In this document: positions 1 to 64,000 of the stretch, piece after piece
Numbering within the stretch: position 1 is the first letter of the stretch
How the letters are laid out: every line of letters starts with the position of its first letter
Assembly: GCF_024171895.1 (NCBI RefSeq)
Contig: NZ_JAMTCQ010000008.1
Span: 434,001-498,000, forward strand
From: Prauserella halophila
Lineage (GTDB): Bacteria; Actinomycetota; Actinomycetes; Mycobacteriales; Pseudonocardiaceae
Length of the DNA: 64,000 nt
Direction of reading: 5' to 3'
Program-made: the position numbers and the translations under genes
Notes under the pieces: generated by a model
What the model was told of the DNA's origin: nothing
What the model saw: the letters and a program-made list of their open reading frames with translations, nothing else
The model's database searches: none

Positions 1-30
1 CCGCAGGGTTTCCGGCGCGGGCCGGACCGC

Positions 31-942
31 TCAGCGAGTCAGGACCGTCTCGCCGGAGATGCGGGACAGCTTCTCGGGATTACGCACCCCGTACAGTCCG
101 GTGACCAGGCCGTCGTCGATACGCAGGGCCACGACGGTGTCGACCTCGTCGCCGCGCCGCAGCACCAGTGCAGGGTGGCCGTTGACGCGCGCCGGGGCGA
201 GCGTGCCGATCTCGGGTAGGTGCCACAGGCCGGACGCCAACAGCCTGCCCACCTTGGCCGCACCCACGACGGGCTTCGGCGCGGCCTGCGCCAGTCCGCC
301 GCCGTCGCCGATGAGCACGACGTCGGGAGCCAGGACGTCGAACAGGCCCTGCAGGTCGCCCGTGTCGACCGCGCGGCGGAACGCCTCGAGCGCCCGCTGC
401 GCCTCGTCCGAGGCGGCCGCACTCCGCGGCCTGCGCGCGCTCACGTGCCCGCGCGCCCGGTGGGCGAGCTGCCGAACCGCCGCCGGACTCTTGCCGACCG
501 CCTCGGCGATCTCCTCGTAGCCGACGGCGAACACCTCCCGCAGCACGAACACGGCCCGTTCGGTCGGCGACAGCGTCTCCAGCACCAGCAGCATCGCCAT
601 CGACACGCTCTCGGCCAGCTCCACGTCCTCGGCCACGTCGGCCGCCGTGGCCAGCGGTTCGGGCAGCCACGCACCGACGTAGGACTCCTTGCGCCTGCCG
701 AGCGTGCGCATCCGCGTGAGCGCCAGCCGGGTCGTGATCCGCACCAGGTACGCCCGCCGGTCACGTACCCGCGCCAGGTCGACGCCCGTCCACTTCAGCC
801 ACGTCTCCTGCAGGACGTCCTCGGCGTCGGCCGCCGAGCCGAGCATCTCGTAGGCGACCGTGAACAGCAGATTCCGGTGCGCCACGAACACCTCGGTGGC
901 CGTGTCGGCGTCCCGCGCGGACGCATGTGGCGTGGCAGTCAT
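31..942 (-). CDS. sigJ: ECF41-family RNA polymerase sigma factor (SigJ-like)
   Basis: Extracytoplasmic-function sigma factor of 303 aa. Sigma2 region lies at about residues 15-80 (AEDVLQETWLKW) and sigma4 at about 110-165 (PTERAVFVLREVFAVGYEEIA), followed by a SnoaL-like C-terminal extension. The ECF41 hallmarks are visible: WLPEPL in the linker, a GDGGG motif in the extension and NPEKL near the C-terminus. In ECF41 factors the extension tunes activity in place of a classical anti-sigma factor (family knowledge). The ATG at 942 is chosen because GAAGGGAGACCC lies directly upstream; a longer in-frame reading to 1119 lacks a ribosome site. It is divergent from the peroxidase-like gene at 1168, which carries an ECF41-type promoter, so that gene is the likely target. 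Confidence 0.93.
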   Translation of the reverse strand: MTATPHASARDADTATEVFVAHRNLLFTVAYEMLGSAADAEDVLQETWLKWTGVDLARVRDRRAYLVRITTRLALTRMRTLGRRKESYVGAWLPEPLATAADVAEDVELAESVSMAMLLVLETLSPTERAVFVLREVFAVGYEEIAEAVGKSPAAVRQLAHRARGHVSARRPRSAAASDEAQRALEAFRRAVDTGDLQGLFDVLAPDVVLIGDGGGLAQAAPKPVVGAAKVGRLLASGLWHLPEIGTLAPARVNGHPALVLRRGDEVDTVVALRIDDGLVTGLYGVRNPEKLSRISGETVLTR

Positions 943-1077
943 GGGTCTCCCTTCGGCGGTGACACCCCTACGACGCCGTCGACCGCCGAGTTGTGACGGC
1001 CCCGGGGCACCGATCGGCCACGACCGCGCATCCCGACGGCATCCCGGGTGGAACCGGCACGCGACAACGGCCGCGGT

Positions 1078-1104
1078 TGTCACACGTCGCGCGCCGTCGG
1101 CGTC
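1078..1104 (+). promoter_or_regulatory. ECF41-type promoter
   Basis: TGTCACA (1078-1084), a 16-bp spacer, then CGTC (1101-1104). This matches the ECF41 promoter pattern as I recall it. It sits upstream of the carboxymuconolactone decarboxylase gene, the usual ECF41 target. A second CGTC at 1095 gives a worse spacing. Confidence 0.7.
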
Positions 1105-1167
1105 TTCTGCTCGTCCCACGACAACGCGTTACAGCGACGTCCCACGACAACGAGGAGGACCATCGCT

Positions 1168-1662
1168 ATGGAAACCCGATTCGACATGTTCGGCAACGAA
1201 CTGGCGCTCGCATTCGCCAAGCGGTTCGCCAATGCCGGCGCCGTCATCACCGCGTCACCGCTGCCGACCTCGGTCCAGGAACTCGTCTCGCTGCGTGCCA
1301 GCCAGATCAACGGCTGCGGCTGGTGCGTCGACATGCACACCAAGGAGGCCGCGGCCCACGGCGAGAGCGCGCTGCGGCTCAACCTCGTCGCGGTCTGGCG
1401 GGAGAGCACGGTGTTCACCGAGGCCGAGCAGGCGGCGCTCGCCTTCGCCGAAGAGGGGACGCGGCTGGCCGACGGCCACCAGGGAGTGTCCGACGAGACG
1501 TGGGCCGCGGTGCGCGAACACTACGACGACGACGAGACGGCGGCGCTCGTCGCGCTCGTGAGCCTGGTCAACGCGGCCAACCGCATGGCCGTGCTCGTCC
1601 ACCAGCGGGGCGGGTCCTACCAGCCCGGCATGTTCGAGGCCGCCCTGTCGGGACAGTCGTGA
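1168..1662 (+). CDS. carboxymuconolactone decarboxylase / AhpD-like protein
   Basis: A 164-aa all-helical CMD/AhpD-fold protein. The redox motif CGWCVDMH (CxxCxxxH) at about residues 49-56 is the AhpD-type active site, so a peroxidase or disulfide-reductase role is likelier than true decarboxylase activity. ATG 1168 is chosen for the upstream AACGAGGAGGACC ribosome site; the longer frame to 1048 would run through the promoter. Divergent from the ECF41 sigma factor, as in many actinobacteria where ECF41 factors control a CMD-family gene. Substrate unknown. Confidence 0.9.
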   Translation: METRFDMFGNELALAFAKRFANAGAVITASPLPTSVQELVSLRASQINGCGWCVDMHTKEAAAHGESALRLNLVAVWRESTVFTEAEQAALAFAEEGTRLADGHQGVSDETWAAVREHYDDDETAALVALVSLVNAANRMAVLVHQRGGSYQPGMFEAALSGQS

Positions 1663-1667
1663 CGTAA

Positions 1668-1705
1668 CGGCCGTGCGGGGCACTCGCGAGCACCCCGCAC
1701 GGCCG
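1668..1705. terminator. bidirectional terminator hairpin
   Basis: Perfect 13-bp arms CGGCCGTGCGGGG / CCCCGCACGGCCG with a 12-nt loop, placed between the converging CMD and SDR genes. There is no long U-tract, as is common in high-GC actinobacteria. Confidence 0.7.
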
Positions 1706-1743
1706 CGGAGTCGTGGCTCTCGCCTCCGGGCACAGGGTAGCGG

Positions 1744-2505
1744 TCAGACGACGCCTGCGCGGATCTCGTCGTAGATCCGGCGAGGATCGGCTGCCAGCGA
1801 AGCCTTGACGTGTGCGCTCCAGTCGTCGGCGAGCACCTCGACCGAGCCCGCCTCGACGCCGTCCAGGCCCGCACCGGCGACCACGGCCGGGTCACCCTTG
1901 GGGCCGTCGTAGGCGGCGCTGAAGTCGGTGTCGACGGCGCCCAGGTGCAGACCGGTCACCAGCGTGCCCTGGTCGGCGAGCTCGGTGCGCACCCCGTTCG
2001 TCAATGCCCACTGGGCGGCTTTGGCCGCGTGGTAACCGTTCGTGCCCGGGTAGGGATGCCAGGACTGCGCGGACAACACGTTGAGGATCGCGCCGCCTCC
2101 ACCCGCCGAGAGCGCCGGGACGAAGGCACGCACGACGGCCAGCGTGCCCCAGAAGTTCGTCTCCATCTCCGCACGGACGGCTGCCGGGTCGGAGGTGACG
2201 AGGCTCGTGAAGTTGCTGAGCCCGGCGTTGTTCACCACGAGCGTCACGTCGGTCGCCGCGGCGGCCGCGGCCCGGACCGCCTCGTCGTCGGTGACGTCCA
2301 GTTGCAGCGGAACGACGCCGGGCAGGTCGATCGTCTCGGGCCGCCGGGCCGTCGCGTACACGCGTGCCGCGCCGCGTTCGAGGAGCTGCAGGGCGAAATG
2401 GCGGCCCAGCCCTCGGTTCGCCCCGGTGACGAGCGCGACGGCACCCTCAATGCGCAGGCCGGAAACCGGGGCGATGGGTCCGACGGATTCGGTGTTCGAT
2501 GTCAT
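1744..2505 (-). CDS. SDR family oxidoreductase
   Basis: Short-chain dehydrogenase/reductase of 253 aa, the normal length for a classical SDR. The cofactor motif TGANRGLG is at about residues 27-34, NNAG is at about 90-93, and the catalytic Ser (NVLSAQS) and YHAAK (Tyr-x3-Lys) are present. An Arg after the glycine motif and ARR at the end of beta2 favour NADP(H) (inference). Substrate unknown. Divergent from the MerR regulator at 2578 across a shared palindromic operator, so probably induced by that regulator's ligand. Confidence 0.9.
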   Translation of the reverse strand: MTSNTESVGPIAPVSGLRIEGAVALVTGANRGLGRHFALQLLERGAARVYATARRPETIDLPGVVPLQLDVTDDEAVRAAAAAATDVTLVVNNAGLSNFTSLVTSDPAAVRAEMETNFWGTLAVVRAFVPALSAGGGGAILNVLSAQSWHPYPGTNGYHAAKAAQWALTNGVRTELADQGTLVTGLHLGAVDTDFSAAYDGPKGDPAVVAGAGLDGVEAGSVEVLADDWSAHVKASLAADPRRIYDEIRAGVV

Positions 2506-2520
2506 GTCACGTACGCTAAA

Positions 2521-2540
2521 ACCTCACGTGGACGTGAGGT
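2521..2540. promoter_or_regulatory. MerR-type palindromic operator
   Basis: Perfect inverted repeat ACCTCACGT-GG-ACGTGAGGT in the 72-bp divergent gap between the SDR and merR-type genes. Form and position are typical for MerR-family regulators, which bind such dyads within the promoter spacer. Confidence 0.8.
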
Positions 2541-2577
2541 GCAAGTCTCGCGCCGGGATGTCGAGAGAAAGGAAGCC

Positions 2578-2925
2578 GTGCGCATCGGAGAGATCGCCCG
2601 GCGATCGGGAGTCAGCGCCCGCGCGCTGCGGTACTACGAAGAACAGGCACTGCTCGTCCCCGGCCGCAGCCCCGGAGGGCAGCGCGAGTACACCGAGGAC
2701 GCCGTCCAACGGGTTCGGGCCATACAACAGCTCTATGCCGCAGGCCTGCCCAGCCGCCGCATTGCCGAACTGCTCCCGTGCATGGACACCGACACCACTA
2801 CCGACCATCAACGAGCGATGCTCAGGGCCGAACGCGACCGCATCCGCGCGCAGATCGACGAGCTCACCGCCACGCTCGCCCGCCTCGACGAACTCGTCGA
2901 TGCCGCCGACCGCCGCGGACCGTGA
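2578..2925 (+). CDS. MerR family transcriptional regulator
   Basis: 115-aa regulator with the MerR winged helix at residues 1-70 (RIGEIARRSGVSARALRYYEE then REYTEDAVQRV) and a C-terminal dimerisation helix (about 80-110). The effector domain is minimal with a single Cys (PCMD), so metal sensing is unlikely and a small organic ligand more plausible (inference). The GTG at 2578 is chosen by the GAGAGAAAGGAAGCC ribosome site and because the protein then begins exactly at the conserved MerR N-terminus. It probably autoregulates and controls the divergent SDR through the 2521-2540 dyad. Confidence 0.92.
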   Translation: MRIGEIARRSGVSARALRYYEEQALLVPGRSPGGQREYTEDAVQRVRAIQQLYAAGLPSRRIAELLPCMDTDTTTDHQRAMLRAERDRIRAQIDELTATLARLDELVDAADRRGP

Positions 2926-2964
2926 ATGCCGACAGGGTGGGCTCGCGCGCCCGAGCGAGGCGGA

Positions 2965-3390
2965 TCACCCCGCCTCGACGCGGCCGTGCGTCAGGGCGGC
3001 CAGCGCGTCGGCGAGCTTCCGGTGCTGACGCGTCACCAGCGGGCCGTACTGCACCGCCTTGGACTTGATGCCGATCTCCACCCGCGTGCCGGTGTGCTCG
3101 GGCGTCACCAGGACCGGGTAGAAAAAGCCCCAGGTGGCCGCCGATATTCGTGAGTCGAGCAGTACCAGGCCCCGCCCGGGGTCGGTGTCCACGACGGAGA
3201 ACCCGTCCGGACAGTGCTGTGTGATCCAGCCGTAGACCTGCTGCGGCGGCGCGCCGGTGCGCACGCCCTGCCGGCGCTTGGTCATCGGCACCGTCGCGAT
3301 CGAGCCCTTCCGCTTGATCGCGAACAGTGCCAGCACGGTGACCGCGATGAGAACGCCGGCCAGGGCGAACAGGAGGGTGGCGGTATTCAT
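2965..3390 (-). CDS. small membrane-anchored protein of unknown function
   Basis: 141 aa with one N-terminal membrane helix (residues about 3-24, LLFALAGVLIAVTVLALFAI), then a basic stretch and a soluble domain of about 100 aa. The segment PPQQVYGWITQHCPDGFSVV followed by alternating strands and a C-terminal helix (HRKLADALAAL) resembles small START/SRPBCC-like folds, but I cannot assign a family. Likely cytoplasmic-facing. No operon partner with clear function; its stop is 39 bp from the converging merR gene end. Confidence 0.7.
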   Translation of the reverse strand: MNTATLLFALAGVLIAVTVLALFAIKRKGSIATVPMTKRRQGVRTGAPPQQVYGWITQHCPDGFSVVDTDPGRGLVLLDSRISAATWGFFYPVLVTPEHTGTRVEIGIKSKAVQYGPLVTRQHRKLADALAALTHGRVEAG

Positions 3391-3468
3391 GCGCCGGATT
3401 GTGCCTCGCCGGACCCGGCTCGGGCGCAGGAACCGCGATATCGACCCGCGCGGGTGATGACGCCCCGC

Positions 3469-4659
3469 TCAGGCGGGCACGCGTTCGGCTCGGCAGACGA
3501 ACGCCGTGGGCCTGCGCCCGATCCGGGTGAGCACGACACTCGCCTCGCCCGATCCGGACGGTTTCAACCTGCGACGCAGCGTGTTCGGGTCGACGTCCAG
3601 CCCGCGCACCAGGATCTCCACCCTGCCGACGTCGTGGCGCCGCAGCGTCGAACGCAGTTCCTTCTCGCTGTAGCGGCCGTACTCCAGCACCCGGAACGCG
3701 CGTACCCCGGGTGGCGGCGCGTCGCCCGTGAGGTAGGCGATGCGCTCGTCCAGCTGCCACAGACCGTGCCGCACGCCGTAGTGGCGCACCAGCCCGGCCC
3801 GGACGACGGCACCGTCCGGGTCGACGATCCACTCTCCGGGCTCCCCGACCCCGGCCTCGTCCGGCTCCTCGTCGGTGATCGTCCATTGTGTACCGCCGGA
3901 CCCGGCCTCTCCGTTCCGCAGCACCGTGGCGCGCCTGCGGGTCGTGGCGAGGCCCTCGCTCCACAGACACGATTCGCGCACCTGCCCGTCAAGGGAGACG
4001 ACTTCCACTTCCCGCGCCCACGGAACGATCGACGGGTCCAGTCCCGGCGCGCATTTCACGACCAGGTCGCGGCCGTCGTAAGCGGTGGCCAGTTCGTCCA
4101 ACGCGGGCACGAAATCGGCCGGTTTCCACGTGCGGCGCCCCGACGAGTCCCGGCGTGCGGGGTCGGCGACCGCCACGGCGTCCCGGGTGACCGGTGCGAG
4201 CGCATCGGCGCGCACCAGTCCGGGCGACACTCCGGCAGCCGCAGTGTTGTGCCGGGCCATGGCGAGGCGGGTTTCGTCGAGGTCGGAACCCACACACCGC
4301 GCCGCAGTCCGTGCCAGCGCCGCGAGGTCCGCCCCGATCGAGCACGTCACGTCGTGCACGTCGCGGCCCGCGAGCCGCTCCGCACGACTACGCGCCACGG
4401 GCGAGGCGCTCGCCTGTTGCAGCGCGTCGGACGTCATCAACCAGGAATCCGACTCGTCCAGTTTGGACGTCGCTTTTCGGCGTAGCAGAACGGTTTCCAG
4501 CACCGCGGCATAACGGTCACCCACGAGACGACGGGCCGCCGTCACGTCGGCCAACCAACTCGCGTCGGTCAGCGTCAGCCCGTCACAGGCCGCGATCGCC
4601 TTCTCACCCTCGGCCGAGACCAGGAAGGCGACGTCGTCGGGCGAGAAGGCGTACGGCAA
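3469..4659 (-). CDS. THUMP-like domain class I methyltransferase
   Basis: 396-aa SAM-dependent methyltransferase-like protein. The central Rossmann part has DVTCSIGADL as motif I (about 100-110) and VADPARRDSSGRR as a motif-IV-like DPAR segment. The C-terminal ~80 aa (PPPGVRAFRVLEYGRYSEK onward to the end) match the THUMP-like domain found in this actinobacterial family. The DPAR element suggests a nucleic-acid base substrate, probably RNA (inference). The start is TTG at 4659, 30 bp after the preceding methyltransferase, so it is likely the last gene of that operon. Confidence 0.8.
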   Translation of the reverse strand: MPYAFSPDDVAFLVSAEGEKAIAACDGLTLTDASWLADVTAARRLVGDRYAAVLETVLLRRKATSKLDESDSWLMTSDALQQASASPVARSRAERLAGRDVHDVTCSIGADLAALARTAARCVGSDLDETRLAMARHNTAAAGVSPGLVRADALAPVTRDAVAVADPARRDSSGRRTWKPADFVPALDELATAYDGRDLVVKCAPGLDPSIVPWAREVEVVSLDGQVRESCLWSEGLATTRRRATVLRNGEAGSGGTQWTITDEEPDEAGVGEPGEWIVDPDGAVVRAGLVRHYGVRHGLWQLDERIAYLTGDAPPPGVRAFRVLEYGRYSEKELRSTLRRHDVGRVEILVRGLDVDPNTLRRRLKPSGSGEASVVLTRIGRRPTAFVCRAERVPA

Positions 4660-4689
4660 CGGTTCCGGTGCTCCAGGGAGGCGGGTCGG

Positions 4690-5685
4690 TTACAGCTCGA
4701 CGGGCTCGGGCGGCTTGGTGCCCGTGATCATCACGTTGTAGAACAGCTCACGCGGCAGCACCTTCGACAGCAGCTTCTTGTCCACAGCCGACAGTCGCAG
4801 CCACAGCTTGTAGGCGAACAGGCGCCACCTGAGCGTGAGCTTTTCGTCCGGCACCGCGGCCTCGAACGTCCGGATCGGCCAGCCCGCCAGCGCGGCACTG
4901 AACTCGTCGGTGACCGCCCGTACGTCGACCGCCCCTGCCGCCAGCGACAGCCGCTCCAGTTCGGACGGGTCGAACGTGTGCAGATCGACCACGGCCTCGA
5001 GTGCCGCCGCACGCGAGGACTCGTCCAGTTCCTCCTGCCCGCGCCGCCATCCGCTCAGTGCGGGCAGCTTGGTGAGGTTCGTCGTGAGCCACCACGTCAG
5101 CTGGCCGAGCTTGCGAGCGTAGAGATCACCGACCTTGGTCGGCTCACCCGCGAACACGAACCGCCCGCCCGGCTTGAGTACGCGCAGCACCTCACGCAGC
5201 GACGCCTCGACGTCCGGGATGTGGTGCAACACGGCGTGCCCGATCACGAGGTCGAAACTGTCGTCCTCGTACGGGATCCGTTCGGCGTCCGCGACCCGGC
5301 CGTCGACGTCGAGCCCGAGCTGCTCGGCGTTGCGCAGCGCGACCTCGACCATGCCCGGCGACAGATCCGTCACCGAGCCCTTCTTGATCACCCCGCCCTG
5401 CATGAGGTTCAGCAGGAAGAAGCCGGTGCCGCTGCCCAGCTCCATCGCCGTCGGGTACGGCCCGTCCTCCTCGCCCGCCACGGCGGTGAACACGTCGGTC
5501 GCGTACTCGATGCAGCGCTCGTCGTACGAGATCGACCACTTCTCGTCGTACGTGCCTGCCTCCCAGTCGTGGTACAGCACGTTGGCCAGTTTCGGGTCCT
5601 CGTACGCGGCCTGCACCTCGTCGGCACTCGCGTGCGGGTTCGGCGCGGGGGCGAGGCTTTCCGTCCGGTCGGACACGCGCGTCAC
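4690..5685 (-). CDS. class I SAM-dependent methyltransferase
   Basis: 331-aa methyltransferase: motif I AMELGSGTGFFLLNL, motif II VTDLSPGMVEVA, post-motif DLVIGHAVLHHIPD and LRVLKPGGRFVFAGEP, then a C-terminal helical extension of about 130 aa. The start is taken as GTG 5685, which overlaps the enoyl-CoA hydratase stop as GTGA (translational coupling); GTG 5676 is an alternative. Coupling to a crotonase and the C-terminal extension hint at a lipid or small-molecule O-methyltransferase, but the substrate cannot be read from sequence. Confidence 0.85.
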   Translation of the reverse strand: MTRVSDRTESLAPAPNPHASADEVQAAYEDPKLANVLYHDWEAGTYDEKWSISYDERCIEYATDVFTAVAGEEDGPYPTAMELGSGTGFFLLNLMQGGVIKKGSVTDLSPGMVEVALRNAEQLGLDVDGRVADAERIPYEDDSFDLVIGHAVLHHIPDVEASLREVLRVLKPGGRFVFAGEPTKVGDLYARKLGQLTWWLTTNLTKLPALSGWRRGQEELDESSRAAALEAVVDLHTFDPSELERLSLAAGAVDVRAVTDEFSAALAGWPIRTFEAAVPDEKLTLRWRLFAYKLWLRLSAVDKKLLSKVLPRELFYNVMITGTKPPEPVEL

Positions 5686-6461
5686 TTCCCCCGGAACTCG
5701 GCCTTGCCCGGGCCGTGCTCGAGGAACGACTCCATGCCCACCGTCTGATCCTCGGTGGCCCACAGCGCCGTGAACAGCTGCGTCTCCAGCTTCAGCGCAT
5801 TGCGCAGGTCCAGGTCCTGACCACCGTCGATCGCGGCCTTGGCCGCCTTCAGTGCCATCGCGGGGCCGCCTGCGAACTGCGCGGCCCACTTGTGCGCCGC
5901 GGCGTAGACCTCGTCCGGCGCGACGACCTCGTCGACCAGGCCGATCGCCAGGGCCTCCTCCGCCTTGACGAACCGTCCGGTGTAGACCATGTCCTTGGCC
6001 TTGCTCGGGCCCACAAGGCGGGTCAGGCGCTGCGTGCCGCCCGCCCCCGGGATGATGCCGAGCTGGATCTCGGGCTGGCCGACCTTCACGTTGTCGCCGA
6101 CGATCCGGCGGTCGGCGGTCATGGCCAGCTCCAGACCGCCGCCGAGCGCGTAGCCGGTGACGGCCGCGACGGTCGGCTTCGGCAGCTCGGCGATCGCGGC
6201 CAGCGACGTCTGCAGCTCGGCACCGAACTTGTTGATCTCGACGTAGGACTTGGCCGACATCTCCTTGATGTCGGCACCGCCCGCGAACGTCTTCTCGCCG
6301 CCGTAGAGGATCACCGCACGGATGTCGTCCCGGTCGGCCGCCTCCTCCGCGGCCTCGGCGAGCTCGCGCTGCAGCTGGTTGTTCAGCGCGTTGACCGGCG
6401 GCCGGTCCAGCCTGATGGTGCCGACGCCTGCCTCGACCTCGAGTCGTACGAACTCGCCCAC
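5682..6461 (-). CDS. enoyl-CoA hydratase/isomerase (crotonase) family
   Basis: 259 aa, the full length of a crotonase. The oxyanion-hole motifs FAGGADIKEM (about 63-72) and GYALGGGLELAM (about 105-116) are intact, and the catalytic-glutamate region is present as PEIQLGIIPGAGGTQRL. This is the profile of a functional short-chain enoyl-CoA hydratase of beta-oxidation, cytoplasmic. GTG 6461 has the ribosome site AAGGAGGAAGTC. First gene of a coupled pair with the methyltransferase at 4690. Confidence 0.92.
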   Translation of the reverse strand: MGEFVRLEVEAGVGTIRLDRPPVNALNNQLQRELAEAAEEAADRDDIRAVILYGGEKTFAGGADIKEMSAKSYVEINKFGAELQTSLAAIAELPKPTVAAVTGYALGGGLELAMTADRRIVGDNVKVGQPEIQLGIIPGAGGTQRLTRLVGPSKAKDMVYTGRFVKAEEALAIGLVDEVVAPDEVYAAAHKWAAQFAGGPAMALKAAKAAIDGGQDLDLRNALKLETQLFTALWATEDQTVGMESFLEHGPGKAEFRGK

Positions 6462-6524
6462 GACTTCCTCCTTGAACGCTTGCCCGACGTGCCTGCGACC
6501 GGAAGCTACCGGCCGGTAATGAGT

Positions 6525-7367
6525 TTACCTGCGCCGTGCGAAGAAGCGATCACCCGAGCGCTCCAGCACGAGATCCTGGCCGAACGTAGCCGACAGATTC
6601 TCCGCCGTCAGCACGTCGTCGAGCAGGCCCGCCGCGACCGTACGGCCCTCGGCCAGCAGCAGGGCGTGGGTGAAACCGGGCGGGATCTCCTCGACGTGAT
6701 GGGTGACCAGCGCCATGGCGGGCGCATCCGGGTCGAGCGCCAGCTCCGAGAGCCGCGCCACCAGGTCTTCCCGCCCACCGAGGTCCAGGCCCGCGGCCGG
6801 TTCGTCGAGCAGCAACAGCTCCGGATCGGTCATCTGCGCGCGGGCGATGAGGGTGCGCTTGCGCTCCCCCTCGGAGAGCGTGCCGTACTCGCGCGTGGCC
6901 AGGTGGGCGATACCGAGCGCGGCGAGCAGCTCGTCGGCGCGCTCGGTGTCCAGCTCGTCGTAGCGCTCCCGCCAGCGGCCCATCACCGCGTACCCGGCGC
7001 TGACCACGACGTCCCGCACCTTCTCCTCGGCCGGAACGCGCGAGTTGACGGCCGCCGACGTGAAACCGATCCGCGGGCGCAGCTCGAACACGTCGGTGCG
7101 GCCGAGCCGCTCCCCCAGCACGTGCACGGCGCCTGCCGTCGGATGAAGCTCCGCAGCCGCCAGCTTGAGCAGCGTGGTCTTGCCTGCACCGTTGGGGCCG
7201 AGGATCACCCAGCGTTCGTCGAGTTCCACCGACCAGTCGAAATCGGCGAGCAGCTTGCTGCCGCCCCGCCGGACCTCGACGCCCGAGGCGTGGACCACCA
7301 GATCCTCGAGGTTGTCCGGTTCGCCGGTGCGTGAATCGTCCCGTGGAGTGTCGTGCGCCGCGTTCAC
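6525..7367 (-). CDS. ABC transporter ATP-binding protein
   Basis: 280-aa single nucleotide-binding domain: Walker A GPNGAGKTTLL, signature LSEGERKR, Walker B LLLLDEPAAGLD and H-loop LVTHHVEEI. No permease is adjacent, and the closest relatives in actinobacteria are likewise orphan ATPases of the iron/molybdate-type (ModF-like) group; coupling to a distant permease or a non-transport role are both possible. Starts at GTG 7367. Confidence 0.9.
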   Translation of the reverse strand: MNAAHDTPRDDSRTGEPDNLEDLVVHASGVEVRRGGSKLLADFDWSVELDERWVILGPNGAGKTTLLKLAAAELHPTAGAVHVLGERLGRTDVFELRPRIGFTSAAVNSRVPAEEKVRDVVVSAGYAVMGRWRERYDELDTERADELLAALGIAHLATREYGTLSEGERKRTLIARAQMTDPELLLLDEPAAGLDLGGREDLVARLSELALDPDAPAMALVTHHVEEIPPGFTHALLLAEGRTVAAGLLDDVLTAENLSATFGQDLVLERSGDRFFARRR

Positions 7368-7442
7368 GGGGACATTCTCACCGACCGCCTACGCGCGCCC
7401 GCGCGTGGGCCCGCATCACGCCGCCGTGCCCAATCCGTGGAC

Positions 7443-9998
7443 TCACGCCACGATGACCTTGCCGAGCTCGGCCGGGCTCGCCAGCAGCCGGTGCCGCGGC
7501 AGCACCCGCACCGTGTAGCCGAGTGCGCCCGCGTGCGGCAACCGCAGCCCGGCCTCGAACACGCCGCGCTCGGCCGGCTCCATCGCCACGTGCACACCGT
7601 CGGCGAGATCGTCGGTGTCGCCGACCCGGCCGACCACGGCCTCCACCTCGACGTCGGCGGCGTCCAGGCCGGCCAGATCGACCTGGGCGCGCACCCGCAC
7701 ATCCCCGCCCACCACGAGCGTCTCCACCCCGTCGGCGACCAGCTCGGTGTCGACGACGCGCACCCGCGGCCACGCCTCCTCCAGACGGGTGCGGTAGTCG
7801 TGGAACGCGCGCGAGCCGGCGTAGCCGTCAGCGGTGGCCTCCGCGACCGTCGCGGCCGCGGGAAGGTAGTAGGACTCGACGTACTCCCGCACCATGCGCG
7901 AGGCCTGCACGCTGGAACCGAGGGTGCGCAGCGTGTGCCACACGCGTGAGATCCACCCCTTCGGCACCCCGTGGGAATCCCGGTCGTAGAACAGCGGTGC
8001 GATCTGCTGGCCGAGCAGGTCGTACAGCGCCGCGGCCTCGAGGTCGTCCCGCTGCAGCGGGTCGGTGACGCCGTCGGCCGTCGGGATCGCCCAGCCGTTG
8101 CTGCCGTCGTAGAACTCGTCCCACCAGCCGTCACGGATGGACAGGTTCAGGCACCCGTTGAGCGCGGCCTTCATCCCGGACGTGCCGCACGCCTCGAGGG
8201 GACGCATCGGCGTGTTCAGCCAGACGTCGCAGCCGCGATAGAGGTAACGGGCCATCTGCATGCCGTAATCGGGCAGGAACACGATGCGCCTGCGCACCTC
8301 GGGATCGTCGTCGATGAACCGTACGATCTGCTGGATGAGCGCCTTGCCGCCCTCGTCCGCCGGGTGCGACTTGCCCGCCACGACGATCTGGATCGGCCGG
8401 TGCTCGTCGAGCAACAGCGCACGCAGCCGCTCCGGATCGCGCAACATCAGCGTCAACCGCTTGTACGTCGGCACCCGCCGGGCGAAACCGACCGTGAGCA
8501 CGTCCGGGTCGAAGATCTGCTCCGTCCAGCCCAGTTCGAGCGCCGAGGCGCCGCGCTGCAGCCACGCCTCCCGCGCGCACCGCCGCACCTCGCCGACCAG
8601 ATTCGACCGCAGTTCGCGCCGCAGCGCCCACAGTTGCTCGTCGGTGACGTCCGCGGCGATACGGGTGCCGTCGCCCTCGCCCTCGTGGCCCCACTCCTCG
8701 TCGTTGCCGCCGAGCAGCGCCGTCATCTCGCGCGCCACCCACGTCGGGCCGTGCACCCCGTTGGTGACCGAGCGGACGGGCACCTCGTCGACGTCGAACC
8801 CCGGCCACAACCCGGCGAACATCCGCCGCGACACACGTCCGTGCAGCGCCGAGACGCCGTTGGCACGCTGGGCCAGCCGCAGGCCCATGTGTGCCATGTT
8901 GAACATGCCGGGGTTGTCCTCGGCACCGAGCGCGAGGACCCGCCGCGGGTCGACGTGCGGCAGCAGCGCGCCGTCGCCGAAGTAGTGCTCCACCAGATCG
9001 GCGGGGAACCGGTCGATGCCCGCTGGTACCGGCGTGTGCGTGGTGAACACCGTGCCCGCGCGGACCGCCGACAACGCCTCGTCGAAGCCGAGCCCGTCGC
9101 TGCCGAGGATCTCGTTGGCGCGTTCCAGGCCGAGGAAGCCGGCGTGCCCCTCGTTGGTGTGGAACACCTCCGGCTGCGGATGTCCCGTGAGCTCGCAGTA
9201 CCGCCGCACCGCGCGCATGCCGCCGATGCCGGCGAGGATCTCCTGGCGGATGCGGTGGTCGGCGTCACCGCCGTAGAGGCGGTCGGTGATCCGCCGCAGG
9301 TCGTCGTCGTTGCCCTCGACGTCGGTGTCGAGCAACAACAGCACCGCCCGGCCGACGCTCGCCTTCCACAACTGGGCGTGCAGCTCCCGACCACCGGGCA
9401 TCGCGACGCTCACCAGCGCGGGCTGCCCCGAGTCCTCGGTGACCGGTTCGAGGGGCAGGCCGTCGGGATCGATCACCGGGTAGTGCTCGACCTGCCAGCC
9501 GTCGAGCGAGAGCGACTGGCGGAAGTACCCGGCGCGGTACAGCGGGCCGACGCCGATGATCGGCACGCCCAGATCGGAGGCCGCCTTGAGATGATCCCCC
9601 GCCAGCACGCCCAGTCCGCCGGAGTAGTTCGGCAACGCCTCGTGGACGCCGAACTCCATCGAGAAGTAGGCCACGGCCGACGGCACGCGATCGTGGTCGG
9701 CGGCCAGCCGCTGGTACCAGCGCGGTTCGGTCAGGTATCGGTGCAGTCCGTCCACGGCCTCGCGCGTGCGTTCCAGGAACGCCTCGTCGCGGGCCAGCTC
9801 CTCGAGCCGGGCCGCGGGCATCTCGGTGAGCATGCGCAGCGGGTCGCGGATCCGCCGGAACAGCGTGTCGTCCATCGACGCGAACAGGTCACGCGTGGGC
9901 GGATGCCAGGTCCAGCGCAGGTTCGTGGCCAGCGCAGTGAGCCCGGCCAGCTGGTCCGGGATGTGCGCGTGCACGGTGAAGCGGCGGACTGCTCTCAT
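7443..9998 (-). CDS. glgP: alpha-glucan (glycogen) phosphorylase
   Basis: About 851-aa GT35 phosphorylase of the bacterial/archaeal short-N-terminus type. It releases glucose-1-phosphate from alpha-1,4-glucan with PLP. The N-terminus MRAVRRFTVHAHIPDQLAGL matches the mycobacterial GlgP family, the reason for choosing ATG 9998 over the TTG at 10010. GGLGVLAGDHLKAASDLG forms the glycine-rich substrate loop and GTSGMKAALNG carries the PLP lysine. Cytoplasmic. No other glycogen gene is beside it. Confidence 0.95.
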   Translation of the reverse strand: MRAVRRFTVHAHIPDQLAGLTALATNLRWTWHPPTRDLFASMDDTLFRRIRDPLRMLTEMPAARLEELARDEAFLERTREAVDGLHRYLTEPRWYQRLAADHDRVPSAVAYFSMEFGVHEALPNYSGGLGVLAGDHLKAASDLGVPIIGVGPLYRAGYFRQSLSLDGWQVEHYPVIDPDGLPLEPVTEDSGQPALVSVAMPGGRELHAQLWKASVGRAVLLLLDTDVEGNDDDLRRITDRLYGGDADHRIRQEILAGIGGMRAVRRYCELTGHPQPEVFHTNEGHAGFLGLERANEILGSDGLGFDEALSAVRAGTVFTTHTPVPAGIDRFPADLVEHYFGDGALLPHVDPRRVLALGAEDNPGMFNMAHMGLRLAQRANGVSALHGRVSRRMFAGLWPGFDVDEVPVRSVTNGVHGPTWVAREMTALLGGNDEEWGHEGEGDGTRIAADVTDEQLWALRRELRSNLVGEVRRCAREAWLQRGASALELGWTEQIFDPDVLTVGFARRVPTYKRLTLMLRDPERLRALLLDEHRPIQIVVAGKSHPADEGGKALIQQIVRFIDDDPEVRRRIVFLPDYGMQMARYLYRGCDVWLNTPMRPLEACGTSGMKAALNGCLNLSIRDGWWDEFYDGSNGWAIPTADGVTDPLQRDDLEAAALYDLLGQQIAPLFYDRDSHGVPKGWISRVWHTLRTLGSSVQASRMVREYVESYYLPAAATVAEATADGYAGSRAFHDYRTRLEEAWPRVRVVDTELVADGVETLVVGGDVRVRAQVDLAGLDAADVEVEAVVGRVGDTDDLADGVHVAMEPAERGVFEAGLRLPHAGALGYTVRVLPRHRLLASPAELGKVIVA

Positions 9999-10120
9999 GC
10001 TGCGATTCAACCTACTGGATCACGCGCGCGCTGCACGGGGGCCGGGATCGGCGGCATTCGGGGCCCTCGATACCCGGATCGTCGCGTACCGGACACGGGT
10101 ACTCAGTAAGGTGCAGCCCC

Positions 10121-11593
10121 ATGAGGACAGGGGGGCGCCCGGGACGCGTCAAGGCAGCACGACTCATCGCCGGATCGGCCGTCGTGGCACTGGCCGCGAC
10201 AGGCTGCGCGGGTGAGCAGGTCACCGGTGAACTGCAGACCGTCGGAGACGTCGCCGGACTGCCGGTCACGCACTTCGAGAGCGGACTCAAGGACGACGCG
10301 CCGAAACCGGACGTGCAGGCGGACGGCGCGACCGACGTCATCGAGGACCGGCTGGCGCTGGCCTCGATCGCCGACGTGACCGACTACTGGGACGAGCAGA
10401 TGCCGGAGCACTTCGGCGAGAAGTTCGCCCGCGTCGACAAACTCATGTCGTACGACCCGGAGGACGAGGCGCAGGACGTCTGCGGGACCAGCACGCGGGA
10501 CATGGCGCTCAACGCCTTCTACTGCCCCAAGGACGACCTGGTCGCCTGGGACCGCGGAGTCCTGCTGCCGCTGCTGCGCAACAAGTTCGGCAACATGGCC
10601 ATATCCGCGGTGCTGGCCCACGAGTTCGGGCACGCGGTCCAGACCCGGCTCGGGGACAAGGCCGGGATCGACGACGGCACGGGGACGATCGTCAAGGAGC
10701 AGCAGGCCGACTGCGTCACCGGCTCGTACATGCGCTGGATCGCCGAGGACGAGAGCACGTACTTCGAGCTGTCGACATCGGACGGCGTGAACGAGGTGCT
10801 CGGTGCGCTGTTCCTGATCCGCGACGCACCGGGCGCGCACGCCAACGAGCGGGGGGCGCACGGTTCCGGATTCGACCGGACCTACGCGGTGCAGCTCGGC
10901 TTCGAAGAGGGCGCGAAGCGGTGCGCGGAGATCGATCAGGACGAGGTCGACGAGCGCATCACCGAGGTGCCGTTCAAGAACGAGACCGACCAGGCGCAGC
11001 AGGGCCAGGCGCCCATCACCGGCGGCACGATGGTGCACGTCCAGCGCAGCCTGGACTCGGCCTTCTCCGCCACCGGCGTCGACCCCCCGCAGATCGTCGA
11101 AGGCGACGGCACCTGTGAGCAGGGCAGGTCCACGCCGCCGGTGTCGTACTGCGAGCAGGACAACGAGGTCAACATCGACCTGGCCACGCTCGAGAAGATC
11201 GGGCAGCCCGCCGACCAGGTGGGCGAGCTGACCGGCGACAAGTCACCCGACGCGGGGCTCGGCGACTTCGCCGTGTTCTCCGAGGTGGCGTCCCGGTACG
11301 TGCAGGGGATCCAGCTGGGCGTGGGCGCGCCGACCGAGGGCGGTCAGGCGGGACTGCGCACGGCCTGTCTCGTGGGCGCATGGGCCAAGTTCGCCAACAA
11401 CCCCGACAGCGGCTCGACGCTGTACCTGTCCCCCGGCGACCTGGACGAAGCGATCGCCGAGCTGCTCCAGCCGCGCAGCCTGCTGGCCGCCGACATCCTC
11501 GGGCACCGGGTCGCCAACGGTTTCGCTCGTATCGAGGCCCTGCGCAACGGCTACCTCGACGGCTCGTCGGTCTGCACGGAGACCTACACGTAG
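10121..11593 (+). CDS. secreted lipoprotein, HEFGH neutral zinc metallopeptidase family
   Basis: 490 aa with a lipoprotein signal (AARLIAGSAVVALAATGC; lipobox LAATGC at about 24-29). The metallopeptidase signature is AVLAHEFGHAVQ at about 163-174 (HExxH), with a downstream EQQADC segment likely giving the third zinc ligand, as in the YpfJ/neutral zinc metallopeptidase group. Two or more Cys pairs in the mature protein suggest disulfides outside the membrane. Related to mycobacterial LpqM-type lipoprotein peptidases. Ribosome site AAGGTG lies before ATG 10121. Confidence 0.87.
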   Translation: MRTGGRPGRVKAARLIAGSAVVALAATGCAGEQVTGELQTVGDVAGLPVTHFESGLKDDAPKPDVQADGATDVIEDRLALASIADVTDYWDEQMPEHFGEKFARVDKLMSYDPEDEAQDVCGTSTRDMALNAFYCPKDDLVAWDRGVLLPLLRNKFGNMAISAVLAHEFGHAVQTRLGDKAGIDDGTGTIVKEQQADCVTGSYMRWIAEDESTYFELSTSDGVNEVLGALFLIRDAPGAHANERGAHGSGFDRTYAVQLGFEEGAKRCAEIDQDEVDERITEVPFKNETDQAQQGQAPITGGTMVHVQRSLDSAFSATGVDPPQIVEGDGTCEQGRSTPPVSYCEQDNEVNIDLATLEKIGQPADQVGELTGDKSPDAGLGDFAVFSEVASRYVQGIQLGVGAPTEGGQAGLRTACLVGAWAKFANNPDSGSTLYLSPGDLDEAIAELLQPRSLLAADILGHRVANGFARIEALRNGYLDGSSVCTETYT

Positions 11594-11645
11594 CGCCCGG
11601 GACCGGTGCGACGACTCGACACCGGGCCGGTTCCCGGCTCGCGGA

Positions 11646-12119
11646 TCATTCGGGCGGCAGCAGCGGGCCCGCGTCCCAGCGTTCGAAGACGAGGTTCGTG
11701 TGAACCAGCGCGACCTCGGGACGATCGGTGAACTCGTCGAGCACCAACCGCTGGAGATCGTGCGGGTTCTCGGCCGCCACGTGCACGAGGAAGTCGTCGG
11801 GCCCGCTGACGTGGTAGAGCTCCTGCGTCTCCGGTAGCGCGAGCACGTGCTGGACGAACGGGTCGACCAACGGCCGCCGGTGCGGCTGGACCCGGATGTA
11901 CAGCAGTGCCTGCAGCGGCCGCCCGATCTTCTCGGCGTCGACCCGGACGCTGTAGCCGAGGATGACTCCCGCCTCACGCAGTCGGTTGACCCGGTCCAGG
12001 CAGGTCGACGGCGCGATGCCCACCGCGGCGGCGAGGTCCTTGTTCGGGATCCGGGAATCGTTCTGCAACGCCGCGAGTATGCGCACGTCGACCGAATCCA
12101 GTTCGGCGTTCTTACTCAT
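11646..12119 (-). CDS. Lrp/AsnC family transcriptional regulator
   Basis: 157 aa: an AsnC-type winged HTH at residues 8-60 (LDSVDVRILAALQNDSRI, IAPSTCLDRVNRLREAGVI) and a RAM/ferredoxin-like ligand domain from about 68 (LQALLYIRVQPH). ATG 12119 places the start at the conserved HTH. Divergent from a LysE/RhtB exporter with an 87-bp gap, the classical arrangement in which the Lrp-type regulator senses an amino acid and controls its export. Confidence 0.93.
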   Translation of the reverse strand: MSKNAELDSVDVRILAALQNDSRIPNKDLAAAVGIAPSTCLDRVNRLREAGVILGYSVRVDAEKIGRPLQALLYIRVQPHRRPLVDPFVQHVLALPETQELYHVSGPDDFLVHVAAENPHDLQRLVLDEFTDRPEVALVHTNLVFERWDAGPLLPPE

Positions 12120-12206
12120 GCGAGGAACTGTAGCCGGAGTGTGTGGATCCTTGCCGACGTCACACCGATGCTGCGGGATGTCCGTCCCACCGACGCGGGA
12201 GTCCCC

Positions 12207-12827
12207 ATGCCGCAGCACCTGTCCGTGTTCCTCGCGACCACGCTGCTGATGCTCGTCGTCCCCGGTCCCGACTTCGTCCTCGTCACCCGCAACACCGCCA
12301 CCGGAGGAGCGCGCCGCGGCCACGCCACCACGGTCGGCATCTGCGGCGGGCTCGTGCTGCTGACGCTCCTCGCAGCGGCCGGGGTCACCGCAGCGGCCAC
12401 GGACCCGGCCGTGCTGCTGACGCTCCGGATCTGCGGCGGCGGGTACCTCGTCTGGCTCGGGGTGTCCTTCGCCCTGTCCGCACGTTCCCGGAGCGCCGAT
12501 ACCGCCGACGCCGGGGCGCACGGCCGCACCGGGTCACCGGTGCTGCAGGGATTCGCCTGCAACGTCGTCAACCCGAAGGCACTGATCTTCTATCTGACGT
12601 TCCTGCCGCAGTTCGTGCGCGTGGAGGGCTCGGTGCCGGTGCAGACGCTGGTGCTCGGCGGCCTGGTGATCGGGTGCGCCGCGCTGTGGTGGACGCTCTA
12701 CGTGACGGCGCTCGGCTCGCTCGGCGCGATACTGGCCCGGCCGCGCGTGCGCCTGGGGCTCGACCTCGGCGCAAGCCTGGCGCTCTGCGCGCTGGGTGCG
12801 ACGACACTGGTCGACGCGATCGCGTGA
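12207..12827 (+). CDS. LysE/RhtB family amino-acid exporter
   Basis: 206-aa inner-membrane protein with six predicted helices. The family signature PGPDFVLVTRNTATGGARRG spans about residues 19-38, and QGFACNVVNPKALIFYLTFLPQF is the conserved loop-helix of the second half. It exports amino acids or derivatives by secondary transport. ATG 12207 has GGGAG five bases upstream. Probably controlled by the divergent Lrp/AsnC gene. Confidence 0.93.
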   Translation: MPQHLSVFLATTLLMLVVPGPDFVLVTRNTATGGARRGHATTVGICGGLVLLTLLAAAGVTAAATDPAVLLTLRICGGGYLVWLGVSFALSARSRSADTADAGAHGRTGSPVLQGFACNVVNPKALIFYLTFLPQFVRVEGSVPVQTLVLGGLVIGCAALWWTLYVTALGSLGAILARPRVRLGLDLGASLALCALGATTLVDAIA

Positions 12828-12876
12828 GAGCACGACGAGGCCGGGGCACGTGTCACCCGGCCCCGACGTGCGCCGT

Positions 12877-12921
12877 GCCGTCGTGTGCGGGGCCGTCGTG
12901 TGCGGGGCCGTCGTGTGCGGG
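12877..12921. repeat. 15-bp tandem repeat, three identical copies
   Basis: Three perfect copies of GCCGTCGTGTGCGGG (12877-12891, 12892-12906, 12907-12921) plus a partial fourth, in the 135-bp space between converging genes. Confidence 0.9.
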
Positions 12922-12962
12922 GCCGTGTCGGCACGGCGTCACGACGGTCCCGCCGAGCGGCG

Positions 12963-13940
12963 TCAGAACAGGGCGCTGGCGAGGTCGCGGCGGGCCTTGC
13001 CGATCCGCTCGTCGGCCGGGTCGAACAGCTCGAACAAGCCGACGAGATGCTCGCGGACCCGGTCGCGGTCCGGCCCTGCGGTACGGCGGATCGCGTCAAT
13101 GAGGCGGGCGAACGCGGCCTCGACCTGCTGCTGGGCCACCTCCTGATCGGCGGCGGCGAGCTGAGCGTCGAGGTCGGACGGATCGGCATCGGCGGTGGCG
13201 ACCGCCGACGGATCGGATTCCGCGGCGCGGGCGGCGAACCGCACCTGGTTCAGCGCGGCCTTGGCCTGCTCGTTGGCCGGTTCGGCGTCGAGGATCCGCT
13301 GATAGGCGGCCTCGGCGGCGGCGAGATCGCCGCGGGCGAACGCGTCCTCGGCAGCGGTGAACCGCTCGTCCTCCGGTTCCTCCGCGGGTTCCGCGGTCGC
13401 GCCCTCCTCCGCGGCGCGGATGCCGGGCAGCTTGTCGCGCAGCGCGTCCAGCAGCTTGTTCAGCCACTGCTTGATCTCGGCCTCGGACAGCGCGCCGGAG
13501 AAGGCGTCGACGGGCTGGCCGCCCGCGATCGCCACGACCGTGGGGATCGACTGCACACCGAACAGCTGCGAGATCCGCGGGTTGGCGTCGACGTCGACCT
13601 TGGCGAGCGTCCACGCGCCGCCCGACTCACCTGCGAGCTTCTCGAGCAACGGACTGAGCTGCTTACACGGCTGGCACCATTCGGCCCACAGATCGACCAC
13701 GACGAGCGTCTGCATCGAACGTTCGACGATCTCGGACTGGAACGACGACTCCGTCACATCGATCACGGCACCGCCGGAACCACCACCGGCACCCGTGGAC
13801 TGCGGTGGCGCCTCGCCACTCGCCGCGGACGGGCCGGCTTGCGGCTGTTTCGCGGCCTCGGCGCGCTGCTTCAAACCGGACAGGTCGACCGCTCCGGAGA
13901 GCGCCGCCGGGACCCCTGAAGTGTTGCGTGGCTGTGTCAC
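12963..13940 (-). CDS. YbbN/CnoX-like thioredoxin-TPR protein
   Basis: 325 aa. After a ~60-aa Pro/Gly/Ala-rich N-terminal tail there is a thioredoxin domain (about 60-170) with active site [11 protein letters not shown] (CQPC), then a tetratricopeptide region (about 205-325; [29 protein letters not shown]). This is the architecture of the co-chaperone/thiol-redox protein YbbN, cytoplasmic. Monocistronic by spacing. Confidence 0.92.
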
Positions 13941-14055
13941 GGTTCCATCCTGGCACGGACTGACGGGAGCTGGGTTACTGGTGGAATTCTAACGAAGCCG
14001 CAGCTCCGCACGGTCGCGCGGAGGCGGGTGCGGCGAGCGTGGCGGGTGTGGCTGC

Positions 14056-14361
14056 TCAGTCGTCGCGCAGGTGCGATTCCACGCGGTCGATCTTGGCATC
14101 GAGCTGGCCGGTGTACCCGGGACGGATGTCGGCCTTGATCACCAGGCCGACCCGTGCGGCGTTCTCCCCCGCGGCATCGGTCGCGCGCTTGACGACGTCC
14201 ATCACCTCGTCCCACTCCCCCTCGATCTCGGTGAACATCGAACCGGTGCGGTGCGGCAGCCCGGATTCGCGCACGACCCGGACGGCGGCCGCGACGGCCT
14301 CGCTCACCCCGCCGTCCGACTCGGCGGTTCCGGCGGGGCTGACGCTGAAGGCGACGATCAT
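14056..14361 (-). CDS. MTH1187 family thiamine-binding protein
   Basis: 101 aa, the usual family length (formerly DUF77). The ferredoxin-like fold begins MIVAFSVSPAG, with the conserved GSMFTEIEGEWDEVMDVVKRA in the middle. Members bind thiamine-like ligands or serve in cobalamin/thiamine homeostasis; the precise role is unknown. Confidence 0.85.
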   Translation of the reverse strand: MIVAFSVSPAGTAESDGGVSEAVAAAVRVVRESGLPHRTGSMFTEIEGEWDEVMDVVKRATDAAGENAARVGLVIKADIRPGYTGQLDAKIDRVESHLRDD

Positions 14362-14516
14362 GCCTCCACGGTACCGGCCGTCACCGGCCGTGATCCGCTC
14401 GTCGCACGGTCATGTCCCGGTCGGCACGGGGCGTCGTCACTCGTTCCCGCGGGTCACGGGGAACGACGAGGAGCGACCGACTCGGGGCGCATCCCCGGCA
14501 GGTCCGTCCACGCTGC

Positions 14517-14522
14517 TAACTT
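14517..14522 (+). promoter_or_regulatory. -10 element of leaderless marR-type gene
   Basis: TAACTT eight bases before ATG 14531, with no ribosome site between them, fits transcription starting at or next to the start codon. Confidence 0.45.
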
Positions 14523-14530
14523 CGGACGCC

Positions 14531-15031
14531 ATGAACCGTCCGTTGCCGTTCGACCCGATCGCCCGCGCGGCGCGACTGTGGGAGGACCGCATCGGGCCCT
14601 CCGACACGATGGCGGCCGTCACCGGTGTGATGCGGGTACAGCAGATCGTGCAATCGGCGGTCGACGGTGCGCTGAAGCCGCACGGGCTGACGTTCGCCCG
14701 TTACGAGGCGCTGGTCCTGCTCACCTTCGCCCGCCACGGCGCACTGCCGATGCGGGTGATGGGCGAACGGCTGCAGCTGCACCCGACGAGCGTCACCAAC
14801 ATCGTCGATCGGCTGGAGTCCGGCGGGCTGGTCACCCGGCAGCCGCATCCGACGGATCGGCGCACGACACTGGTCGAGATCACCGACGACGGCCGCAACC
14901 GCCACGCAGTGGCGACGACGGCCGTCACCGATATCGACTTCGGACTCGACGGCCTGACCGAACGGCAGACGCAGCAGCTCACCGAGTTGCTGACCAAGGT
15001 GCGCAAAGCGGCGGGCGACTTCACGGAGTGA
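14531..15031 (+). CDS. MarR family transcriptional regulator
   Basis: 166 aa, MarR winged helix-turn-helix: recognition region MGERLQLHPTSVTNIVDRLESGGLV and wing RQPHPTDRRTTLVEITDDGR, with N- and C-terminal dimerisation helices (QQLTELLTKVRKAA). No divergent or co-transcribed target is evident: the upstream gene is the MTH1187 protein on the other strand, 169 bp away. The ligand is unknown. Confidence 0.93.
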   Translation: MNRPLPFDPIARAARLWEDRIGPSDTMAAVTGVMRVQQIVQSAVDGALKPHGLTFARYEALVLLTFARHGALPMRVMGERLQLHPTSVTNIVDRLESGGLVTRQPHPTDRRTTLVEITDDGRNRHAVATTAVTDIDFGLDGLTERQTQQLTELLTKVRKAAGDFTE

Positions 15032-15063
15032 GCCGCCCGCCGATGCGGGCACCGGCCACGGCC

Positions 15064-15188
15064 GTCACGACACGGCCGTGACGGCACAGCGATCCATCAC
15101 GACACAGCGATCCATCACGAAACAGTGGTCACAGAACAGCCGCGGTCACGAACCAGCCGTGGTCACGGCACAGTCGTGGTCACGGGAG
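15064..15188. repeat. degenerate tandem array of ~17-18-bp units
   Basis: About seven imperfect units built on CACGNNACAGCCGTGGT, including two near-identical 18-bp copies containing CACAGCGATCCAT. Fills the space between the converging marR-type and DUF3817 genes. Confidence 0.75.
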
Positions 15189-15199
15189 AGTGAACGGGC

Positions 15200-15559
15200 T
15201 CAGACGCCGACCGGTTCCCGGCGGAACAGCGCCGTGCCGCCCCGTTCGGCGTGCTGCGGGCCGTCGAGCTTGCCGCGGCGCAGCGCCCACGTCTCGAACC
15301 ACCAGGTGAACAGCGGCGGGATGCTCGCCAGCAACGCGGTGACGGTGGTGCCGACGCTCCATCCCAGCGACTTCGCGACGCCCAGCGTCACGACGAGGTA
15401 CACCACGAACATCGCACCGTGCACGGCGCCCAGGACGGGCACGCCGCCCTCGCCGAGCTCGACGGCGTACTTCAGGAACATGCCGATCAACAAGCCGGCC
15501 CAGGACAGGGCTTCGGCCACGGCGATCACGCGGAACAAGACAGCAGCCTTGTTCGACAA
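15200..15559 (-). CDS. DUF3817 membrane protein
   Basis: 119-aa integral membrane protein with three to four helices. Family features are the motif RVIAVAEALSWAGLLIGMFLKY, GAVHGAMFVVYL and the conserved PPLFTWWFETWALRR near the C-terminus. The start is set at TTG 15559 because AGAGGAGGAACCG lies five bases before it; a frame to ATG 15592 would place that ribosome site inside the gene. Function unknown. Confidence 0.88.
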   Translation of the reverse strand: MSNKAAVLFRVIAVAEALSWAGLLIGMFLKYAVELGEGGVPVLGAVHGAMFVVYLVVTLGVAKSLGWSVGTTVTALLASIPPLFTWWFETWALRRGKLDGPQHAERGGTALFRREPVGV

Positions 15560-15937
15560 CGGTTCCTCCTCTGCTCGGGATTGTGCCGCCACGGACGGGC
15601 GGCCACGTCACTTGCTGTATACGCCAACGCCGCCCGCGACGCGCAACATGCCCGTGCGTTCCGTGACGGTACTCACGAACATCGGCGTGACCTGGTGAGA
15701 CGGGGACGACACGTAACCGTGCGGTGCGAATTGTCACCGCTTCGGGCGTGCTGCTCCCGCGGGGCGTTTCCCGGCCGAACCGGCATGGGACGGCGCAATC
15801 GTTCCGGCGCCGGACGGCGAAGTCGTTCCGGCCACGAACGGTGCGGTGAGAACGACTGCGGCGCCAGGAGGCCGGAGCCGATTCGGCTCGTTGTCGGAGC
15901 CGTTGATGGGAGCCGATAACCGTGTGACGATACGACC
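15560..15937. other. 378-bp intergenic region with a two-copy 21-mer repeat
   Basis: No supported gene. It holds two copies (19/21 identical) of a GGACGGCG..TCGTTCCGGC unit at 15788-15808 and 15812-15832, 24 bp apart, and presumably the promoters of the divergent DUF3817 and MetE-like genes. I see no riboswitch-like conserved core. Confidence 0.6.
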
Positions 15938-17059
15938 ATGACTCAGCGTCAAACACCGCCGTTCCGCGCGGACCACGTCGGCAGCCTGTTGCGCCCGGCC
16001 GTACTCCACGAGGCGCGCAGGCAGGCCGCACAGGGCGCCATCACGGCCGAACAGCTGCGAGCCGCCGAGGACGAGGCGATCCGCGGGGTCGTCGACATGC
16101 AGCGCAAGGTCGGTCTGCGCTCGGCCACCGACGGCGAGTTCCGCCGTTCGTCGTGGCACATGGACTTCATCTACCAGCTCGACGGCATCTCGACGAGCGA
16201 CGAGAAGCTGCACGTGACGTTCCGCAACGCCGACGGCGAACTCGAATTCAGCCCGTCGGGCCTGAAGGTCGACGGCAAGGTCGGTCTCCGACACACGATC
16301 TTCGGCGACCACTTCGACTTCCTACAGTCCACTGTAGACACCGGGGTCATGCCGAAACTCACGATCCCGTCGCCGAGCATGGTCTACTACCGCGGCGGCA
16401 GGGCGGCCGTCGACCTCGGCGTCTACCCGGATCTCGACGACTTCTTCGCCGACCTCGGGGCCGCGTACGCCGCGCAGGTCGCGGCCGTCGGCGAACGCGG
16501 GTGCCGGTACCTGCAGCTCGACGACACGAGCCTCGCCTATCTCAACGACCCGAACCAGCGCGAGTTCGTCGCCGAGATGGGCTTCGACCCCGAGACGCTC
16601 CACCTGCGCAACATCCGGACGATGAACGCCGCGATCGCGGCCAAGCCCGACGGCATGGCGATCACCACGCACCTGTGCCGCGGCAATTACCGTTCGTCCT
16701 GGGCCGCCGAGGGCAGCTACGACTTCGTCGCGGAGGCACTGTTCAACGAGCTCGACGTGGACGGTTACTTCCTCGAATTCGACGACGAACGCTCCGGCGG
16801 GTTCGAACCGCTGCGTCACGTCCCCAAGGACAAGTACGTCGTACTCGGCCTGGTCACCACGAAACGCGGTGAGCTGGAGACCGTGGACGGGCTGCGGCGG
16901 CGCATCGACGAGGCCTCCCGGTACATCGACGTCGACCAGCTGTGCCTGTCCCCGCAGTGCGGCTTCTCCTCCACCGAGGAGGGCAACGACATCACCGAGG
17001 ATGAGCAGATCCGCAAACTCGAGCTGATCGTCGAGACGGCCGCGAAGGTCTGGGGCTGA
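15938..17059 (+). CDS. MetE-like (cobalamin-independent methionine synthase C-terminal domain) protein
   Basis: 373 aa, equal to the C-terminal barrel of MetE alone, as in YxjG/YxjH and archaeal MetE-like enzymes. It opens with FRADHVGSLLRP. The zinc-binding elements are seen in ITTHLCRGNYRSSW (His, Cys) and LCLSPQCGFSS (Cys). A methyl transfer to a thiol is expected; without the N-terminal folate domain the methyl donor may differ from 5-methyl-THF-polyglutamate. Begins at ATG 15938; monocistronic. Confidence 0.87.
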   Translation: MTQRQTPPFRADHVGSLLRPAVLHEARRQAAQGAITAEQLRAAEDEAIRGVVDMQRKVGLRSATDGEFRRSSWHMDFIYQLDGISTSDEKLHVTFRNADGELEFSPSGLKVDGKVGLRHTIFGDHFDFLQSTVDTGVMPKLTIPSPSMVYYRGGRAAVDLGVYPDLDDFFADLGAAYAAQVAAVGERGCRYLQLDDTSLAYLNDPNQREFVAEMGFDPETLHLRNIRTMNAAIAAKPDGMAITTHLCRGNYRSSWAAEGSYDFVAEALFNELDVDGYFLEFDDERSGGFEPLRHVPKDKYVVLGLVTTKRGELETVDGLRRRIDEASRYIDVDQLCLSPQCGFSSTEEGNDITEDEQIRKLELIVETAAKVWG

Positions 17060-17060
17060 C

Positions 17061-17092
17061 GCCTGCGGCGTGCCGCCGGGACCGCCGCAGGC
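17061..17092. terminator. hairpin between converging genes
   Basis: Ten-bp arms GCCTGCGGCG / CGCCGCAGGC with a 12-nt loop immediately after the MetE-like stop; probable terminator for both converging genes. Confidence 0.55.
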
Positions 17093-17122
17093 GACGAGTC
17101 CCCGGGCACGCAGGACACGTGG

Positions 17123-17758
17123 TCACCACATGACGAGGTCTTCGAGCAGGTCGGGCAGCAGGACGACACCGAACCCGAGCACGGCGCAGGGCACGACGGC
17201 ACCGGCGACCCGTGCGGCCTGGCGCGCCGACGGAATGCCGAGCCACGCGATCACGCCGATCGCCGCACCCGAGACGGCCAACAGCGCCACATCGTCGTCG
17301 TCGAACTGGCGCACGAGATCGCCGAGCACGAGCCCGATCGCACCCGCACACGCGAGTGAACCCCACCAGCTCTCGACCCCGATGTGGCGCAGGACGAACG
17401 CCAGCACCAGCCCCGCCGCGAGCGCCAGCACGAACCACGTCACCAGGCGCATGAGTGGCGGCGGATAGAAACCCCCGTACAGCACCACGTAGAACACCGA
17501 GCGGAAACCGTAGAACGAGAACACCGCCGCGAGCAGCAGCGCCGCCACGCGCACGTACGCGTCCGCCAGTGTGCGCCGACGGGCGACCGCCACGGCCAGC
17601 ACCACCCAGACCGTGAAGGTGTGGGCCAGCGAACGCAGGACGTCGTCGTAGTAGCACCAGGCGACGAACGCACCGGCCAGCAAGCCGCTCACAACCGGGA
17701 CCACGCTTGCGCGCAGTGCCCCGCCCGCGACGGATTCGCCGCGCGTCGTCTCCGACAT
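17123..17758 (-). CDS. integral membrane protein of unknown function
   Basis: 211 aa with about six hydrophobic helices (e.g. VSGLLAGAFVAWCYY, TVWVVLAVAV, LVTWFVLALAAGLVLAFVL, AISGAAIG-type Ala/Gly-rich segment near 170). ATG 17758 is preferred to the longer frame because GACAGGCGGTGGG lies directly upstream. Resembles uncharacterised actinobacterial DUF6518-like proteins, but I am not certain of the family. Confidence 0.75.
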   Translation of the reverse strand: MSETTRGESVAGGALRASVVPVVSGLLAGAFVAWCYYDDVLRSLAHTFTVWVVLAVAVARRRTLADAYVRVAALLLAAVFSFYGFRSVFYVVLYGGFYPPPLMRLVTWFVLALAAGLVLAFVLRHIGVESWWGSLACAGAIGLVLGDLVRQFDDDDVALLAVSGAAIGVIAWLGIPSARQAARVAGAVVPCAVLGFGVVLLPDLLEDLVMW

Positions 17759-17879
17759 CCCACCGCCTGTCCTCGAATCCGGCATCACTGCCCGCGGCCG
17801 ATCAGACCACGACCGACCGGAACACACGGGTCGCCACGCGCACCCCGCCCGACGTGCGCGTGGCCTACAGTGCGGAGCC

Positions 17880-18953
17880 GTGCCGGAACCACTCGAACCG
17901 ATCGTCCTGCCAGCCAACCAGCCGCCGCAGTTCTACCGCGGTGGGGCCGCGATCGCCGCGCTACGCGGGGACGAGGCCCGGGAGTACGGCCCCGAGGACT
18001 GGATCGCCTCGACGACCACGCGGTTCGCGGGCGGTCCCGACGGGCTGACCCGCCTGCCCGACGGCCGGTGGCTGGCCGAGGCCGTCACCGCCGATCCCCG
18101 CGGCTGGCTCGGCGACGCGCACCTGCGGCGGTTCGGCGATTCGACGGCGCTGCTGGTGAAACTGCTCGACGCAGGCCAGCGGCTGCCGGTTCACTTCCAC
18201 CCCGACGACCGGTTCGCCCGCTCCCACTTCGATTCGCACTTCGGCAAGACCGAGGCGTGGATCGTCGTCGGCACCTCCGGCGACGAGCCGACCGTCTACA
18301 CCGGATTCCGGGAGACGACGCCTGCCGCGACGGTCCGGGACTGGGTGCGCGACCAGGACGCACCGTCGATGCTCGAGGCGCTCAACGCCGTCCCGGTCGC
18401 CGCCGGTGACACGGTCGTGATCCCGGCGGGCCTGCCGCACGCGATCGGCGGGGGCGTGTTCGTCGTCGAACTGCAACAGCCCACCGACTTCTCGCTCACG
18501 ATGGAGTGGCGGGACTTCCTGGACTCGCCGGAGAAGGGCCACCTGGGCCTCGGCTTCGACACCGCGTTGCAGGTGCTGGACACCTCCGGGTGGGACGAGC
18601 AGCGCCTGGCCTCGATCATCCGGCGCAGCGGCGATCCCGCCGGTCCCACGCCCGCCGGTCACACGCCCGCCGACCACGCAGCATCCGACCCCGCGGTCGC
18701 CGAACTGCTCGCGCCGCTCGCCGACGGATTCTTCCGCGCCGATCGCCTGCGTCCCTCGGCTGCGCCCTCCTCCGCGGTCACGCTCACACCGGGATTCACC
18801 GTGCTCGTGGCGATCGACGGCGCGGGCACGCTGACGTCGGAGCGCGGCAGCACGCCGATCGTCCGCGGCGACACCGTCGTCGTGCCCTACGGCGCGGGCG
18901 CGCCGGAACTGTCCGGCGACGTCACCGTCCTGCGCTGCCGTCCGCCCGCCTGA
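17880..18953 (+). CDS. class I mannose-6-phosphate isomerase family protein
   Basis: 357-aa cupin enzyme. Zinc-site elements are VHFHPDD (about 101-107) and KTEAWIVVG (about 121-129), and the second-cupin motif GDTVVIPAGLPHAIGG lies near 178-193; a weaker C-terminal cupin follows. It would interconvert mannose-6-P and fructose-6-P or a related sugar phosphate. A -10-like TACAGT (17866-17871) eight bases before GTG 17880 and no ribosome site suggest a leaderless mRNA. An Ala/Pro/His-rich linker (about 262-275) separates the halves. Confidence 0.87.
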   Translation: MPEPLEPIVLPANQPPQFYRGGAAIAALRGDEAREYGPEDWIASTTTRFAGGPDGLTRLPDGRWLAEAVTADPRGWLGDAHLRRFGDSTALLVKLLDAGQRLPVHFHPDDRFARSHFDSHFGKTEAWIVVGTSGDEPTVYTGFRETTPAATVRDWVRDQDAPSMLEALNAVPVAAGDTVVIPAGLPHAIGGGVFVVELQQPTDFSLTMEWRDFLDSPEKGHLGLGFDTALQVLDTSGWDEQRLASIIRRSGDPAGPTPAGHTPADHAASDPAVAELLAPLADGFFRADRLRPSAAPSSAVTLTPGFTVLVAIDGAGTLTSERGSTPIVRGDTVVVPYGAGAPELSGDVTVLRCRPPA

Positions 18954-18980
18954 CCTGCGGGCGGCGGCCCCGGCGGGTGC

Positions 18981-20432
18981 TCAACGGCCTGCGTGCCTGC
19001 GCCGGCGCTCGGCCGACCGCGTGCGCGGGCGCAGGAACGCCGGGCCGCGGCCGGGGTGCGCGGCGGCGTGCCGGATGCGGCGTTCGCGCGACGGCGCACC
19101 GGTGACCCGGGTCGGCGTCGCGGACGTCCGCGACGGCCCGGCCGACGCCCTGCGGCTGCCACCGTGGCCGCGCCGCAGGCCGCCCGGCCACCACACGCGC
19201 ATCCGGCGGACCGGGTACGCGGGGCGCTGGAAGGCGACGACCGCCGCCGCGACCAGGGGCACCAGCGCGGCCGCGGCGGCCGTGACCCAGGTCGTGGCGG
19301 TGGCCAGCGGATGCGCGAGCGTGATCAGCCCGACCACCACTGCGGGCGCCCCGGAACCGAGGTAGAACGCCACGTGCAGCGCCCCGGTGATCGCTCCCTT
19401 GCGTGCGACGGGCGCGACGGCGTCCACGGCCGCCGATGCACCGCCGTAGGCCAGGCCGTGCCCGGCACCGGCGATCACGGCGGCGACGAGCGTCACCACC
19501 GTCGACCCGCCCGCCGTGATCGCCAGCAACGCGAGGCTCGTCAACAGCGCGGCGAGCCCGAGGACCTGTGCCCGCCGGTCGCGCACCCTGCCCACGAGCG
19601 GCTGGGTCGCCACCGAGCACACCAGCACCAGGCCGAGGATCGCGCCCGTCACCGCCGGGTCGGTCTGCCCCGCGCGGTCCAGCAGCGTCGGGATGATCGC
19701 CAGGAACAGCCCCGCCACCGTCCAGGCGACGAAGCCCGCGGCCGCAGCCGAGGCGAACACCCTGCGCATGCCACGCGGGATCGCCGGCCGCGTGGGACGC
19801 CATCCCGCACGGCCCGAGGTGCCCACCGCCACGGCCATCCCGGGAGCGCTGCCGCCCAGGCCGGCCACCCGGCGCCAGCCGATCGCCACCAGTCCGAGGT
19901 GCAGCACGAACGGCAGGGTCTCCGGAGCAGGCGCGTACTGCGCGAGCAGTCCGCCGACGACCGGTCCCGCGGCGGTGCCGCCCACGAAGGCGATGCCGGC
20001 CAAGGCCGCGGGTGCGATCCGCCTGCCGCCGTGGAGGGAGGTCAGGGCGCTCGCCGCCGCCGTCGCCGCGCCCAGCGCGAGTCCTTGCGCCCCGCGGCCC
20101 ACCAGCAGCCACGTGGTGTCGGTGGCGAACACGAAGCACGCCGAACCGGCCGCCGCGACGATCAGCGCCCCGCGCAGCACCGGCCGCGCACCGAGCGCGT
20201 CGGTCGCCTGCCCGAACAGCAGTAGCGCCGGAGCGCTGACCAGGGCGAACGTCGCGTACACCACGGTCATCGTCAGATCGTCGATGCCGAAGGTCTGCTG
20301 GTACGCCGGATACAGCGTGCTCGGCAGATAGGCACCGAAAGTCAGCACGACGAGCACGTAGGCACCGGTGCTCGCCGGAGTGGTGAGAAAGGGGAGACGA
20401 CGAGGGGAGGCGAGACGTTCCAGCAGCAGCAC
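18981..20432 (-). CDS. MFS transporter
   Basis: Major facilitator of about 483 aa with roughly twelve membrane helices, opening with PFLTTPASTGAYVLVVLTFGAY, the intracellular loop FGQATDALGARPVLR (motif A-like) and GRGAQGLALGAAT. The last ~60 aa are hydrophilic and Arg-rich (GLRRGHGGSRRAS onward). The start is uncertain: GTG 20432 is the first plausible codon, without a good ribosome site. Divergent from a LysR regulator over an AT-rich operator, so probably its target. Substrate unknown (drug or metabolite efflux). Confidence 0.85.
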   Translation of the reverse strand: MLLLERLASPRRLPFLTTPASTGAYVLVVLTFGAYLPSTLYPAYQQTFGIDDLTMTVVYATFALVSAPALLLFGQATDALGARPVLRGALIVAAAGSACFVFATDTTWLLVGRGAQGLALGAATAAASALTSLHGGRRIAPAALAGIAFVGGTAAGPVVGGLLAQYAPAPETLPFVLHLGLVAIGWRRVAGLGGSAPGMAVAVGTSGRAGWRPTRPAIPRGMRRVFASAAAAGFVAWTVAGLFLAIIPTLLDRAGQTDPAVTGAILGLVLVCSVATQPLVGRVRDRRAQVLGLAALLTSLALLAITAGGSTVVTLVAAVIAGAGHGLAYGGASAAVDAVAPVARKGAITGALHVAFYLGSGAPAVVVGLITLAHPLATATTWVTAAAAALVPLVAAAVVAFQRPAYPVRRMRVWWPGGLRRGHGGSRRASAGPSRTSATPTRVTGAPSRERRIRHAAAHPGRGPAFLRPRTRSAERRRRHAGR

Positions 20433-20449
20433 AGGACCATGATGGCCGG

Positions 20450-20510
20450 ATTTTCCTCTGAGGAGAATCAAACGATTTTCCTCAGGATCATGCAAAATGA
20501 TTGCATGATC
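20450..20510. promoter_or_regulatory. LysR-type operator region with perfect dyad
   Basis: Unusually AT-rich. Contains a perfect 10-5-10 inverted repeat GATCATGCAA-AATGA-TTGCATGATC (20486-20510) that overlaps the lysR start codon, and just upstream two copies of ATTTTCCTC, one followed by GAGGAGAAT to form another dyad. Suited to autoregulation and control of the divergent MFS gene. Confidence 0.65.
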
Positions 20511-21434
20511 GATCCGAAGCTGCGGGTGCTCCAGCTCGTCGCCCAGCACGGCACCGTCACCGCGGCCGCGGCGGCCTCGCACTACACCCCGTCGGCCGTC
20601 TCCTACCAGCTGCGGCAGCTCGCCGAGGAGCTCGGCGTCCCGCTGCTCGAGGCGCAGGGCCGCGGGGTCCAGCTGACCACCGCGGCACGCACGGTGCTGC
20701 GGCACGTCGACGTGCTGTCGGCACAGGCCGAACGCGCCTACGCCGAGCTCGCCACACTCGCCGGCGAGCCCAGCGGACCGTTCACCGTGTGCGGCTTCTC
20801 GACGTCGGCCACCCACCTGCTGCCCCCGGTGGCCGCCACCCTGCGCGATCGGCACCCCCACGTCCGCATGCGCGTCATCGAGGCCGAGCCCGGCCGGTGC
20901 TTCGACCTGCTCCTGGCGGGCGATGCGGACCTGGCCCTGGTGATCAACACGGCCCACACGCCACCGACCGGCGACGACCGGTTCCACCAAGAGCCGCTGC
21001 TGGACGATCCGCTCGACCTGGTCGTACCCGCGGACCACCCGTTCACCACGCGGCGCCGCGTCACCCTGGCCGACGCCGCCGACCAGGACTGGATCCTCGG
21101 CCGTCCCGGCACCGCGTATCACGATCTGGTGCGCACCGCGTGCTCCGCGGCGGGCTTCTCCCCCAACATCGCGCACTACGCCGACGAATGGGACACCGGA
21201 GCTGCTCTCGTCGCGCGGCGCTTCGGTGTGATCCTCGTGCCCCGGCTGGCGCGGCTGCACGACGACCGGCCCGTGGCGCGCGTCCCCCTGTCCGGCGATC
21301 CCGCGCCCGCGCGCCGCGTGCTCGCCGCGACGCGCAGCGGTCACGCCGGGCATCCGCTCGTCACCGAGTCGCTCGAGGCGATCAACGACGTCGCGGCCGA
21401 GCTGTTGCCCACCGAAGCGCCGCAACCGCGGTGA
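20505..21434 (+). CDS. LysR family transcriptional regulator
   Basis: 309 aa: LysR HTH at residues 1-62 (LRVLQLVAQHGTVTAAAAASHYTPSAVSYQLRQLAEELG, i.e. the typical helix-turn-helix) and a periplasmic-binding-type effector domain from about 90 (GPFTVCGFSTSATHLLPP). ATG 20505 gives the family-standard N-terminus; ATG 20490 is an in-frame alternative. Nothing resembling a ribosome site precedes either. Divergent from the MFS gene. Confidence 0.92.
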   Translation: MIDPKLRVLQLVAQHGTVTAAAAASHYTPSAVSYQLRQLAEELGVPLLEAQGRGVQLTTAARTVLRHVDVLSAQAERAYAELATLAGEPSGPFTVCGFSTSATHLLPPVAATLRDRHPHVRMRVIEAEPGRCFDLLLAGDADLALVINTAHTPPTGDDRFHQEPLLDDPLDLVVPADHPFTTRRRVTLADAADQDWILGRPGTAYHDLVRTACSAAGFSPNIAHYADEWDTGAALVARRFGVILVPRLARLHDDRPVARVPLSGDPAPARRVLAATRSGHAGHPLVTESLEAINDVAAELLPTEAPQPR

Positions 21435-21457
21435 GCGCGGACGGCTGCGGACACGGA

Positions 21458-21492
21458 CCGGCGCCGGGAGCCGCGGGGCTCACCGGCGCCGG
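21458..21492. terminator. terminator hairpin between converging genes
   Basis: CCGGCGCCGGGAGCC (21458-21472) pairs with GGCTCACCGGCGCCGG (21477-21492) with one bulged A, between the lysR-type and thiolase genes. Confidence 0.7.
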
Positions 21493-21538
21493 AGGTGGTG
21501 CGTGATGCGAGTTGTGGTGCGTGGTCGAGCGCCCTCGC

Positions 21539-22723
21539 CTACTTCGGCACGTTCAGCAACAGCGCGTCTCCCTGGCCGCCACCACCGCACAGCGAGGCCG
21601 CACCGAGACCGCCGCCGCGACGGCGCAGCTCGTGCACCAGGTGCACGGCCAGGCGAGCGCCGGAGGCACCGATCGGATGGCCGAGCGCGATCGCGCCGCC
21701 GTCCACGTTCACGATCTCCGGGTCGAGGCCGAGCTTGTCGGTCGAGACCAGGCCGACGGCGGCGAACGCCTCGTTGATCTCCACCAGGTCCAGCGCCGAA
21801 GCCTCGAGCCCGGCCTTGCCCAGTGCTGCGTTGACGGCGTTCGACGGCTGCTCGTGCAGGCTCGCGTCGGGGCCGGCGACGACACCGTGGGCACCGATCT
21901 CGGCCAGCGGGGTCAGGCCCAGCTTCTCGGCCATCTCCGGGCTCGCGACGACGACCGCGGCGGCACCGTCGGAGATCTGCGACGCGGTGCCGGCCGTGAT
22001 CGTGCCGTCGGCGGCGAACGCCGGGCGCAGTTTGCCCAGCGACTCCGCGGTGGTGTCCCCGCGCACGCCCTCGTCGGTGTCGAACACGACCGCCTCGCCC
22101 TTACGCTGCGGCACCGCGACGGGTGCCAGCTCGGCGGCGAACCCGCCGTCGGCGATGGCCTTGGCCGCCCGCTGGTGCGACCGTGCGGCGAACTCGTCCT
22201 GCTGCTCGCGGGTCAGGCCGTAGCGCTCGTTGTACTTCTCCGTCGACACGCCCATCGCGACCTGGTCGAACGCGCAGTGCAGGCCGTCGAAGGCCATGTG
22301 ATCGACCAGCGTCGCGTCGCCGTACTTGAACCCGGAGCGCGACTTCGGCAGCAGGTGCGGCGCCTGGGTCATCGACTCCTGGCCCCCGGCCACGATCAGG
22401 TCGAACTCGCCCGCCCGCACGAGCTGGTCGGCCAGCGCGACGGCGTCGAGACCGGACAGGCACACCTTGTTGATCGACAGCGCGGGCACGTCCATCGGGA
22501 TGCCCGCGTCGACCGCCGCCTGCCGCGCCGGCATCTGCCCGGCGCCCGCGGTCAGCACCTGACCCATGATCGTGTACTGCACCTTCCCGGGCGCCACGCC
22601 TGCCTGTTCGAGCGCGGCCTTGATGGCGACGCCACCGAGCTGGGCACCCGAGAAGTCCTTCAACGAACCGAGCAAGCGGCCGATCGGCGTGCGGGCCGCC
22701 CCCAGGATCACGGAACCGGACAC
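21539..22723 (-). CDS. acetyl-CoA C-acetyltransferase (thiolase)
   Basis: 394 aa, full-length thiolase. Nucleophile Cys in [13 protein letters not shown] (about 88), then [14 protein letters not shown], and near the C-terminus the acid/base elements [26 protein letters not shown] and [11 protein letters not shown]. It condenses or cleaves acyl-CoA in the cytoplasm. GTG 22723 is selected by the TTGGAGGAAGACAC ribosome site. Divergent from methylmalonyl-CoA epimerase, an arrangement I recall in other actinobacteria. Confidence 0.95.
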
Positions 22724-22902
22724 GTGTCTTCCTCCAAGCGTTGACGATGCTTCTCGGCGCCGACCCGACGGGTCTCGCGTGCACTGTGCACCCAGCGGCG
22801 CTTCGCCCGGAAACGATACCGGTCCCCGCGGGGGAATCGGCCGCCGCGGCGCCGCATCCCACGGTGTGAACAAGCGCACGCCCGCCGCTGCACCGGCAGG
22901 CC

Positions 22903-22908
22903 TATCCT
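22903..22908 (+). promoter_or_regulatory. -10 element of leaderless epimerase gene
   Basis: TATCCT ends six bases before ATG 22915, placing the transcription start on the start codon; no ribosome site is present. Confidence 0.55.
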
Positions 22909-22914
22909 GCGCGT

Positions 22915-23361
22915 ATGCAGCAACAGGCAACCGCGGCGCTGGCGCCGTTCATCACGACGATCGACCACGTGGGTGTCGCCGTCGCCGACCTGGACGAGGC
23001 GATCGCGTTCTACCGCGACAGCTTCGGCCTGGAAGCCACGCACGTCGAGGTCAACGAGGAGCAGGGCGTGCGCGAGGCGATGCTGCACGCACCGGGCGAC
23101 GAGGGCGGCACCGCGGTGCAGCTGCTCGCCCCGTCGCGCGAGGACTCGACGATCGCGAAGTTCCTCGACTCCAAGGGACCGGGGCTGCAGCAGCTCGCCT
23201 ACCGGGTCACCGACGTCGAGGCCGCCGCGGAGGCGCTGCGCGGCAAGGGGTTGCGGATGCTGTACGCCGAGGCCACCCGCGGCACCGCGGACAGCAGGGT
23301 CAACTTCGTACACCCCAAGGACGCGGGCGGCGTGCTCGTGGAACTGGTGCAGCCCGCCTGA
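22915..23361 (+). CDS. methylmalonyl-CoA epimerase
   Basis: 148-aa vicinal-oxygen-chelate protein. [23 protein letters not shown] provides the first metal His, and the conserved [30 protein letters not shown] and GGVLVELVQ segments supply further ligands. It epimerises (2R)/(2S)-methylmalonyl-CoA in propionate metabolism. The gene appears leaderless from TATCCT at 22903. Confidence 0.93.
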
Positions 23362-23399
23362 CACCGGCGCAGTCCGCCTGGCTCGGCGGGCCGGCGATG

Positions 23400-23431
23400 C
23401 GCTCACGGCGTTGGCGGCAACGCCGTGAGCG
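23400..23431. terminator. terminator hairpin
   Basis: Thirteen-bp perfect arms CGCTCACGGCGTT / AACGCCGTGAGCG with a six-base loop between the converging epimerase and SPW genes. Confidence 0.75.
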
Positions 23432-23446
23432 ACGGTGTCCCGGCCG

Positions 23447-23824
23447 CTAGTGCTGGCCCGCCATCCGATGTGCTGCGCTGGCCACCGGCACCGCCGCCGC
23501 GCCCACGAGCACGGTCAGCGCACCGATGATCCAGGACGTCCACGCCGCGCCGGTGAGGGCCGTGTAACCCATCACCCACGGCGACACGAACGCCAGCGCA
23601 CCGAGTACCACTTGGATTCCCTCGCCGACGATCATGCCGGGCATGGCCAGTGAGACCACCCCGTCGATGGCGATGAGTGCGCCGAGCACGGACATGGTCC
23701 ACGCTGCCGCGGCCCCGGTGCTCATCCAGAGCGGAGACAGCGCCAGTACGGCGCCTGCTACGACCTCGGCCCAGTCGTGCGGCCGGGTCCACGCACGTGC
23801 CGGATGGGTCGATGATCCGGCCAT
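23447..23824 (-). CDS. SPW repeat membrane protein
   Basis: 125 aa with four membrane helices and two SPW repeats, seen as LALSPLWM (about 28-35) and AFVSPWVMG (about 80-88). ATG 23824 has CAGGAGGTGATCACG upstream. Function unknown; it has no operon partner here. Confidence 0.9.
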   Translation of the reverse strand: MAGSSTHPARAWTRPHDWAEVVAGAVLALSPLWMSTGAAAAWTMSVLGALIAIDGVVSLAMPGMIVGEGIQVVLGALAFVSPWVMGYTALTGAAWTSWIIGALTVLVGAAAVPVASAAHRMAGQH

Positions 23825-24159
23825 CGTGATCACCTCCTGGAGGTCGGCCCACAACGAGCACACCGACGTGCCCGTTGCCGGGGACGACCGCCGGACCACG
23901 CGCCGGCAGCTGCGCCGGTGGACCGGCCTGCCGAACGACACGGTGACGACGGCGGCCCCTGACCTCAGCATGCGCCTCGGCCGGCCCCCGGTCAATCCCG
24001 GCGCGATGGTCCGAACATCCCCGTTTACCCAGCGCACGACGGAGTCGGCGCGAGATCGGCAGGCACGTTCCTGCGCGGCTGTGAACCCGATGTGAAGCAC
24101 CACGACGCCACGAGCGCATTCAGCGGCGTGGCGATCAGGCGTGCGGTTAGGGTGGGGAC
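23825..24159. other. 335-bp intergenic region
   Basis: No gene supported. It carries the promoters of the divergent SPW and DivIVA-like genes; TAGGGT at 24148-24153 ends six bases before ATG 24160 and is a likely -10 for a leaderless or near-leaderless transcript. Confidence 0.5.
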
Positions 24160-25281
24160 ATGAGCCTTGGCGACGAACGGGATCTCGTGCCACTGGGGGC
24201 CGGCTTCGACTTCGAGAAGCGCGGTTACAGCCGGGCACAGGTCGATGAGCATCTGGAACGGCTGGACGCCGATCTGCGGATGCTCACCTCCGACCGCGAC
24301 GCGGCGATCTCCCAGGCAGGCGACCTGGCGAAGCAACTCGAATCGGCCCGGGTCGAGATCGACGATCTGCGCGGTCAGGTCGAACGGCTCGCACAGCCGC
24401 CGACGACGATCGAGGGACTCTCCGAACGCCTCCAGCGCATGCTCCGGCTCGCTCAGGAAGAGGCGGCCGACACCCAGGCGCGCGCCGAGGCCGAGGCCGG
24501 GCACATCCGCGCCAAGGCCGAGGCGGACGCCAGCGCGATGCGCGCCCGCTACGAGCAGTTGCTGACCGAGCTCGCCGAACGGCGCCGCGAGATGGAGGCC
24601 GAGCACCGCAAGGTGATCGCCGACGCGCGCACCGAGGCCGACTCGATCGTCACCAAGGCCACGGAGGAGCGCGACCGGCTCGACACCGAGGCCGAGCAGC
24701 GCCGCACCAAGGTCGAAGAGGACTTCGAGATCGCGATGGCCACCCGTCGCACCGAGGCGATGCGCGAGCTGGCCGAGCAGGAGGCGGCGAGCAAGGCCGA
24801 GGCCGAACGCCGGATCCGCGAGGCCGACGACGAGGCCGCGGCGATCCGCACCGCGGTCGCCGAAGAGGAGTCCGAGGCGAAGGCCGACATCGAACGGCGG
24901 CAGCGCGAGTCCGTCCAGGACGCCAACCGGCGCAAGCAGAACTCGATCAGCGAGGCCAACGCCCGCGTGGCCGAGGCGACCGACGAGGCCAATCGCCGGG
25001 TGCGCGAAGCGACCGAGGAAGCCAACCGCCGCGTGCACGAGGCCACCGACATCGCCCAGCGGCGGGTGGCCGATGCCAAGGGCAAGGTCGAAGCGCTGCG
25101 CACGCTCCGGCACAAGGTCGCCGACCAGGTCGTCTCCGCGAAGTCGATGCTCGCCGAGGTGGACTCGGCCATCGAGGGCAAGCAGTCCGGCTCGGACTCG
25201 TCGCTGGCCAAACGCAACGGACGGAAGGCCCATGCGGGGGCGTCGGCGGGTCCGTCGGCAGCCGAGGCGACTCACGAGTAG
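24160..25281 (+). CDS. DivIVA-like long coiled-coil protein
   Basis: 373 aa. The N-terminal ~45 residues (VPLGAGFDFEKRGYSRAQVD, then EHLERLDADL) resemble the DivIVA/Wag31 membrane-binding head. Residues about 45-335 are continuous charged coiled coil rich in Ala/Glu/Arg, with near-repeats EANARVAEATDEANRR, VREATEEANRR, VHEATDIAQRR at about 264-300. The tail is Ser/Gly/Ala-rich. By analogy it organises polar growth or septation machinery, but it is not Wag31 itself (inference: a paralogue). Confidence 0.8.
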   Translation: MSLGDERDLVPLGAGFDFEKRGYSRAQVDEHLERLDADLRMLTSDRDAAISQAGDLAKQLESARVEIDDLRGQVERLAQPPTTIEGLSERLQRMLRLAQEEAADTQARAEAEAGHIRAKAEADASAMRARYEQLLTELAERRREMEAEHRKVIADARTEADSIVTKATEERDRLDTEAEQRRTKVEEDFEIAMATRRTEAMRELAEQEAASKAEAERRIREADDEAAAIRTAVAEEESEAKADIERRQRESVQDANRRKQNSISEANARVAEATDEANRRVREATEEANRRVHEATDIAQRRVADAKGKVEALRTLRHKVADQVVSAKSMLAEVDSAIEGKQSGSDSSLAKRNGRKAHAGASAGPSAAEATHE

Positions 25282-25370
25282 GTACGGTGTGGCCCCCGGC
25301 ACGGGGACCGGCTACTGTTCGGCCTGCACTATCGTCGAGGTTCACTGAGCTCGCTGGAGGACCGAGAAGC

Positions 25371-25820
25371 ATGGCCGCTTACCAGACCGTCGTCGTGGGC
25401 ACGGACGGTTCCGATTCGTCCTACGCCGCCGTGGATCGCGCCGCCGCCGTCGCGGCGGACGCCGGTGCCACGATCGTGATCGTGTGTGCCTTTTTCCCCG
25501 CGAGCAAGGACGAGGTCCTGCGCGCGCAGGACGAGTTGGGCGACGAGGCATACCAGGTCGTCGGATCCGCACCCGCCGAGGACACACTGCAGTCGGCGCG
25601 GGACCGCGCCGTGAAGGCCGGCGCCCGCAACATCGACACGATCGCCGTCAAGGGCGAGCCCGTCGACGCACTGCGCGACACCGCTCAGGAGCGTCGTGCC
25701 GATCTGCTGGTCGTCGGCAACCGCGGACTCAACACGCTCGCCGGCCGCATCCTCGGCTCGGTGCCGTCCGAGGTCGCCCGGAAATCCGGCGTCGACGTGC
25801 TGATCGTGCACACCACATAG
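25371..25820 (+). CDS. universal stress protein, ATP-binding type
   Basis: 149-aa single USP domain: TVVVGTDGSDSSYAA at the N-terminus and the ATP-binding motif GNRGLNTLAGRILGSVPS (G-x2-G-x9-G-S) near 113-130. ATG 25371 has GCTGGAGGACC upstream. Its stop is only seven bases before the adenylate cyclase GTG start, so the two are co-transcribed. Confidence 0.94.
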   Translation: MAAYQTVVVGTDGSDSSYAAVDRAAAVAADAGATIVIVCAFFPASKDEVLRAQDELGDEAYQVVGSAPAEDTLQSARDRAVKAGARNIDTIAVKGEPVDALRDTAQERRADLLVVGNRGLNTLAGRILGSVPSEVARKSGVDVLIVHTT

Positions 25821-25827
25821 GCCGCCC

Positions 25828-26877
25828 GTGGACGAAGCGCTCGCGCGCCGGCTGGAGCGGCTCCTCCTCGACGGCAAACGCAAGTACACGCGACTGCAGG
25901 TCGCCGAGAAGGCCGGTGTTCCTGCCGAGCGGACGAAACAGCTGTGGCGTGCGCTGGGCCTGGCGACCGCGGCAGACGACGACGTCGTGTTCACCGACGC
26001 CGACGTCGAAGCCGTGCACATCGTCGACCGGCTGGTGACGGCCGGACTGCTCGACGAGGAACTCGAGACGTCGGTGGCCCGCGCCGTCGGCCTGCATCTG
26101 TCACGGCTGGCCGAGTGGCAGGCCGACCTGCTGTGGTCGATGATCGCCGACAACCCGAAGTTGGCAGGCGACCAACGTCGTATCGGCAAGCTCGTCGAGA
26201 GCGTGCTGCCGGAGCTGGAGCAGGTGCAGAACTTCGTCTGGCGTCGCCATCTGGCCGCGTACTCGGCACGGCTGCTGACCACCGCGGACGAGGAACCGGA
26301 GTCGCGCACCGAGGTCGTCGGGTTCGCCGACATGGTCGGCTACACGCGGATGACCCGGCGGGTCGACGAAGCCGAGCTGAGTGCCGTACTGGACCGGTTC
26401 GAATCGCTCGCCTCGGACATCATCGCCGATCGCCACGGCCGGATCGTCAAGATGATCGGTGACGAAGTGCTGTTCGTCTGCGACGAGCCCGCCGACGCCG
26501 CCGAGATCGCCCTGACGCTGTCCGAACGGGCCGGCGAGGACGACGAGCTGCCGCACGTGCGCGTCGGCATGGCAGCGGGCCGGGTGCTGGGGCGGTTCGG
26601 CGATGTGTACGGCCAGGTGGTGAACCTGGCGAGCAGGCTGACCTCACTCGCCCGGCCTGGCACGGTTCTGGTGGATCGCGACCTCGGCCGCGACCTGGCC
26701 GGGTTCGACGACTACGACGTGCGGTCCCGCCGCAGCACCTCGGTACGCGGCTACAGTCGCCTCCGTCCCGGTGTGCTGCGGCGCGCGGGTACCGCCCGCC
26801 GGATGCCGGGCGGTCAACAGTTCGCGGCCGACCTGCTGGGCCTCAACCGGCCGGACGACGCCGACCGCGACGACTGA
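25828..26877 (+). CDS. class III adenylate cyclase with N-terminal regulatory domain
   Basis: 349 aa. Residues 1-150 form a helical regulatory region resembling the autoinhibitory domain of mycobacterial Rv1264-type cyclases (similarity by eye). The cyclase homology domain (about 160-330) has every key residue: metal Asp168 and Asp212 (VGFADMVGYT, KMIGDEV), Lys208 and Asp259 for adenine, Asn267 and Arg270 (VVNLASRL) for the transition state. It should make cAMP as a homodimer in the cytosol. Start GTG 25828. The co-transcribed universal stress protein is a candidate cAMP/ATP-responsive partner (inference). Confidence 0.92.
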   Translation: MDEALARRLERLLLDGKRKYTRLQVAEKAGVPAERTKQLWRALGLATAADDDVVFTDADVEAVHIVDRLVTAGLLDEELETSVARAVGLHLSRLAEWQADLLWSMIADNPKLAGDQRRIGKLVESVLPELEQVQNFVWRRHLAAYSARLLTTADEEPESRTEVVGFADMVGYTRMTRRVDEAELSAVLDRFESLASDIIADRHGRIVKMIGDEVLFVCDEPADAAEIALTLSERAGEDDELPHVRVGMAAGRVLGRFGDVYGQVVNLASRLTSLARPGTVLVDRDLGRDLAGFDDYDVRSRRSTSVRGYSRLRPGVLRRAGTARRMPGGQQFAADLLGLNRPDDADRDD

Positions 26878-26881
26878 CGGG

Positions 26882-26986
26882 GCACCGGCCGGCGCTGCAC
26901 CGGCCGGCGCTGCACCGGTCGGCGCTGCACCGGTCGGAACGGCACCGGTCGGAACGGCGCGGGCCGGCACTGCGCAGGCGAGCGCT
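26882..26986. repeat. 15-bp tandem array, seven units
   Basis: Seven consecutive 15-bp units starting with GCACCGGCCGGCGCT (26882-26896, repeated exactly at 26897), drifting to GCACCGGTCGGCGCT, then two copies of GCACCGGTCGGAACG, then two diverged units. It begins a few bases after the cyclase stop and lies between converging genes. Confidence 0.93.
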
Positions 26987-27070
26987 GTGTCACGCCCGCC
27001 CAGCCCGCGTGCGGTCCGCGGGCCGCCGGGTCGCCCGGCGGCCTGCGGATCCGGCAGGGTGCGGCCTGCG

Positions 27071-29050
27071 CTACTTCTTCTGGTACCGCTCGCGGCGCAC
27101 CGTCGCCTTGCGGCCCTTGATGCTCGCGCCCTTCAGTGCGGCGATCACGTCCTCGGCCGCGCCGGACGGTACGTCGACGAGCGAGAACCGGTCGGCGATG
27201 TCGATGGCGCCGATGTCACGGCCCCGCAGCTGCGATTCACCCGCGATCGCACCGACGAGATCCTGCGGCCGGACGCCGGACGTGCGACCGACACCGACGA
27301 ACAGGCGCGTCATGCCCGGACCGACGGCACGGCCGCCCTTCTGTTTGCCGCCGCCCGCACCACCGGCCTGACCGCCGTCGCGTTTGCCGCCGCGCTTGCC
27401 GTCGGCGGGCGGCCACGCCTTCACCTCCGGAATTTCTTCCTCTTCGGTGACCGTGCCGCCCGCCTCGTGCGCGAGTTTGACCGCCGCGAGCGCGATCTCG
27501 ACGACGTCGTACTCGTCGGCCAGGGGTTCGACGACCGACCGGAACCGGTCGAGATCGGCGGTGTCCTGCAGTGCCTCGGTGAGCGAGGAGCGGGTCTGTT
27601 CGAGTCGCTGCGCACGCAGGTCCGCGATCGTCGGCAGCTTCTTGACGGCGATCTTGTGGCCGGTGACGCGTTCGATCGTCTTGAGCATGCGGTGCTCGCG
27701 CGGCTCGGCGAGCGTGATGGCCGTGCCCTCGCGGCCTGCACGGCCGACCCGGCCGATCCGGTGGGTGTAGGACTCGGGCGCACTCGGCACGTTGTAGTTG
27801 ACGACGTGGGTGAGCTGGTCGATGTCCAGCCCTCGCGCGGCGACATCGGTCGCGACGACCAGGTCGGCGCTCGATCCGCGGAGGCGTTCGACGACGCGAT
27901 CGCGTTGCAGCTGGTTCATGCCGCCGTGCAAGGGTTCGGCCCGGTAGCCGCGACCGTTGAGCGTTTCGGTGAGCGAGTCCACCTCGTCACGGGTACGGCA
28001 GAACACGATCGCCGCGGCCGGTGATTCGACGTCCAGGACGCGGCCGAGCGCCGCGGGCTTGTGCCCACGGGGTACGACGTACGCGGTCTGCGTGATCAGC
28101 GAATCCGCGCCGTCCGCGGTGCGCTGCCTGCCCACGCTGATGTGGGTCGGGTCGGAGAGGAATCGCTTGACGAGGCCGTTGATGCGCGGCGGCATCGTCG
28201 CGGAGAAGAGCATCGTCTGCCGCTGGGTCGGCATCTCGGCGAAGATCGCGTCGATGTCCTCGGCGAAGCCCATGTCGAGCATCTCGTCGGCCTCGTCGAG
28301 CACCGCCATGCTCAATTCCGCCAGCGAGAGCGTCCCTCGTGACAGGTGGTCGAGCGCACGGCCGGGGGTCGCGATGACCACGTCGACGCCGCGTTCGAGC
28401 GCCTTGAGCTGCCGGCCGATGGGCTGCCCGCCGTAGATCGGCAGCACCCGCGTGCCCAGTTCGTTGCCGTAGCGGTGCAGCGCTTCGGAGACCTGCACGG
28501 CGAGTTCGCGGGTGGGCGTGAGCACGAGAGCCTTGGGGCCGGGACCCTTTCCGTGGCCCGTGATGCGCTGCAGGATCGGCAGCGCGAACGCCGCCGTTTT
28601 GCCCGTGCCGGTGGCGGCCTGCCCGACGAGGTCGCGACCCGACAGCACCGGCGGGATCGCCTCTCGCTGAATGGGCGTCGGCTCCTCGTAACCGAGCGCC
28701 GACAACGCGGCGAGCAGCTCCGGTCGCAGGTCCAGATCGGCGAACGTCACACCCGCCTCGCCGCCCGCGGCATCCGCGGAGGTCTCGGCGTCGGCGGAGG
28801 TCTCCGCGGAGCTCTCGGCATCCGCGGGGTCCTCGGCGTCGGGCGAGTCCGCCGACTCCTCGGGGTCGGCTGCGGCAGCGGTGGTGTCGGTGTCGGCGGT
28901 GTCTGTCGTGGTCGCCTCGATCGTCGTCGCCTCGATCGTCGTCGGCTCGGTGGCGGTCGACTCGGTGGTCGTCGGGTCCGCGGCGGGATCGTTGTCGTCC
29001 GGGGCCGCGGCGCCGGTGGCGCTATCGGTGCTGTCGCCGGTGTCGTTCAC
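27071..29050 (-). CDS. DEAD-box RNA helicase with DbpA-like RNA-binding domain (DeaD/CsdA type)
   Basis: 659 aa. Residues 1-~95 are an acidic, Thr/Glu/Ala/Asp-rich low-complexity tail with short repeats. Helicase motifs follow: Q motif YEEPTPIQREAIP, motif I ATGTGKTAAF, Ia PTRELAVQ, motif II VLDEADEMLDMG, III SAT, VI HRIGRVGRAGREG. A C-terminal DbpA/CsdA RRM-like domain (MTRLFVGVGRTSGVRPQDLV to the end) ends in a basic tail. Acts in ribosome assembly or RNA decay. GTG 29050 is chosen with AGGAAGG upstream. Confidence 0.93.
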   Translation of the reverse strand: MNDTGDSTDSATGAAAPDDNDPAADPTTTESTATEPTTIEATTIEATTTDTADTDTTAAAADPEESADSPDAEDPADAESSAETSADAETSADAAGGEAGVTFADLDLRPELLAALSALGYEEPTPIQREAIPPVLSGRDLVGQAATGTGKTAAFALPILQRITGHGKGPGPKALVLTPTRELAVQVSEALHRYGNELGTRVLPIYGGQPIGRQLKALERGVDVVIATPGRALDHLSRGTLSLAELSMAVLDEADEMLDMGFAEDIDAIFAEMPTQRQTMLFSATMPPRINGLVKRFLSDPTHISVGRQRTADGADSLITQTAYVVPRGHKPAALGRVLDVESPAAAIVFCRTRDEVDSLTETLNGRGYRAEPLHGGMNQLQRDRVVERLRGSSADLVVATDVAARGLDIDQLTHVVNYNVPSAPESYTHRIGRVGRAGREGTAITLAEPREHRMLKTIERVTGHKIAVKKLPTIADLRAQRLEQTRSSLTEALQDTADLDRFRSVVEPLADEYDVVEIALAAVKLAHEAGGTVTEEEEIPEVKAWPPADGKRGGKRDGGQAGGAGGGKQKGGRAVGPGMTRLFVGVGRTSGVRPQDLVGAIAGESQLRGRDIGAIDIADRFSLVDVPSGAAEDVIAALKGASIKGRKATVRRERYQKK

Positions 29051-29155
29051 TGTGGTGGACCTTCCTGATCCGGGGAATGTGCGGCGACGCCACAGCCGTG
29101 ACATCCCCGACAGAGGTGACCACCGACCGCAGGTACTGCGGCGGTGGAAGTGCGT

Positions 29156-30397
29156 TCACCGCGACGCCGGGAGTACGGCGTACTGGCGGACGTACAGGTC
29201 GGTGTAGGTGACCGGGCCGCGAGGGCCGGGCACACGGTCCAGGTTGATACCCGTCTCCGGGACTCCGAGCAGCTTGAAGCCGTCGAGCAGCCGGGTCGGG
29301 GCGTTCCAGAACACGCCGGTGCCCTGATAGCCGTCGAAGAACGCCTCGGCCGCAGCGGAGTCCTCGGTCGCGATCCCGGCGGCGAGACCGGAGGTCTGCT
29401 CGTTGGCGATCGTCACAGCCTCGGTGAGGCTGCCGACCTGCGCCACGGTCACGGTGGCCTCGCTGTCCGAGTCGAGTGCCCACTCGTAGCCGATCGCGTG
29501 CTCGTGCGGCGGCAGTGACGGCGTCACCTCGCGGCCGGCCAGCGCCTCGGAGACGACCGGCCACAACCGCTCGTACACGGCGGAGTGGACCAGCAGCAGG
29601 TTGAGCCGGTTGCACACGCCGAGCCGATCGAGGCTGCCGCTGACGAGACCGGCGACCGTGTCGGCGTCGGCAGCCTCGTCGACGTAGAGCACACCGCCGC
29701 CGTCGGCGTGCGCGAGCGTGCGCACGCCGTGCGTCGCACCCTCGGTCGCCAGCGCGCGTGTGGTGTCGCCGCTGCCGCGCAGGATGACGAGCGGCACGAG
29801 GTCCGGCAACTGCACGAGCGCCGTCGCGGCCTCCCGTTCGGTGCGCGGAACGAGCTGCACGACGCGGGCGTCGATACCGGCCTCGGCCAACGCGGGCGCG
29901 ACGACGACCTCGATCAGCCGCTGCGCCGAACCCAGCGCGGCCGAGCCGGTGCGCAGCACGCCGGCGTTACGCGACTTGACCAGCTGCGACGCCACGTCGA
30001 CCGTCACGTTCGGCCGCGCTTCGTAGTTCGCCCCGAGAACGCCCACGGGCCTGCGCCGCTCGACGAGCTTCAGCCCGTCGTCGAGGGCGGACACCTCGAC
30101 CGAACGCTCCTGGTGCGGCGCGCCGGCGAGCAGCCGGAGCTGGTCGGCCATCCCGGCCAGCCGGTCCTCGGTGAGGGTGAGTCGGTCCAGCAGGCCGGCG
30201 CTCATGCCCTCGGCCCGGGAGCGGGTCACGTCCGCGTCGTTGGCGGCGAGAAGGTCGTCACGGTGCTCGAGCAGGCGCTCGGCCATCACGGTCAGGGCCG
30301 TGTCGATCGCCTCGTCCGATGCGGTCGCCAACGACGGCGCCGCGTGCTTCGCCGCCCGCGCGCACTCTCCGACAGCCTTGGCGACCTCGTCCGTCAC
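29156..30397 (-). CDS. proA: glutamate-5-semialdehyde dehydrogenase
   Basis: 413 aa, the usual ProA length. It reduces gamma-glutamyl phosphate to glutamate semialdehyde with NADPH, second step of proline synthesis. Family segments: RRPVGVLGANYEARPNVTVD, LRTGSAALGSAQ, the nucleophile Cys in RLGVCNRLNLLLVH and the C-terminal GVFWNAPTRLLDG. GTG 30397 is preferred: GGGGAAGGG precedes it and MTDEVAKAV is a typical N-terminus. proB is not adjacent. Confidence 0.94.
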   Translation of the reverse strand: MTDEVAKAVGECARAAKHAAPSLATASDEAIDTALTVMAERLLEHRDDLLAANDADVTRSRAEGMSAGLLDRLTLTEDRLAGMADQLRLLAGAPHQERSVEVSALDDGLKLVERRRPVGVLGANYEARPNVTVDVASQLVKSRNAGVLRTGSAALGSAQRLIEVVVAPALAEAGIDARVVQLVPRTEREAATALVQLPDLVPLVILRGSGDTTRALATEGATHGVRTLAHADGGGVLYVDEAADADTVAGLVSGSLDRLGVCNRLNLLLVHSAVYERLWPVVSEALAGREVTPSLPPHEHAIGYEWALDSDSEATVTVAQVGSLTEAVTIANEQTSGLAAGIATEDSAAAEAFFDGYQGTGVFWNAPTRLLDGFKLLGVPETGINLDRVPGPRGPVTYTDLYVRQYAVLPASR

Positions 30398-30537
30398 AGC
30401 CAGCGCCCTTCCCCGCTCACGCGGGCACCGAGCCCGCATTCGTACGCACCGTCATCGTCACGGTGTCGACTCCTCAGTGTGCCCCACCGCCGGTGCGGAC
30501 CCACGGCCGGTCCCGGGTCGGGCGCCTGCTCAGGCGG

Positions 30538-31266
30538 CTACAGCGGTCCACCGACGGCCGGGTCGACGAGCAGCATGCCGCCCATGACGGCGCAGCCTCC
30601 GATCAGGACGCCGAGCACGAGCAGCCACAGCGCGGCCGGCAGGCCGGTCAGCCGGGCGAGCTGGTCGATGTCCGAATCACGGGCGGCACCGCGACGGCGC
30701 TTGCTCTGCAGTTCGAACAGCGGCCGCACCGCGCCGAGGACCAGGAACCACGTCATGACATACACGAACACCGCCTGCACGCCGGGCGGGGCGAACCACG
30801 CCACGGCAGCCAGCACCGCCGCCGAGGCCAGTACGGAGAAGATCCCGTAGGCGTTGCGGATGAGGATCAGCACCCCGAGCAGCAGTACCGCGGCGACGCC
30901 GAGGACCGCCGAGAGCTGCTCGGCCCACACCAGCCACGCGAACAGCAGTCCCAGCAGCGCGGGTGCGGGATATCCGGCCACCGAGGTCAGCACCATGCCC
31001 GGACCGTGGGGGCGGCCTCGGGAGACCGTGACCCCCGAGGTGTCCGAATGCAGCCGGATGCCCTGCAGCCGCCTGCCCACGACGAGCGCGGCGAGGGCGT
31101 GCCCCGCTTCGTGGACGATCGTCAGCACGTTGCGCGCCAGCCGCCACGGGGTTCCGGACAGGACCAGGATCAGCGCGGCCACGCCGCTGATGAGGATGAT
31201 GGCGCCCGCCGTCGTGACGTCCAGGTCGAACGCCCGGGTGATGTCGTCGATACCGTCCTGCACCAC
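30538..31266 (-). CDS. M50-like membrane metalloprotease
   Basis: 242 aa with about six membrane segments. Zinc motif TIVHEAGHALAALVVG (HExxH within a helix, about 51-66) is followed by GYPAPALLGLLFAW, as in the M50B-like actinobacterial proteins. The second M50 Asp motif is not obvious, so proteolytic activity is likely but not certain. Start GTG 31266 (GTG 31263 equally possible). Lies 26 bp downstream of the AlkA-like gene, so probably the same operon. Confidence 0.85.
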   Translation of the reverse strand: MVQDGIDDITRAFDLDVTTAGAIILISGVAALILVLSGTPWRLARNVLTIVHEAGHALAALVVGRRLQGIRLHSDTSGVTVSRGRPHGPGMVLTSVAGYPAPALLGLLFAWLVWAEQLSAVLGVAAVLLLGVLILIRNAYGIFSVLASAAVLAAVAWFAPPGVQAVFVYVMTWFLVLGAVRPLFELQSKRRRGAARDSDIDQLARLTGLPAALWLLVLGVLIGGCAVMGGMLLVDPAVGGPL

Positions 31267-31292
31267 GCCAGCTCACCACAACGGGTATCGGA

Positions 31293-32456
31293 TCACGGTG
31301 ACGCCCTGGCACGGCCGCCCCGCAGCATCGCGGCGGCCCTGATCACGAAGCTCGCCCAGCTCCGGTACGGCCGCCATCGCTCGGCCACCTCGGCGGGCGG
31401 GTGCGCGTAGAGCTCGCGCATCGCCGCCAGCAGGAGCCGGTCGTGTGCCGGGAACACGTCGGGATGCCCTGCGCCGCGGGCGACGATCAGCTCCGCGGAC
31501 AGTGGTCCGATTCCCGGCAGCTGCGCGACCAGGTCGATCGCCTCGGCGGGGTCCATTCCGCGCAGCGCGGCCGCATCCAGCAGGCCGGATTCCGCCGCCT
31601 CGGCGACGATCGCCAGCCGGTCGCGTTTGTCTGCCGACAACCGGGTCGCCGACGACACCGCACGGAGCTCCGGCGGTGATGCGATCACGACCCGGCTGCG
31701 GCCACCGACGGGGACCACCCGGCCGTGCCGCGCGAGAACCCGCGAGTACATGTCGACCGCCTGCTCGGTCCGCAACCCCTGGCAGACCACGGCCCAGCAG
31801 GCCGCTTCGTACGGCGATCCGAACAGAATCGGCCGCATCCCCGGACCGGCCCGCCGGATCCCGTCGAGCGTGGCGTCCCGGCCCGCAACGGCCGCGAACG
31901 CGGCACCGTCGCAGTCGAGCGAGAGCATGCGGCGAACCTGTGACACCACCCGGTCGACGTCGGCCTGCGACACACCTCCCTCCCGAACCGTGCCCTCCCG
32001 AACCGAGCCCTCTCGAACCGCGCCGTCCCGATGCTCGCGGAGCCGAGTCACGGGGATCCCCGGCTCGCCGTCCGGACCCACCGCGGCAGGTGCCGCGGCC
32101 CGCTCTCCCTCTGCCATCTCTCCCCCTGCGGTATCCGCGCCATCCGGACCCCGGGCCGTCGCCGCGTCCCCCACCCGCAGTTCCAGCATCACCGGCGAAC
32201 GTCGCCGCACCTGCACCCCGACCGGGCGCCAGGTGCCGTCCAGCAGGAAGGCCAGGCGCAACTCGTCGACGCCCCACAGGTCCGCGCCCACGGCGGGCGC
32301 GGACACGTGCGCGACGCTGCCCGAGACAGCCAATTCGATGTCGTCGCAGGTCGCCGGTTCGAGCTGCGTCGTGACCGCCGGATCGCGCCCGCCCGCTGCG
32401 ACCGCGACCGCGGCCGGCAGCCGCAGCGGACCGGACCGTGTGCTGCCGGATCCCAT
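31293..32456 (-). CDS. AlkA-like DNA-3-methyladenine glycosylase family (HhH-GPD)
   Basis: 387 aa. The C-terminal ~210 aa are an HhH-GPD fold: FGSPYEAACWAVVCQGLRTEQA, hairpin LPGIGPLSAELIVARGAG and the catalytic-Asp position in FPAHDRLLL. The N-terminal ~130 aa are a poorly conserved AlkA-like beta domain. Between them is a low-complexity linker with repeated VREGS/VREGT/VREGG units. It excises alkylated purines in base excision repair (family knowledge). ATG 32456 has GAAGTGAGGACGCG upstream. Confidence 0.87.
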   Translation of the reverse strand: MGSGSTRSGPLRLPAAVAVAAGGRDPAVTTQLEPATCDDIELAVSGSVAHVSAPAVGADLWGVDELRLAFLLDGTWRPVGVQVRRRSPVMLELRVGDAATARGPDGADTAGGEMAEGERAAAPAAVGPDGEPGIPVTRLREHRDGAVREGSVREGTVREGGVSQADVDRVVSQVRRMLSLDCDGAAFAAVAGRDATLDGIRRAGPGMRPILFGSPYEAACWAVVCQGLRTEQAVDMYSRVLARHGRVVPVGGRSRVVIASPPELRAVSSATRLSADKRDRLAIVAEAAESGLLDAAALRGMDPAEAIDLVAQLPGIGPLSAELIVARGAGHPDVFPAHDRLLLAAMRELYAHPPAEVAERWRPYRSWASFVIRAAAMLRGGRARASP

Positions 32457-32791
32457 CGCGTCCTCACTTCCCGCCCGTCGATCGGGGCATCGTCGTCATT
32501 CCAGGAGTGATTCGAACGCTAGAGCGATGAATGACGGATCGGTACCGAAGATTCCCCGGAATGCGGCCGTTTCCCGGGGACGTGGCACGAGTGTCGACTT
32601 CTGTTCGCCCCGGCCCGCCGCGAACGGTCCCCTCGTGACGCAGCAGCGGCCTCCGCCCCGCAGGCCCCGCCCCGCACGACCCGCCCCCACTTCGCCCGCC
32701 CCGGCGCCGGCGACCGGCCGACCCGGCGTGCTGACACGGCGAACGGCGGCGCGTGACACACGCCGCAGGCGGTGCGCGTTAGTGTGGCCCG
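32457..32791. other. 335-bp C-rich intergenic region
   Basis: No gene supported. The stretch 32640-32720 is strongly pyrimidine/C-biased (runs of CCGCCCCGC type). TAGTGT at 32780-32785 ends six bases before GTG 32792 and is a likely leaderless -10 for orn. Confidence 0.5.
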
Positions 32792-33394
32792 GTGAACGAC
32801 CGTCTAGTCTGGATCGACTGCGAAATGACGGGACTCGATCTCGCGACCGACGCGCTGATCGAGATCGCCGTACTCATCACCGACGCCGACCTCAACGTGC
32901 TCGACGAAGGGCTCGACCTCGTCATCCACGCCGACGACGACGCACTGGCCGCCATGCCGGACGTCGTGGCCGAGATGCACGAGAAATCGGGACTGACCGA
33001 CGAGGTGCGCCGCTCGACGATCACCGTCGCCGATGCCGAACAACAGGTGCTCGACCACATCAAGCGCTTTGTGCCCGACGCACAGACCGCTCCCCTGGCC
33101 GGCAACTCCATCGGCACCGACCGTGGCTACATCGCGCGCGACATGCCCGCCCTCGACGCCCACCTGCACTACCGCATGGTGGACGTGTCGTCGGTCAAGG
33201 AGCTCGTCCGCCGCTGGTACCCACGCGTGTACTACGCCAAGCCGGAGAAGGGCCTCGCCCACCGCGCCCTGGCCGACATCAAGGAATCGATCGCCGAGCT
33301 GCGCTACTACCGGACGACGGCGTTCGTGCCCCACCCCGGCCCGAGCAGCGATGACGCCCGTGCCGCAGCGGAGAAGATCACCACCACGGCGTGA
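32792..33394 (+). CDS. orn: oligoribonuclease
   Basis: 200 aa, a DEDDh 3'-5' exoribonuclease that degrades nanoRNAs and pGpG. Exo [11 protein letters not shown], Exo [20 protein letters not shown] and Exo [15 protein letters not shown] with its His-Asp pair are all intact. Appears leaderless (TAGTGT six bases before GTG). Followed directly by tRNA-His, an order I recall in other actinobacteria. Confidence 0.96.
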
Positions 33395-33491
33395 CCGCTG
33401 TCCGCCCGGCCCACCCGTGGTGGACCTCCCCGAAACCGCGCGGGAGCGGTGCGCTACGATGTGTCAGCCGAGCCGCTCAGCGACTCGCATG

Positions 33492-33567
33492 GTGGATGTA
33501 GCTCAGCTGGTAGAGCACCTGGTTGTGGTCCAGGAGGTCGCGGGTTCGAGCCCCGTCATTCACCCCA
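33492..33567 (+). tRNA. tRNA-His (GTG anticodon)
   Basis: A 76-nt cloverleaf: acceptor GTGGATG pairs with CATTCAC; anticodon stem CCTGG/CCAGG with loop TTGTGGT (anticodon GTG); T-loop GTTCGAGC; C73 and encoded CCA. The base before it (G33491) is the G-1 typical of tRNA-His. A -10-like TACGAT lies at 33455. Confidence 0.97.
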
Positions 33568-33591
33568 CACAACTGCAGAGCAAGCAGTAAG

Positions 33592-33619
33592 AACCCCGGA
33601 GGCGTTCCCTCCGGGGTTC
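33592..33619 (+). terminator. terminator of tRNA-His
   Basis: AACCCCGGAGG / CCTCCGGGGTT hairpin with a short loop followed by TCTTTGT; 24 bases after the tRNA. Confidence 0.85.
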
Positions 33620-33711
33620 TTTGTCGTCCCCACGAATCCACGAGGACAGCTGCACTCGGCCCCCGGGAGCGCGGCCCCCGGGGGCCTGCCCGTGTCCGGA
33701 CCTCGCCGTCG

Positions 33712-34917
33712 TCAGCTCTCGTCCGAGGTCCACTCGTCCCACGACAGCTGCCACACGCTCCAGCCGTCGGTCGGTTCGAGCGTCTGCTCACCCGCGTTCC
33801 GCACCGTGATCAGGTCCCCCGGTTTCGAGTTCTCCATCATCCACTCGGCATCCTCCGGGGCCAGGTTGATGCACCCGTGACTGGTGTTGGTGTTGCCCTG
33901 ATAACCCACCGACCACGGAGCCGAGTGATAGAAGATGCCCGAGTACGACATCCGGGTGGCGTACTCGACCCACAGCCGGTAGCCGTCACCGCTGTCGGTC
34001 GGCACACCGTAGGTGCTCGAATCCATCGTGTAGCCGTGGTGCTCGCTCATCACCGTGTACGTGCCGTTCGGCGTGGACGAGGACGGCTTGCCCATCGAGG
34101 TCGGCATCCGCCTGACCCGCTCGCCGTCGACGAACACGGACATGTGGTGCGACTCGCCGTCCGCGATCGCGGTCACCTTGCGGCCGATCTCCAGCGAGGC
34201 CTGCTGATCCTCGGCGCCGTACATGCCGTCACCGAGGTGCTTGCCGTAGATCCCCGCATCGACGGTCACCTTCGTGCCCGGCTCCCAGTGCTCCTTCGGA
34301 CGCCACGTGACCTCGGAGTCGCTGCGCCAGCGGAACGCGCCCTCGGTGTCGTTGTCGCTGCGGATCCGCAGTGTCTTCTCGACGCGCTCACGGTCCGGGA
34401 TGTCGGTGCTGAACGTGAACACCAGCGGCATGCCCACACCGACCGTCTGACCCTCCTGCACGTTGAGATACACCTCGGCCTGACTTCCCGGCACGACCGT
34501 GGTGAACGTCGCTTTCTCCGTGACGGTCTCACCGTCGTCACCCTCGGCGGTCGCCTGCAACGTGTACGTCTTGCCGTACCCCAGCGCCTCTGCCGCCCGC
34601 CACGCGGTGTCCTCCAGCCTCGTCCCGCCGTCGACGACGGTGCCGTCCTCGCCCACCAGCGAGGCATCGGTGATCGTGCCGTGCTGCACCGTCGCCGTGA
34701 ACGCACCACCGGGCGCCACATCCTCGGCACCCGGCTTCACCGACAGGTCGAGCTCGGCCTGCTGCGGCGGCCGCGTCGACTCCGGGGAGCCGCCTCCCGG
34801 GCCCGCGTCCTGTTCCTGCGCCGCGGACGTGCACCCCGTGACGAGCACGCCCCCGACGGCCATGATCGTTGCCAGCCGTACCCACCTGCCGGGTCCGGCC
34901 ATCCCCCAACGCCCCAT
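33712..34917 (-). CDS. L,D-transpeptidase lipoprotein with Ig-like domains (LdtMt2 type)
   Basis: 401 aa. Lipoprotein signal ending VGGVLVTGC (lipobox VTGC), two bacterial Ig-like domains (about 50-245) and a YkuD catalytic domain (about 245-370) with MGKPSSSTPNGTY and the catalytic motif NTSHGCINL (His, Cys). It forms 3-3 cross-links in peptidoglycan outside the membrane. A Trp-rich C-terminal tail (SVWQLSWDEW) follows, as in mycobacterial Ldts. ATG 34917 is chosen for GGAAGGTTGTCG upstream. Confidence 0.94.
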   Translation of the reverse strand: MGRWGMAGPGRWVRLATIMAVGGVLVTGCTSAAQEQDAGPGGGSPESTRPPQQAELDLSVKPGAEDVAPGGAFTATVQHGTITDASLVGEDGTVVDGGTRLEDTAWRAAEALGYGKTYTLQATAEGDDGETVTEKATFTTVVPGSQAEVYLNVQEGQTVGVGMPLVFTFSTDIPDRERVEKTLRIRSDNDTEGAFRWRSDSEVTWRPKEHWEPGTKVTVDAGIYGKHLGDGMYGAEDQQASLEIGRKVTAIADGESHHMSVFVDGERVRRMPTSMGKPSSSTPNGTYTVMSEHHGYTMDSSTYGVPTDSGDGYRLWVEYATRMSYSGIFYHSAPWSVGYQGNTNTSHGCINLAPEDAEWMMENSKPGDLITVRNAGEQTLEPTDGWSVWQLSWDEWTSDES

Positions 34918-35197
34918 CGACAACCTTCCAGTTGACGTTGCCAGTCCTTGCGCGAATGCCGCCAGTCTGCCGGATCACACCCGGCGAACAGGGCGGCAGT
35001 AACACGAGTGAGACGCACGAGCGCCCCGATTCGTTGTCATCGCCTCAGCCCCGCGCCCCGGTCACGACGGGGACGGCCGGAGCCGGAGGGGGGCCGTTCG
35101 GGGCCGATACGCACCGTGCTAATCTTTTTCCCGTCGCCAGGGAGACCGGGGACGCCAGGCCGACTGGCCGGAGCGACCGGGTCTTCTTTCTCGTGAC

Positions 35198-35272
35198 GCG
35201 CCGTTAGCTCAATGGCAGAGCAGCTGGCTCTTAACCAGCGGGTTCGGGGTTCGAGTCCCTGACGGCGCACCA
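35198..35272 (+). tRNA. tRNA-Lys (CTT anticodon)
   Basis: A 75-nt cloverleaf: acceptor GCGCCGT / ACGGCGC, anticodon stem GCTGG/CCAGC with loop CTCTTAA (anticodon CTT), T-arm CGGGG-TTCGAGT-CCCTG, encoded ACCA end. A TAATCT -10 lies about 80 bases upstream. Confidence 0.97.
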
Positions 35273-35273
35273 C

Positions 35274-35298
35274 AGCCCCAGGCCATCGGCCTGGGGCT
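35274..35298 (+). terminator. terminator of tRNA-Lys
   Basis: Perfect 11-bp arms AGCCCCAGGCC / GGCCTGGGGCT with loop ATC, followed by CTTCTTTTC; a classical intrinsic terminator. Confidence 0.92.
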
Positions 35299-35322
35299 CT
35301 TCTTTTCGGGATGCGATTCCCG

Positions 35323-35420
35323 ACCGGGGACACGGCGCTCGGAACAACGCCGTGTCCCCGGTACCTCTCCACGAGGCCTCCGCCCCACCCGGGGCCGGGT
35401 GGTATGAACCACCCGGCCCC
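35323..35420. terminator. two further strong hairpins
   Basis: Hairpin 1 (35323-35362) has 15-bp arms ACCGGGGACACGGCG / CGCCGTGTCCCCGGT. Hairpin 2 (35391-35420) has 13-bp arms GGGGCCGGGTGGT / ACCACCCGGCCCC with loop ATGA. Together with the tRNA-Lys terminator they make three hairpins in a row; probably insulate the tRNA from the converging symporter gene. Confidence 0.7.
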
Positions 35421-35533
35421 CGGGGCGAGTACCCGGCGGAGTCGCTGTGACGTCGTCGCACGTGCCTGCGTCCCACTACCGGACGGCCGGTGCGGTGCCG
35501 GTGTCCGGCGACGGCGCGGGCGAGGCGTCGTCG

Positions 35534-36895
35534 TCAGACCGCCGCGCCGACCTTGGCACCCGGGTCGCTCGCCGTCGCTCCGGTGTCGCTCAGCAGCGGT
35601 GGTGCGCTCGGGGCGTGCAGCACTCCGTCGTCGAGCAACCCCTCGGTGCGTGCGACCACGGTCGGCACCGCGATCTGGCCCGCGACGTTCGTCGCCGTGC
35701 GCATCATGTCCATGATCGGGTTCACCGAGTAGATCAGCGCGATACCCGTGGCGACCTGCGCGGGATCGAGCCCGATGACCGTGCCGGTGAGGGTCAGCGC
35801 GGTGAGCCAGCCCGTCGTACCCGCGGTCGCGAGCGCACCGAACACCGCCACGACGACGATGCCGAGGTACTGCCCGGCACTCAGTGACACCCCGGAGATG
35901 TTGGCGATGAAGATCGCACCGATGGCCGGGAACACCGCAGCGCAACCATCCATTTTGGTCGCGCTCGCGAGCGGGGTCGCGAAGGCGGCGTAGCCGGGAT
36001 CGACGCCGAGATTCACCGTCGTCTGCCGGGTCAACGGCAGCGTCGCACCCGAGGACTGCGACACGAACGCGAACTGGATCGCCGTCCACGCCTTGCCGAA
36101 GAACCGCCTGGGGCTCACCTTCGCCACCACCCGCAGCAGTACCGGGTAGACGACGAGCATGACCAGTCCACTGCCGACGTACACGGCCGCAGTGATCGAC
36201 AACAGCGGGCGGAACAGCGAGTCGCCGTACTCGGCCACCGCCGCGCCGACCAGACCCAGAATGCCCAGCGGCGCCAGCCGCACGATCCAGCCGAGGTAGC
36301 GCTGGATGATCTCGAACACGCTCGTGACGACGTCGACGAACGGTGCGGCACGCTCCCCCAGGCTGTACGCCGCGGCGCCGATCACCAGCGCCAGGAACAG
36401 CACCTGCAACGTCTGCCCCTCGGCGAACGCGGCGACGAAGTTGTCCGGCACGATGCCGTCGAGGAACGCCGTCCACGACCCCCACTCGCCGACGCTGCCC
36501 GCGGCCTTCTCGGCGTTCTCGGCCGTGGCCTCGACCCCGCCGAGACCACCGCTGCCCGGGGCGAACAGCAGCCCGACGCCGATACCGATCAGCACGGCGA
36601 TCAGCGACGTCGTTGCGAACCACGCAACCGTCTTACCGCCGAGCCGCGCCGCCGTGCGCCCGCCGCCGAGTCCGCGCAGGCTGTTGATGCCGACGATGAT
36701 CGCGGTGAACACCAGCGGCACCACCGCGATCTGCAGCAGCGTGGTGAAGATCGAACCGAGCTGGTCCAGCACCTCCGCCAGCCAGGTCGCCCCGGTGACG
36801 CGGGCCATCGCGCCGAGCCCGGCACCGAGGAGAAGGGAACCGATGACCGCGGACGCGAAGACCGCGGGTTTCGTATACGCGCGCAGCAAGGACAC
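35534..36895 (-). CDS. dicarboxylate/amino acid:cation symporter (DAACS family)
   Basis: 453 aa, GltP/DctA-type Na+ or H+ symporter with eight helices and re-entrant loops. Landmarks: VVPLVFTAIIVGINSLRGL, the serine-rich loop FVSQSSGATLPLT, the metal/substrate motif SATKMDGCAAVFPAIGAIFIAN (normally containing NMDG, here KMDG) and SVNPIMDMMRTATNVAGQ. GTG 36895 is selected for CGGAGCGAC upstream and homologous length. Downstream of the PucR gene on the same strand (190 bp), so glutamate/aspartate uptake may be linked to proline catabolism (inference). Confidence 0.92.
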   Translation of the reverse strand: MSLLRAYTKPAVFASAVIGSLLLGAGLGAMARVTGATWLAEVLDQLGSIFTTLLQIAVVPLVFTAIIVGINSLRGLGGGRTAARLGGKTVAWFATTSLIAVLIGIGVGLLFAPGSGGLGGVEATAENAEKAAGSVGEWGSWTAFLDGIVPDNFVAAFAEGQTLQVLFLALVIGAAAYSLGERAAPFVDVVTSVFEIIQRYLGWIVRLAPLGILGLVGAAVAEYGDSLFRPLLSITAAVYVGSGLVMLVVYPVLLRVVAKVSPRRFFGKAWTAIQFAFVSQSSGATLPLTRQTTVNLGVDPGYAAFATPLASATKMDGCAAVFPAIGAIFIANISGVSLSAGQYLGIVVVAVFGALATAGTTGWLTALTLTGTVIGLDPAQVATGIALIYSVNPIMDMMRTATNVAGQIAVPTVVARTEGLLDDGVLHAPSAPPLLSDTGATASDPGAKVGAAV

Positions 36896-37085
36896 GAAGT
36901 CGCTCCGAAGACGAGTGTGCCGACAGATCCGGTATCGACAACGCCTGCTGCGCACCGGCTCTTCCTGGTCCCAGATCGTGGAACCGGCCGTGCCGGCAAC
37001 GCCGCCGTACCCGACCACCCGCCACGGCGCGGCGCCGACGACGATCCCCCGCCGCCGTTTCCGCCGGCGTCAACTTCCGCCGGCG

Positions 37086-38753
37086 TCAACCGCGCCGGGA
37101 CCGCATCGCCAGCTGGAGTTCCAGCAACAGACGGTCGGAGGGATCACGCAGGTCCAGCCCCGTCACCTGTTCCGCACGACGCAGCCGGTACCGCAGTGTG
37201 TTCGGATGCACCCGGACGCGTTCGGCCGCGCTGCGAACGTCACCCCGGCCCGTCAGGAACGCCGCAGCGCTGGCTCGCAGCTCCGTGCCGTGCCGGTCGT
37301 CGTAGGCACGCAGCGCGTCGACCCGCGGGTCGTGCAACTCCGGCCGCGCGCCGACCAGGTCGAGGATCTCGCCCAGCAGCACCGCCGTCCGGGATTCGGC
37401 GAGCGTCGTCACCCGCCCCTCCGGCGGGGTCGCCGCGGTGCCGTCCAGCACCCGGTCCACCTCGGCGCGCGCGGCCGCGACGTCGCCGAGGTGCGCGACG
37501 CCTCCGGCGATCGCGGCCCGCAGCACCACCGAACGGGTCTCTTCGAGCGAGCCGACCAGCTGGCGTGCCCACGCGGCCACCGCCTGTCCGGAGGTGTAGC
37601 TCGGCAGGAGGACGTAGGCACGGTCGTCGAGCATCGTGGTCACCGAGTCCCGGCGGAAGGCGCTCGCGTGCAGCCGCAGCACACTGCCGACCCGGCCGAG
37701 GTGCCCCGGCCCCGAGGCCGCGAATCCGAGCACCGCCACCGGGCCCGCCGACGGCAGGTTGAGCGCACCGGCCAGCGACGGAACGTCCACGCCCTCGCCG
37801 TGCAGGCCGAACAGCCGCTGGATGAGCAGTTCCTCCGTCGAGGGCGCGTTGTGGGTGCGCACGATGATCCGTGCCGCGATCGCCGCGGCGCCCCGCAGCA
37901 CGTCGGCAGCATCGGAGGAGAACGGCTTCTCCCCCTGCTGCAACCAGATCGACCCCAGTGTGCGGCCGGTCTCGCCGTCGTCGTCCGGTTCGTGGATACC
38001 GACGACCAGCCGCCGTTTCGTGCCCAGTTCGGCACGGGCGGGCACGTCGACGACCTCGTCACCGGTGCGCAGCCGGTCGTAGACGCCCCACCGGTGCAGC
38101 ACCCGCAGGTAGTCGCGCGGGCCTTCCCGCCCGAGGATCGAGAGCGTGCGCAGCTCGTCCGCGGTCTCGTCGGACGGGGAATGGGCCAGCACGCGCGAGG
38201 CGGCGTCCTCGATCGAGACCATGCCGCCCGCGTTGCGCGCGACACTCTGCGCCAGATCGAACAGATCCGTGTCGGCGGCGAGCAGGTCCGGATCGGCGGG
38301 CGCGCTGTGCCGGGGACTGCGGTCGAGCATCCACTGCACCCGCGGGAAGACGTGGTCCCAGCGCGCCCGCGGATGCACCTCCACGAACGCCACCCCGGCG
38401 ATCCGTGCCGCCTCGCGGACGTCCGGTGACGTCGTCTTCGACAGCACGGCGCGCGGCCGCAGGCTCACCGAACGACCGGTGAGCGAGGTGAAGTAGGCCA
38501 GTGCCTCGTCGTCGCGGACGCCGACATGCACGCACACGTCGGGGGCCGCGGACGCCACGTCCCCGGCCGCTCCGCCGTCCCCGGTCACTCCATCGTCCCC
38601 GGCCACGCCGCCGTCGACGGCGAGGTCCGCTCCGTCGACGAGCGCCACCGACGAGACCACCGCGTGCGGATCACCCACGACCGCAGTCACGACGGCGGTG
38701 TCGAGCGCATCGACGAGTTCGCGCAGTGTGATCGCCCGCCCGTCATCGGTCAT
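37086..38753 (-). CDS. PucR family transcriptional regulator, probable proline-catabolism regulator (PruC-like)
   Basis: 555 aa. An N-terminal PucR-type domain (TLRELVDALDTAVVTAV), a central GGDEF-like/CdaR region and a C-terminal HTH_30: DVRSAAERVRVHPNTLRYRLRRAEQVTGLDL. ATG 38753 follows GGAAGGCGGCAGCCG. It is divergent from pruA-pruB, the context of the mycobacterial PruC regulator, which controls these genes in response to proline (established for mycobacteria; here by position). A palindromic operator lies in the shared promoter. Confidence 0.9.
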   Translation of the reverse strand: MTDDGRAITLRELVDALDTAVVTAVVGDPHAVVSSVALVDGADLAVDGGVAGDDGVTGDGGAAGDVASAAPDVCVHVGVRDDEALAYFTSLTGRSVSLRPRAVLSKTTSPDVREAARIAGVAFVEVHPRARWDHVFPRVQWMLDRSPRHSAPADPDLLAADTDLFDLAQSVARNAGGMVSIEDAASRVLAHSPSDETADELRTLSILGREGPRDYLRVLHRWGVYDRLRTGDEVVDVPARAELGTKRRLVVGIHEPDDDGETGRTLGSIWLQQGEKPFSSDAADVLRGAAAIAARIIVRTHNAPSTEELLIQRLFGLHGEGVDVPSLAGALNLPSAGPVAVLGFAASGPGHLGRVGSVLRLHASAFRRDSVTTMLDDRAYVLLPSYTSGQAVAAWARQLVGSLEETRSVVLRAAIAGGVAHLGDVAAARAEVDRVLDGTAATPPEGRVTTLAESRTAVLLGEILDLVGARPELHDPRVDALRAYDDRHGTELRASAAAFLTGRGDVRSAAERVRVHPNTLRYRLRRAEQVTGLDLRDPSDRLLLELQLAMRSRRG

Positions 38754-38843
38754 CGGCTGCCGCCTTCCACGGGTCGTCACCCCGGGCTCGGGTTCCGAGA
38801 GCGGGTTCGGAGGGATCGGGTTCCGAGGTCACGGTTCTGGTCG

Positions 38844-38891
38844 TTGTCCGATCGGACAAGGTTTACCCGGAAACTTTGTCCGATCGGCTCA
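38844..38891. promoter_or_regulatory. palindromic operator pair upstream of pruAB
   Basis: A perfect 16-bp palindrome TTGTCCGATCGGACAA (38844-38859) and a second copy with intact left part TTGTCCGATCGGCTCA (38876-38891). Centres are 32 bp apart, three helical turns. A TATACG -10 for pruA begins at 38893 directly after the second site. Most likely bound by the adjacent PucR-family regulator. Confidence 0.75.
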
Positions 38892-38972
38892 GTATACGAC
38901 GCCGCGCCCCCTGCTTCACTGCCGATGCGGCGAACCCGCTCGCGCATCGCCACGAAGGAGGTTTCGAGGTCC

Positions 38973-40610
<1,638 letters not shown>

Positions 40611-40615
40611 TCACC

Positions 40616-41572
40616 ATGCCGTCTCCGCTGCGCACGGGCCTGCTCGCCGCGGCGAGGTCGAAGCGCCTCGAACGGATGGCCTCCCGGCTCCCGCTCACGC
40701 GCAAGGTCGTCGACCGCTTCGTGGCAGGCGAGACCGAACAGCAGGCGCTCGCCACCTCCCGGGACATCCTCGACTCGGGCCGGTTCATCACGATCGATCA
40801 CCTCGGCGAGGACACCACGAACAGCTCGCAGGCGACCGCGACCGTGTCGGCGTACCTGTCGCTGCTGTCGGCTCTCGCGCCGCTGGCAGGCCGGGACACC
40901 GCGGCGGGCGGCCCGCGGCCGGTGGAGGTGTCGCTGAAGCTGTCGGCGCTCGGGCAGTTCGTCGCGGCCGACGGCGACCGGATCGCGCTGGAGAACGCGC
41001 ACAAGATCTGCACGGCGGCCGAGGAGGCCGGCGTGTGGGTCACGGTCGACGCCGAGGACCACACGACGACCGATTCGACGTTGTCGATCGTGCGCGAGCT
41101 GCGGGGAGACTTCCCACAGCTGGGCACGGTGCTGCAGGCCTACCTCACACGCACCGAGGCCGACTGCGCCGACCTGTCCGGACCGGGCTCGCGCATCCGG
41201 CTGTGCAAGGGCGCCTACGCGGAACCGGCGAGCGTGGCCCACCAGGGCGACGCCGTGGACGAGGCGTACGTGCGGTGTCTGCGGGTGCTGATGAACGGCC
41301 GGGGCTACCCGATGGTGGCCACGCACGACCCGGCGATGGTCGAGGCGGGGCTGCGCCTGGCGGCCGAGGCGGGCCGCGGCACCGACGAGTACGAACTGCA
41401 GATGCTCTACGGCATCCGCGACACCGAGCAGCTGCGGCTCGTCGGGCAGCAGCGGCAGCTGCGCGTGTACCTGCCCTACGGCACCGAGTGGTACGGCTAC
41501 TTCATGCGCCGCTTGGCGGAGAAACCCGCCAACCTGGCCCTGTTCCTGCGGGCGCTGACCTCGCAGAAGTAG
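40616..41572 (+). CDS. pruB: proline dehydrogenase (monofunctional)
   Basis: 318 aa FAD-dependent barrel that converts proline to P5C. Landmarks: EVSLKLSALGQF, VTVDAEDHTTTD, RIRLCKGAYAEP, MVATHDPAM and the substrate-binding RVYLPYGTEWYGYFMRRLAEKPAN. ATG 40616 is preferred with GGGGG upstream; a GTG at 40607 overlapping the pruA stop as GTGA is the alternative. The pair passes P5C from PruB to PruA. Confidence 0.95.
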   Translation: MPSPLRTGLLAAARSKRLERMASRLPLTRKVVDRFVAGETEQQALATSRDILDSGRFITIDHLGEDTTNSSQATATVSAYLSLLSALAPLAGRDTAAGGPRPVEVSLKLSALGQFVAADGDRIALENAHKICTAAEEAGVWVTVDAEDHTTTDSTLSIVRELRGDFPQLGTVLQAYLTRTEADCADLSGPGSRIRLCKGAYAEPASVAHQGDAVDEAYVRCLRVLMNGRGYPMVATHDPAMVEAGLRLAAEAGRGTDEYELQMLYGIRDTEQLRLVGQQRQLRVYLPYGTEWYGYFMRRLAEKPANLALFLRALTSQK

Positions 41573-41592
41573 CCCCCGGTGAGTGCCCCCAA

Positions 41593-41633
41593 GGGCACCT
41601 TCGGGGCGTTGAACGCCCCGAAGGTGCCCTTGA
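41593..41633. repeat. 41-bp perfect inverted repeat (REP-like hairpin)
   Basis: AAGGGCACCTTCGGGGCGTT, a single G, then the exact 20-base reverse complement. It lies 20 bp after the pruB stop and is followed by GATCTTGC, not a U-tract. It can serve as terminator for pruAB; its exactness suggests a dispersed palindromic element. Confidence 0.85.
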
Positions 41634-41752
41634 TCTTGCTCGGCGGATCGCTGGACCCGAGGACCCGTCGGCGGGCCGGGGCTGTCCCCGGTCCGCCGAC
41701 GGCCATAGACTCGCCCACGATCGATGATCAACGGCGAAAGGCGCGCACGACG

Positions 41753-42724
41753 ATGTACGCAGCGACGGTCACCCGCACCGACGGCCCCGCGGCCCTCGAA
41801 GTCACCGACACGGACCCGCCGGCACCCGGCGACGGCCAGGTGCTCATCGACGTCAAGGCGGCCGGCGTCAACTTCCCCGACCTGCTGCTGACGAAGAACA
41901 TGTACCAGGTGAAGCCGGAACCGCCGTTCACGCTCGGCGGTGAACTCGCCGGCATCGTCCGCGAGGCCCCGGCCGATTCGGGCTTCTCCCCCGGCGACCG
42001 CGTCGCCGCCAGCACCACCACCGGCGCCTTCGCCGAACAGGCTCTCGCCTCGGCATCCAGCGTCTTCCCTCTGCCGGATGCGATGAGTTTCGCCGCAGGC
42101 GCCTGTCTGCCGATGAACTACCTGACCATGACATTCGCCCTGCTCAAACGCGGGCAACTGCAGCAGGGCGAGACGGTGCTCGTGCACGGCGCCGCGGGCG
42201 GCATCGGCACCGCCACCATTCAGCTCGCCTCCGCGATGGGCGCACGCGTCATCTCCGTGGTCTCCACGGAGGACAAGGCACGGTTCGTCTCGTCGGTCGG
42301 CTCCCACGAGGTCGTCCTCGCCGACGGGTTCAAGGACTCGGTCGCCGAACTCACCGGCGGCCGCGGTGCCGACCTCGTCGTCGATCCGGTCGGCGGCGAC
42401 CGGTTCACCGACTCCCTCCGCAGCCTCGCCTCGCTGGGCCGGTTGCTGGTCATCGGCTTCACCGCGGGCGACATCCCGACCGTCAAGGTCAACCGGCTGC
42501 TGCTGAACAACATCGACGTCCGCGGGGTCGCGTGGGGTGCCTACGCCCTGGCCGACCCGGCGCGCCTCCGCGCGGAGTGGAACGTGCTGCTGCCGTATCT
42601 CGAGTCGGGAGTGGTCGACCCGCCGATCGCGGCGACCTACCCGCTCTCCCGCGCGGGCGAGGCCGTCGCCCGGCTCGACGACCGCACGGTGCTCGGCAAG
42701 GTCGTGGTCGATCCGGCCGCGTGA
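41753..42724 (+). CDS. NADPH:quinone oxidoreductase-like (zinc-free MDR family)
   Basis: 323 aa medium-chain reductase: GVNFPDLLLTKNMYQ and FTLGGELAGIV in the catalytic half, the NADPH Rossmann motif VLVHGAAGGIGTATIQLA near 143-160, and GADLVVDPVGGDRF. No zinc-ligand cysteines, so a quinone or enoyl reductase rather than an alcohol dehydrogenase. ATG 41753; the 3' end overlaps the converging glycosyltransferase gene by 88 bp. Confidence 0.9.
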   Translation: MYAATVTRTDGPAALEVTDTDPPAPGDGQVLIDVKAAGVNFPDLLLTKNMYQVKPEPPFTLGGELAGIVREAPADSGFSPGDRVAASTTTGAFAEQALASASSVFPLPDAMSFAAGACLPMNYLTMTFALLKRGQLQQGETVLVHGAAGGIGTATIQLASAMGARVISVVSTEDKARFVSSVGSHEVVLADGFKDSVAELTGGRGADLVVDPVGGDRFTDSLRSLASLGRLLVIGFTAGDIPTVKVNRLLLNNIDVRGVAWGAYALADPARLRAEWNVLLPYLESGVVDPPIAATYPLSRAGEAVARLDDRTVLGKVVVDPAA

Positions 42725-43821
42725 GTTCGCGGCCGGCCGGGGCGTTCGGCCAGGCGGCGGTACAGCTCGCGATGCCGTTCGGCGGTTTCGGACCAGCTGT
42801 ATCGCCGCACCAGCGCCCGCCCGCGCTCGCGGTGACGGTCCGGGTCGGACACGGCGCCGGCAAGCGCGTCGGCGAAACCGTGGGGGTCGCCTGCGAACCG
42901 CACGGCCGAGCCGAACACCTCGCGCAGCACCGGGAGGTCCCTGGCGACCACAGGAACTCCCGCGGCGAGTGCCTCCATCGCCGCGAGTCCGAAGCCCTCC
43001 TTCGTGGACGGAAAACCGAACGCCTCGGCCGCGGCCACGACGAGCGGCAACTCGTCGTGGCCGACCGCCCCGAGCACGACCGGCTCGACGCCGAGATCAG
43101 CGGCGCGGGCGTCGAACCGCGCGCGGTAGCCCCGGTAGTCGAACAGCGTCTCCCCGCCGACGATCACCAGCCGCAGCTCCGGATCCCGGTCACGCAGCAA
43201 CGCGAACGCCTCCAGCAGGTCGACGGTTCCCTTCCGTGGTTCGATACCTCCCACCGCGACGACGTACCGGCCGAGCTCGCCGCGCCACCGGCCCGTGCCG
43301 TCCGTGTCGGCCGCGGCGCGGGCGAACCGGCCGGCGTCGACACCGTTCGGAATCACGGTGGCGTCGATCCCCCACCCGTCGCGTAGTTCTCCCGCGACGG
43401 CTCCGGACACGCACACGTGTGCGAACGGCGCCGAGATCGCGCGTTCGTGGCAGGCCGCCAGTTCGGGGGTGGTGAACCGGTCGATGTGGTGCACCGTGCG
43501 CACGCACTCCCCCACCGCGTTGGCGCTGATGCAGTCCTGAGCGTGCACGATGTCGTACGCGCCGCCGTCGAAGGCCTCGCGCAGCGTGTCGATCGACCGC
43601 AGGATGCGCGGGCCCACTCCTTCGCCCTCGCGGGAGTCGAACGGCACAACCCGCACCGTGACGCGCGGGTCCACGGCACGGAAGAAGCCGGTGTCGCCGT
43701 CGCGTCCGAGGGTCCACACGGTGACGTCCTCCCCCATGTCCACCAACGCCTCGGCGAGCGCCAGCGTGTGGACCACGCCGCCACGCGGTTTCGTGGAATA
43801 GGTCAGCAACGCGATCCTCAC
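42637..43821 (-). CDS. MSMEG_0565-type glycosyltransferase (GT4 family), last gene of the Nit1C-like operon
   Basis: 394 aa GT-B glycosyltransferase. N-terminal acceptor half begins VRIALLTYSTKPRGGVVHTL (GTG start); the donor half has VVAVGGIEPRKGTVDLLEAF and the EX7E element FPSTKEGFGLAAMEALA. The start overlaps the preceding hydrolase stop as GTGA with GGAGGGACATC as ribosome site, so it is translationally coupled. Similar genes are fixed members of the actinobacterial nitrogen-starvation cluster (TIGRFAM name MSMEG_0565 family). The last ~30 residues (Ser/Thr/Arg-rich) are antisense to the neighbouring reductase and look like a run-on tail. Acceptor unknown. Confidence 0.88.
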   Translation of the reverse strand: MRIALLTYSTKPRGGVVHTLALAEALVDMGEDVTVWTLGRDGDTGFFRAVDPRVTVRVVPFDSREGEGVGPRILRSIDTLREAFDGGAYDIVHAQDCISANAVGECVRTVHHIDRFTTPELAACHERAISAPFAHVCVSGAVAGELRDGWGIDATVIPNGVDAGRFARAAADTDGTGRWRGELGRYVVAVGGIEPRKGTVDLLEAFALLRDRDPELRLVIVGGETLFDYRGYRARFDARAADLGVEPVVLGAVGHDELPLVVAAAEAFGFPSTKEGFGLAAMEALAAGVPVVARDLPVLREVFGSAVRFAGDPHGFADALAGAVSDPDRHRERGRALVRRYSWSETAERHRELYRRLAERPGRPRTHAAGSTTTLPSTVRSSSRATASPARESG

Positions 43822-44651
43822 GATGTCCCTCCGTAGGCCTCGGGTTTGCGTTCGCCGAGGTGGTGCAGCACCCGCCGGGCGTTGGCCAGCTCGCCCGCCA
43901 CGTCCACCTCGGCCACGGCGATTCCCGCCTTGCTCCACGTGCGCGCCAGGATGTCCCCACCGGGACCGACGACCTTGGCCTGTCCGAGGAAGCGCATGCC
44001 ACCCAGTGCGCCGGTCTGGTTGGCCGAGGCGAGCACCACCTGGTTCTCGGCAGCACGCGCCTGGTCGTAGAGGTCGAACAGCCGCGCCTGGCGGTCCTGG
44101 GACATGCGGGGCGCGCGGTTGGTGATGCTCGTCGGCCACGCGGACAGGCACGCGATGATCTCGGCCCCGTCGACGGCGAGGCTGCGCGCCGATTCAGGGA
44201 ACGTCTTGTCGTAATCGATCAGCATGCCGATCCTGCCCACCGGCGTGTCGAACGCCGCGAACCCGCCGCCCGCGGCGTAGACGGCGCGCTCACCGGACGG
44301 CTGGTGCACCTTGCGGTGCCTGCCGAGCACGCCGTCGCCGGTGACGGCGAGCGCCGCGTTGTAGCGGTCGTCGCCATCGGCTTCGCAGTAACCGACGGCG
44401 ACGACCATGTCCCCCGCCAGCGACCCGATCCGGACCAGGTGCGGATCATCCGGCGACAGCGCGGGAGGCGGATCGGCGGCATCCGGATCGCGCAGGTCCG
44501 ACAGGTATCCACCGACAGCGGCGTCCGGCAGCACGAGCAGCTGCGCGCCGGACGCGCGGGCGTGCTCGATGAGCGTGGCGATGCGGTCGAGGTCGAACTC
44601 GAGATCGCGGCCGAAGTGGGCGGCGACCGCGGCGATGCCGGTCAGAGCCAT
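43818..44651 (-). CDS. nitrilase-superfamily paralogue with degenerate catalytic triad (probable pseudoenzyme)
   Basis: 277 aa, collinear with the intact nitrilase just upstream (shared DGVLGRHRKVHQP, FAAFDTPVGRIGM, SARxLAxDGAEI, CLSAWP). The Glu-Lys-Cys triad is broken: LPDAAVGG has Asp43 for Glu, Lys114 is kept, and LIDYDKTFPE has Asp146 (codon GAT) for the nucleophilic Cys. The fold and assembly surfaces appear kept, so a scaffold, regulatory partner or altered chemistry is more likely than thioester catalysis (inference). ATG 44651 is seven bases after the upstream stop. No frameshift, and the reading frame is clean. Confidence 0.88.
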   Translation of the reverse strand: MALTGIAAVAAHFGRDLEFDLDRIATLIEHARASGAQLLVLPDAAVGGYLSDLRDPDAADPPPALSPDDPHLVRIGSLAGDMVVAVGYCEADGDDRYNAALAVTGDGVLGRHRKVHQPSGERAVYAAGGGFAAFDTPVGRIGMLIDYDKTFPESARSLAVDGAEIIACLSAWPTSITNRAPRMSQDRQARLFDLYDQARAAENQVVLASANQTGALGGMRFLGQAKVVGPGGDILARTWSKAGIAVAEVDVAGELANARRVLHHLGERKPEAYGGTS

Positions 44652-44658
44652 GCGGCGA

Positions 44659-45498
44659 TCATCCCGCAGGCACCGCGGCCGGAGCGTACGCCTCGGGCCT
44701 ACGATCCCGGAGGTGCGCCATCGACCGGCGTGCGCTCGCCAGCGCCGTGGGCACCTCGAAGTCGGCGACCGCCAGCCCGTCGCGCACGCCCGTGTCCGCG
44801 GCCACCTCGCCGCCCGGGTCGACGATCTTCGCGCTCGCGACGAACCGCAGGTCGCCGAATGTGCCCGACTGGTTGGCCGATACCCACACGATCTGGTTCT
44901 CCAGCGCCCGCGCTCGGTCGAACAGGTCGAACCGGCGTTTCCACCGGTCCTGCGCGAGGTCGGCCGCCGCGTGGGTCCGGCTGCCGGGCCACGCGGACAG
45001 GCACACTCCGATCTCCGCACCGTCGAGCGCCAGCGCACGCGCCGATTCGGGGAAGGCTTTGTCGTAGCAGATCATCATGCCGATCCTGCCGACCGGAGTG
45101 TCGAAGGCGGCGAATCCGTTCCCGGCGCGATACGTGGCGTCCTCCGACAGTGGCTGGTGCACCTTCCGGTGCCGGCCCAGCACCCCGTCACCCGAGACGC
45201 ACACGGCGCTGTTGTAGAGGACTCCGCCGTCGGATTCGCAGTACCCGGCCGTGACCACCAGCTCGCCGGCGAGCCGGGCGAGCCGGCGAACCTCCGGCCC
45301 GTCGGCGTCCAGTGCCGGTGGACCGTCGGCACCGCCGTCGAGGTTCGCCAGATACCCGCCCAGACAGGCCTCGGGCAGCGCGAGGAGCCCTGCACCGTCG
45401 GCGCGCGCACGGTCGATCAGTGCAGCGATGCGCGTGAAGTCCTCGTCGAGGTCCCGGCCGAACGGGGCCGCCGCCGCCGCGATACGCACTCCGGTCAT
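44659..45498 (-). CDS. carbon-nitrogen hydrolase (nitrilase superfamily), Nit1C nitrilase-like
   Basis: 279 aa nitrilase-fold enzyme with intact triad: Glu43 (LPEACLGG), Lys112 (GRHRKVHQP) and Cys144 (MMICYDKAFPE). It should hydrolyse a nitrile or amide through a Cys-thioester. Members of this position in Nit1 clusters are the presumed nitrilase. ATG 45498 overlaps the stop of the GNAT/AIR gene as ATGA. Sits directly upstream of its degenerate duplicate. Substrate not determinable from sequence; amidase activity is an alternative. Confidence 0.9.
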   Translation of the reverse strand: MTGVRIAAAAAPFGRDLDEDFTRIAALIDRARADGAGLLALPEACLGGYLANLDGGADGPPALDADGPEVRRLARLAGELVVTAGYCESDGGVLYNSAVCVSGDGVLGRHRKVHQPLSEDATYRAGNGFAAFDTPVGRIGMMICYDKAFPESARALALDGAEIGVCLSAWPGSRTHAAADLAQDRWKRRFDLFDRARALENQIVWVSANQSGTFGDLRFVASAKIVDPGGEVAADTGVRDGLAVADFEVPTALASARRSMAHLRDRRPEAYAPAAVPAG

Positions 45499-46889
45499 GT
45501 CGCGGTCCCCAGACCGGTCACCGCCGTGTCGAGCACGGGGATCTCCTCTCCGTCCGGCCACCGCAGCCGGACTCCACCTTCCACGGTCAGTTCTCCGCAT
45601 TCGGCCGACACCGCCGGCCCGGCGGGTGGTTCCTGGCCACCCACGGTGAGCATTGCGAACCCCGGGAAACACGTCAGCCAGTCGCCCGCCGTCGCACCCG
45701 CGGGCCGCGGCACGGCCGCGACGTCCAACACTGCGCCGCAACCGCTGGCCTCGGCCAGCATGCCGAGAGTGCCGGCGATTCCCGCCATGGACACGTCCTT
45801 GGCCGCCTGCGGGCGCGCCGCCGCGACCGATTCCTGCATCACACGCAACTCGGTCGTCCGACGGGTGGACGTCGAGTCCCACTGGGCGCCGGTGTAGCCG
45901 GGGCGCCACGAGCCACCGAGATCGGCGGTCAGCCGCAGCCGCTGGCCGGGGCGGCCACCTCCTCCCGGAACCGGATCGGGCGTGCGCCCCAACGCGGTCA
46001 CCACCAACGACGCCGGCACACTCAACTGCGTATGCCCGCCGAGCACCGGAACGTCCCACGCCCGACTGGCCGCTCGCAGTCCGGACAGCACTCGCGACGC
46101 GAACGACGCATCCCGCGCGCCCAGCGCATCGAGCAGGCCGACCGGGTTCGCACCCATCGCGGCCAGATCGTTGACGTTCACCAGCACCGAGCACCAGCCT
46201 GCCCACTCCGGGTCGCGCTCGACCATGGAGGGCAGGATCGCGTCGCAGGCGGCGACGGTGTCGCCGCCCGGCACCGGCACGCCGTCGTCGCCGACGAACC
46301 CGGGAACGCCGGTCATACCGTGCAGCAGCGGTCCGAGGGCGGTCTTGGTCGACCGTGCCAGCGCGGCCACCCGGCCGATCGGATACCGCATCAGCACGTG
46401 CGACCTGCCGGCCACATCCACGTCCCGGACACGCTGCCAGCCGAGGCGCGCGAACATCGCCTCGTTGGCCGGCTGCACCTTCGCCTCGAACCGCAGCACC
46501 CCGGCATTCTCCGCATACGCCTGCGCCGCCCTGACCAGCGCCGCACCGACGCGGGTAGCCGCGCGGCGGTGCTGCGGGTCCACCACGAGACGCCCGCCGT
46601 CCCACCAGCCGACGTCCGTGCCGCCGGTGGCCGGATGTAGCCGCACGCCGCCGACCACGGCTCCGCCCGGGTCGCGGGCGACGAGTACGACGGTGCGCGG
46701 GTCACCGTCGTGGACGTCCGTGTCGTCGGAGTCGAAGAGCCGTTGCTCGTCGACGAAGACCGCACGCCGCAACGCCCGGTACGCACCGAGTGTGGCGGCA
46801 TCGTCGGCGGGCTCGATCCGGAAGCGCGGCTGCCGCGCCACGCTGACCGGGTCGCCGAGACCCGCCAGCACGTCGGGATACATACTCAC
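45495..46889 (-). CDS. MSMEG_0567-type fusion: GNAT acetyltransferase + AIR-synthase-like domain
   Basis: 464 aa. Residues about 15-165 are a GNAT fold (RIEPADDAATLGAYRALRRAVFVDEQ, GGRLVVDPQHRRAATRVGAALVR with the acetyl-CoA loop, RFEAKVQPANEAMFARLGW). Residues about 180-464 resemble PurM/AIR synthase (VNVNDLAAMGANPVGLLDAL, VLGGHTQLSVPASLVVTALG, AAKDVSMAGIAGTLGML), an ATP-binding fold. In cyanobacteria these are two genes (Sll0786, Sll0787); in mycobacteria one. GTG 46889 overlaps the radical SAM stop as GTGA; ATG 46883 is the alternative. Confidence 0.88.
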   Translation of the reverse strand: MSMYPDVLAGLGDPVSVARQPRFRIEPADDAATLGAYRALRRAVFVDEQRLFDSDDTDVHDGDPRTVVLVARDPGGAVVGGVRLHPATGGTDVGWWDGGRLVVDPQHRRAATRVGAALVRAAQAYAENAGVLRFEAKVQPANEAMFARLGWQRVRDVDVAGRSHVLMRYPIGRVAALARSTKTALGPLLHGMTGVPGFVGDDGVPVPGGDTVAACDAILPSMVERDPEWAGWCSVLVNVNDLAAMGANPVGLLDALGARDASFASRVLSGLRAASRAWDVPVLGGHTQLSVPASLVVTALGRTPDPVPGGGGRPGQRLRLTADLGGSWRPGYTGAQWDSTSTRRTTELRVMQESVAAARPQAAKDVSMAGIAGTLGMLAEASGCGAVLDVAAVPRPAGATAGDWLTCFPGFAMLTVGGQEPPAGPAVSAECGELTVEGGVRLRWPDGEEIPVLDTAVTGLGTAT

Positions 46890-47959
46890 GCTCCTGCCGC
46901 GCTCAACGCGCCACAGGCGCCGCACGCGGCGCACCCGGCCTGCTGATCGGCCCCGGTCATGCCCGCCGCACGCAGCAGTGCGGCGACGCGTTCGGTGACG
47001 TCACGGACGAGCGAGGCGGGCGGCGGCTGCACACCGTCGGCACGCGCCAAGGTGCCCGCCATCGGACGCATCGGGACGACGAACGGGTAGACGCCGTGCT
47101 CGATGAGCTCGCCGGCGCCCGCCACCAGCTCACCGGGATCCTCGCCGAGGCCGACGAGCAGATACGTCGACACACGGTTGTGGCCGAACACCCGCACCGA
47201 CTCGTCCCACGCCTCCCAGTACTCGCTCAACGGCACCGTCGACTTGCCCGGCATCCAGCGCTCCCGGACCGCATCGTCGAGCGATTCGACATGGATCCCG
47301 ATCGATGTCGCGCCCGCTTCGCGTAGTTCGGTCAGCGCTGTGAGGTCGCCGGGCGGTTCGATCTGTACCTGGATCGGCAACCCCGGTACCGCCTGGAGTA
47401 CGGCCCGTACACAGCGCACGAGGTGCCGTGCTCCCCTGTCCGGTCCCGTGGTCGTCCCCGTGGTGAGCACCAGCTGCCGCACGCCGTCGAGACGCACGGC
47501 GGCCTCGGCGACCTCCGCGAGCTGTGCGGGTGTCTTCGCCGCGATCGTCGAGTCCGTGCGCAGCGACTCCTCGATGGTGCAGAACCGGCATCGCTGGTCC
47601 TCGTCGTACCGGATGCACGTCTGTACCACTGTGGAGGCCAGCACGTCCCTGCCGTGCAGGAGAGCGATCTTGCGATACGGAATACCATCCTTTGTGGACA
47701 GTTCGTAGAACCTCGGCCTGGCGACGGGTTCCACCGACAGGCCGAGGTCCAGGGTTCCGTCGAAGACCCTGCCGTCGCGCACGACGTACGGACTCTCGGA
47801 GTTCAGCGGAACGGTCGCGGCGGCACCGTCGACCACGAGATGACCGTCGTCACTCGGCCCCGCTCCGTTGCTGCGCCGGACGGGCGTCTCCGTCCGGAGT
47901 CCCTGAACCGCGAGGTCGAACCGTGTCGACACGACCGCGTTCTCAGCATCAGTTGTCAC
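46886..47959 (-). CDS. MSMEG_0568-type radical SAM protein
   Basis: 357 aa. The cluster cysteines are Cys115, Cys124 and Cys127 (TCIRYDEDQRCRFCTIEES), a CX8CX2C spacing, wider than the standard CX3CX2C. A GTTTG-type SAM loop follows (LVLTTGTTTGPDRG), then IQVQIEPPGDL and GIHVESLDD as in biotin-synthase-like barrels. The extreme C-terminus has a second cysteine triad, C343/C346/C349 (GCAACGACGA), possibly an auxiliary cluster. GTG 47959 has GGGAGGTACGTC upstream. Reaction unknown; in Nit1C it is always beside the GNAT/AIR and nitrilase genes. Confidence 0.9.
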   Translation of the reverse strand: MTTDAENAVVSTRFDLAVQGLRTETPVRRSNGAGPSDDGHLVVDGAAATVPLNSESPYVVRDGRVFDGTLDLGLSVEPVARPRFYELSTKDGIPYRKIALLHGRDVLASTVVQTCIRYDEDQRCRFCTIEESLRTDSTIAAKTPAQLAEVAEAAVRLDGVRQLVLTTGTTTGPDRGARHLVRCVRAVLQAVPGLPIQVQIEPPGDLTALTELREAGATSIGIHVESLDDAVRERWMPGKSTVPLSEYWEAWDESVRVFGHNRVSTYLLVGLGEDPGELVAGAGELIEHGVYPFVVPMRPMAGTLARADGVQPPPASLVRDVTERVAALLRAAGMTGADQQAGCAACGACGALSAAGA

Positions 47960-47995
47960 GACGTACCTCCCAACTCCCGATCGCCGTTTCGCGGG

Positions 47996-48508
47996 TCACC
48001 ACATATAGGTCGAATTGATGATCGCGCCCTTGCGCGCGTAGTGGATGAGCGCGTCCTGCACGTCCAGCGGGTGGGTCGGAATCACGCCCTCGATGAGGTC
48101 CTCCTCGCGCAGCCCGTGCAACGACAATCCGAACCGGCAGCAGTACACCTTGCCGCCTTCGGCGATGAACGTCTTGAGTTGCTCGTTGATGTTGTGCTCG
48201 CCGGGGAACGCCGAGTTGCCCGTCGTCGGGAACCCACGCGTGGCCATGCAGTTCATCGAGCCGGTACCGTAGAAGTAGATCGCGGCCTCGAAGCCCTTCC
48301 GCAACGCGCGTGTCGCCTGCAGGATCGCCACGAAGCTCACCGACGACTCGTGCGCGATGCCGTGCACCAGAGTGAAGTAGGACTGGCCGGGTTCGGCCTG
48401 ATAGTCGGGAAACACCTTCGTTCCGCCGTAGATGTTCGAGCCTTCGGGCAGCGACGGGTGCGGGATCTCGTTCAGGCTCTGCTGCTCGGTCTCGGTCAGT
48501 TCGGGCAT
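47996..48508 (-). CDS. MSMEG_0572/Sll0783 family nitrogen starvation response protein
   Basis: 170 aa. Begins MPELTETEQQSLNEIPHPSL and is rich in conserved aromatic and Cys residues: YFTLVHGIAHESSVSFV, YFYGTGSMNCMATRGFP, GGKVYCCRFGLSLHGL and a C-terminal INSTYMW. The alternating layout and the VYCC cysteines recall the DsrE/YchN fold (inference). Sll0783 in Synechocystis is induced by nitrogen starvation and affects PHB accumulation (literature). ATG 48508 has GAAGGAGAACCC upstream. Confidence 0.9.
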   Translation of the reverse strand: MPELTETEQQSLNEIPHPSLPEGSNIYGGTKVFPDYQAEPGQSYFTLVHGIAHESSVSFVAILQATRALRKGFEAAIYFYGTGSMNCMATRGFPTTGNSAFPGEHNINEQLKTFIAEGGKVYCCRFGLSLHGLREEDLIEGVIPTHPLDVQDALIHYARKGAIINSTYMW

Positions 48509-48560
48509 GGGTTCTCCTTCGTCGATATCGGCGGATTTCCTGACTACGGTCCGACGAACG

Positions 48561-49388
48561 TCAGCCGTAGAGCTTGTCGAAGTTCTCGCGGAACGCGAGG
48601 CGTGCGAGTTCGCCGTCGCCCGCGGCACCGCTGAGGGCCGCGAGTTCGGCACCGTGGTCTCCCCACGGCTCGTCGCTGGCGAAAAGCACCCGGTCGGCAC
48701 CGATGCCGCGCCGGGAGATCTCCTCGGCGAGCCAGCGCGGCGCGAATCCGATCGCCCACGACAGGTCGGTGTAGACGTGCTTTCCCTCCTCGATCCAGGA
48801 GAAGAAGCGGGAGCCGACCAGCTTGATATGGCCGCTCATACCCCCGCCGAAGTGCACCAGGTGGATCTTCACGCGGTGGCCGTAGTCGTCGACGAGCGCG
48901 CCGATGTTGTCGATGTCCGAGGCGCCTCCCGGGGAGGTGTGCACGTGTACGACGAGGTCGAGCGTTTCGGCCGTCGCGACGATCTCGTCCAGCAACGGGC
49001 GGCATTCCGGATCCGTGGGATTTCCGCCCAGCAGGAAGCTGAGTTTGAGCGCACGCACCCCGGGCTCGTCGGCGAGCGCGAGCGCGGCGCGGGTACGCTC
49101 CGCGTCGCGCGGCAGCGGGGACACCCACACCGCGGCGCGGATCCGGTCGTCCGACGCGGCCGCCTCGACACAGAGTTCGTTGAACGAGAACGACACCGCC
49201 GGATCGGGCACGCCGTAGTTCGGGATCACCAGCGCCCGTTCCGTGCCCTCGGCGTCCAGGTCGGCGATCAGTTCGGCGATCGTCTCCCGCGCCCGCGAGT
49301 CCGGTTTGACCGCGGGGCCGCCGTAGAACGGGAACGCCGGCATCGAACCGAGGTGCCGGTGCGCATCACGGACGTCGAACCGTGTCAC
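48561..49388 (-). CDS. amidohydrolase family protein (PF04909-type) in the Nit1C-like operon
   Basis: 275 aa TIM-barrel hydrolase. Metal ligands: N-terminal RDAHRHLG (HxH as H-R-H), LVVHVHTSPGG, KIHLVHFGGG and the final Asp in LFASDEPWGDH. ALxAAV-type strand VWVSPLPRD is also family-typical. GTG 49388 has GGGAGGGCACCA upstream; 76 bp separates it from the flavoprotein gene, the largest gap in the operon. It may process an amide or carboxylate made by the cluster (inference). Confidence 0.88.
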   Translation of the reverse strand: MTRFDVRDAHRHLGSMPAFPFYGGPAVKPDSRARETIAELIADLDAEGTERALVIPNYGVPDPAVSFSFNELCVEAAASDDRIRAAVWVSPLPRDAERTRAALALADEPGVRALKLSFLLGGNPTDPECRPLLDEIVATAETLDLVVHVHTSPGGASDIDNIGALVDDYGHRVKIHLVHFGGGMSGHIKLVGSRFFSWIEEGKHVYTDLSWAIGFAPRWLAEEISRRGIGADRVLFASDEPWGDHGAELAALSGAAGDGELARLAFRENFDKLYG

Positions 49389-49464
49389 TGGTGCCCTCCC
49401 ACATCGTTGCTCCGTTCCGCCCGCGTCGCGACGGACGTCGTGTCATCGGAGTCACCGTGGCCGC

Positions 49465-50793
49465 TCATGCGACCGTGTGCGGTGATGTCCGGACGGCGCC
49501 GGCCGGACAGGTGTTCCTGCGAGTGCCTGCGATCCACGGCACGTCGAACCGGGTTCCGGGGGCGGTGTCGGTGATCCGGCGCGCGAGATGTTCCGCGTCG
49601 CGTCCGACCCCGCTGAAGCGGCCCGAACCCCACGTGTGCTGCCACGGCAGGCCCAGGAAGTACAGGCCGGGGCAACCGGTCACCCCACGCTCGTGCGCCG
49701 GGTAACCGCGCCCGTCGAAGACCGGCACCTCGATCCACCGGTGGTCCATGCCGAATCCGGTGGCCCACACCACGGACGTGATGCCGGTATCGTCGAGCGC
49801 GAGCTCCGCCGGCTCGTCACCTGGATCCCACACCGGAACGTAGCGCCGTTCGGCCGGAGCTTCGATCCCGTGCAGTTCCAGGTACGCGTCGATCGAGTCC
49901 TTGATCCCCTCGGACACGGCGTCGGCACCGTCGAGGTTCTCACGCAGGTCCGGGAGGAAACGCACCACGCCGGAGTCCACATCGGACAACCTTCCGTACA
50001 GTCGCATCCCCGCGAGCGCGAACGCCCGCAGGTCGATGTCGCGGCCGCCGTCCCGCCCGGTGACGTAGTGATTGGCCCGGAACCGCACGGCGTCGGCGTC
50101 GGAGAACTCGTCGATCCCCCGGCGGTAGTGGCCCATGTCCTCGAGCCAGTCGACGACGTCCCTGCCGCGGTACCGGCGCGCGACCCTCGGCGCGCCCCCC
50201 ACGGACAGATGCACCGCGCGCCCGGCCAGCTGCAGGTCCTCGGCGATCTGGCACCCGGACTGTCCCGACCCGACCACGAGCACCTCGCCGTCCGGTAGCT
50301 GCCGTGGATTCCGGTATGCCGAGGAGTGCAGCTGGGTGAGCCCGGGAGGAAGCCGCTCGGCGAGCCGCGGGATCAGCGGAACCTGGTACGGACCGGTGGC
50401 CACCACAACCTGATCGGCGGTGAGCTCTCCGTGCGATGTGGACAGCACGAACGTCGTCCCGTCTCGTCGCAGCAGGGTCACGTCGACTCCGGTGACGAGC
50501 GGGCACGGGAAGGAACGTGCGTAGTCCTCTACGTAGGCCGCGACCTCGTCCCGGGCCATGAACCCGTCGGGATCGCCACCCGCGTAGGGAAATCCGGGAA
50601 GGTCGCACTGCCGGTTCGGCGTGACGAGGCAGAACGAGTCCCAGCGACGACTGCGCCACTCGTGTCCCGGGCTCTCCCGTTCCAGCACGATGTGGTCCAC
50701 ACCGTCCCGGGTCAGCCGGTGGCTCATCGACAGCCCCGCCTGCCCTCCGCCGATGATCGCCACCGTCCGGTGCAAGCCATCCACCGTGGTCAT
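49465..50793 (-). CDS. MSMEG_0569-type flavin-dependent oxidoreductase
   Basis: 442 aa, flavin monooxygenase-like: FAD motif [16 protein letters not shown] near residue 13, FAD-contact [22 protein letters not shown] Rossmann motif [17 protein letters not shown] near 167-183 and [10 protein letters not shown] in the C-terminal FAD motif. Comparable to NitH of Nit1C clusters. ATG 50793 overlaps the stop of the small upstream gene as ATGA. Likely N- or C-hydroxylation of the pathway intermediate (inference). Confidence 0.9.
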
Positions 50794-51071
50794 CGTTCGA
50801 ACCTCTCGACAACCACGGTGGAGTCACCGGCAGCGCCCGTCGCGGCCCGGTCGAGTTCCGCCACGGTGGCCCTCGCCCGGCCACACGGGACACCGTGAAT
50901 GGCGGCGACTCGGTCCGAGGCGACACCGAGAGCCGATTTCCCGCGTTCCAGGAAATCGTCGATGCGGTATTCGCTCCCGGGCCGGAGATAGTCCTCGATC
51001 ACGGTGGACGGGGAGTAGAATCGGTGCGAAACGCCGTCCGGCCAGCGCACATGGAAGTACATCTCGGGCAC
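50790..51071 (-). CDS. MSMEG_0570 family nitrogen starvation response protein
   Basis: 93 aa, first gene of the operon. [20 protein letters not shown] and the [24 protein letters not shown] segment are characteristic of the small protein fixed in this cluster. The start is set at GTG 51071 because AGAGGAG lies five bases upstream; GTG 51077 and ATG 51062 are alternatives. Role unknown; translationally coupled to the flavoprotein by ATGA, so perhaps a partner subunit. Confidence 0.85.
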
Positions 51072-51419
51072 GGCCACTCCTCTCGACGGGATGGTTCTGT
51101 CGGTGGGTCGTTCTCGCGGTGGGTCGTTCTCGCGGTGGGTCGTTCTCGCGGCGGAACGGTTCGCCGAGGGACGGACACGGCAGGTGGGTGACGCGACTCG
51201 GTCGCGATACCATGGACACGCCCGCGGCGACGTCTACCCGCGGACCGGCGACCACACTGTCGCGGCGATAGAGTTGCCACGATCCGGACGCCCATGGCGA
51301 CCGAATGTGATGACAACCAGTAGAACCGCTGACGATTTCCGAACGATGCCATCCGGAATGCCCGTGCGTTACCGAAAAGGCACTTTGTTACGAGAAAACG
51401 TCCGATAGTCTCGATGGTG
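51072..51419. other. 348-bp divergent promoter region of the Nit1C-like operon and the 51420 methyltransferase
   Basis: No gene. Besides the 16-bp array (51102-51149) the right end is AT-rich and contains two direct GTTAC-containing repeats (51368-51372 and 51387-51391, 19 bp apart) and a -10-like GATAGT at 51404-51409. Confidence 0.55.
51102..51149. repeat. 16-bp tandem repeat, three copies, in the operon leader
   Basis: Three exact copies of GGTGGGTCGTTCTCGC (51102-51117, 51118-51133, 51134-51149), with a degenerate partial copy before them. They begin 30 bp upstream of the first Nit1C-like gene. Confidence 0.92.
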
Positions 51420-52943
51420 ATGAGCACGCCCGGCGCCACCGCAACCGATTCCGACACCGCGGCCGATTCCGACACCGCGGCCGATCCAGAGACCGCGACC
51501 GCCGTCGTGGACCGCGCCTACCGCCTGATCCTCGGCCGGGCCCCGGACGCCGCGGGACTGGCGGACTACACGGAGCAGCTGCGCTCCGGGCAGCTGTCGG
51601 AGCGCCAGCTGTGCGCTGCACTCGCGAGTTCGGACGAGTTCGCGGACCGGCTCTCGCCCGAGGCGGGGCCGGCGGCCGGGGCACGCGACGCGCGGGCGGC
51701 GGCCGCCCGCGAACCCGGGTTCGTCGACGCCGCCGAGCTCATCCGCACCACGACGGTCGAAGACCTGGCCGCCACCGCCGAGGCGTACTTCTCCTCCCTC
51801 GACCACACCGAACCGCTGCTGGCGAAACCGTTCAAGGAACCCGGCGAGGCAGCCGATCTGCTGGTGACGTTCGGGCAGGTGCTGCGCGGGCTGCAACCGG
51901 CCCCGGGCATGACGGTGCTGGACTTCGGCGCGGGCACCTGCTGGACGAGCCGGCTGCTCACCCAGCTCGGCTGCCACGTGATCGCCGCGGACTTCTCGCC
52001 GTCGGCGCTCGAGCTCGGCCGCGAGCTGTACGCGCGCCAGCCCGTGATCGGCGATCGGCCGGATCCGGAGTTCCTGACCTTCGACGGCCACCACGTCGAT
52101 CTGCCGGACGCGTCGGTCGACCGTGTCCTGTCCTACGACGCGCTCCACCACGTGCCGAACCCCGGGCAGGTGCTCGGGGAATTCGCGCGAGTCCTGCGGC
52201 CCGGCGGTCTCGCCGCCTTCGCCGAGCCGGGGCCGGAACACTCGCTGCAGCCGCAGTCGCAGTACGAGATGCGGCACTTCGGCGTGCTCGAGAACGACGT
52301 GGTGATCGAGGACCTGTGGGAGCAGGCGCGCCGTGCCGGGTTCGCCGACCTGCGGTTGTGCCTGCTCGACTCCTCGCCGCAGTGGGTCGACCTGCCGACG
52401 TTCCAGGACGTGCTCAGCACCCGGGCCGACGGTGCGGTGTTCCCGGAACCCACACGTGCGGCGATCGGCGACCGGCGCATGTTCGTGCTCCGCCGCGACG
52501 GCACCGAGCCCCCGGACAGCCGGGCGGCCGACGGCCTCGGCGCGGACCTCGTGTTGTCCGACGTCGACGTCACCAGCCCGGCCGAGGACACCGTCGCCGC
52601 CACGATTCGCGGGACGTGCCTGCTGCGCAACACCGGCACGCGCACGTGGCTGCCGTCCGATGCCGCGCACGGCCCGGTGTATCTCGGCGCCCGCGTGCGC
52701 ACGGCCGACGGCACGCTGAGCGATCGACTCAGCGGCACCGGCGGCCGCATTCCGTTGCCCGGACGGGGCGTCGCCCCGGGCGAAGAGGTGACCGTCCCGG
52801 TGCACCTCGACGTGCCCGCCTGCGGCGACGACGGAACCGACGCCGGCAGTCGTCCCGTCGCGGTCGAGTTCGATCCGGTCAGCGAGTTCGTGTGCTGGTT
52901 CTCCGTCAACGGGTCGGTCCCGGCCACGGTGCGGCTCCCCTGA
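51420..52943 (+). CDS. three-domain methyltransferase (DUF4214-like / SAM MTase / Ig-like C-terminal domain)
   Basis: About 507 aa. After an Asp/Thr/Ala tail with DSDTAADSDTAAD repeats comes a DUF4214-like helical segment (VVDRAYRLILGRAPDAAGLADYTEQL, then SDEFADRL), then a class I methyltransferase (about 155-290: VLDFGAGTCWTSRLL, LSYDALHHVPNPG, LRPGGLAAFAEPG), and a C-terminal beta-sandwich (about 375-505) with CLLRNTGTRTWLP reminiscent of NBR1-type FW domains. The start is ATG 51420 (ATG 51414 possible): no ribosome site, but GATAGT at 51404 would allow a leaderless start. Substrate unknown; glycan modification is suggested by DUF4214 (inference). Confidence 0.82.
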   Translation: MSTPGATATDSDTAADSDTAADPETATAVVDRAYRLILGRAPDAAGLADYTEQLRSGQLSERQLCAALASSDEFADRLSPEAGPAAGARDARAAAAREPGFVDAAELIRTTTVEDLAATAEAYFSSLDHTEPLLAKPFKEPGEAADLLVTFGQVLRGLQPAPGMTVLDFGAGTCWTSRLLTQLGCHVIAADFSPSALELGRELYARQPVIGDRPDPEFLTFDGHHVDLPDASVDRVLSYDALHHVPNPGQVLGEFARVLRPGGLAAFAEPGPEHSLQPQSQYEMRHFGVLENDVVIEDLWEQARRAGFADLRLCLLDSSPQWVDLPTFQDVLSTRADGAVFPEPTRAAIGDRRMFVLRRDGTEPPDSRAADGLGADLVLSDVDVTSPAEDTVAATIRGTCLLRNTGTRTWLPSDAAHGPVYLGARVRTADGTLSDRLSGTGGRIPLPGRGVAPGEEVTVPVHLDVPACGDDGTDAGSRPVAVEFDPVSEFVCWFSVNGSVPATVRLP

Positions 52944-53012
52944 GCCGACTCGGCACCGGACTCCGGCCCTCGTCCGGCGGCACCTCTCCGGCAACGGGCC
53001 GTCCGGGAAGAA

Positions 53013-53057
53013 ACGTCCGGTGATCGTGCCACCCCCAGACGCACGATCACCGGACGT
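53013..53057 (+). terminator. long perfect terminator hairpin
   Basis: Seventeen-bp perfect arms ACGTCCGGTGATCGTGC / GCACGATCACCGGACGT with an 11-base loop, 70 bp after the methyltransferase stop. Confidence 0.8.
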
Positions 53058-53323
53058 CCTCACCCGCCCCTCCACGGCGGCGGCCGCTGCAGGTCACCGA
53101 TCCGGACACGGCCCGGGCTGCGCGACGCGGGGTCACCACGACGGACCCGCGCACCGGCGTCCGCACCTCGTTCCGGTCGCAGCCGATGGCCTGCGACGTC
53201 GTCCGACGCCGACATCCAGCGTCCCTCCGGTGGCCGGCAGGTGCAGCAGTTCGGCCTGCGGCGGGGTGAGCCGCGGTGCGCGAACCTCGGCACCGCGCGG
53301 GCCGGGCACCGCGCCCCATGGGA

Positions 53324-53385
53324 TCGCGGTGTACCGGTGGGACTCGCGGTGTAGCTGTGGGTGAATGCCGGCACCGGTGGGTGAA
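53324..53385. repeat. degenerate 20-22-bp tandem array, three units
   Basis: Units start TCGCGGTGTACCGGTGGGAC, TCGCGGTGTAGCTGTGGGTG and TGCCGGCACCGGTGGGTGAA; adjacent, imperfect. Confidence 0.55.
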
Positions 53386-53859
53386 TACCGCCACACACCT
53401 CTCCCGTGGACCGATTCACGATCATTCGTGTCACGGGGATGATTCCGGATCACCGAAGGGTGGCGTTCGAACCGCCTCGTGTGTGATCATTTTTCGACGT
53501 CGTGAAATGTCTCGACCATTACGCTTTCACGAATGAATCACACGCGGCATTCACGTTACGAATCCGGTTATCACACACCGTATTCGGTTCGACACTCCGA
53601 GCGCAAGGACACATCCGGGCGATGTCGACACCTCGTCGACACCTGGAGGATGCACGCCCTGCGCGGTGCCCACGAACTTCCCGAAGATTCACATTGGGGG
53701 ATGTTTTCGCCGGTCACAGAGCTTCCATTAGCACACTTGGCCAATCGGACCCCGTTTCTGATACGTTCGCGGGGTTGTCTGGCGCGAGTCAAAGAAAGCC
53801 GACTCGTCCGCGCCTAAACCTTCTTTCGGAAAATGATCTGTGTTCCACGACACCGATCC

Positions 53860-53888
53860 GTGACTTTTCCGTTGCTGTTTCGTAATCT
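53860..53888 (+). promoter_or_regulatory. sigma-70-type promoter of the transglycosylase gene
   Basis: GTGACT (-35), 17-bp spacer, TAATCT (-10). Predicts a start near 53895 and a 5' leader of about 100 nt. Confidence 0.6.
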
Positions 53889-53995
53889 CTTGGAAGGTGT
53901 TCGCGACAACCCCGCGTGTTCCCCAGCACGGTCGCGACCCTGCCGACCCGGAACCCCGACCGGTCGGCACGCGAAACAAAAAGGAGAACCACCCC

Positions 53996-54865
53996 GTGGA
54001 GTGGAACGACATCCCCCGGAACGCGAAGAACATCTTCGCGCGAAAGGCCCTGACCCCGATCTCCCCGAAACTGAACGCCTCCGTGAAGGAGAGCGTGCGC
54101 GGCTACGCCGCCGTCGGCCTGATCGCCACGGCACTCGCCGGAGTCGTCGGCCAGGCCGCGTTCGCCGATGACACGGTCGACCCCGTCGCCTCCCAGCGCA
54201 CCACCGACTCGGCCGCCCAGAACGCCGGTGTGGTCCGCGCGCACAGCCACTTCGGTGTCGCCCAACTGGGCGAGAAGGCCGCCGTCCCCGAGAAGCCGGA
54301 GCAGACCGGCGGTTCCGGTGGCCAGTCCCAGCCCGCGGGCCAGGCCTCCGGCGACGACGAGCAGTCCGACCGGAAGCAGCAGCCCCGGTCCCAGCAGAAG
54401 CAGCAGTCCCAGCAGGCCGGGCAGTCCCAGCAGGCCGGGCAGGCGAAGAAGAACAAGGCCGCCCCGAAGGCGGAGCCGAAGAACAAGCCCGCGCCGAAGC
54501 CGCAGTTCGACCAGGTCGACCGCTGGATCAACCGCGCGATCCACGTCCTGCGCCAGAACGACGTCCAGATCACCCACGAGAAGCGGGACGAGATCCGCAC
54601 GATCATCGAGAAGGAGTCGAGCGGCGATCCGCGGGCGATCAACCTGTGGGACAGCAACGCCGCGAAGGGCATCCCGTCCAAGGGCCTGATGCAGACCATC
54701 GACCCGACGTTCGACGCGCACAAGCTGTCCGGCCACGACGACATCTACAACCCGGTCGACAACATCATCGCCGGTGTCCGCTACACGCTGGACCGCTACG
54801 GCAGCTTCGACGACCACCCCGGGCTCGCCTCGATGGCCGGAGGTGGCGGCTACCAGGGCTACTGA
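53996..54865 (+). CDS. secreted SLT-domain lytic transglycosylase
   Basis: 289 aa exported protein. A long signal region (SVRGYAAVGLIATALAGVVGQAAFA, cleavage after AFA near residue 61), then a ~95-aa Gln/Lys/Pro-rich linker with SQQAGQ repeats, then a C-terminal SLT domain (about 195-289): catalytic Glu in IIEKESSGDPRAINLWDS, followed by GLMQTIDPTFDAH and DNIIAGVRYTLDRYG. Cleaves peptidoglycan glycan strands. GTG 53996 is chosen for AAAAAGGAGAACC upstream; promoter at 53860. No ydaO-type leader could be recognised. Confidence 0.9.
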   Translation: MEWNDIPRNAKNIFARKALTPISPKLNASVKESVRGYAAVGLIATALAGVVGQAAFADDTVDPVASQRTTDSAAQNAGVVRAHSHFGVAQLGEKAAVPEKPEQTGGSGGQSQPAGQASGDDEQSDRKQQPRSQQKQQSQQAGQSQQAGQAKKNKAAPKAEPKNKPAPKPQFDQVDRWINRAIHVLRQNDVQITHEKRDEIRTIIEKESSGDPRAINLWDSNAAKGIPSKGLMQTIDPTFDAHKLSGHDDIYNPVDNIIAGVRYTLDRYGSFDDHPGLASMAGGGGYQGY

Positions 54866-54903
54866 GCACGCACTCCCGAGCGAGTAGCCCGGTTCGGTTC
54901 CCA

Positions 54904-54944
54904 CCGGCCGCTCGGAGATCCCCGCCGGATCTCCGAGCGGCCGG
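54904..54944. terminator. bidirectional terminator hairpin
   Basis: Eighteen-bp perfect arms CCGGCCGCTCGGAGATCC and its complement, loop CCGCC, between converging genes. Confidence 0.82.
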
Positions 54945-54965
54945 CTCACGTGCGGGAACGCCCCG

Positions 54966-55814
54966 TCAGGGCTTGCGGCCGAGACCCACGAAACCGCTTG
55001 CGGCCGACGGGTTCTCCCGGAACTCCTCCGATGCGGGCGAGGCACGCAGCTCCGGCTTCCACTCCGGGGTCCACGTGATGCCCGGCTCGACGAGCTCGAG
55101 ACCGTCGAAGAACTGTGCGAACTCGTCGCGGGAACGGATGAACAGCGACGAGCTCGAGCGGGCGTACTGCTCCTTGATCGCCTCGCGCTCGTCCTGTCCC
55201 TCGGCGGGCACTCCGTCGAACGTCAGATGCGAGGTCAGCAGGTACGACCCGGATCCGAGCCGGTCCACGTACCTGCGGATCACGCCGTGCGGATCGTCGT
55301 CCGGTCCGAAGAAGTACAGGACGTTGACGGCGATGAGCCCGATCGGCTTCGTCGGATCGAGCACGCCCGAATCCAGCGCCTCCTGCCACACCTCGTCGAC
55401 GTCGAGCAGGTCGGCGTGGATCACGGCGTGGCGCGTCGGGTCGCCTTCCCGCTCCAGCAGCACCCGCGAGTGGGCCACGGCCACGGACTCGTTGTCGACA
55501 TAGACACAGCGACTGTCGGGGTCGACGGAGTCGGCGATCTCGTGCACGTTCCCGACCGTCGGCACCCCGGAGCCGAGGTCGACGAACTGCGTGATGCCCT
55601 GATCGGCGAGGTACTGCACGCCGCGGCCGAGGAACTCACGACCGACACGGGCCATCGTGCGCACGATCGGGAAGGTCTCGAGGGCCTTCGCCCCGAATTC
55701 GCGGTCGATGGCCCAGTTGTGGTGCCCGCCCAGGAACCAGTCGTAGATCCGCGCGGGGTTCGGCCGTTCCAGGTCCACGCCCTCGGGCACGGAATCCGGA
55801 TCGTTCGGCGCCAT
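54966..55814 (-). CDS. DUF574-type SAM-dependent methyltransferase
   Basis: 282 aa of the actinobacterial PF04672 family. N-terminal signature NPARIYDWFLGGHHNWAIDREF, SAM motif FVDLGSGVPTVGNVHEIA, CVYVDNESVAVAHS and IAVNVLYFFGPDD. ATG 55814 has GAGGAGGAACC. These proteins occur in many copies in actinobacteria; substrates are unknown. Confidence 0.93.
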   Translation of the reverse strand: MAPNDPDSVPEGVDLERPNPARIYDWFLGGHHNWAIDREFGAKALETFPIVRTMARVGREFLGRGVQYLADQGITQFVDLGSGVPTVGNVHEIADSVDPDSRCVYVDNESVAVAHSRVLLEREGDPTRHAVIHADLLDVDEVWQEALDSGVLDPTKPIGLIAVNVLYFFGPDDDPHGVIRRYVDRLGSGSYLLTSHLTFDGVPAEGQDEREAIKEQYARSSSSLFIRSRDEFAQFFDGLELVEPGITWTPEWKPELRASPASEEFRENPSAASGFVGLGRKP

Positions 55815-55928
55815 GGTTCCTCCTCGTCGTTCCCGCGGACACGCACTGCTGATCAACTGCTGCCGTCACCCTACCGAGCGAGTGCACCGGTTCGCCCGTG
55901 CCGGCCACACACCCGCGAACCGGCCCGG

Positions 55929-57701
55929 TCAGGAGACGAGCGCGGTGATCCGTCCCCGTATGTCCTCATCACCGAAGCGCTGCAGCGCTGCGGTGAGCTC
56001 GTGACGTGCCTGCCGCTGATCGGCCGCGAACGCACCCGCCAGTTCGCCCATCGCCAACAGCGCACCGGCAGGAGCGCGACCGGCCTCGTGCATCCGACCG
56101 GCGTGCTCGCGCAGCCCCGTGCTCTGCACCTCGCCGTCCTGGAACGCACCGAGGATGTCCTGGAGCTTCTTGAGCCGCTTCAGCACCGCCGTGTGCTCGG
56201 CGGCCGGGCACAACGGCCGCGCGAACTCCAGCAGGTACCGCAACTCCTTGCACCGTTTCCGCAGGTTGTGCACGTCCTCGGCCGGTGATTCCGGAGTGAT
56301 CGCCGCCGCCTTGCGCGTCACCTTCTTCGCCGTGCGCGCCAACCGGTCCCGCACGAACGTCGCGACGTCGGGCACGGCCGTCCCATCGGTGCCACCGGTG
56401 CTCGCACCGGCCCGCCCTGCGGTGCCCGCTCCCCCGGCGGCACCGTCCTCCCCGGCGGGGCCGTCCTTCCCGGCTGTGTCCTCTCCGGAACCGTTGTCCC
56501 CGGTGGTGTCGTCCCCGGCGGTGTCCGCGCCATCGACGGCTGCGCTCTCGGCATCCGCATCGCCGATCACCTCCGTCAGCGCGGCCGGCCACTCTTCGAG
56601 CAGCCGCGCGAACCGACGGGTGCGCAGCGCGCGGACGAGCGCCCGGCGAGCCCGGCCGCGCTCGCGGTGCAGGTGCTCGCGGAACGGGGCCAGATCCTCC
56701 GGGTCGCCGGCCGCGAGCCGTCCCGCGAGGTCGTCGAACCCGAGCAGGTAGACGTCGAGGTCGCGGGTCGGGCCGGTCACCTCGCCGAGCCACGACAGTG
56801 TCGGCGAGTACCGCTCGACCGGCCGGGCCGGCAGCACGTCGCCCGCAAGCTTCAGCAGCGACCGGGTGCGCCGCACGGCGACGCGCAGCTCGTGCAGGTA
56901 CTCGGTGTCGACGTCGGCGATCGTGCCGTCCACGCTGGCGGCGATCGTGCGGGCGTGCACCCGCAGCGCGAGCGCCACGGCGACGTCGGCGGGCGTATCG
57001 GCCGACAGCTCCGGCGGTTGCGGCCGGTCCGGTACGCCGGCCTCGGCGAGCAGCTCCTCGTAGAGGTCCCCCGCGTCCTTGCGGAAGCGCCGGTCGGCCC
57101 CGGCCGCGTCGTCGTCGCCGGATCCAGCCGCGCACAGGGCTTTCCGGATCCGTTTCGCGGGCTTCTCCCCACCCGCGACGGTGAGCACGTCGACACGGAT
57201 GAACGGTGCCGTGCGCACCGGCTCCTGCACGGTCGTCTCCCGCCAGACGAGGGCTGCGACCACCGCTGCGCCGGCATCGCGCACCCACACCTCGCGGGTC
57301 ACCGTCCGGGTACGCAGTACCGGGGCGACGGCGCGCACCGACATCCGCCCGGCGACGAGGTCACGCACGTCGCCGTCGGGCAGGTCACCGGCCAGCGCAG
57401 GCCACTCCGGCGCTGCGGACAACGGCGTACTCGCGGTGTCCTCGCCACGGGTGGCCGTCAGCGCGCCCGGTCCCGAGCCGCGGTCGTGGGTCAGCCGCAC
57501 CCCCTTGCGCCGCAACCGCCCGTCGGCGGTGTCGAGGTAGGTGCTGCTGCGGATGCGGCGTGGGCCGGCCTCGAGGGTGTAGCGCCGCCCGCACGCCGGC
57601 TCCAGTGCAGCGAGCACGGCGTCGGCGTCACCACGCGTCGGCTCGCCCTGCCCGCGCAACGTCCCGAACACCGCCGTCCGCGATTCCGCGGTCTCTCGCA
57701 C
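55929..57701 (-). CDS. CYTH-CHAD domain protein
   Basis: 590 aa. N-terminal CYTH-like beta barrel (about 5-200; SSTYLDTADGRLRRKGVRL is recognisable), C-terminal CHAD helical domain (about 230-590) with basic/His helices EYLHELRVAVRRTRSLLKLAG and VHNLRKRCKELRYLLEF. The CHAD domain is split by a ~60-aa Gly/Asp/Thr/Ala-rich insert (about 420-480). The CYTH hallmark ExExK is not visible at the N-terminus, so triphosphatase activity is doubtful; CHAD binds polyphosphate (family knowledge). GTG 57701 is chosen with GGAAGGAGCCTGTT upstream. Confidence 0.88.
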   Translation of the reverse strand: MRETAESRTAVFGTLRGQGEPTRGDADAVLAALEPACGRRYTLEAGPRRIRSSTYLDTADGRLRRKGVRLTHDRGSGPGALTATRGEDTASTPLSAAPEWPALAGDLPDGDVRDLVAGRMSVRAVAPVLRTRTVTREVWVRDAGAAVVAALVWRETTVQEPVRTAPFIRVDVLTVAGGEKPAKRIRKALCAAGSGDDDAAGADRRFRKDAGDLYEELLAEAGVPDRPQPPELSADTPADVAVALALRVHARTIAASVDGTIADVDTEYLHELRVAVRRTRSLLKLAGDVLPARPVERYSPTLSWLGEVTGPTRDLDVYLLGFDDLAGRLAAGDPEDLAPFREHLHRERGRARRALVRALRTRRFARLLEEWPAALTEVIGDADAESAAVDGADTAGDDTTGDNGSGEDTAGKDGPAGEDGAAGGAGTAGRAGASTGGTDGTAVPDVATFVRDRLARTAKKVTRKAAAITPESPAEDVHNLRKRCKELRYLLEFARPLCPAAEHTAVLKRLKKLQDILGAFQDGEVQSTGLREHAGRMHEAGRAPAGALLAMGELAGAFAADQRQARHELTAALQRFGDEDIRGRITALVS

Positions 57702-57857
57702 AACAGGCTCCTTCCGCACGTCGCTTCGGTGCCGGGCCGGGAATTCTACGGCAGCAGTACCCGCCCCGGCACCGTCCACGCAGGGCACCCGCGCCGTGCC
57801 GTACGCCACCGAATGGACCAGACTCACCCGTGCATCCCAGTGAAAGGACTCAGCGAC

Positions 57858-58697
57858 GTGACCGAGATCGACATTCCGACGGTGGAGCTGAACAACGGCG
57901 TGACCATGCCGCAGGTGGGGTACGGCGTGTACCAGGTGCCGCCCGACGAGACGGCCGTTGCGGTGACGGCGGCACTCGAAGCCGGGTACCGCAGCATCGA
58001 CACGGCCACCCTGTACGGCAACGAGTCCGGCGTGGGCCGGGCCGTGCGCGATTCGGGCATCCCGCGCGACGACCTGTTCCTCACCACGAAACTGTGGAAC
58101 GACGCGCAGGGCTACGACGCGGCACTGAAGGCCTTCGACGCGAGCCTGGCCGAGCTGGGCACCGACTACGTCGATCTGTATCTGATCCACTGGCCGGTTC
58201 CGGAAGCCGGCCTCTACCCCGAGACGTGGCGGGCGCTGGAGAAGATCAACGCCGACGGCAGGGCGAGGGCCATCGGCGTGTCGAACTTCCAGCCGCACCA
58301 CCTGGACACCCTCGCCGAGAACTCCGGCGTCGTGCCCGCGGTCAACCAGGTCGAGGCACACCCGTTCCTGCAGCAGGCCACCGTGCGCGAGTACGACGCC
58401 GCCCACGGCATCGTCACCGAGGCATGGAGCCCGCTGGCCAAGGGCGGCGAACTGCTCGCCGATCCCGTCGTCACCGCGCTCGCCGACCACCACGGGCGCA
58501 CGCCCGCGCAGATCGTGCTGCGCTGGCACCTGCAGCTCGGGAACGTGATCATCCCGAAGTCGGCCACCCCGTCCCGCATGACCGCGAACCTGCAGCTGTT
58601 CGATTTCGCCCTCGACGAGGACGACATGACCCGGCTGGCCGGGCTCGACCGCGGCGAACGGACCGGCCCGGACCCGGACACGCTCAACCACCGCTGA
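57858..58697 (+). CDS. aldo/keto reductase
   Basis: 279 aa AKR5-like NADPH reductase. Catalytic tetrad visible: Asp and Tyr in YRSIDTATLYGNE, Lys in FLTTKLWND, His in LYLIHWP. Cofactor motifs AIGVSNFQPHHL and IIPKSATPSRMTAN close the barrel. GTG 57858 is used with AAAGGA upstream. Resembles mycobacterial Rv2971-type reductases of dicarbonyls (methylglyoxal-like); substrate inferred only. Confidence 0.93.
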   Translation: MTEIDIPTVELNNGVTMPQVGYGVYQVPPDETAVAVTAALEAGYRSIDTATLYGNESGVGRAVRDSGIPRDDLFLTTKLWNDAQGYDAALKAFDASLAELGTDYVDLYLIHWPVPEAGLYPETWRALEKINADGRARAIGVSNFQPHHLDTLAENSGVVPAVNQVEAHPFLQQATVREYDAAHGIVTEAWSPLAKGGELLADPVVTALADHHGRTPAQIVLRWHLQLGNVIIPKSATPSRMTANLQLFDFALDEDDMTRLAGLDRGERTGPDPDTLNHR

Positions 58698-58813
58698 AGC
58701 CGAACATCTCGTTGCCGCCGCCGCGGCTCCCGGCGTCCGGTGTGCGCCGGGAGCCGCGGCGTGCGGCCCGACCCTCCACACGAGACAGTCCACACAGCAC
58801 AGTCCCCGCAGAC

Positions 58814-58897
58814 CATGTTGCATCTCCGCGGGGCCGTGTTGCGTCCCCGCGGGGCCGTGTTGCATCTCCGCGGGACTGTGTTGCACTTCCGCAGGAC
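58814..58897 (+). repeat. 21-bp tandem array, four units (left array)
   Basis: Units of CGTGTTGCATCTCCGCGGGGC type at 58814, 58835, 58856 and 58877, differing at a few positions. Together with 58992-59075 it occupies most of the 481-bp gap between the reductase and the dehydrogenase; I see no gene there. Confidence 0.9.
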
Positions 58898-58991
58898 CGG
58901 TTGTTCCCGCGGGTTCTCACCACCTCGCCATGTCGACGACACCACCGGCACCTCGGAGCGACAACACGGCCCCGACGGACCACGACACCGG

Positions 58992-59075
58992 CCCTTGGAT
59001 CCGCAACACAGCCCCCTGGATCCGCAACACGGCCCCTTGGATCCGCAACACAGCCCCCTGGATCCGCAACACGCG
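58992..59075 (-). repeat. 21-bp tandem array, four units (right array, inverted)
   Basis: Units of CCCTTGGATCCGCAACACAGC type at 58992, 59013, 59034 and 59055. Read on the minus strand the unit is GCTGTGTTGCGGATCCAAGGG, sharing the GTGTTGC core with the left array, so the two arrays face each other about 95 bp apart. Confidence 0.9.
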
Positions 59076-59178
59076 CCCGCGGGGCACGGCATGCGGCCCG
59101 CCGGGCGCGCTCCTCGCTAGGCTGCGGCGCAGGCGGACGACGACGCCGCAACGACGCGGGCGACGAAGGAGCGAGACG

Positions 59179-60153
59179 ATGACCGGCACGAGACCACGGA
59201 TCGTGGTCAGCAGGTGGATTCCCGGCGACGCCGTGGCACTGCTGCGGGAGGCGGGCGAGGTGTGGCTGCCCGAGCCCGACCGGGCCCTCCCGACGGCGGA
59301 ACTGCACGACGCCGTCGCCGGGGCCGACGCCGCCGTCATCACGCTCGGCGAACACGCCGGGGCCGCCTTCGCCCGCGCCGCGGGGCCGCAGCTGACGGTC
59401 GTCGCGAACGTGGCGGTCGGCCACGACAACATCGACGTGCCCGCACTCGCCGAGCGCGGCATCACGGTCACCAACACTCCCGGGGTGCTGACCGACGCCA
59501 CCGCCGACCTCGCGTTCGGCCTGCTGCTGTCGGTCACGCGCCGCCTCGGTGAAGGCGAACGGCTGCTGCGCTCACGTACGCCCTGGTCGTTCCACCTCGG
59601 CTTCATGCTCGGCTCCGGGTTGCAGGGCAAGACGCTCGGCATCGTCGGGCTCGGGCAGATCGGCCGGGCCGTGGCGGCGCGGGCACGCGCGTTCGGGATG
59701 TCGATCGTCTACACGGGACGCCGCCGCGCGCCCGCCGACGTCGAAACCGGCCTGGACGCCACGTACCTGCCGCACGAGGAACTGCTGCGCACCGCCGACG
59801 TCGTCTCGCTGCACTGCCCGCTCACCCCCGAGACCCGGCATCTCATCGACGCCACTGCGCTCGAGGCGATGAAGCCCACGGCGGTTCTCGTCAACACCAC
59901 GCGTGGACCGGTGGTCGACGAGACAGCACTCGCCGCGGCACTGCGCGACGGGACGATCGCCGGCGCCGGTCTCGACGTCTTCGAACACGAACCCGAGGTC
60001 CATCCCGGACTGCTCGAACTCGACAACGTGGCGCTCGCCCCACACCTCGGCTCGGCGACCGTCGAAACCCGTACCGCCATGGCGACGCTGGCCGCCCGCA
60101 ACGTGCGCGCCGTCCTGGCGGGCGAACCGCCGCTGACCGAGGTGACGCCGTGA
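59179..60153 (+). CDS. D-isomer-specific 2-hydroxyacid dehydrogenase (glyoxylate/hydroxypyruvate reductase type)
   Basis: 324 aa: NAD(P) motif LGIVGLGQIGRAVAARA, catalytic Arg in VNTTRGPVVDE, Glu in DVFEHEP and His in APHLGSAT. ATG 59179 has GAAGGAGCGAGACG. Its stop overlaps the glycerate kinase start as GTGA, so it likely reduces hydroxypyruvate or tartronate semialdehyde to D-glycerate for the kinase (context inference). A longer in-frame reading through the 21-bp repeats to 58930 is rejected. Confidence 0.93.
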   Translation: MTGTRPRIVVSRWIPGDAVALLREAGEVWLPEPDRALPTAELHDAVAGADAAVITLGEHAGAAFARAAGPQLTVVANVAVGHDNIDVPALAERGITVTNTPGVLTDATADLAFGLLLSVTRRLGEGERLLRSRTPWSFHLGFMLGSGLQGKTLGIVGLGQIGRAVAARARAFGMSIVYTGRRRAPADVETGLDATYLPHEELLRTADVVSLHCPLTPETRHLIDATALEAMKPTAVLVNTTRGPVVDETALAAALRDGTIAGAGLDVFEHEPEVHPGLLELDNVALAPHLGSATVETRTAMATLAARNVRAVLAGEPPLTEVTP

Positions 60154-61262
60154 CGGCACCGGTCCCACGGCGCGTGGTCGTCGCACCCGACACGTTCAAA
60201 GGCAGTCTCACCGCCGTCGAGGCTGCCGAGGCCGTCGGCGCGGGCGTGCGCGACGCACTGCCGGACGCCGGCGTCGCGCTGTGCCCGGTCGCCGACGGCG
60301 GCGAAGGGACACTCGACGTGCTGCTCGCCGCGGGCGGCACCCGCGTCGACCGGCGCGTGTCCGGGCCGCTGTCGGATCCGGTCGACGCCTGGTACGTCCT
60401 GCTCGACGGCACTGCCTACGTCGAATCGGCGCGTGCCTGCGGAATCGAGCACGTGACGCCGTCGCCGGAGGTGGCCCTCGCCGCACACACCCACGGGGTC
60501 GGTGAGCTGATGGCCGATGCCCTCGGGCGCGGCGCCCGGCAAGTGGTGCTCACCGTCGGCGGGACCGCGAGCACCGACGGCGGCAGCGGCATGCTGCAGG
60601 CGCTCGGCGCACGCCTCACCGACCGCGACCGGCGCCCGGTGGGCCTCGGCGGCGGCGCGCTCGCCGACGTCGTCTCCGTCGACCTGACCGAGACCCGCGC
60701 ACTGCTCGGCGACGCACGGATCCGGGTGGCCACGGACGTGACCAATCCGCTGCACGGCACCAACGGCGCCGCGGCCGTGTTCGGCCCGCAGAAGGGCGCG
60801 TCCCCGGCGGAGGTCACCCTGCTGCGGGCGAACCTCGAACGGTGGGCGGAGGCGCTGGACTTCACCGACCGGCCGAGCGCGGGTGCGGGCGGCGGCATCT
60901 CCGGCGGCGCGATGGCCGCGCTCGGCGCGAGCGCCGAATCGGGTTTCGACCTGGTTGTCGAACTCACCGGCGTCGCCGAGGCGATCAGCGGCGCCGACCT
61001 CGTCATCACCGGCGAGGGATCGCTCGACGCGCAGAGCCTCGCGGGCAAGGCACCCGCGGGAATCGCCGCCCTCGCGCGACGGCACGGGGTCCGGGTCGCG
61101 GCGATCGCGGGCCGGATCGCCCTGACCCACGGCGAGCTGGCCGACGCGGGGATCACGACCTCGGTCGCGCTCGCCGACCACGCCCCCTCGGCCGGCGTCG
61201 CCGTCCGCGACGCCGCCGCACTGCTCCGCCGCCTCAGCGCCGACCTGGTCCGGTGCGCGTGA
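60150..61262 (+). CDS. glxK: glycerate kinase (GarK/GlxK family)
   Basis: 370 aa. VVVAPDTFKGSLTAVEAAEAVGAG and CPVADGGEGTLDVL at the N-terminus; GGTASTDGGSGMLQALGA and ADLVITGEGSLDAQSLAGKAPAGIA further on are the family signatures. It phosphorylates D-glycerate (to 2- or 3-phosphoglycerate). Overlaps the dehydrogenase gene by four bases (GTGA). Confidence 0.95.
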   Translation: MTAPVPRRVVVAPDTFKGSLTAVEAAEAVGAGVRDALPDAGVALCPVADGGEGTLDVLLAAGGTRVDRRVSGPLSDPVDAWYVLLDGTAYVESARACGIEHVTPSPEVALAAHTHGVGELMADALGRGARQVVLTVGGTASTDGGSGMLQALGARLTDRDRRPVGLGGGALADVVSVDLTETRALLGDARIRVATDVTNPLHGTNGAAAVFGPQKGASPAEVTLLRANLERWAEALDFTDRPSAGAGGGISGGAMAALGASAESGFDLVVELTGVAEAISGADLVITGEGSLDAQSLAGKAPAGIAALARRHGVRVAAIAGRIALTHGELADAGITTSVALADHAPSAGVAVRDAAALLRRLSADLVRCA

Positions 61263-61304
61263 CGCGGATGCGCAGACCCGGAACACAGGCGCCCTGACAC
61301 GACG

Positions 61305-61340
61305 AAGGCCGGCATCCGGACGGGTCCGGATGCCGGCCTT
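61305..61340. terminator. bidirectional terminator hairpin
   Basis: Sixteen-bp perfect arms AAGGCCGGCATCCGGA / TCCGGATGCCGGCCTT with loop CGGG between converging glxK and the HesB-like gene. Confidence 0.85.
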
Positions 61341-61358
61341 GCGTGCGGAACGGGTGCG

Positions 61359-61661
61359 TCAGCCTTCTTCTTCCGGCTGCTGCATCACCGCGAAGTTCAG
61401 CTGGCCCTGGTCGTCCTGCTGGACGTCCAGCACCTTGTCGTCGAGGAACGACGACGCCTTCTCCTCGAGGAAAACCCGCGCACCGCTCTCGGTGCCCAGC
61501 ACCTGGTCGCCTTCCTCGGGCCCCGGGGCGACCGAAAGCGCGAGCTGAGCGCCCTCTTCCGTCTCCTCCCGGACCGCGAACCGGAGACCGGCGGCATCCT
61601 GACCGTCCTGGGCGGTCAGCGCGCTGATCGCCTCCACGGCAGCGTCAGTCATCGCAAGCAT
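61359..61661 (-). CDS. HesB/IscA-like protein lacking the cluster cysteines
   Basis: 100 aa with a HesB-like beta-sandwich pattern (LAMTDAAVEAISALTA, GLRFAVREETEEGAQLALSVA, RVFLEEKASSFLDDKVLDVQ). No Cys at all, whereas A-type Fe-S carriers need three. Very acidic. Thus Fe-S scaffold function is unlikely; role unknown. ATG 61661 has GAAGGGAAAT upstream. No Fe-S assembly gene is nearby. Confidence 0.83.
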   Translation of the reverse strand: MLAMTDAAVEAISALTAQDGQDAAGLRFAVREETEEGAQLALSVAPGPEEGDQVLGTESGARVFLEEKASSFLDDKVLDVQQDDQGQLNFAVMQQPEEEG

Positions 61662-62240
61662 GGTCGCTATTTCCCTTCGGTTGCTTGGGGCTGCCATTCC
61701 CACCGTAAAGGTCGGCTCTGCCGACCGTCCTACCGGCACGCCCATTTCGGCACGGCACGGAGTGCCCCAGGAAATTCCACGAAAGCACCGGCCACTGTCG
61801 TATTTCCGCATTTCGCGGGCCGGTATCGGCGCAGTACACGCCCCACTCCCCCGTCACGTCGGTGCCGCGTTCGAGAGCATCACCGTGCCCACCGAAAAAG
61901 CGTGTGCACAACGGGACAACCGGCCACCCGGCACGGAGACCGACCCCCGAAAGCCGACACCCCGTACCGACTCCGGCAATCACACCGGAAGCACTTTCCG
62001 AAAGTGTCCTACAGGAACTCTTCCTGCAGGAGCGCTGAGTGCCCGTACGGGACCCGCGATAAACGCGCGGCCCGCCACGGGAACCTCACACGTGAGGCAC
62101 CGGTCCGCAGTTGAAAGGTCCCGCAGCTGTTCCTACGGTGGAAAAGGCAAGGCGGACGCAGATTCTCCGTCCGGATAGTCCGTGACACCGAGCTATCCGT
62201 ACCCGTCCCGCGCTCGCCGACCCGACGGAGGGACACCGCA
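61662..62240. other. 579-bp intergenic region with several dyads
   Basis: No gene supported. It contains CACTTT-CCG-AAAGTG (61992-62006), immediately followed by TCCTACAGGAA-CTC-TTCCTGCAGGA (62007-62031, one mismatch), then CCTCAC-AC-GTGAGG (62084-62097), all upstream of the promoter at 62111-62139. Confidence 0.6.
62111..62139 (+). promoter_or_regulatory. promoter of the STAS gene
   Basis: TTGAAA (-35), 17-bp spacer, TACGGT (-10); predicts a ~95-nt leader that could form a small hairpin (CGGACG/CCGTCCG near 62152-62172). Confidence 0.6.
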
Positions 62241-62753
62241 GTGCGACCCAGTCATTCCCAGCACAACGGCCCGTGGGCCGACCGGAACAGCAACCCGACC
62301 GGCATCCCCGATCCGGCGTTCGGACCGGCCCTCACCACGACCGGGACGCGGCCTGCGACGACCGAACCGGTGGATACCGTCGGCGTCTCCGGCATGCGCA
62401 TCGACGCCGAACACCGGTCCGACGGCGTGGTGCACGCCCGCGTCGTCGGCGAGGTCGACCTCCAGTCCGCACCGGACCTGCGCAAGTGGGTCCACGAGGA
62501 GCTCACCGCGCCCGCCCGGCTCGTCCTCGACCTCGACGCCGTCGAATTCCTCGGCTCGGCAGGGCTATCCGTACTCGCCGAACTGTCCGAACAGGCCGCC
62601 GATGCCCGACTGACCTGGGCGATCGTCGCGAGCACCCGTGTCGTGCTGCGCCCGCTCGAGGCGACGGGCCTGGCCGAACAGATCCCGGTGCACACGGACC
62701 TCGAGGCGGCGGTCCGGGCCGTCCACGAACCGCACCGGCCCTCGTCCCCGTGA
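62241..62753 (+). CDS. STAS-domain anti-sigma factor antagonist
   Basis: 170 aa. A ~50-aa disordered N-terminus precedes a STAS domain (about 52-155) with HARVVGEVDLQSAPDLRKW and LVLDLDAVEFLGSAGLSVLAEL, where the Ser in GSAGL is the usual phosphorylation site. It would bind an anti-sigma kinase in a partner-switching system; no kinase gene is adjacent. GTG 62241 has GGAGGGACACCGCA. Confidence 0.9.
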   Translation: MRPSHSQHNGPWADRNSNPTGIPDPAFGPALTTTGTRPATTEPVDTVGVSGMRIDAEHRSDGVVHARVVGEVDLQSAPDLRKWVHEELTAPARLVLDLDAVEFLGSAGLSVLAELSEQAADARLTWAIVASTRVVLRPLEATGLAEQIPVHTDLEAAVRAVHEPHRPSSP

Positions 62754-62901
62754 ACCGGTTGCGGTCGTCGCACGCCCACCGTCCCTGCTGCCTGCCGCCG
62801 CACGCACATCCGCAGGCAGCCACGGGGCCACGTGCGACGTCCGCCACGACCGGCATCCCCTGCGGACGTGCCCGGCGGCGCCTGCGGCATATCGTTCGGA
62901 C

Positions 62902-63381
62902 ATGAGCTGTGTACCGGCCCGGACGCCCGTGACGACGCCGGAACCCGCACGTACGGGCGTCGCGCACCTGCCGGAGTTCGTGCGGCACGTGCCGCTGTAC
63001 GTGCTGGGCGGGGCCATCAGCACCGGGTTGCAGGCCCTGCTGTATCTCCTGTTGCGCGATCCGCTGACCCCGGCGGCGGCCAACCCCGTAGCCATCGGCG
63101 TCACGACCTGGCTCAACACCGAGTTCCACCGGCGGATCACGTTCGGCGACGCGACCGGCCCCCGTCGGCGCCGGCACCTCCAGACGGCAGGCACGTTCCT
63201 CTTCTACGCCTGTGCGGGCACGGCCGCGCTCGGCCTGCTGCATCTGCTCACCGCCGATCCGTCACCGGTGACGGAGACGGTCGTGCTGGTCGCGACCAGC
63301 CTCGTCGGCGGGGTGGTGCGGTTCCTCGTGCTGCGATCGTGGGTGTTCGTCTGGCGCCGCGACACCGAGGTGACCCCGTGA
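62902..63381 (+). CDS. GtrA family membrane protein
   Basis: 159 aa with four membrane helices (YVLGGAISTGLQALLYLLL, AIGVTTWLNTEFHRRITFG, FLFYACAGTAALGLLHLL, VATSLVGGVVRFLVLRSWVF). GtrA proteins are linked to flipping or transfer of lipid-linked sugars; WLNTEFHRRITF is the family core. TATCGT at 62890 ends six bases before ATG, indicating a leaderless mRNA. Overlaps the next gene by GTGA. Confidence 0.9.
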   Translation: MSCVPARTPVTTPEPARTGVAHLPEFVRHVPLYVLGGAISTGLQALLYLLLRDPLTPAAANPVAIGVTTWLNTEFHRRITFGDATGPRRRRHLQTAGTFLFYACAGTAALGLLHLLTADPSPVTETVVLVATSLVGGVVRFLVLRSWVFVWRRDTEVTP

Positions 63382-63788
63382 CCACACAGGACCCACCGCC
63401 CGAGGGCGATGTGTACGACGGCGATCCGGACTCCGGTGACGCGGGCGGCGAGCACGCCGGCGGTGCCGGAACCGATTACCGGTTCACGCTGGCCAACGAG
63501 CGCACCTTCCTCGCGTGGCTGCGCACGGCACTCGGACTGGTCGCCGGTGGCGTCGCGATCCAGCAGCTCGTCCCCGGACTGGCCTCCGACGGGCCCCGCA
63601 CACTGCTCGCCGCGCTGTGCGTCGGGCTGGCACTCGTGATCGCCGCGGCCGCCTATCCCCGGTGGCGGGCGGTGCAACGAGCGATGGCGCGTGGCGATCC
63701 GCTCCCCCGCAATGTCCTCCTCGCGACGCTCGGCGGCGGCATCGTGGTGCTCACGGCGCTCGCACTCGTCCTGGTCGTCGTGGCATGA
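63378..63788 (+). CDS. DUF202 (YidH-like) membrane protein
   Basis: 136 aa. A ~30-aa acidic N-terminus is followed by the DUF202 motif LANERTFLAWLRTALGLVAGG and three membrane helices. GTG 63378 overlaps the GtrA stop. Function unknown; followed by a second, shorter DUF202 gene, a common tandem arrangement. Confidence 0.9.
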   Translation: MTTQDPPPEGDVYDGDPDSGDAGGEHAGGAGTDYRFTLANERTFLAWLRTALGLVAGGVAIQQLVPGLASDGPRTLLAALCVGLALVIAAAAYPRWRAVQRAMARGDPLPRNVLLATLGGGIVVLTALALVLVVVA

Positions 63789-63823
63789 GCGGCGTGGCAT
63801 GAGCGGCGTGGCATGAGCAGGGA
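63782..63823 (+). repeat. 14-bp triplication of a start-codon region
   Basis: GGCATGAGCGGCGT at 63782 and 63796 and a third, diverging copy at 63810. Each copy carries an ATGA, giving three potential stop/start overlaps. Confidence 0.85.
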
Positions 63824-64000
63824 ACAGCCGCAGCGCACCGACCTGGCGTGGCAGCGCACCGCGCTGGCCGCAGCCGCCTGCACCGGGCTGCTGCTGCACG
63901 CCGCGGCCACCACCGGCGGCGTGGCGGTGCTGGCCGCCCCGGTCGCGCTCGTGACCACGATCGTCCTCGCGGCCACGGGCGCAGGACGGGCCGCGCGGCT
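63813..64000 (+). CDS. second DUF202 membrane protein (cut by window end)
   Basis: First 62 codons only: MSREQPQRTDLAWQRTALAA is the DUF202 start (RTDLAWQRT core), followed by two hydrophobic helices. ATG 63813 is the third of three repeated ATGs and the only one opening a long frame. Co-transcribed with the first DUF202 gene. Confidence 0.85.
   Translation, partial: MSREQPQRTDLAWQRTALAAAACTGLLLHAAATTGGVAVLAAPVALVTTIVLAATGAGRAAR

Follow-up and report, generated by a model that had tools for sequence, protein, structure and literature searches.

The window analysed here is a stretch of 64,000 nucleotides from Prauserella halophila, whose genome spans 5.05 Mb. Positions 42637-51077 of the window harbor the following genes:

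42637..43821, minus strand: MSMEG_0565-type glycosyltransferase (TIGR04047, 469 bits, over cut-off)
43818..44651, minus strand: Asp paralogue, 277 amino acids, with Glu121 and the signature Q188/L191/Y195/A201/E267 (PF00795, 119 bits)
44659..45498, minus strand: intact paralogue, an amidase-like C-N hydrolase of 279 amino acids (PF00795, 136 bits)
45495..46868, minus strand: MSMEG_0567-type fusion of GNAT and AIR-synthase-like domains (TIGR04050, 464 bits; TIGR04045, 107 bits; both over cut-off)
46886..47959, minus strand: MSMEG_0568-type radical SAM protein (TIGR04043, 490 bits, over cut-off)
47996..48508, minus strand: MSMEG_0572/Sll0783-type DsrE-like protein (TIGR04044, 250 bits, over cut-off; start placed at MPELTE)
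48561..49388, minus strand: Amidohydrolase-2 family protein (PF04909, 59.5 bits), also found in the cluster of many relatives
49465..50793, minus strand: MSMEG_0569-type flavin-dependent oxidoreductase (FMO; TIGR04046, 632 bits, over cut-off)
50790..51077, minus strand: MSMEG_0570-type small protein, a frame of 95 amino acids (TIGR04042, 100.6 bits, over cut-off, at 50814-51068, that is, G000:C1:484814-485068)

The small MSMEG_0570-type protein has no Pfam match. Nit1C operons comprise radical SAM, GNAT, AIRS, flavoprotein, and other genes, as described in passages of two papers (PMC1199592, PMC11049912). With TIGR04043, TIGR04045, TIGR04050, TIGR04044, TIGR04046, TIGR04047, and TIGR04042 all matched over their cut-offs, locus 42637-51077 is the actinobacterial form of the Nit1C (MSMEG_0565-0572, "gpr") cluster.

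Two of these genes encode paralogous members of the nitrilase superfamily (CN_hydrolase, PF00795) that are 60% identical over residues 5-274; the next-best relatives of the pair within the host genome reach 33-34%. The intact neighbour has Glu43, Lys112, and Cys144 (E-K-C) in the motifs LPEACLGG, GRHRKVHQ, and MMICYDK. The Asp paralogue harbors Asp43, Lys114, and Asp146 (D-K-D) in LPDAAVGG, GRHRKVHQ, and MLIDYDK, with Asp146 encoded by GAT. The initial annotation had read these changes by eye, and both the frames and a Phmmer alignment to solved amidases bear them out: Asp146 aligns with the Cys and Asp43 with the Glu, at columns that we take to be the catalytic ones. The Asp gene is an open frame, as had also been noted. 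Its start lies 7 bp past the stop codon of the intact neighbour and its stop overlaps the start of the following glycosyltransferase gene by GTGA, so that it is coupled to both neighbours. The fold is preserved as well. The Asp paralogue exceeds the PF00795 cut-off of 23.2 bits by a wide margin (119 bits), and Foldseek aligns it to solved amidases with a probability of 1.00 and a TM score by query of 0.70-0.81 among the 50 rows listed. In the fold models, each made with 42 closely related rows, residues 171-180 of the Asp protein reach a pLDDT of 59; the Cys model scores 89 over this block.

The pair had been designated Nit1C nitrilases, a name that the scores do not support. Against the NitC/Nit6803 model (TIGR04048), the Asp copy scores 35.1 bits and its neighbour 37.7 bits at a cut-off of 502.6; neither paralogue is the Nit1C nitrilase NitC, and both are amidase-like. 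This is a property of the class. The radical SAM gene of the cluster is present in 54 of the 394 Actinomycetes genomes sampled, and a genome-wide search of these 54 returned no NitC over the cut-off, which rules out a NitC located elsewhere in the genome; weaker TIGR04048 matches of 154-266 bits occur in eight. Because none of the 54 holds a NitC over the cut-off, the Nit1C pathway seems to run in Actinomycetes with an amidase-like enzyme substituting for NitC. To our knowledge, no product of this pathway has been identified in actinobacteria.

Conservation of a second copy with the altered triad in related genera had been suggested as a check, and such a copy is conserved. A scan of one genome per species returned 431 relatives, from which the best 80 by likeness to the query were retained. 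All 80 of these named loci carry a D-K-D gene with an intact E-K-C gene upstream within ~1.5 kb, which is far beyond chance; at one locus (L046), the E-K-C triad was pieced together from three separate blast fragments. Among the named relatives in the collection, Prauserella aidingensis is the closest, its Asp protein being 94% identical. Within Prauserella, the pair is present in four of seven genomes (the window's own counted) and neither copy is present in the other three. At the level of the phylum, a match occurs in 6 of 296 genomes; three of the six, counting the genome of the window, have an Asp copy.

A set of 153 non-redundant Asp copies was assembled from the 80 named loci, class and order samples, and one Rhodococcus plasmid; one Cys-copy row from a Rhodococcus plasmid that passed the score threshold was left out. 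Asp copies were read in 30 of 32 genomes of the class sample (G500 and G551 left out), and the order sample contributed all of its 63 copies, found in 62 of 397 genomes. Asp146, Lys114, Asp148, Q188, L191, Y195, A201, and E267 are invariant in 153/153 copies, and Glu121 is retained in all but two. Six residues are both invariant in the Asp group and different in the Cys copy, four of them in helix 185-203; at the matching positions, intact copies have mostly Cys, Trp, Arg, Phe, Leu, and Asp. In a sample of one genus, where Asp copies were read in 30 of 41 genomes, 29 further loci, some overlapping the set of 153, read D-K-E-D with the same helix residues.

Of the catalytic Glu-Lys-Cys triad, only the Lys remains, as both Cys and Glu are gone in 153/153 copies. 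Asp146 is invariant. Asp43 is not essential: position 43 is Asp in 144 copies, Gly in seven, Gln in one, and His in one, and never Glu. Orthologues with Cys at position 146 had been named as the observation that would point to an isolated mutation or a sequencing error, and not one was found among the 153 copies. With the same Asp in 80/80 loci and 153/153 copies, such an error was rejected. A migrated Cys nucleophile was rejected as well because every Cys column of the Asp group varies; the best one is filled in 151/153 copies, and the window's copy has Ala there. An internal TGA (selenocysteine) in some orthologues was likewise considered and dismissed, with no stop within the aligned stretch of 55 Asp copies (ten flagged with one TGA).

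A quick-method tree built on 130 selected rows places the Asp copies on one side of a branch with an SH-aLRT of 99; therefore, a single Cys-to-Asp step suffices. Weakly supported, five E-K-C rows from other classes attach to the Asp group, so that the adjacent intact gene is only a candidate ancestor and no E-K-C group stands out as the sister. A recent tandem duplication does not agree with this placement in one old group, nor with the presence of another gene between the two copies in 21 of 29 class-sample clusters.

The proposal that selection keeps the gene fared better. Under a one-ratio GY+F3X4 model with 29 taxa, the Asp copy has an omega of 0.073 and the Cys copy one of 0.076. Cruder pairwise counts on 3054 less saturated pairs yield medians of 0.21 and 0.24 and maxima of 0.42 and 0.62, respectively. 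By the pairwise method, the omega of the Asp copy within the genus is 0.106-0.146 and exceeds that of the Cys copy in two of six pairs. A dN/dS near 1, which would have spoken against selection, is thus far from the values obtained. Any contrast between the copies drawn from the best 80 of the 431 relatives is biased toward query-like loci, a bias from which the class sample is free; there, 335 of 406 genome pairs show higher identity for the Asp copy than for the Cys copy. Entropies from the same sample are lower in the Asp copy than in the Cys copy around the Lys (0.43 versus 0.49), around the nucleophile (0.30 versus 0.36), and in the helix after the nucleophile (0.47 versus 0.61). The surroundings of position 43 are the only motif with a higher value (0.47 versus 0.30).

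The Asp gene is thus an old, fixed paralogue under purifying selection and not a decaying gene. With omega far below 1 and the triad incomplete in 153/153 copies, it has the two marks of a pseudoenzyme, a lost catalytic motif and a gene under selection. Decay into a pseudogene, an isolated mutation, or a sequencing error would account only for the loss of two triad residues, and is practically untenable against a single tree group with the same Asp in every copy read, an omega of 0.07, and an aligned stretch free of stops in 55 Asp copies. Given one old step and no reversion seen, the Asp protein, which many actinobacteria encode beside a normal-looking relative, looks preserved and put to a new use that does without the cysteine.

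By score, a Cys-like second match accompanies the Asp copy in 32/32 genomes of the class sample (E-K-C was read in 30 of these), in 62/62 of the order sample, and in 40/41 of one genus, the exception being a genome that is 70% complete. Conversely, 16 of the 48 class-sample genomes having a match contain the Cys copy alone, which therefore does not need the Asp copy. The dependence is therefore one-sided.

The second companion is the flavoprotein MSMEG_0569. Within the class sample, the Asp copy is found in 32 genomes, TIGR04046 over the cut-off in 33, and both in 31. G320 is the sole Asp genome without TIGR04046 and has a different, 496-residue FAD-binding protein between its Cys and Asp copies. 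This protein (L152:8360-9850) matches PF01494 and other families, and MSMEG_0569 was not found in G320. Two genomes (G333 and G506) have the flavoprotein and no Asp copy. Neither is present in 20 class-sample genomes, 14 of which keep a Cys-type copy; the remaining six have a more distant radical SAM gene and no match. MSMEG_0570 is present in 17 of the 54 genomes, and all 17 have the flavoprotein. Elsewhere in the phylum, two genomes from other classes have a cluster in which an E-K-C enzyme is accompanied by GNAT-AIRS and the flavoprotein with no Asp copy nearby, in one case on a short contig.

Fisher p values for the co-occurrence of the Asp copy and the flavoprotein are 1.4e-11 (54 genomes) and 3.5e-9 (the 48 with a match), both inflated by kinship because the Asp-copy label needs only three changes on the radical-SAM tree, where the 14 genomes form one clade. 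The co-occurrence was therefore rejected as strong proof, with one clear co-loss set against two exceptions (G333 and G506). The Asp copy mostly travels with MSMEG_0569, in a link that is suggestive and rests on few independent losses.

Gene order was counted for the probed genes in the 29 class-sample clusters whose retrieved sequence includes both copies. The gene immediately preceding the Asp gene is the Cys gene in eight clusters, the flavoprotein in 16, another FAD protein in one, and GNAT-AIRS in four; the glycosyltransferase adjoins the Asp gene in 28. The tight coupling observed in the window is not universal, as ~4 to 6 kb separate the two copies in the genus to which G080 belongs.

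Several further occurrences were recorded. G727 has two Asp copies on contigs C270 and C47 (L213 and L214), each within ~2 kb of a Cys-like match. Four Rhodococcus records carry the Asp copy on a plasmid, including pN9T4-1 of Rhodococcus qingshengii N9T-4 (L197), where an IS256 transposase gene is found ~1.2 kb from the cluster, which has both copies; on this basis, the cluster may move. Three of these plasmids have the Asp copy annotated as a C-N hydrolase, and the fourth has no annotation. Family f121 (L258-L261, from G696, G703, G689, and G679) contains another relative of the Cys copy that has degenerated independently and is 61-67% identical to the Cys copy of the window. It has lost the Lys, has a short deletion at or beside the second Glu, and harbors Cys, Ser, or Gly at the nucleophile position; save for a radical-SAM piece in L265, no other cluster genes were found around it.

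GlnR boxes follow the pattern GTNAC-N6-GNAAC. A scan of the window for this motif returned 35 sites, against 38.6 expected by chance. One site upstream of the operon (51368-51383) has the GlnR half-site pattern with one mismatch on both strands, within a site count that is at the level of chance.

Taken together, the Asp gene is proposed to be an old, selected paralogue that has dispensed with covalent Cys chemistry, has kept its pocket, and serves as a putative non-covalent binding partner, a reading in which we place about even confidence. The chemistry of the superfamily is a covalent hydrolysis that requires a Cys and a Glu base. A single ancestral step would have placed Asp at the nucleophile Cys, with the general-base Glu lost too. 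Because both residues are missing, this hydrolysis presumably cannot run in the Asp protein, which would be unable to form a thioimidate or thioester intermediate. Asp146 may instead form a pair with Lys114, and the charged pocket around them would still bind a partner or a metabolite of the pathway. The Asp protein would then be a non-covalent subunit, most likely working with the intact hydrolase, for which it may bind a ligand or act as an activator, and/or it may escort between the intact hydrolase and the flavoprotein MSMEG_0569. The pocket is read as being used non-covalently on the grounds that its motifs are about as conserved as those of the intact copy, with Lys114 and Asp146 absolute in the copies read. 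A changed oligomer partner would also fit, because four of the six private invariant residues lie on helix 185-203, which we take to be part of the dimer surface in the superfamily.

A pocket about as conserved as that of the intact enzyme would fit a new catalyst equally well. The Asp copy may be a neofunctionalised enzyme in which Asp146, together with Lys114 and Glu121, acts as a nucleophile or acid/base; its substrate would be an intermediate of the pathway, perhaps what the flavoprotein produces. We consider such an enzyme possible but unlikely. The invariance of Asp146, Lys114, and Asp148 and the near-invariance of Glu121 across 153 copies are consistent with it, as are the new invariant helix residues Q188, L191, Y195, and A201 and the absence of Glu from position 43 in all 153, as though excluded. 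The usual company of a flavin-dependent oxidoreductase, once swapped for another FAD protein, points the same way. However, position 43 is Gly, Gln, or His in some copies, leaving no conserved usual base, and an Asp-nucleophile enzyme of the nitrilase fold was not found in the open-licence literature searched. Asp nucleophiles are employed in the alpha/beta-hydrolase fold, as in the haloalkane dehalogenases, which offers a parallel; we know of no nitrilase-fold enzyme with one. In its most specific form, the Asp group would be a Cys-independent catalytic branch of the nitrilase fold, with Asp146 held by Lys114 and Glu121 and handling a product of MSMEG_0569 in a nitrogen-starvation pathway where an amidase-type enzyme and the Asp paralogue substitute for the NitC nitrilase, a proposal that we regard as rather doubtful.

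Alternatively, the Asp protein may be a purely structural or allosteric subunit of a hetero-oligomer that completes the dimer surface of the intact copy, its pocket being a passive relic. The same four of six private invariant residues on helix 185-203, presumably at the dimer surface, argue for such a role, and the plant nitrilases NIT4A and NIT4B2 are described as a heteromeric complex of paralogues in a passage of PMC5154151. However, a relic pocket should drift, whereas Lys114 and Asp146 are fixed in all 153 copies and Glu121 changes in only two. Furthermore, the Cys copy is found alone in 16 of 48 class-sample genomes, and we consider this alternative quite improbable. Spirals are a property of branch-1 nitrilases, and the hetero-spirals that had been envisaged for the pair are therefore unlikely. 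A paralogue pair with one chemically changed site and a usual flavoprotein companion affords a concrete handle on the Nit1C pathway.

No description of the Asp paralogue was found in the open-licence literature searched on Nit1C, MSMEG_0565-0572, the sll0783 cluster, nitrilase pseudoenzymes and inactive paralogues, heteromeric nitrilases, or nitrilase dimer surfaces. NitC/Nit6803 (TIGR04048) resides in an operon of the same kind, but the Asp copy scores 35 bits against its cut-off of 502.6. NIT4A and NIT4B2 keep the EKC triad. They belong to branch 1 and are described as acting as a heteromer of paralogous nitrilases (PMC5154151), whereas a heteromer of the Asp and Cys copies is putative.

In M. 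smegmatis, passages of PMC6039565 describe MSMEG_0565-0572 as an eight-gene operon that is GlnR-dependent and strongly induced by nitrogen starvation, and the deletion of which lowers peroxide resistance. The gene order in the genus of G080 matches the MSMEG_0565-0572 numbering and suggests that the Asp copy corresponds to MSMEG_0566 and the Cys copy to MSMEG_0571. Under nitrogen limitation, expression ratios of 2.96 for MSMEG_0566 and 4.06 for MSMEG_0571 are given in a table of PMC4617892. A list in PMC4222082 gives MSMEG_0566 a value of 8.94; the portions of both papers name it "aliphatic amidase" among the nitrogen-induced genes. If MSMEG_0566 is the Asp copy, this aliphatic amidase cannot be an ordinary Cys-dependent amidase. 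The lost triad goes unmentioned in the passages of the M. smegmatis gpr papers (PMC6039565). The same source, in part, proposes a selenoprotein via readthrough of the MSMEG_0571 stop, which is doubtful because relatives encode the Cys copy, MSMEG_0570, and the flavoprotein separately.

Pseudoenzymes in general have a conserved fold without a conserved catalytic motif (PMC10211241, in part), a feature shared by the Asp copy. Unlike them, the Asp copy has a changed position that is itself invariant and chemically new, and for this reason it may not have lost all activity.

The closest structural counterparts are the solved amidase-type hydrolases 6ypa (Pyrococcus horikoshii amidase), 1j31 (PH0642), 3ivz (a hyperthermophilic nitrilase), and 5h8i-5h8l (Medicago N-carbamoylputrescine amidohydrolase), all of which are covalent Cys hydrolases. 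The Asp copy shares with them the fold, PF00795, and the Lys and second Glu in place. In contrast, it harbors Asp where they have the Cys and Asp, Gly, Gln, or His where they have the Glu. If Asp146 is catalytic, this substitution would represent new chemistry for a large and well-studied fold.
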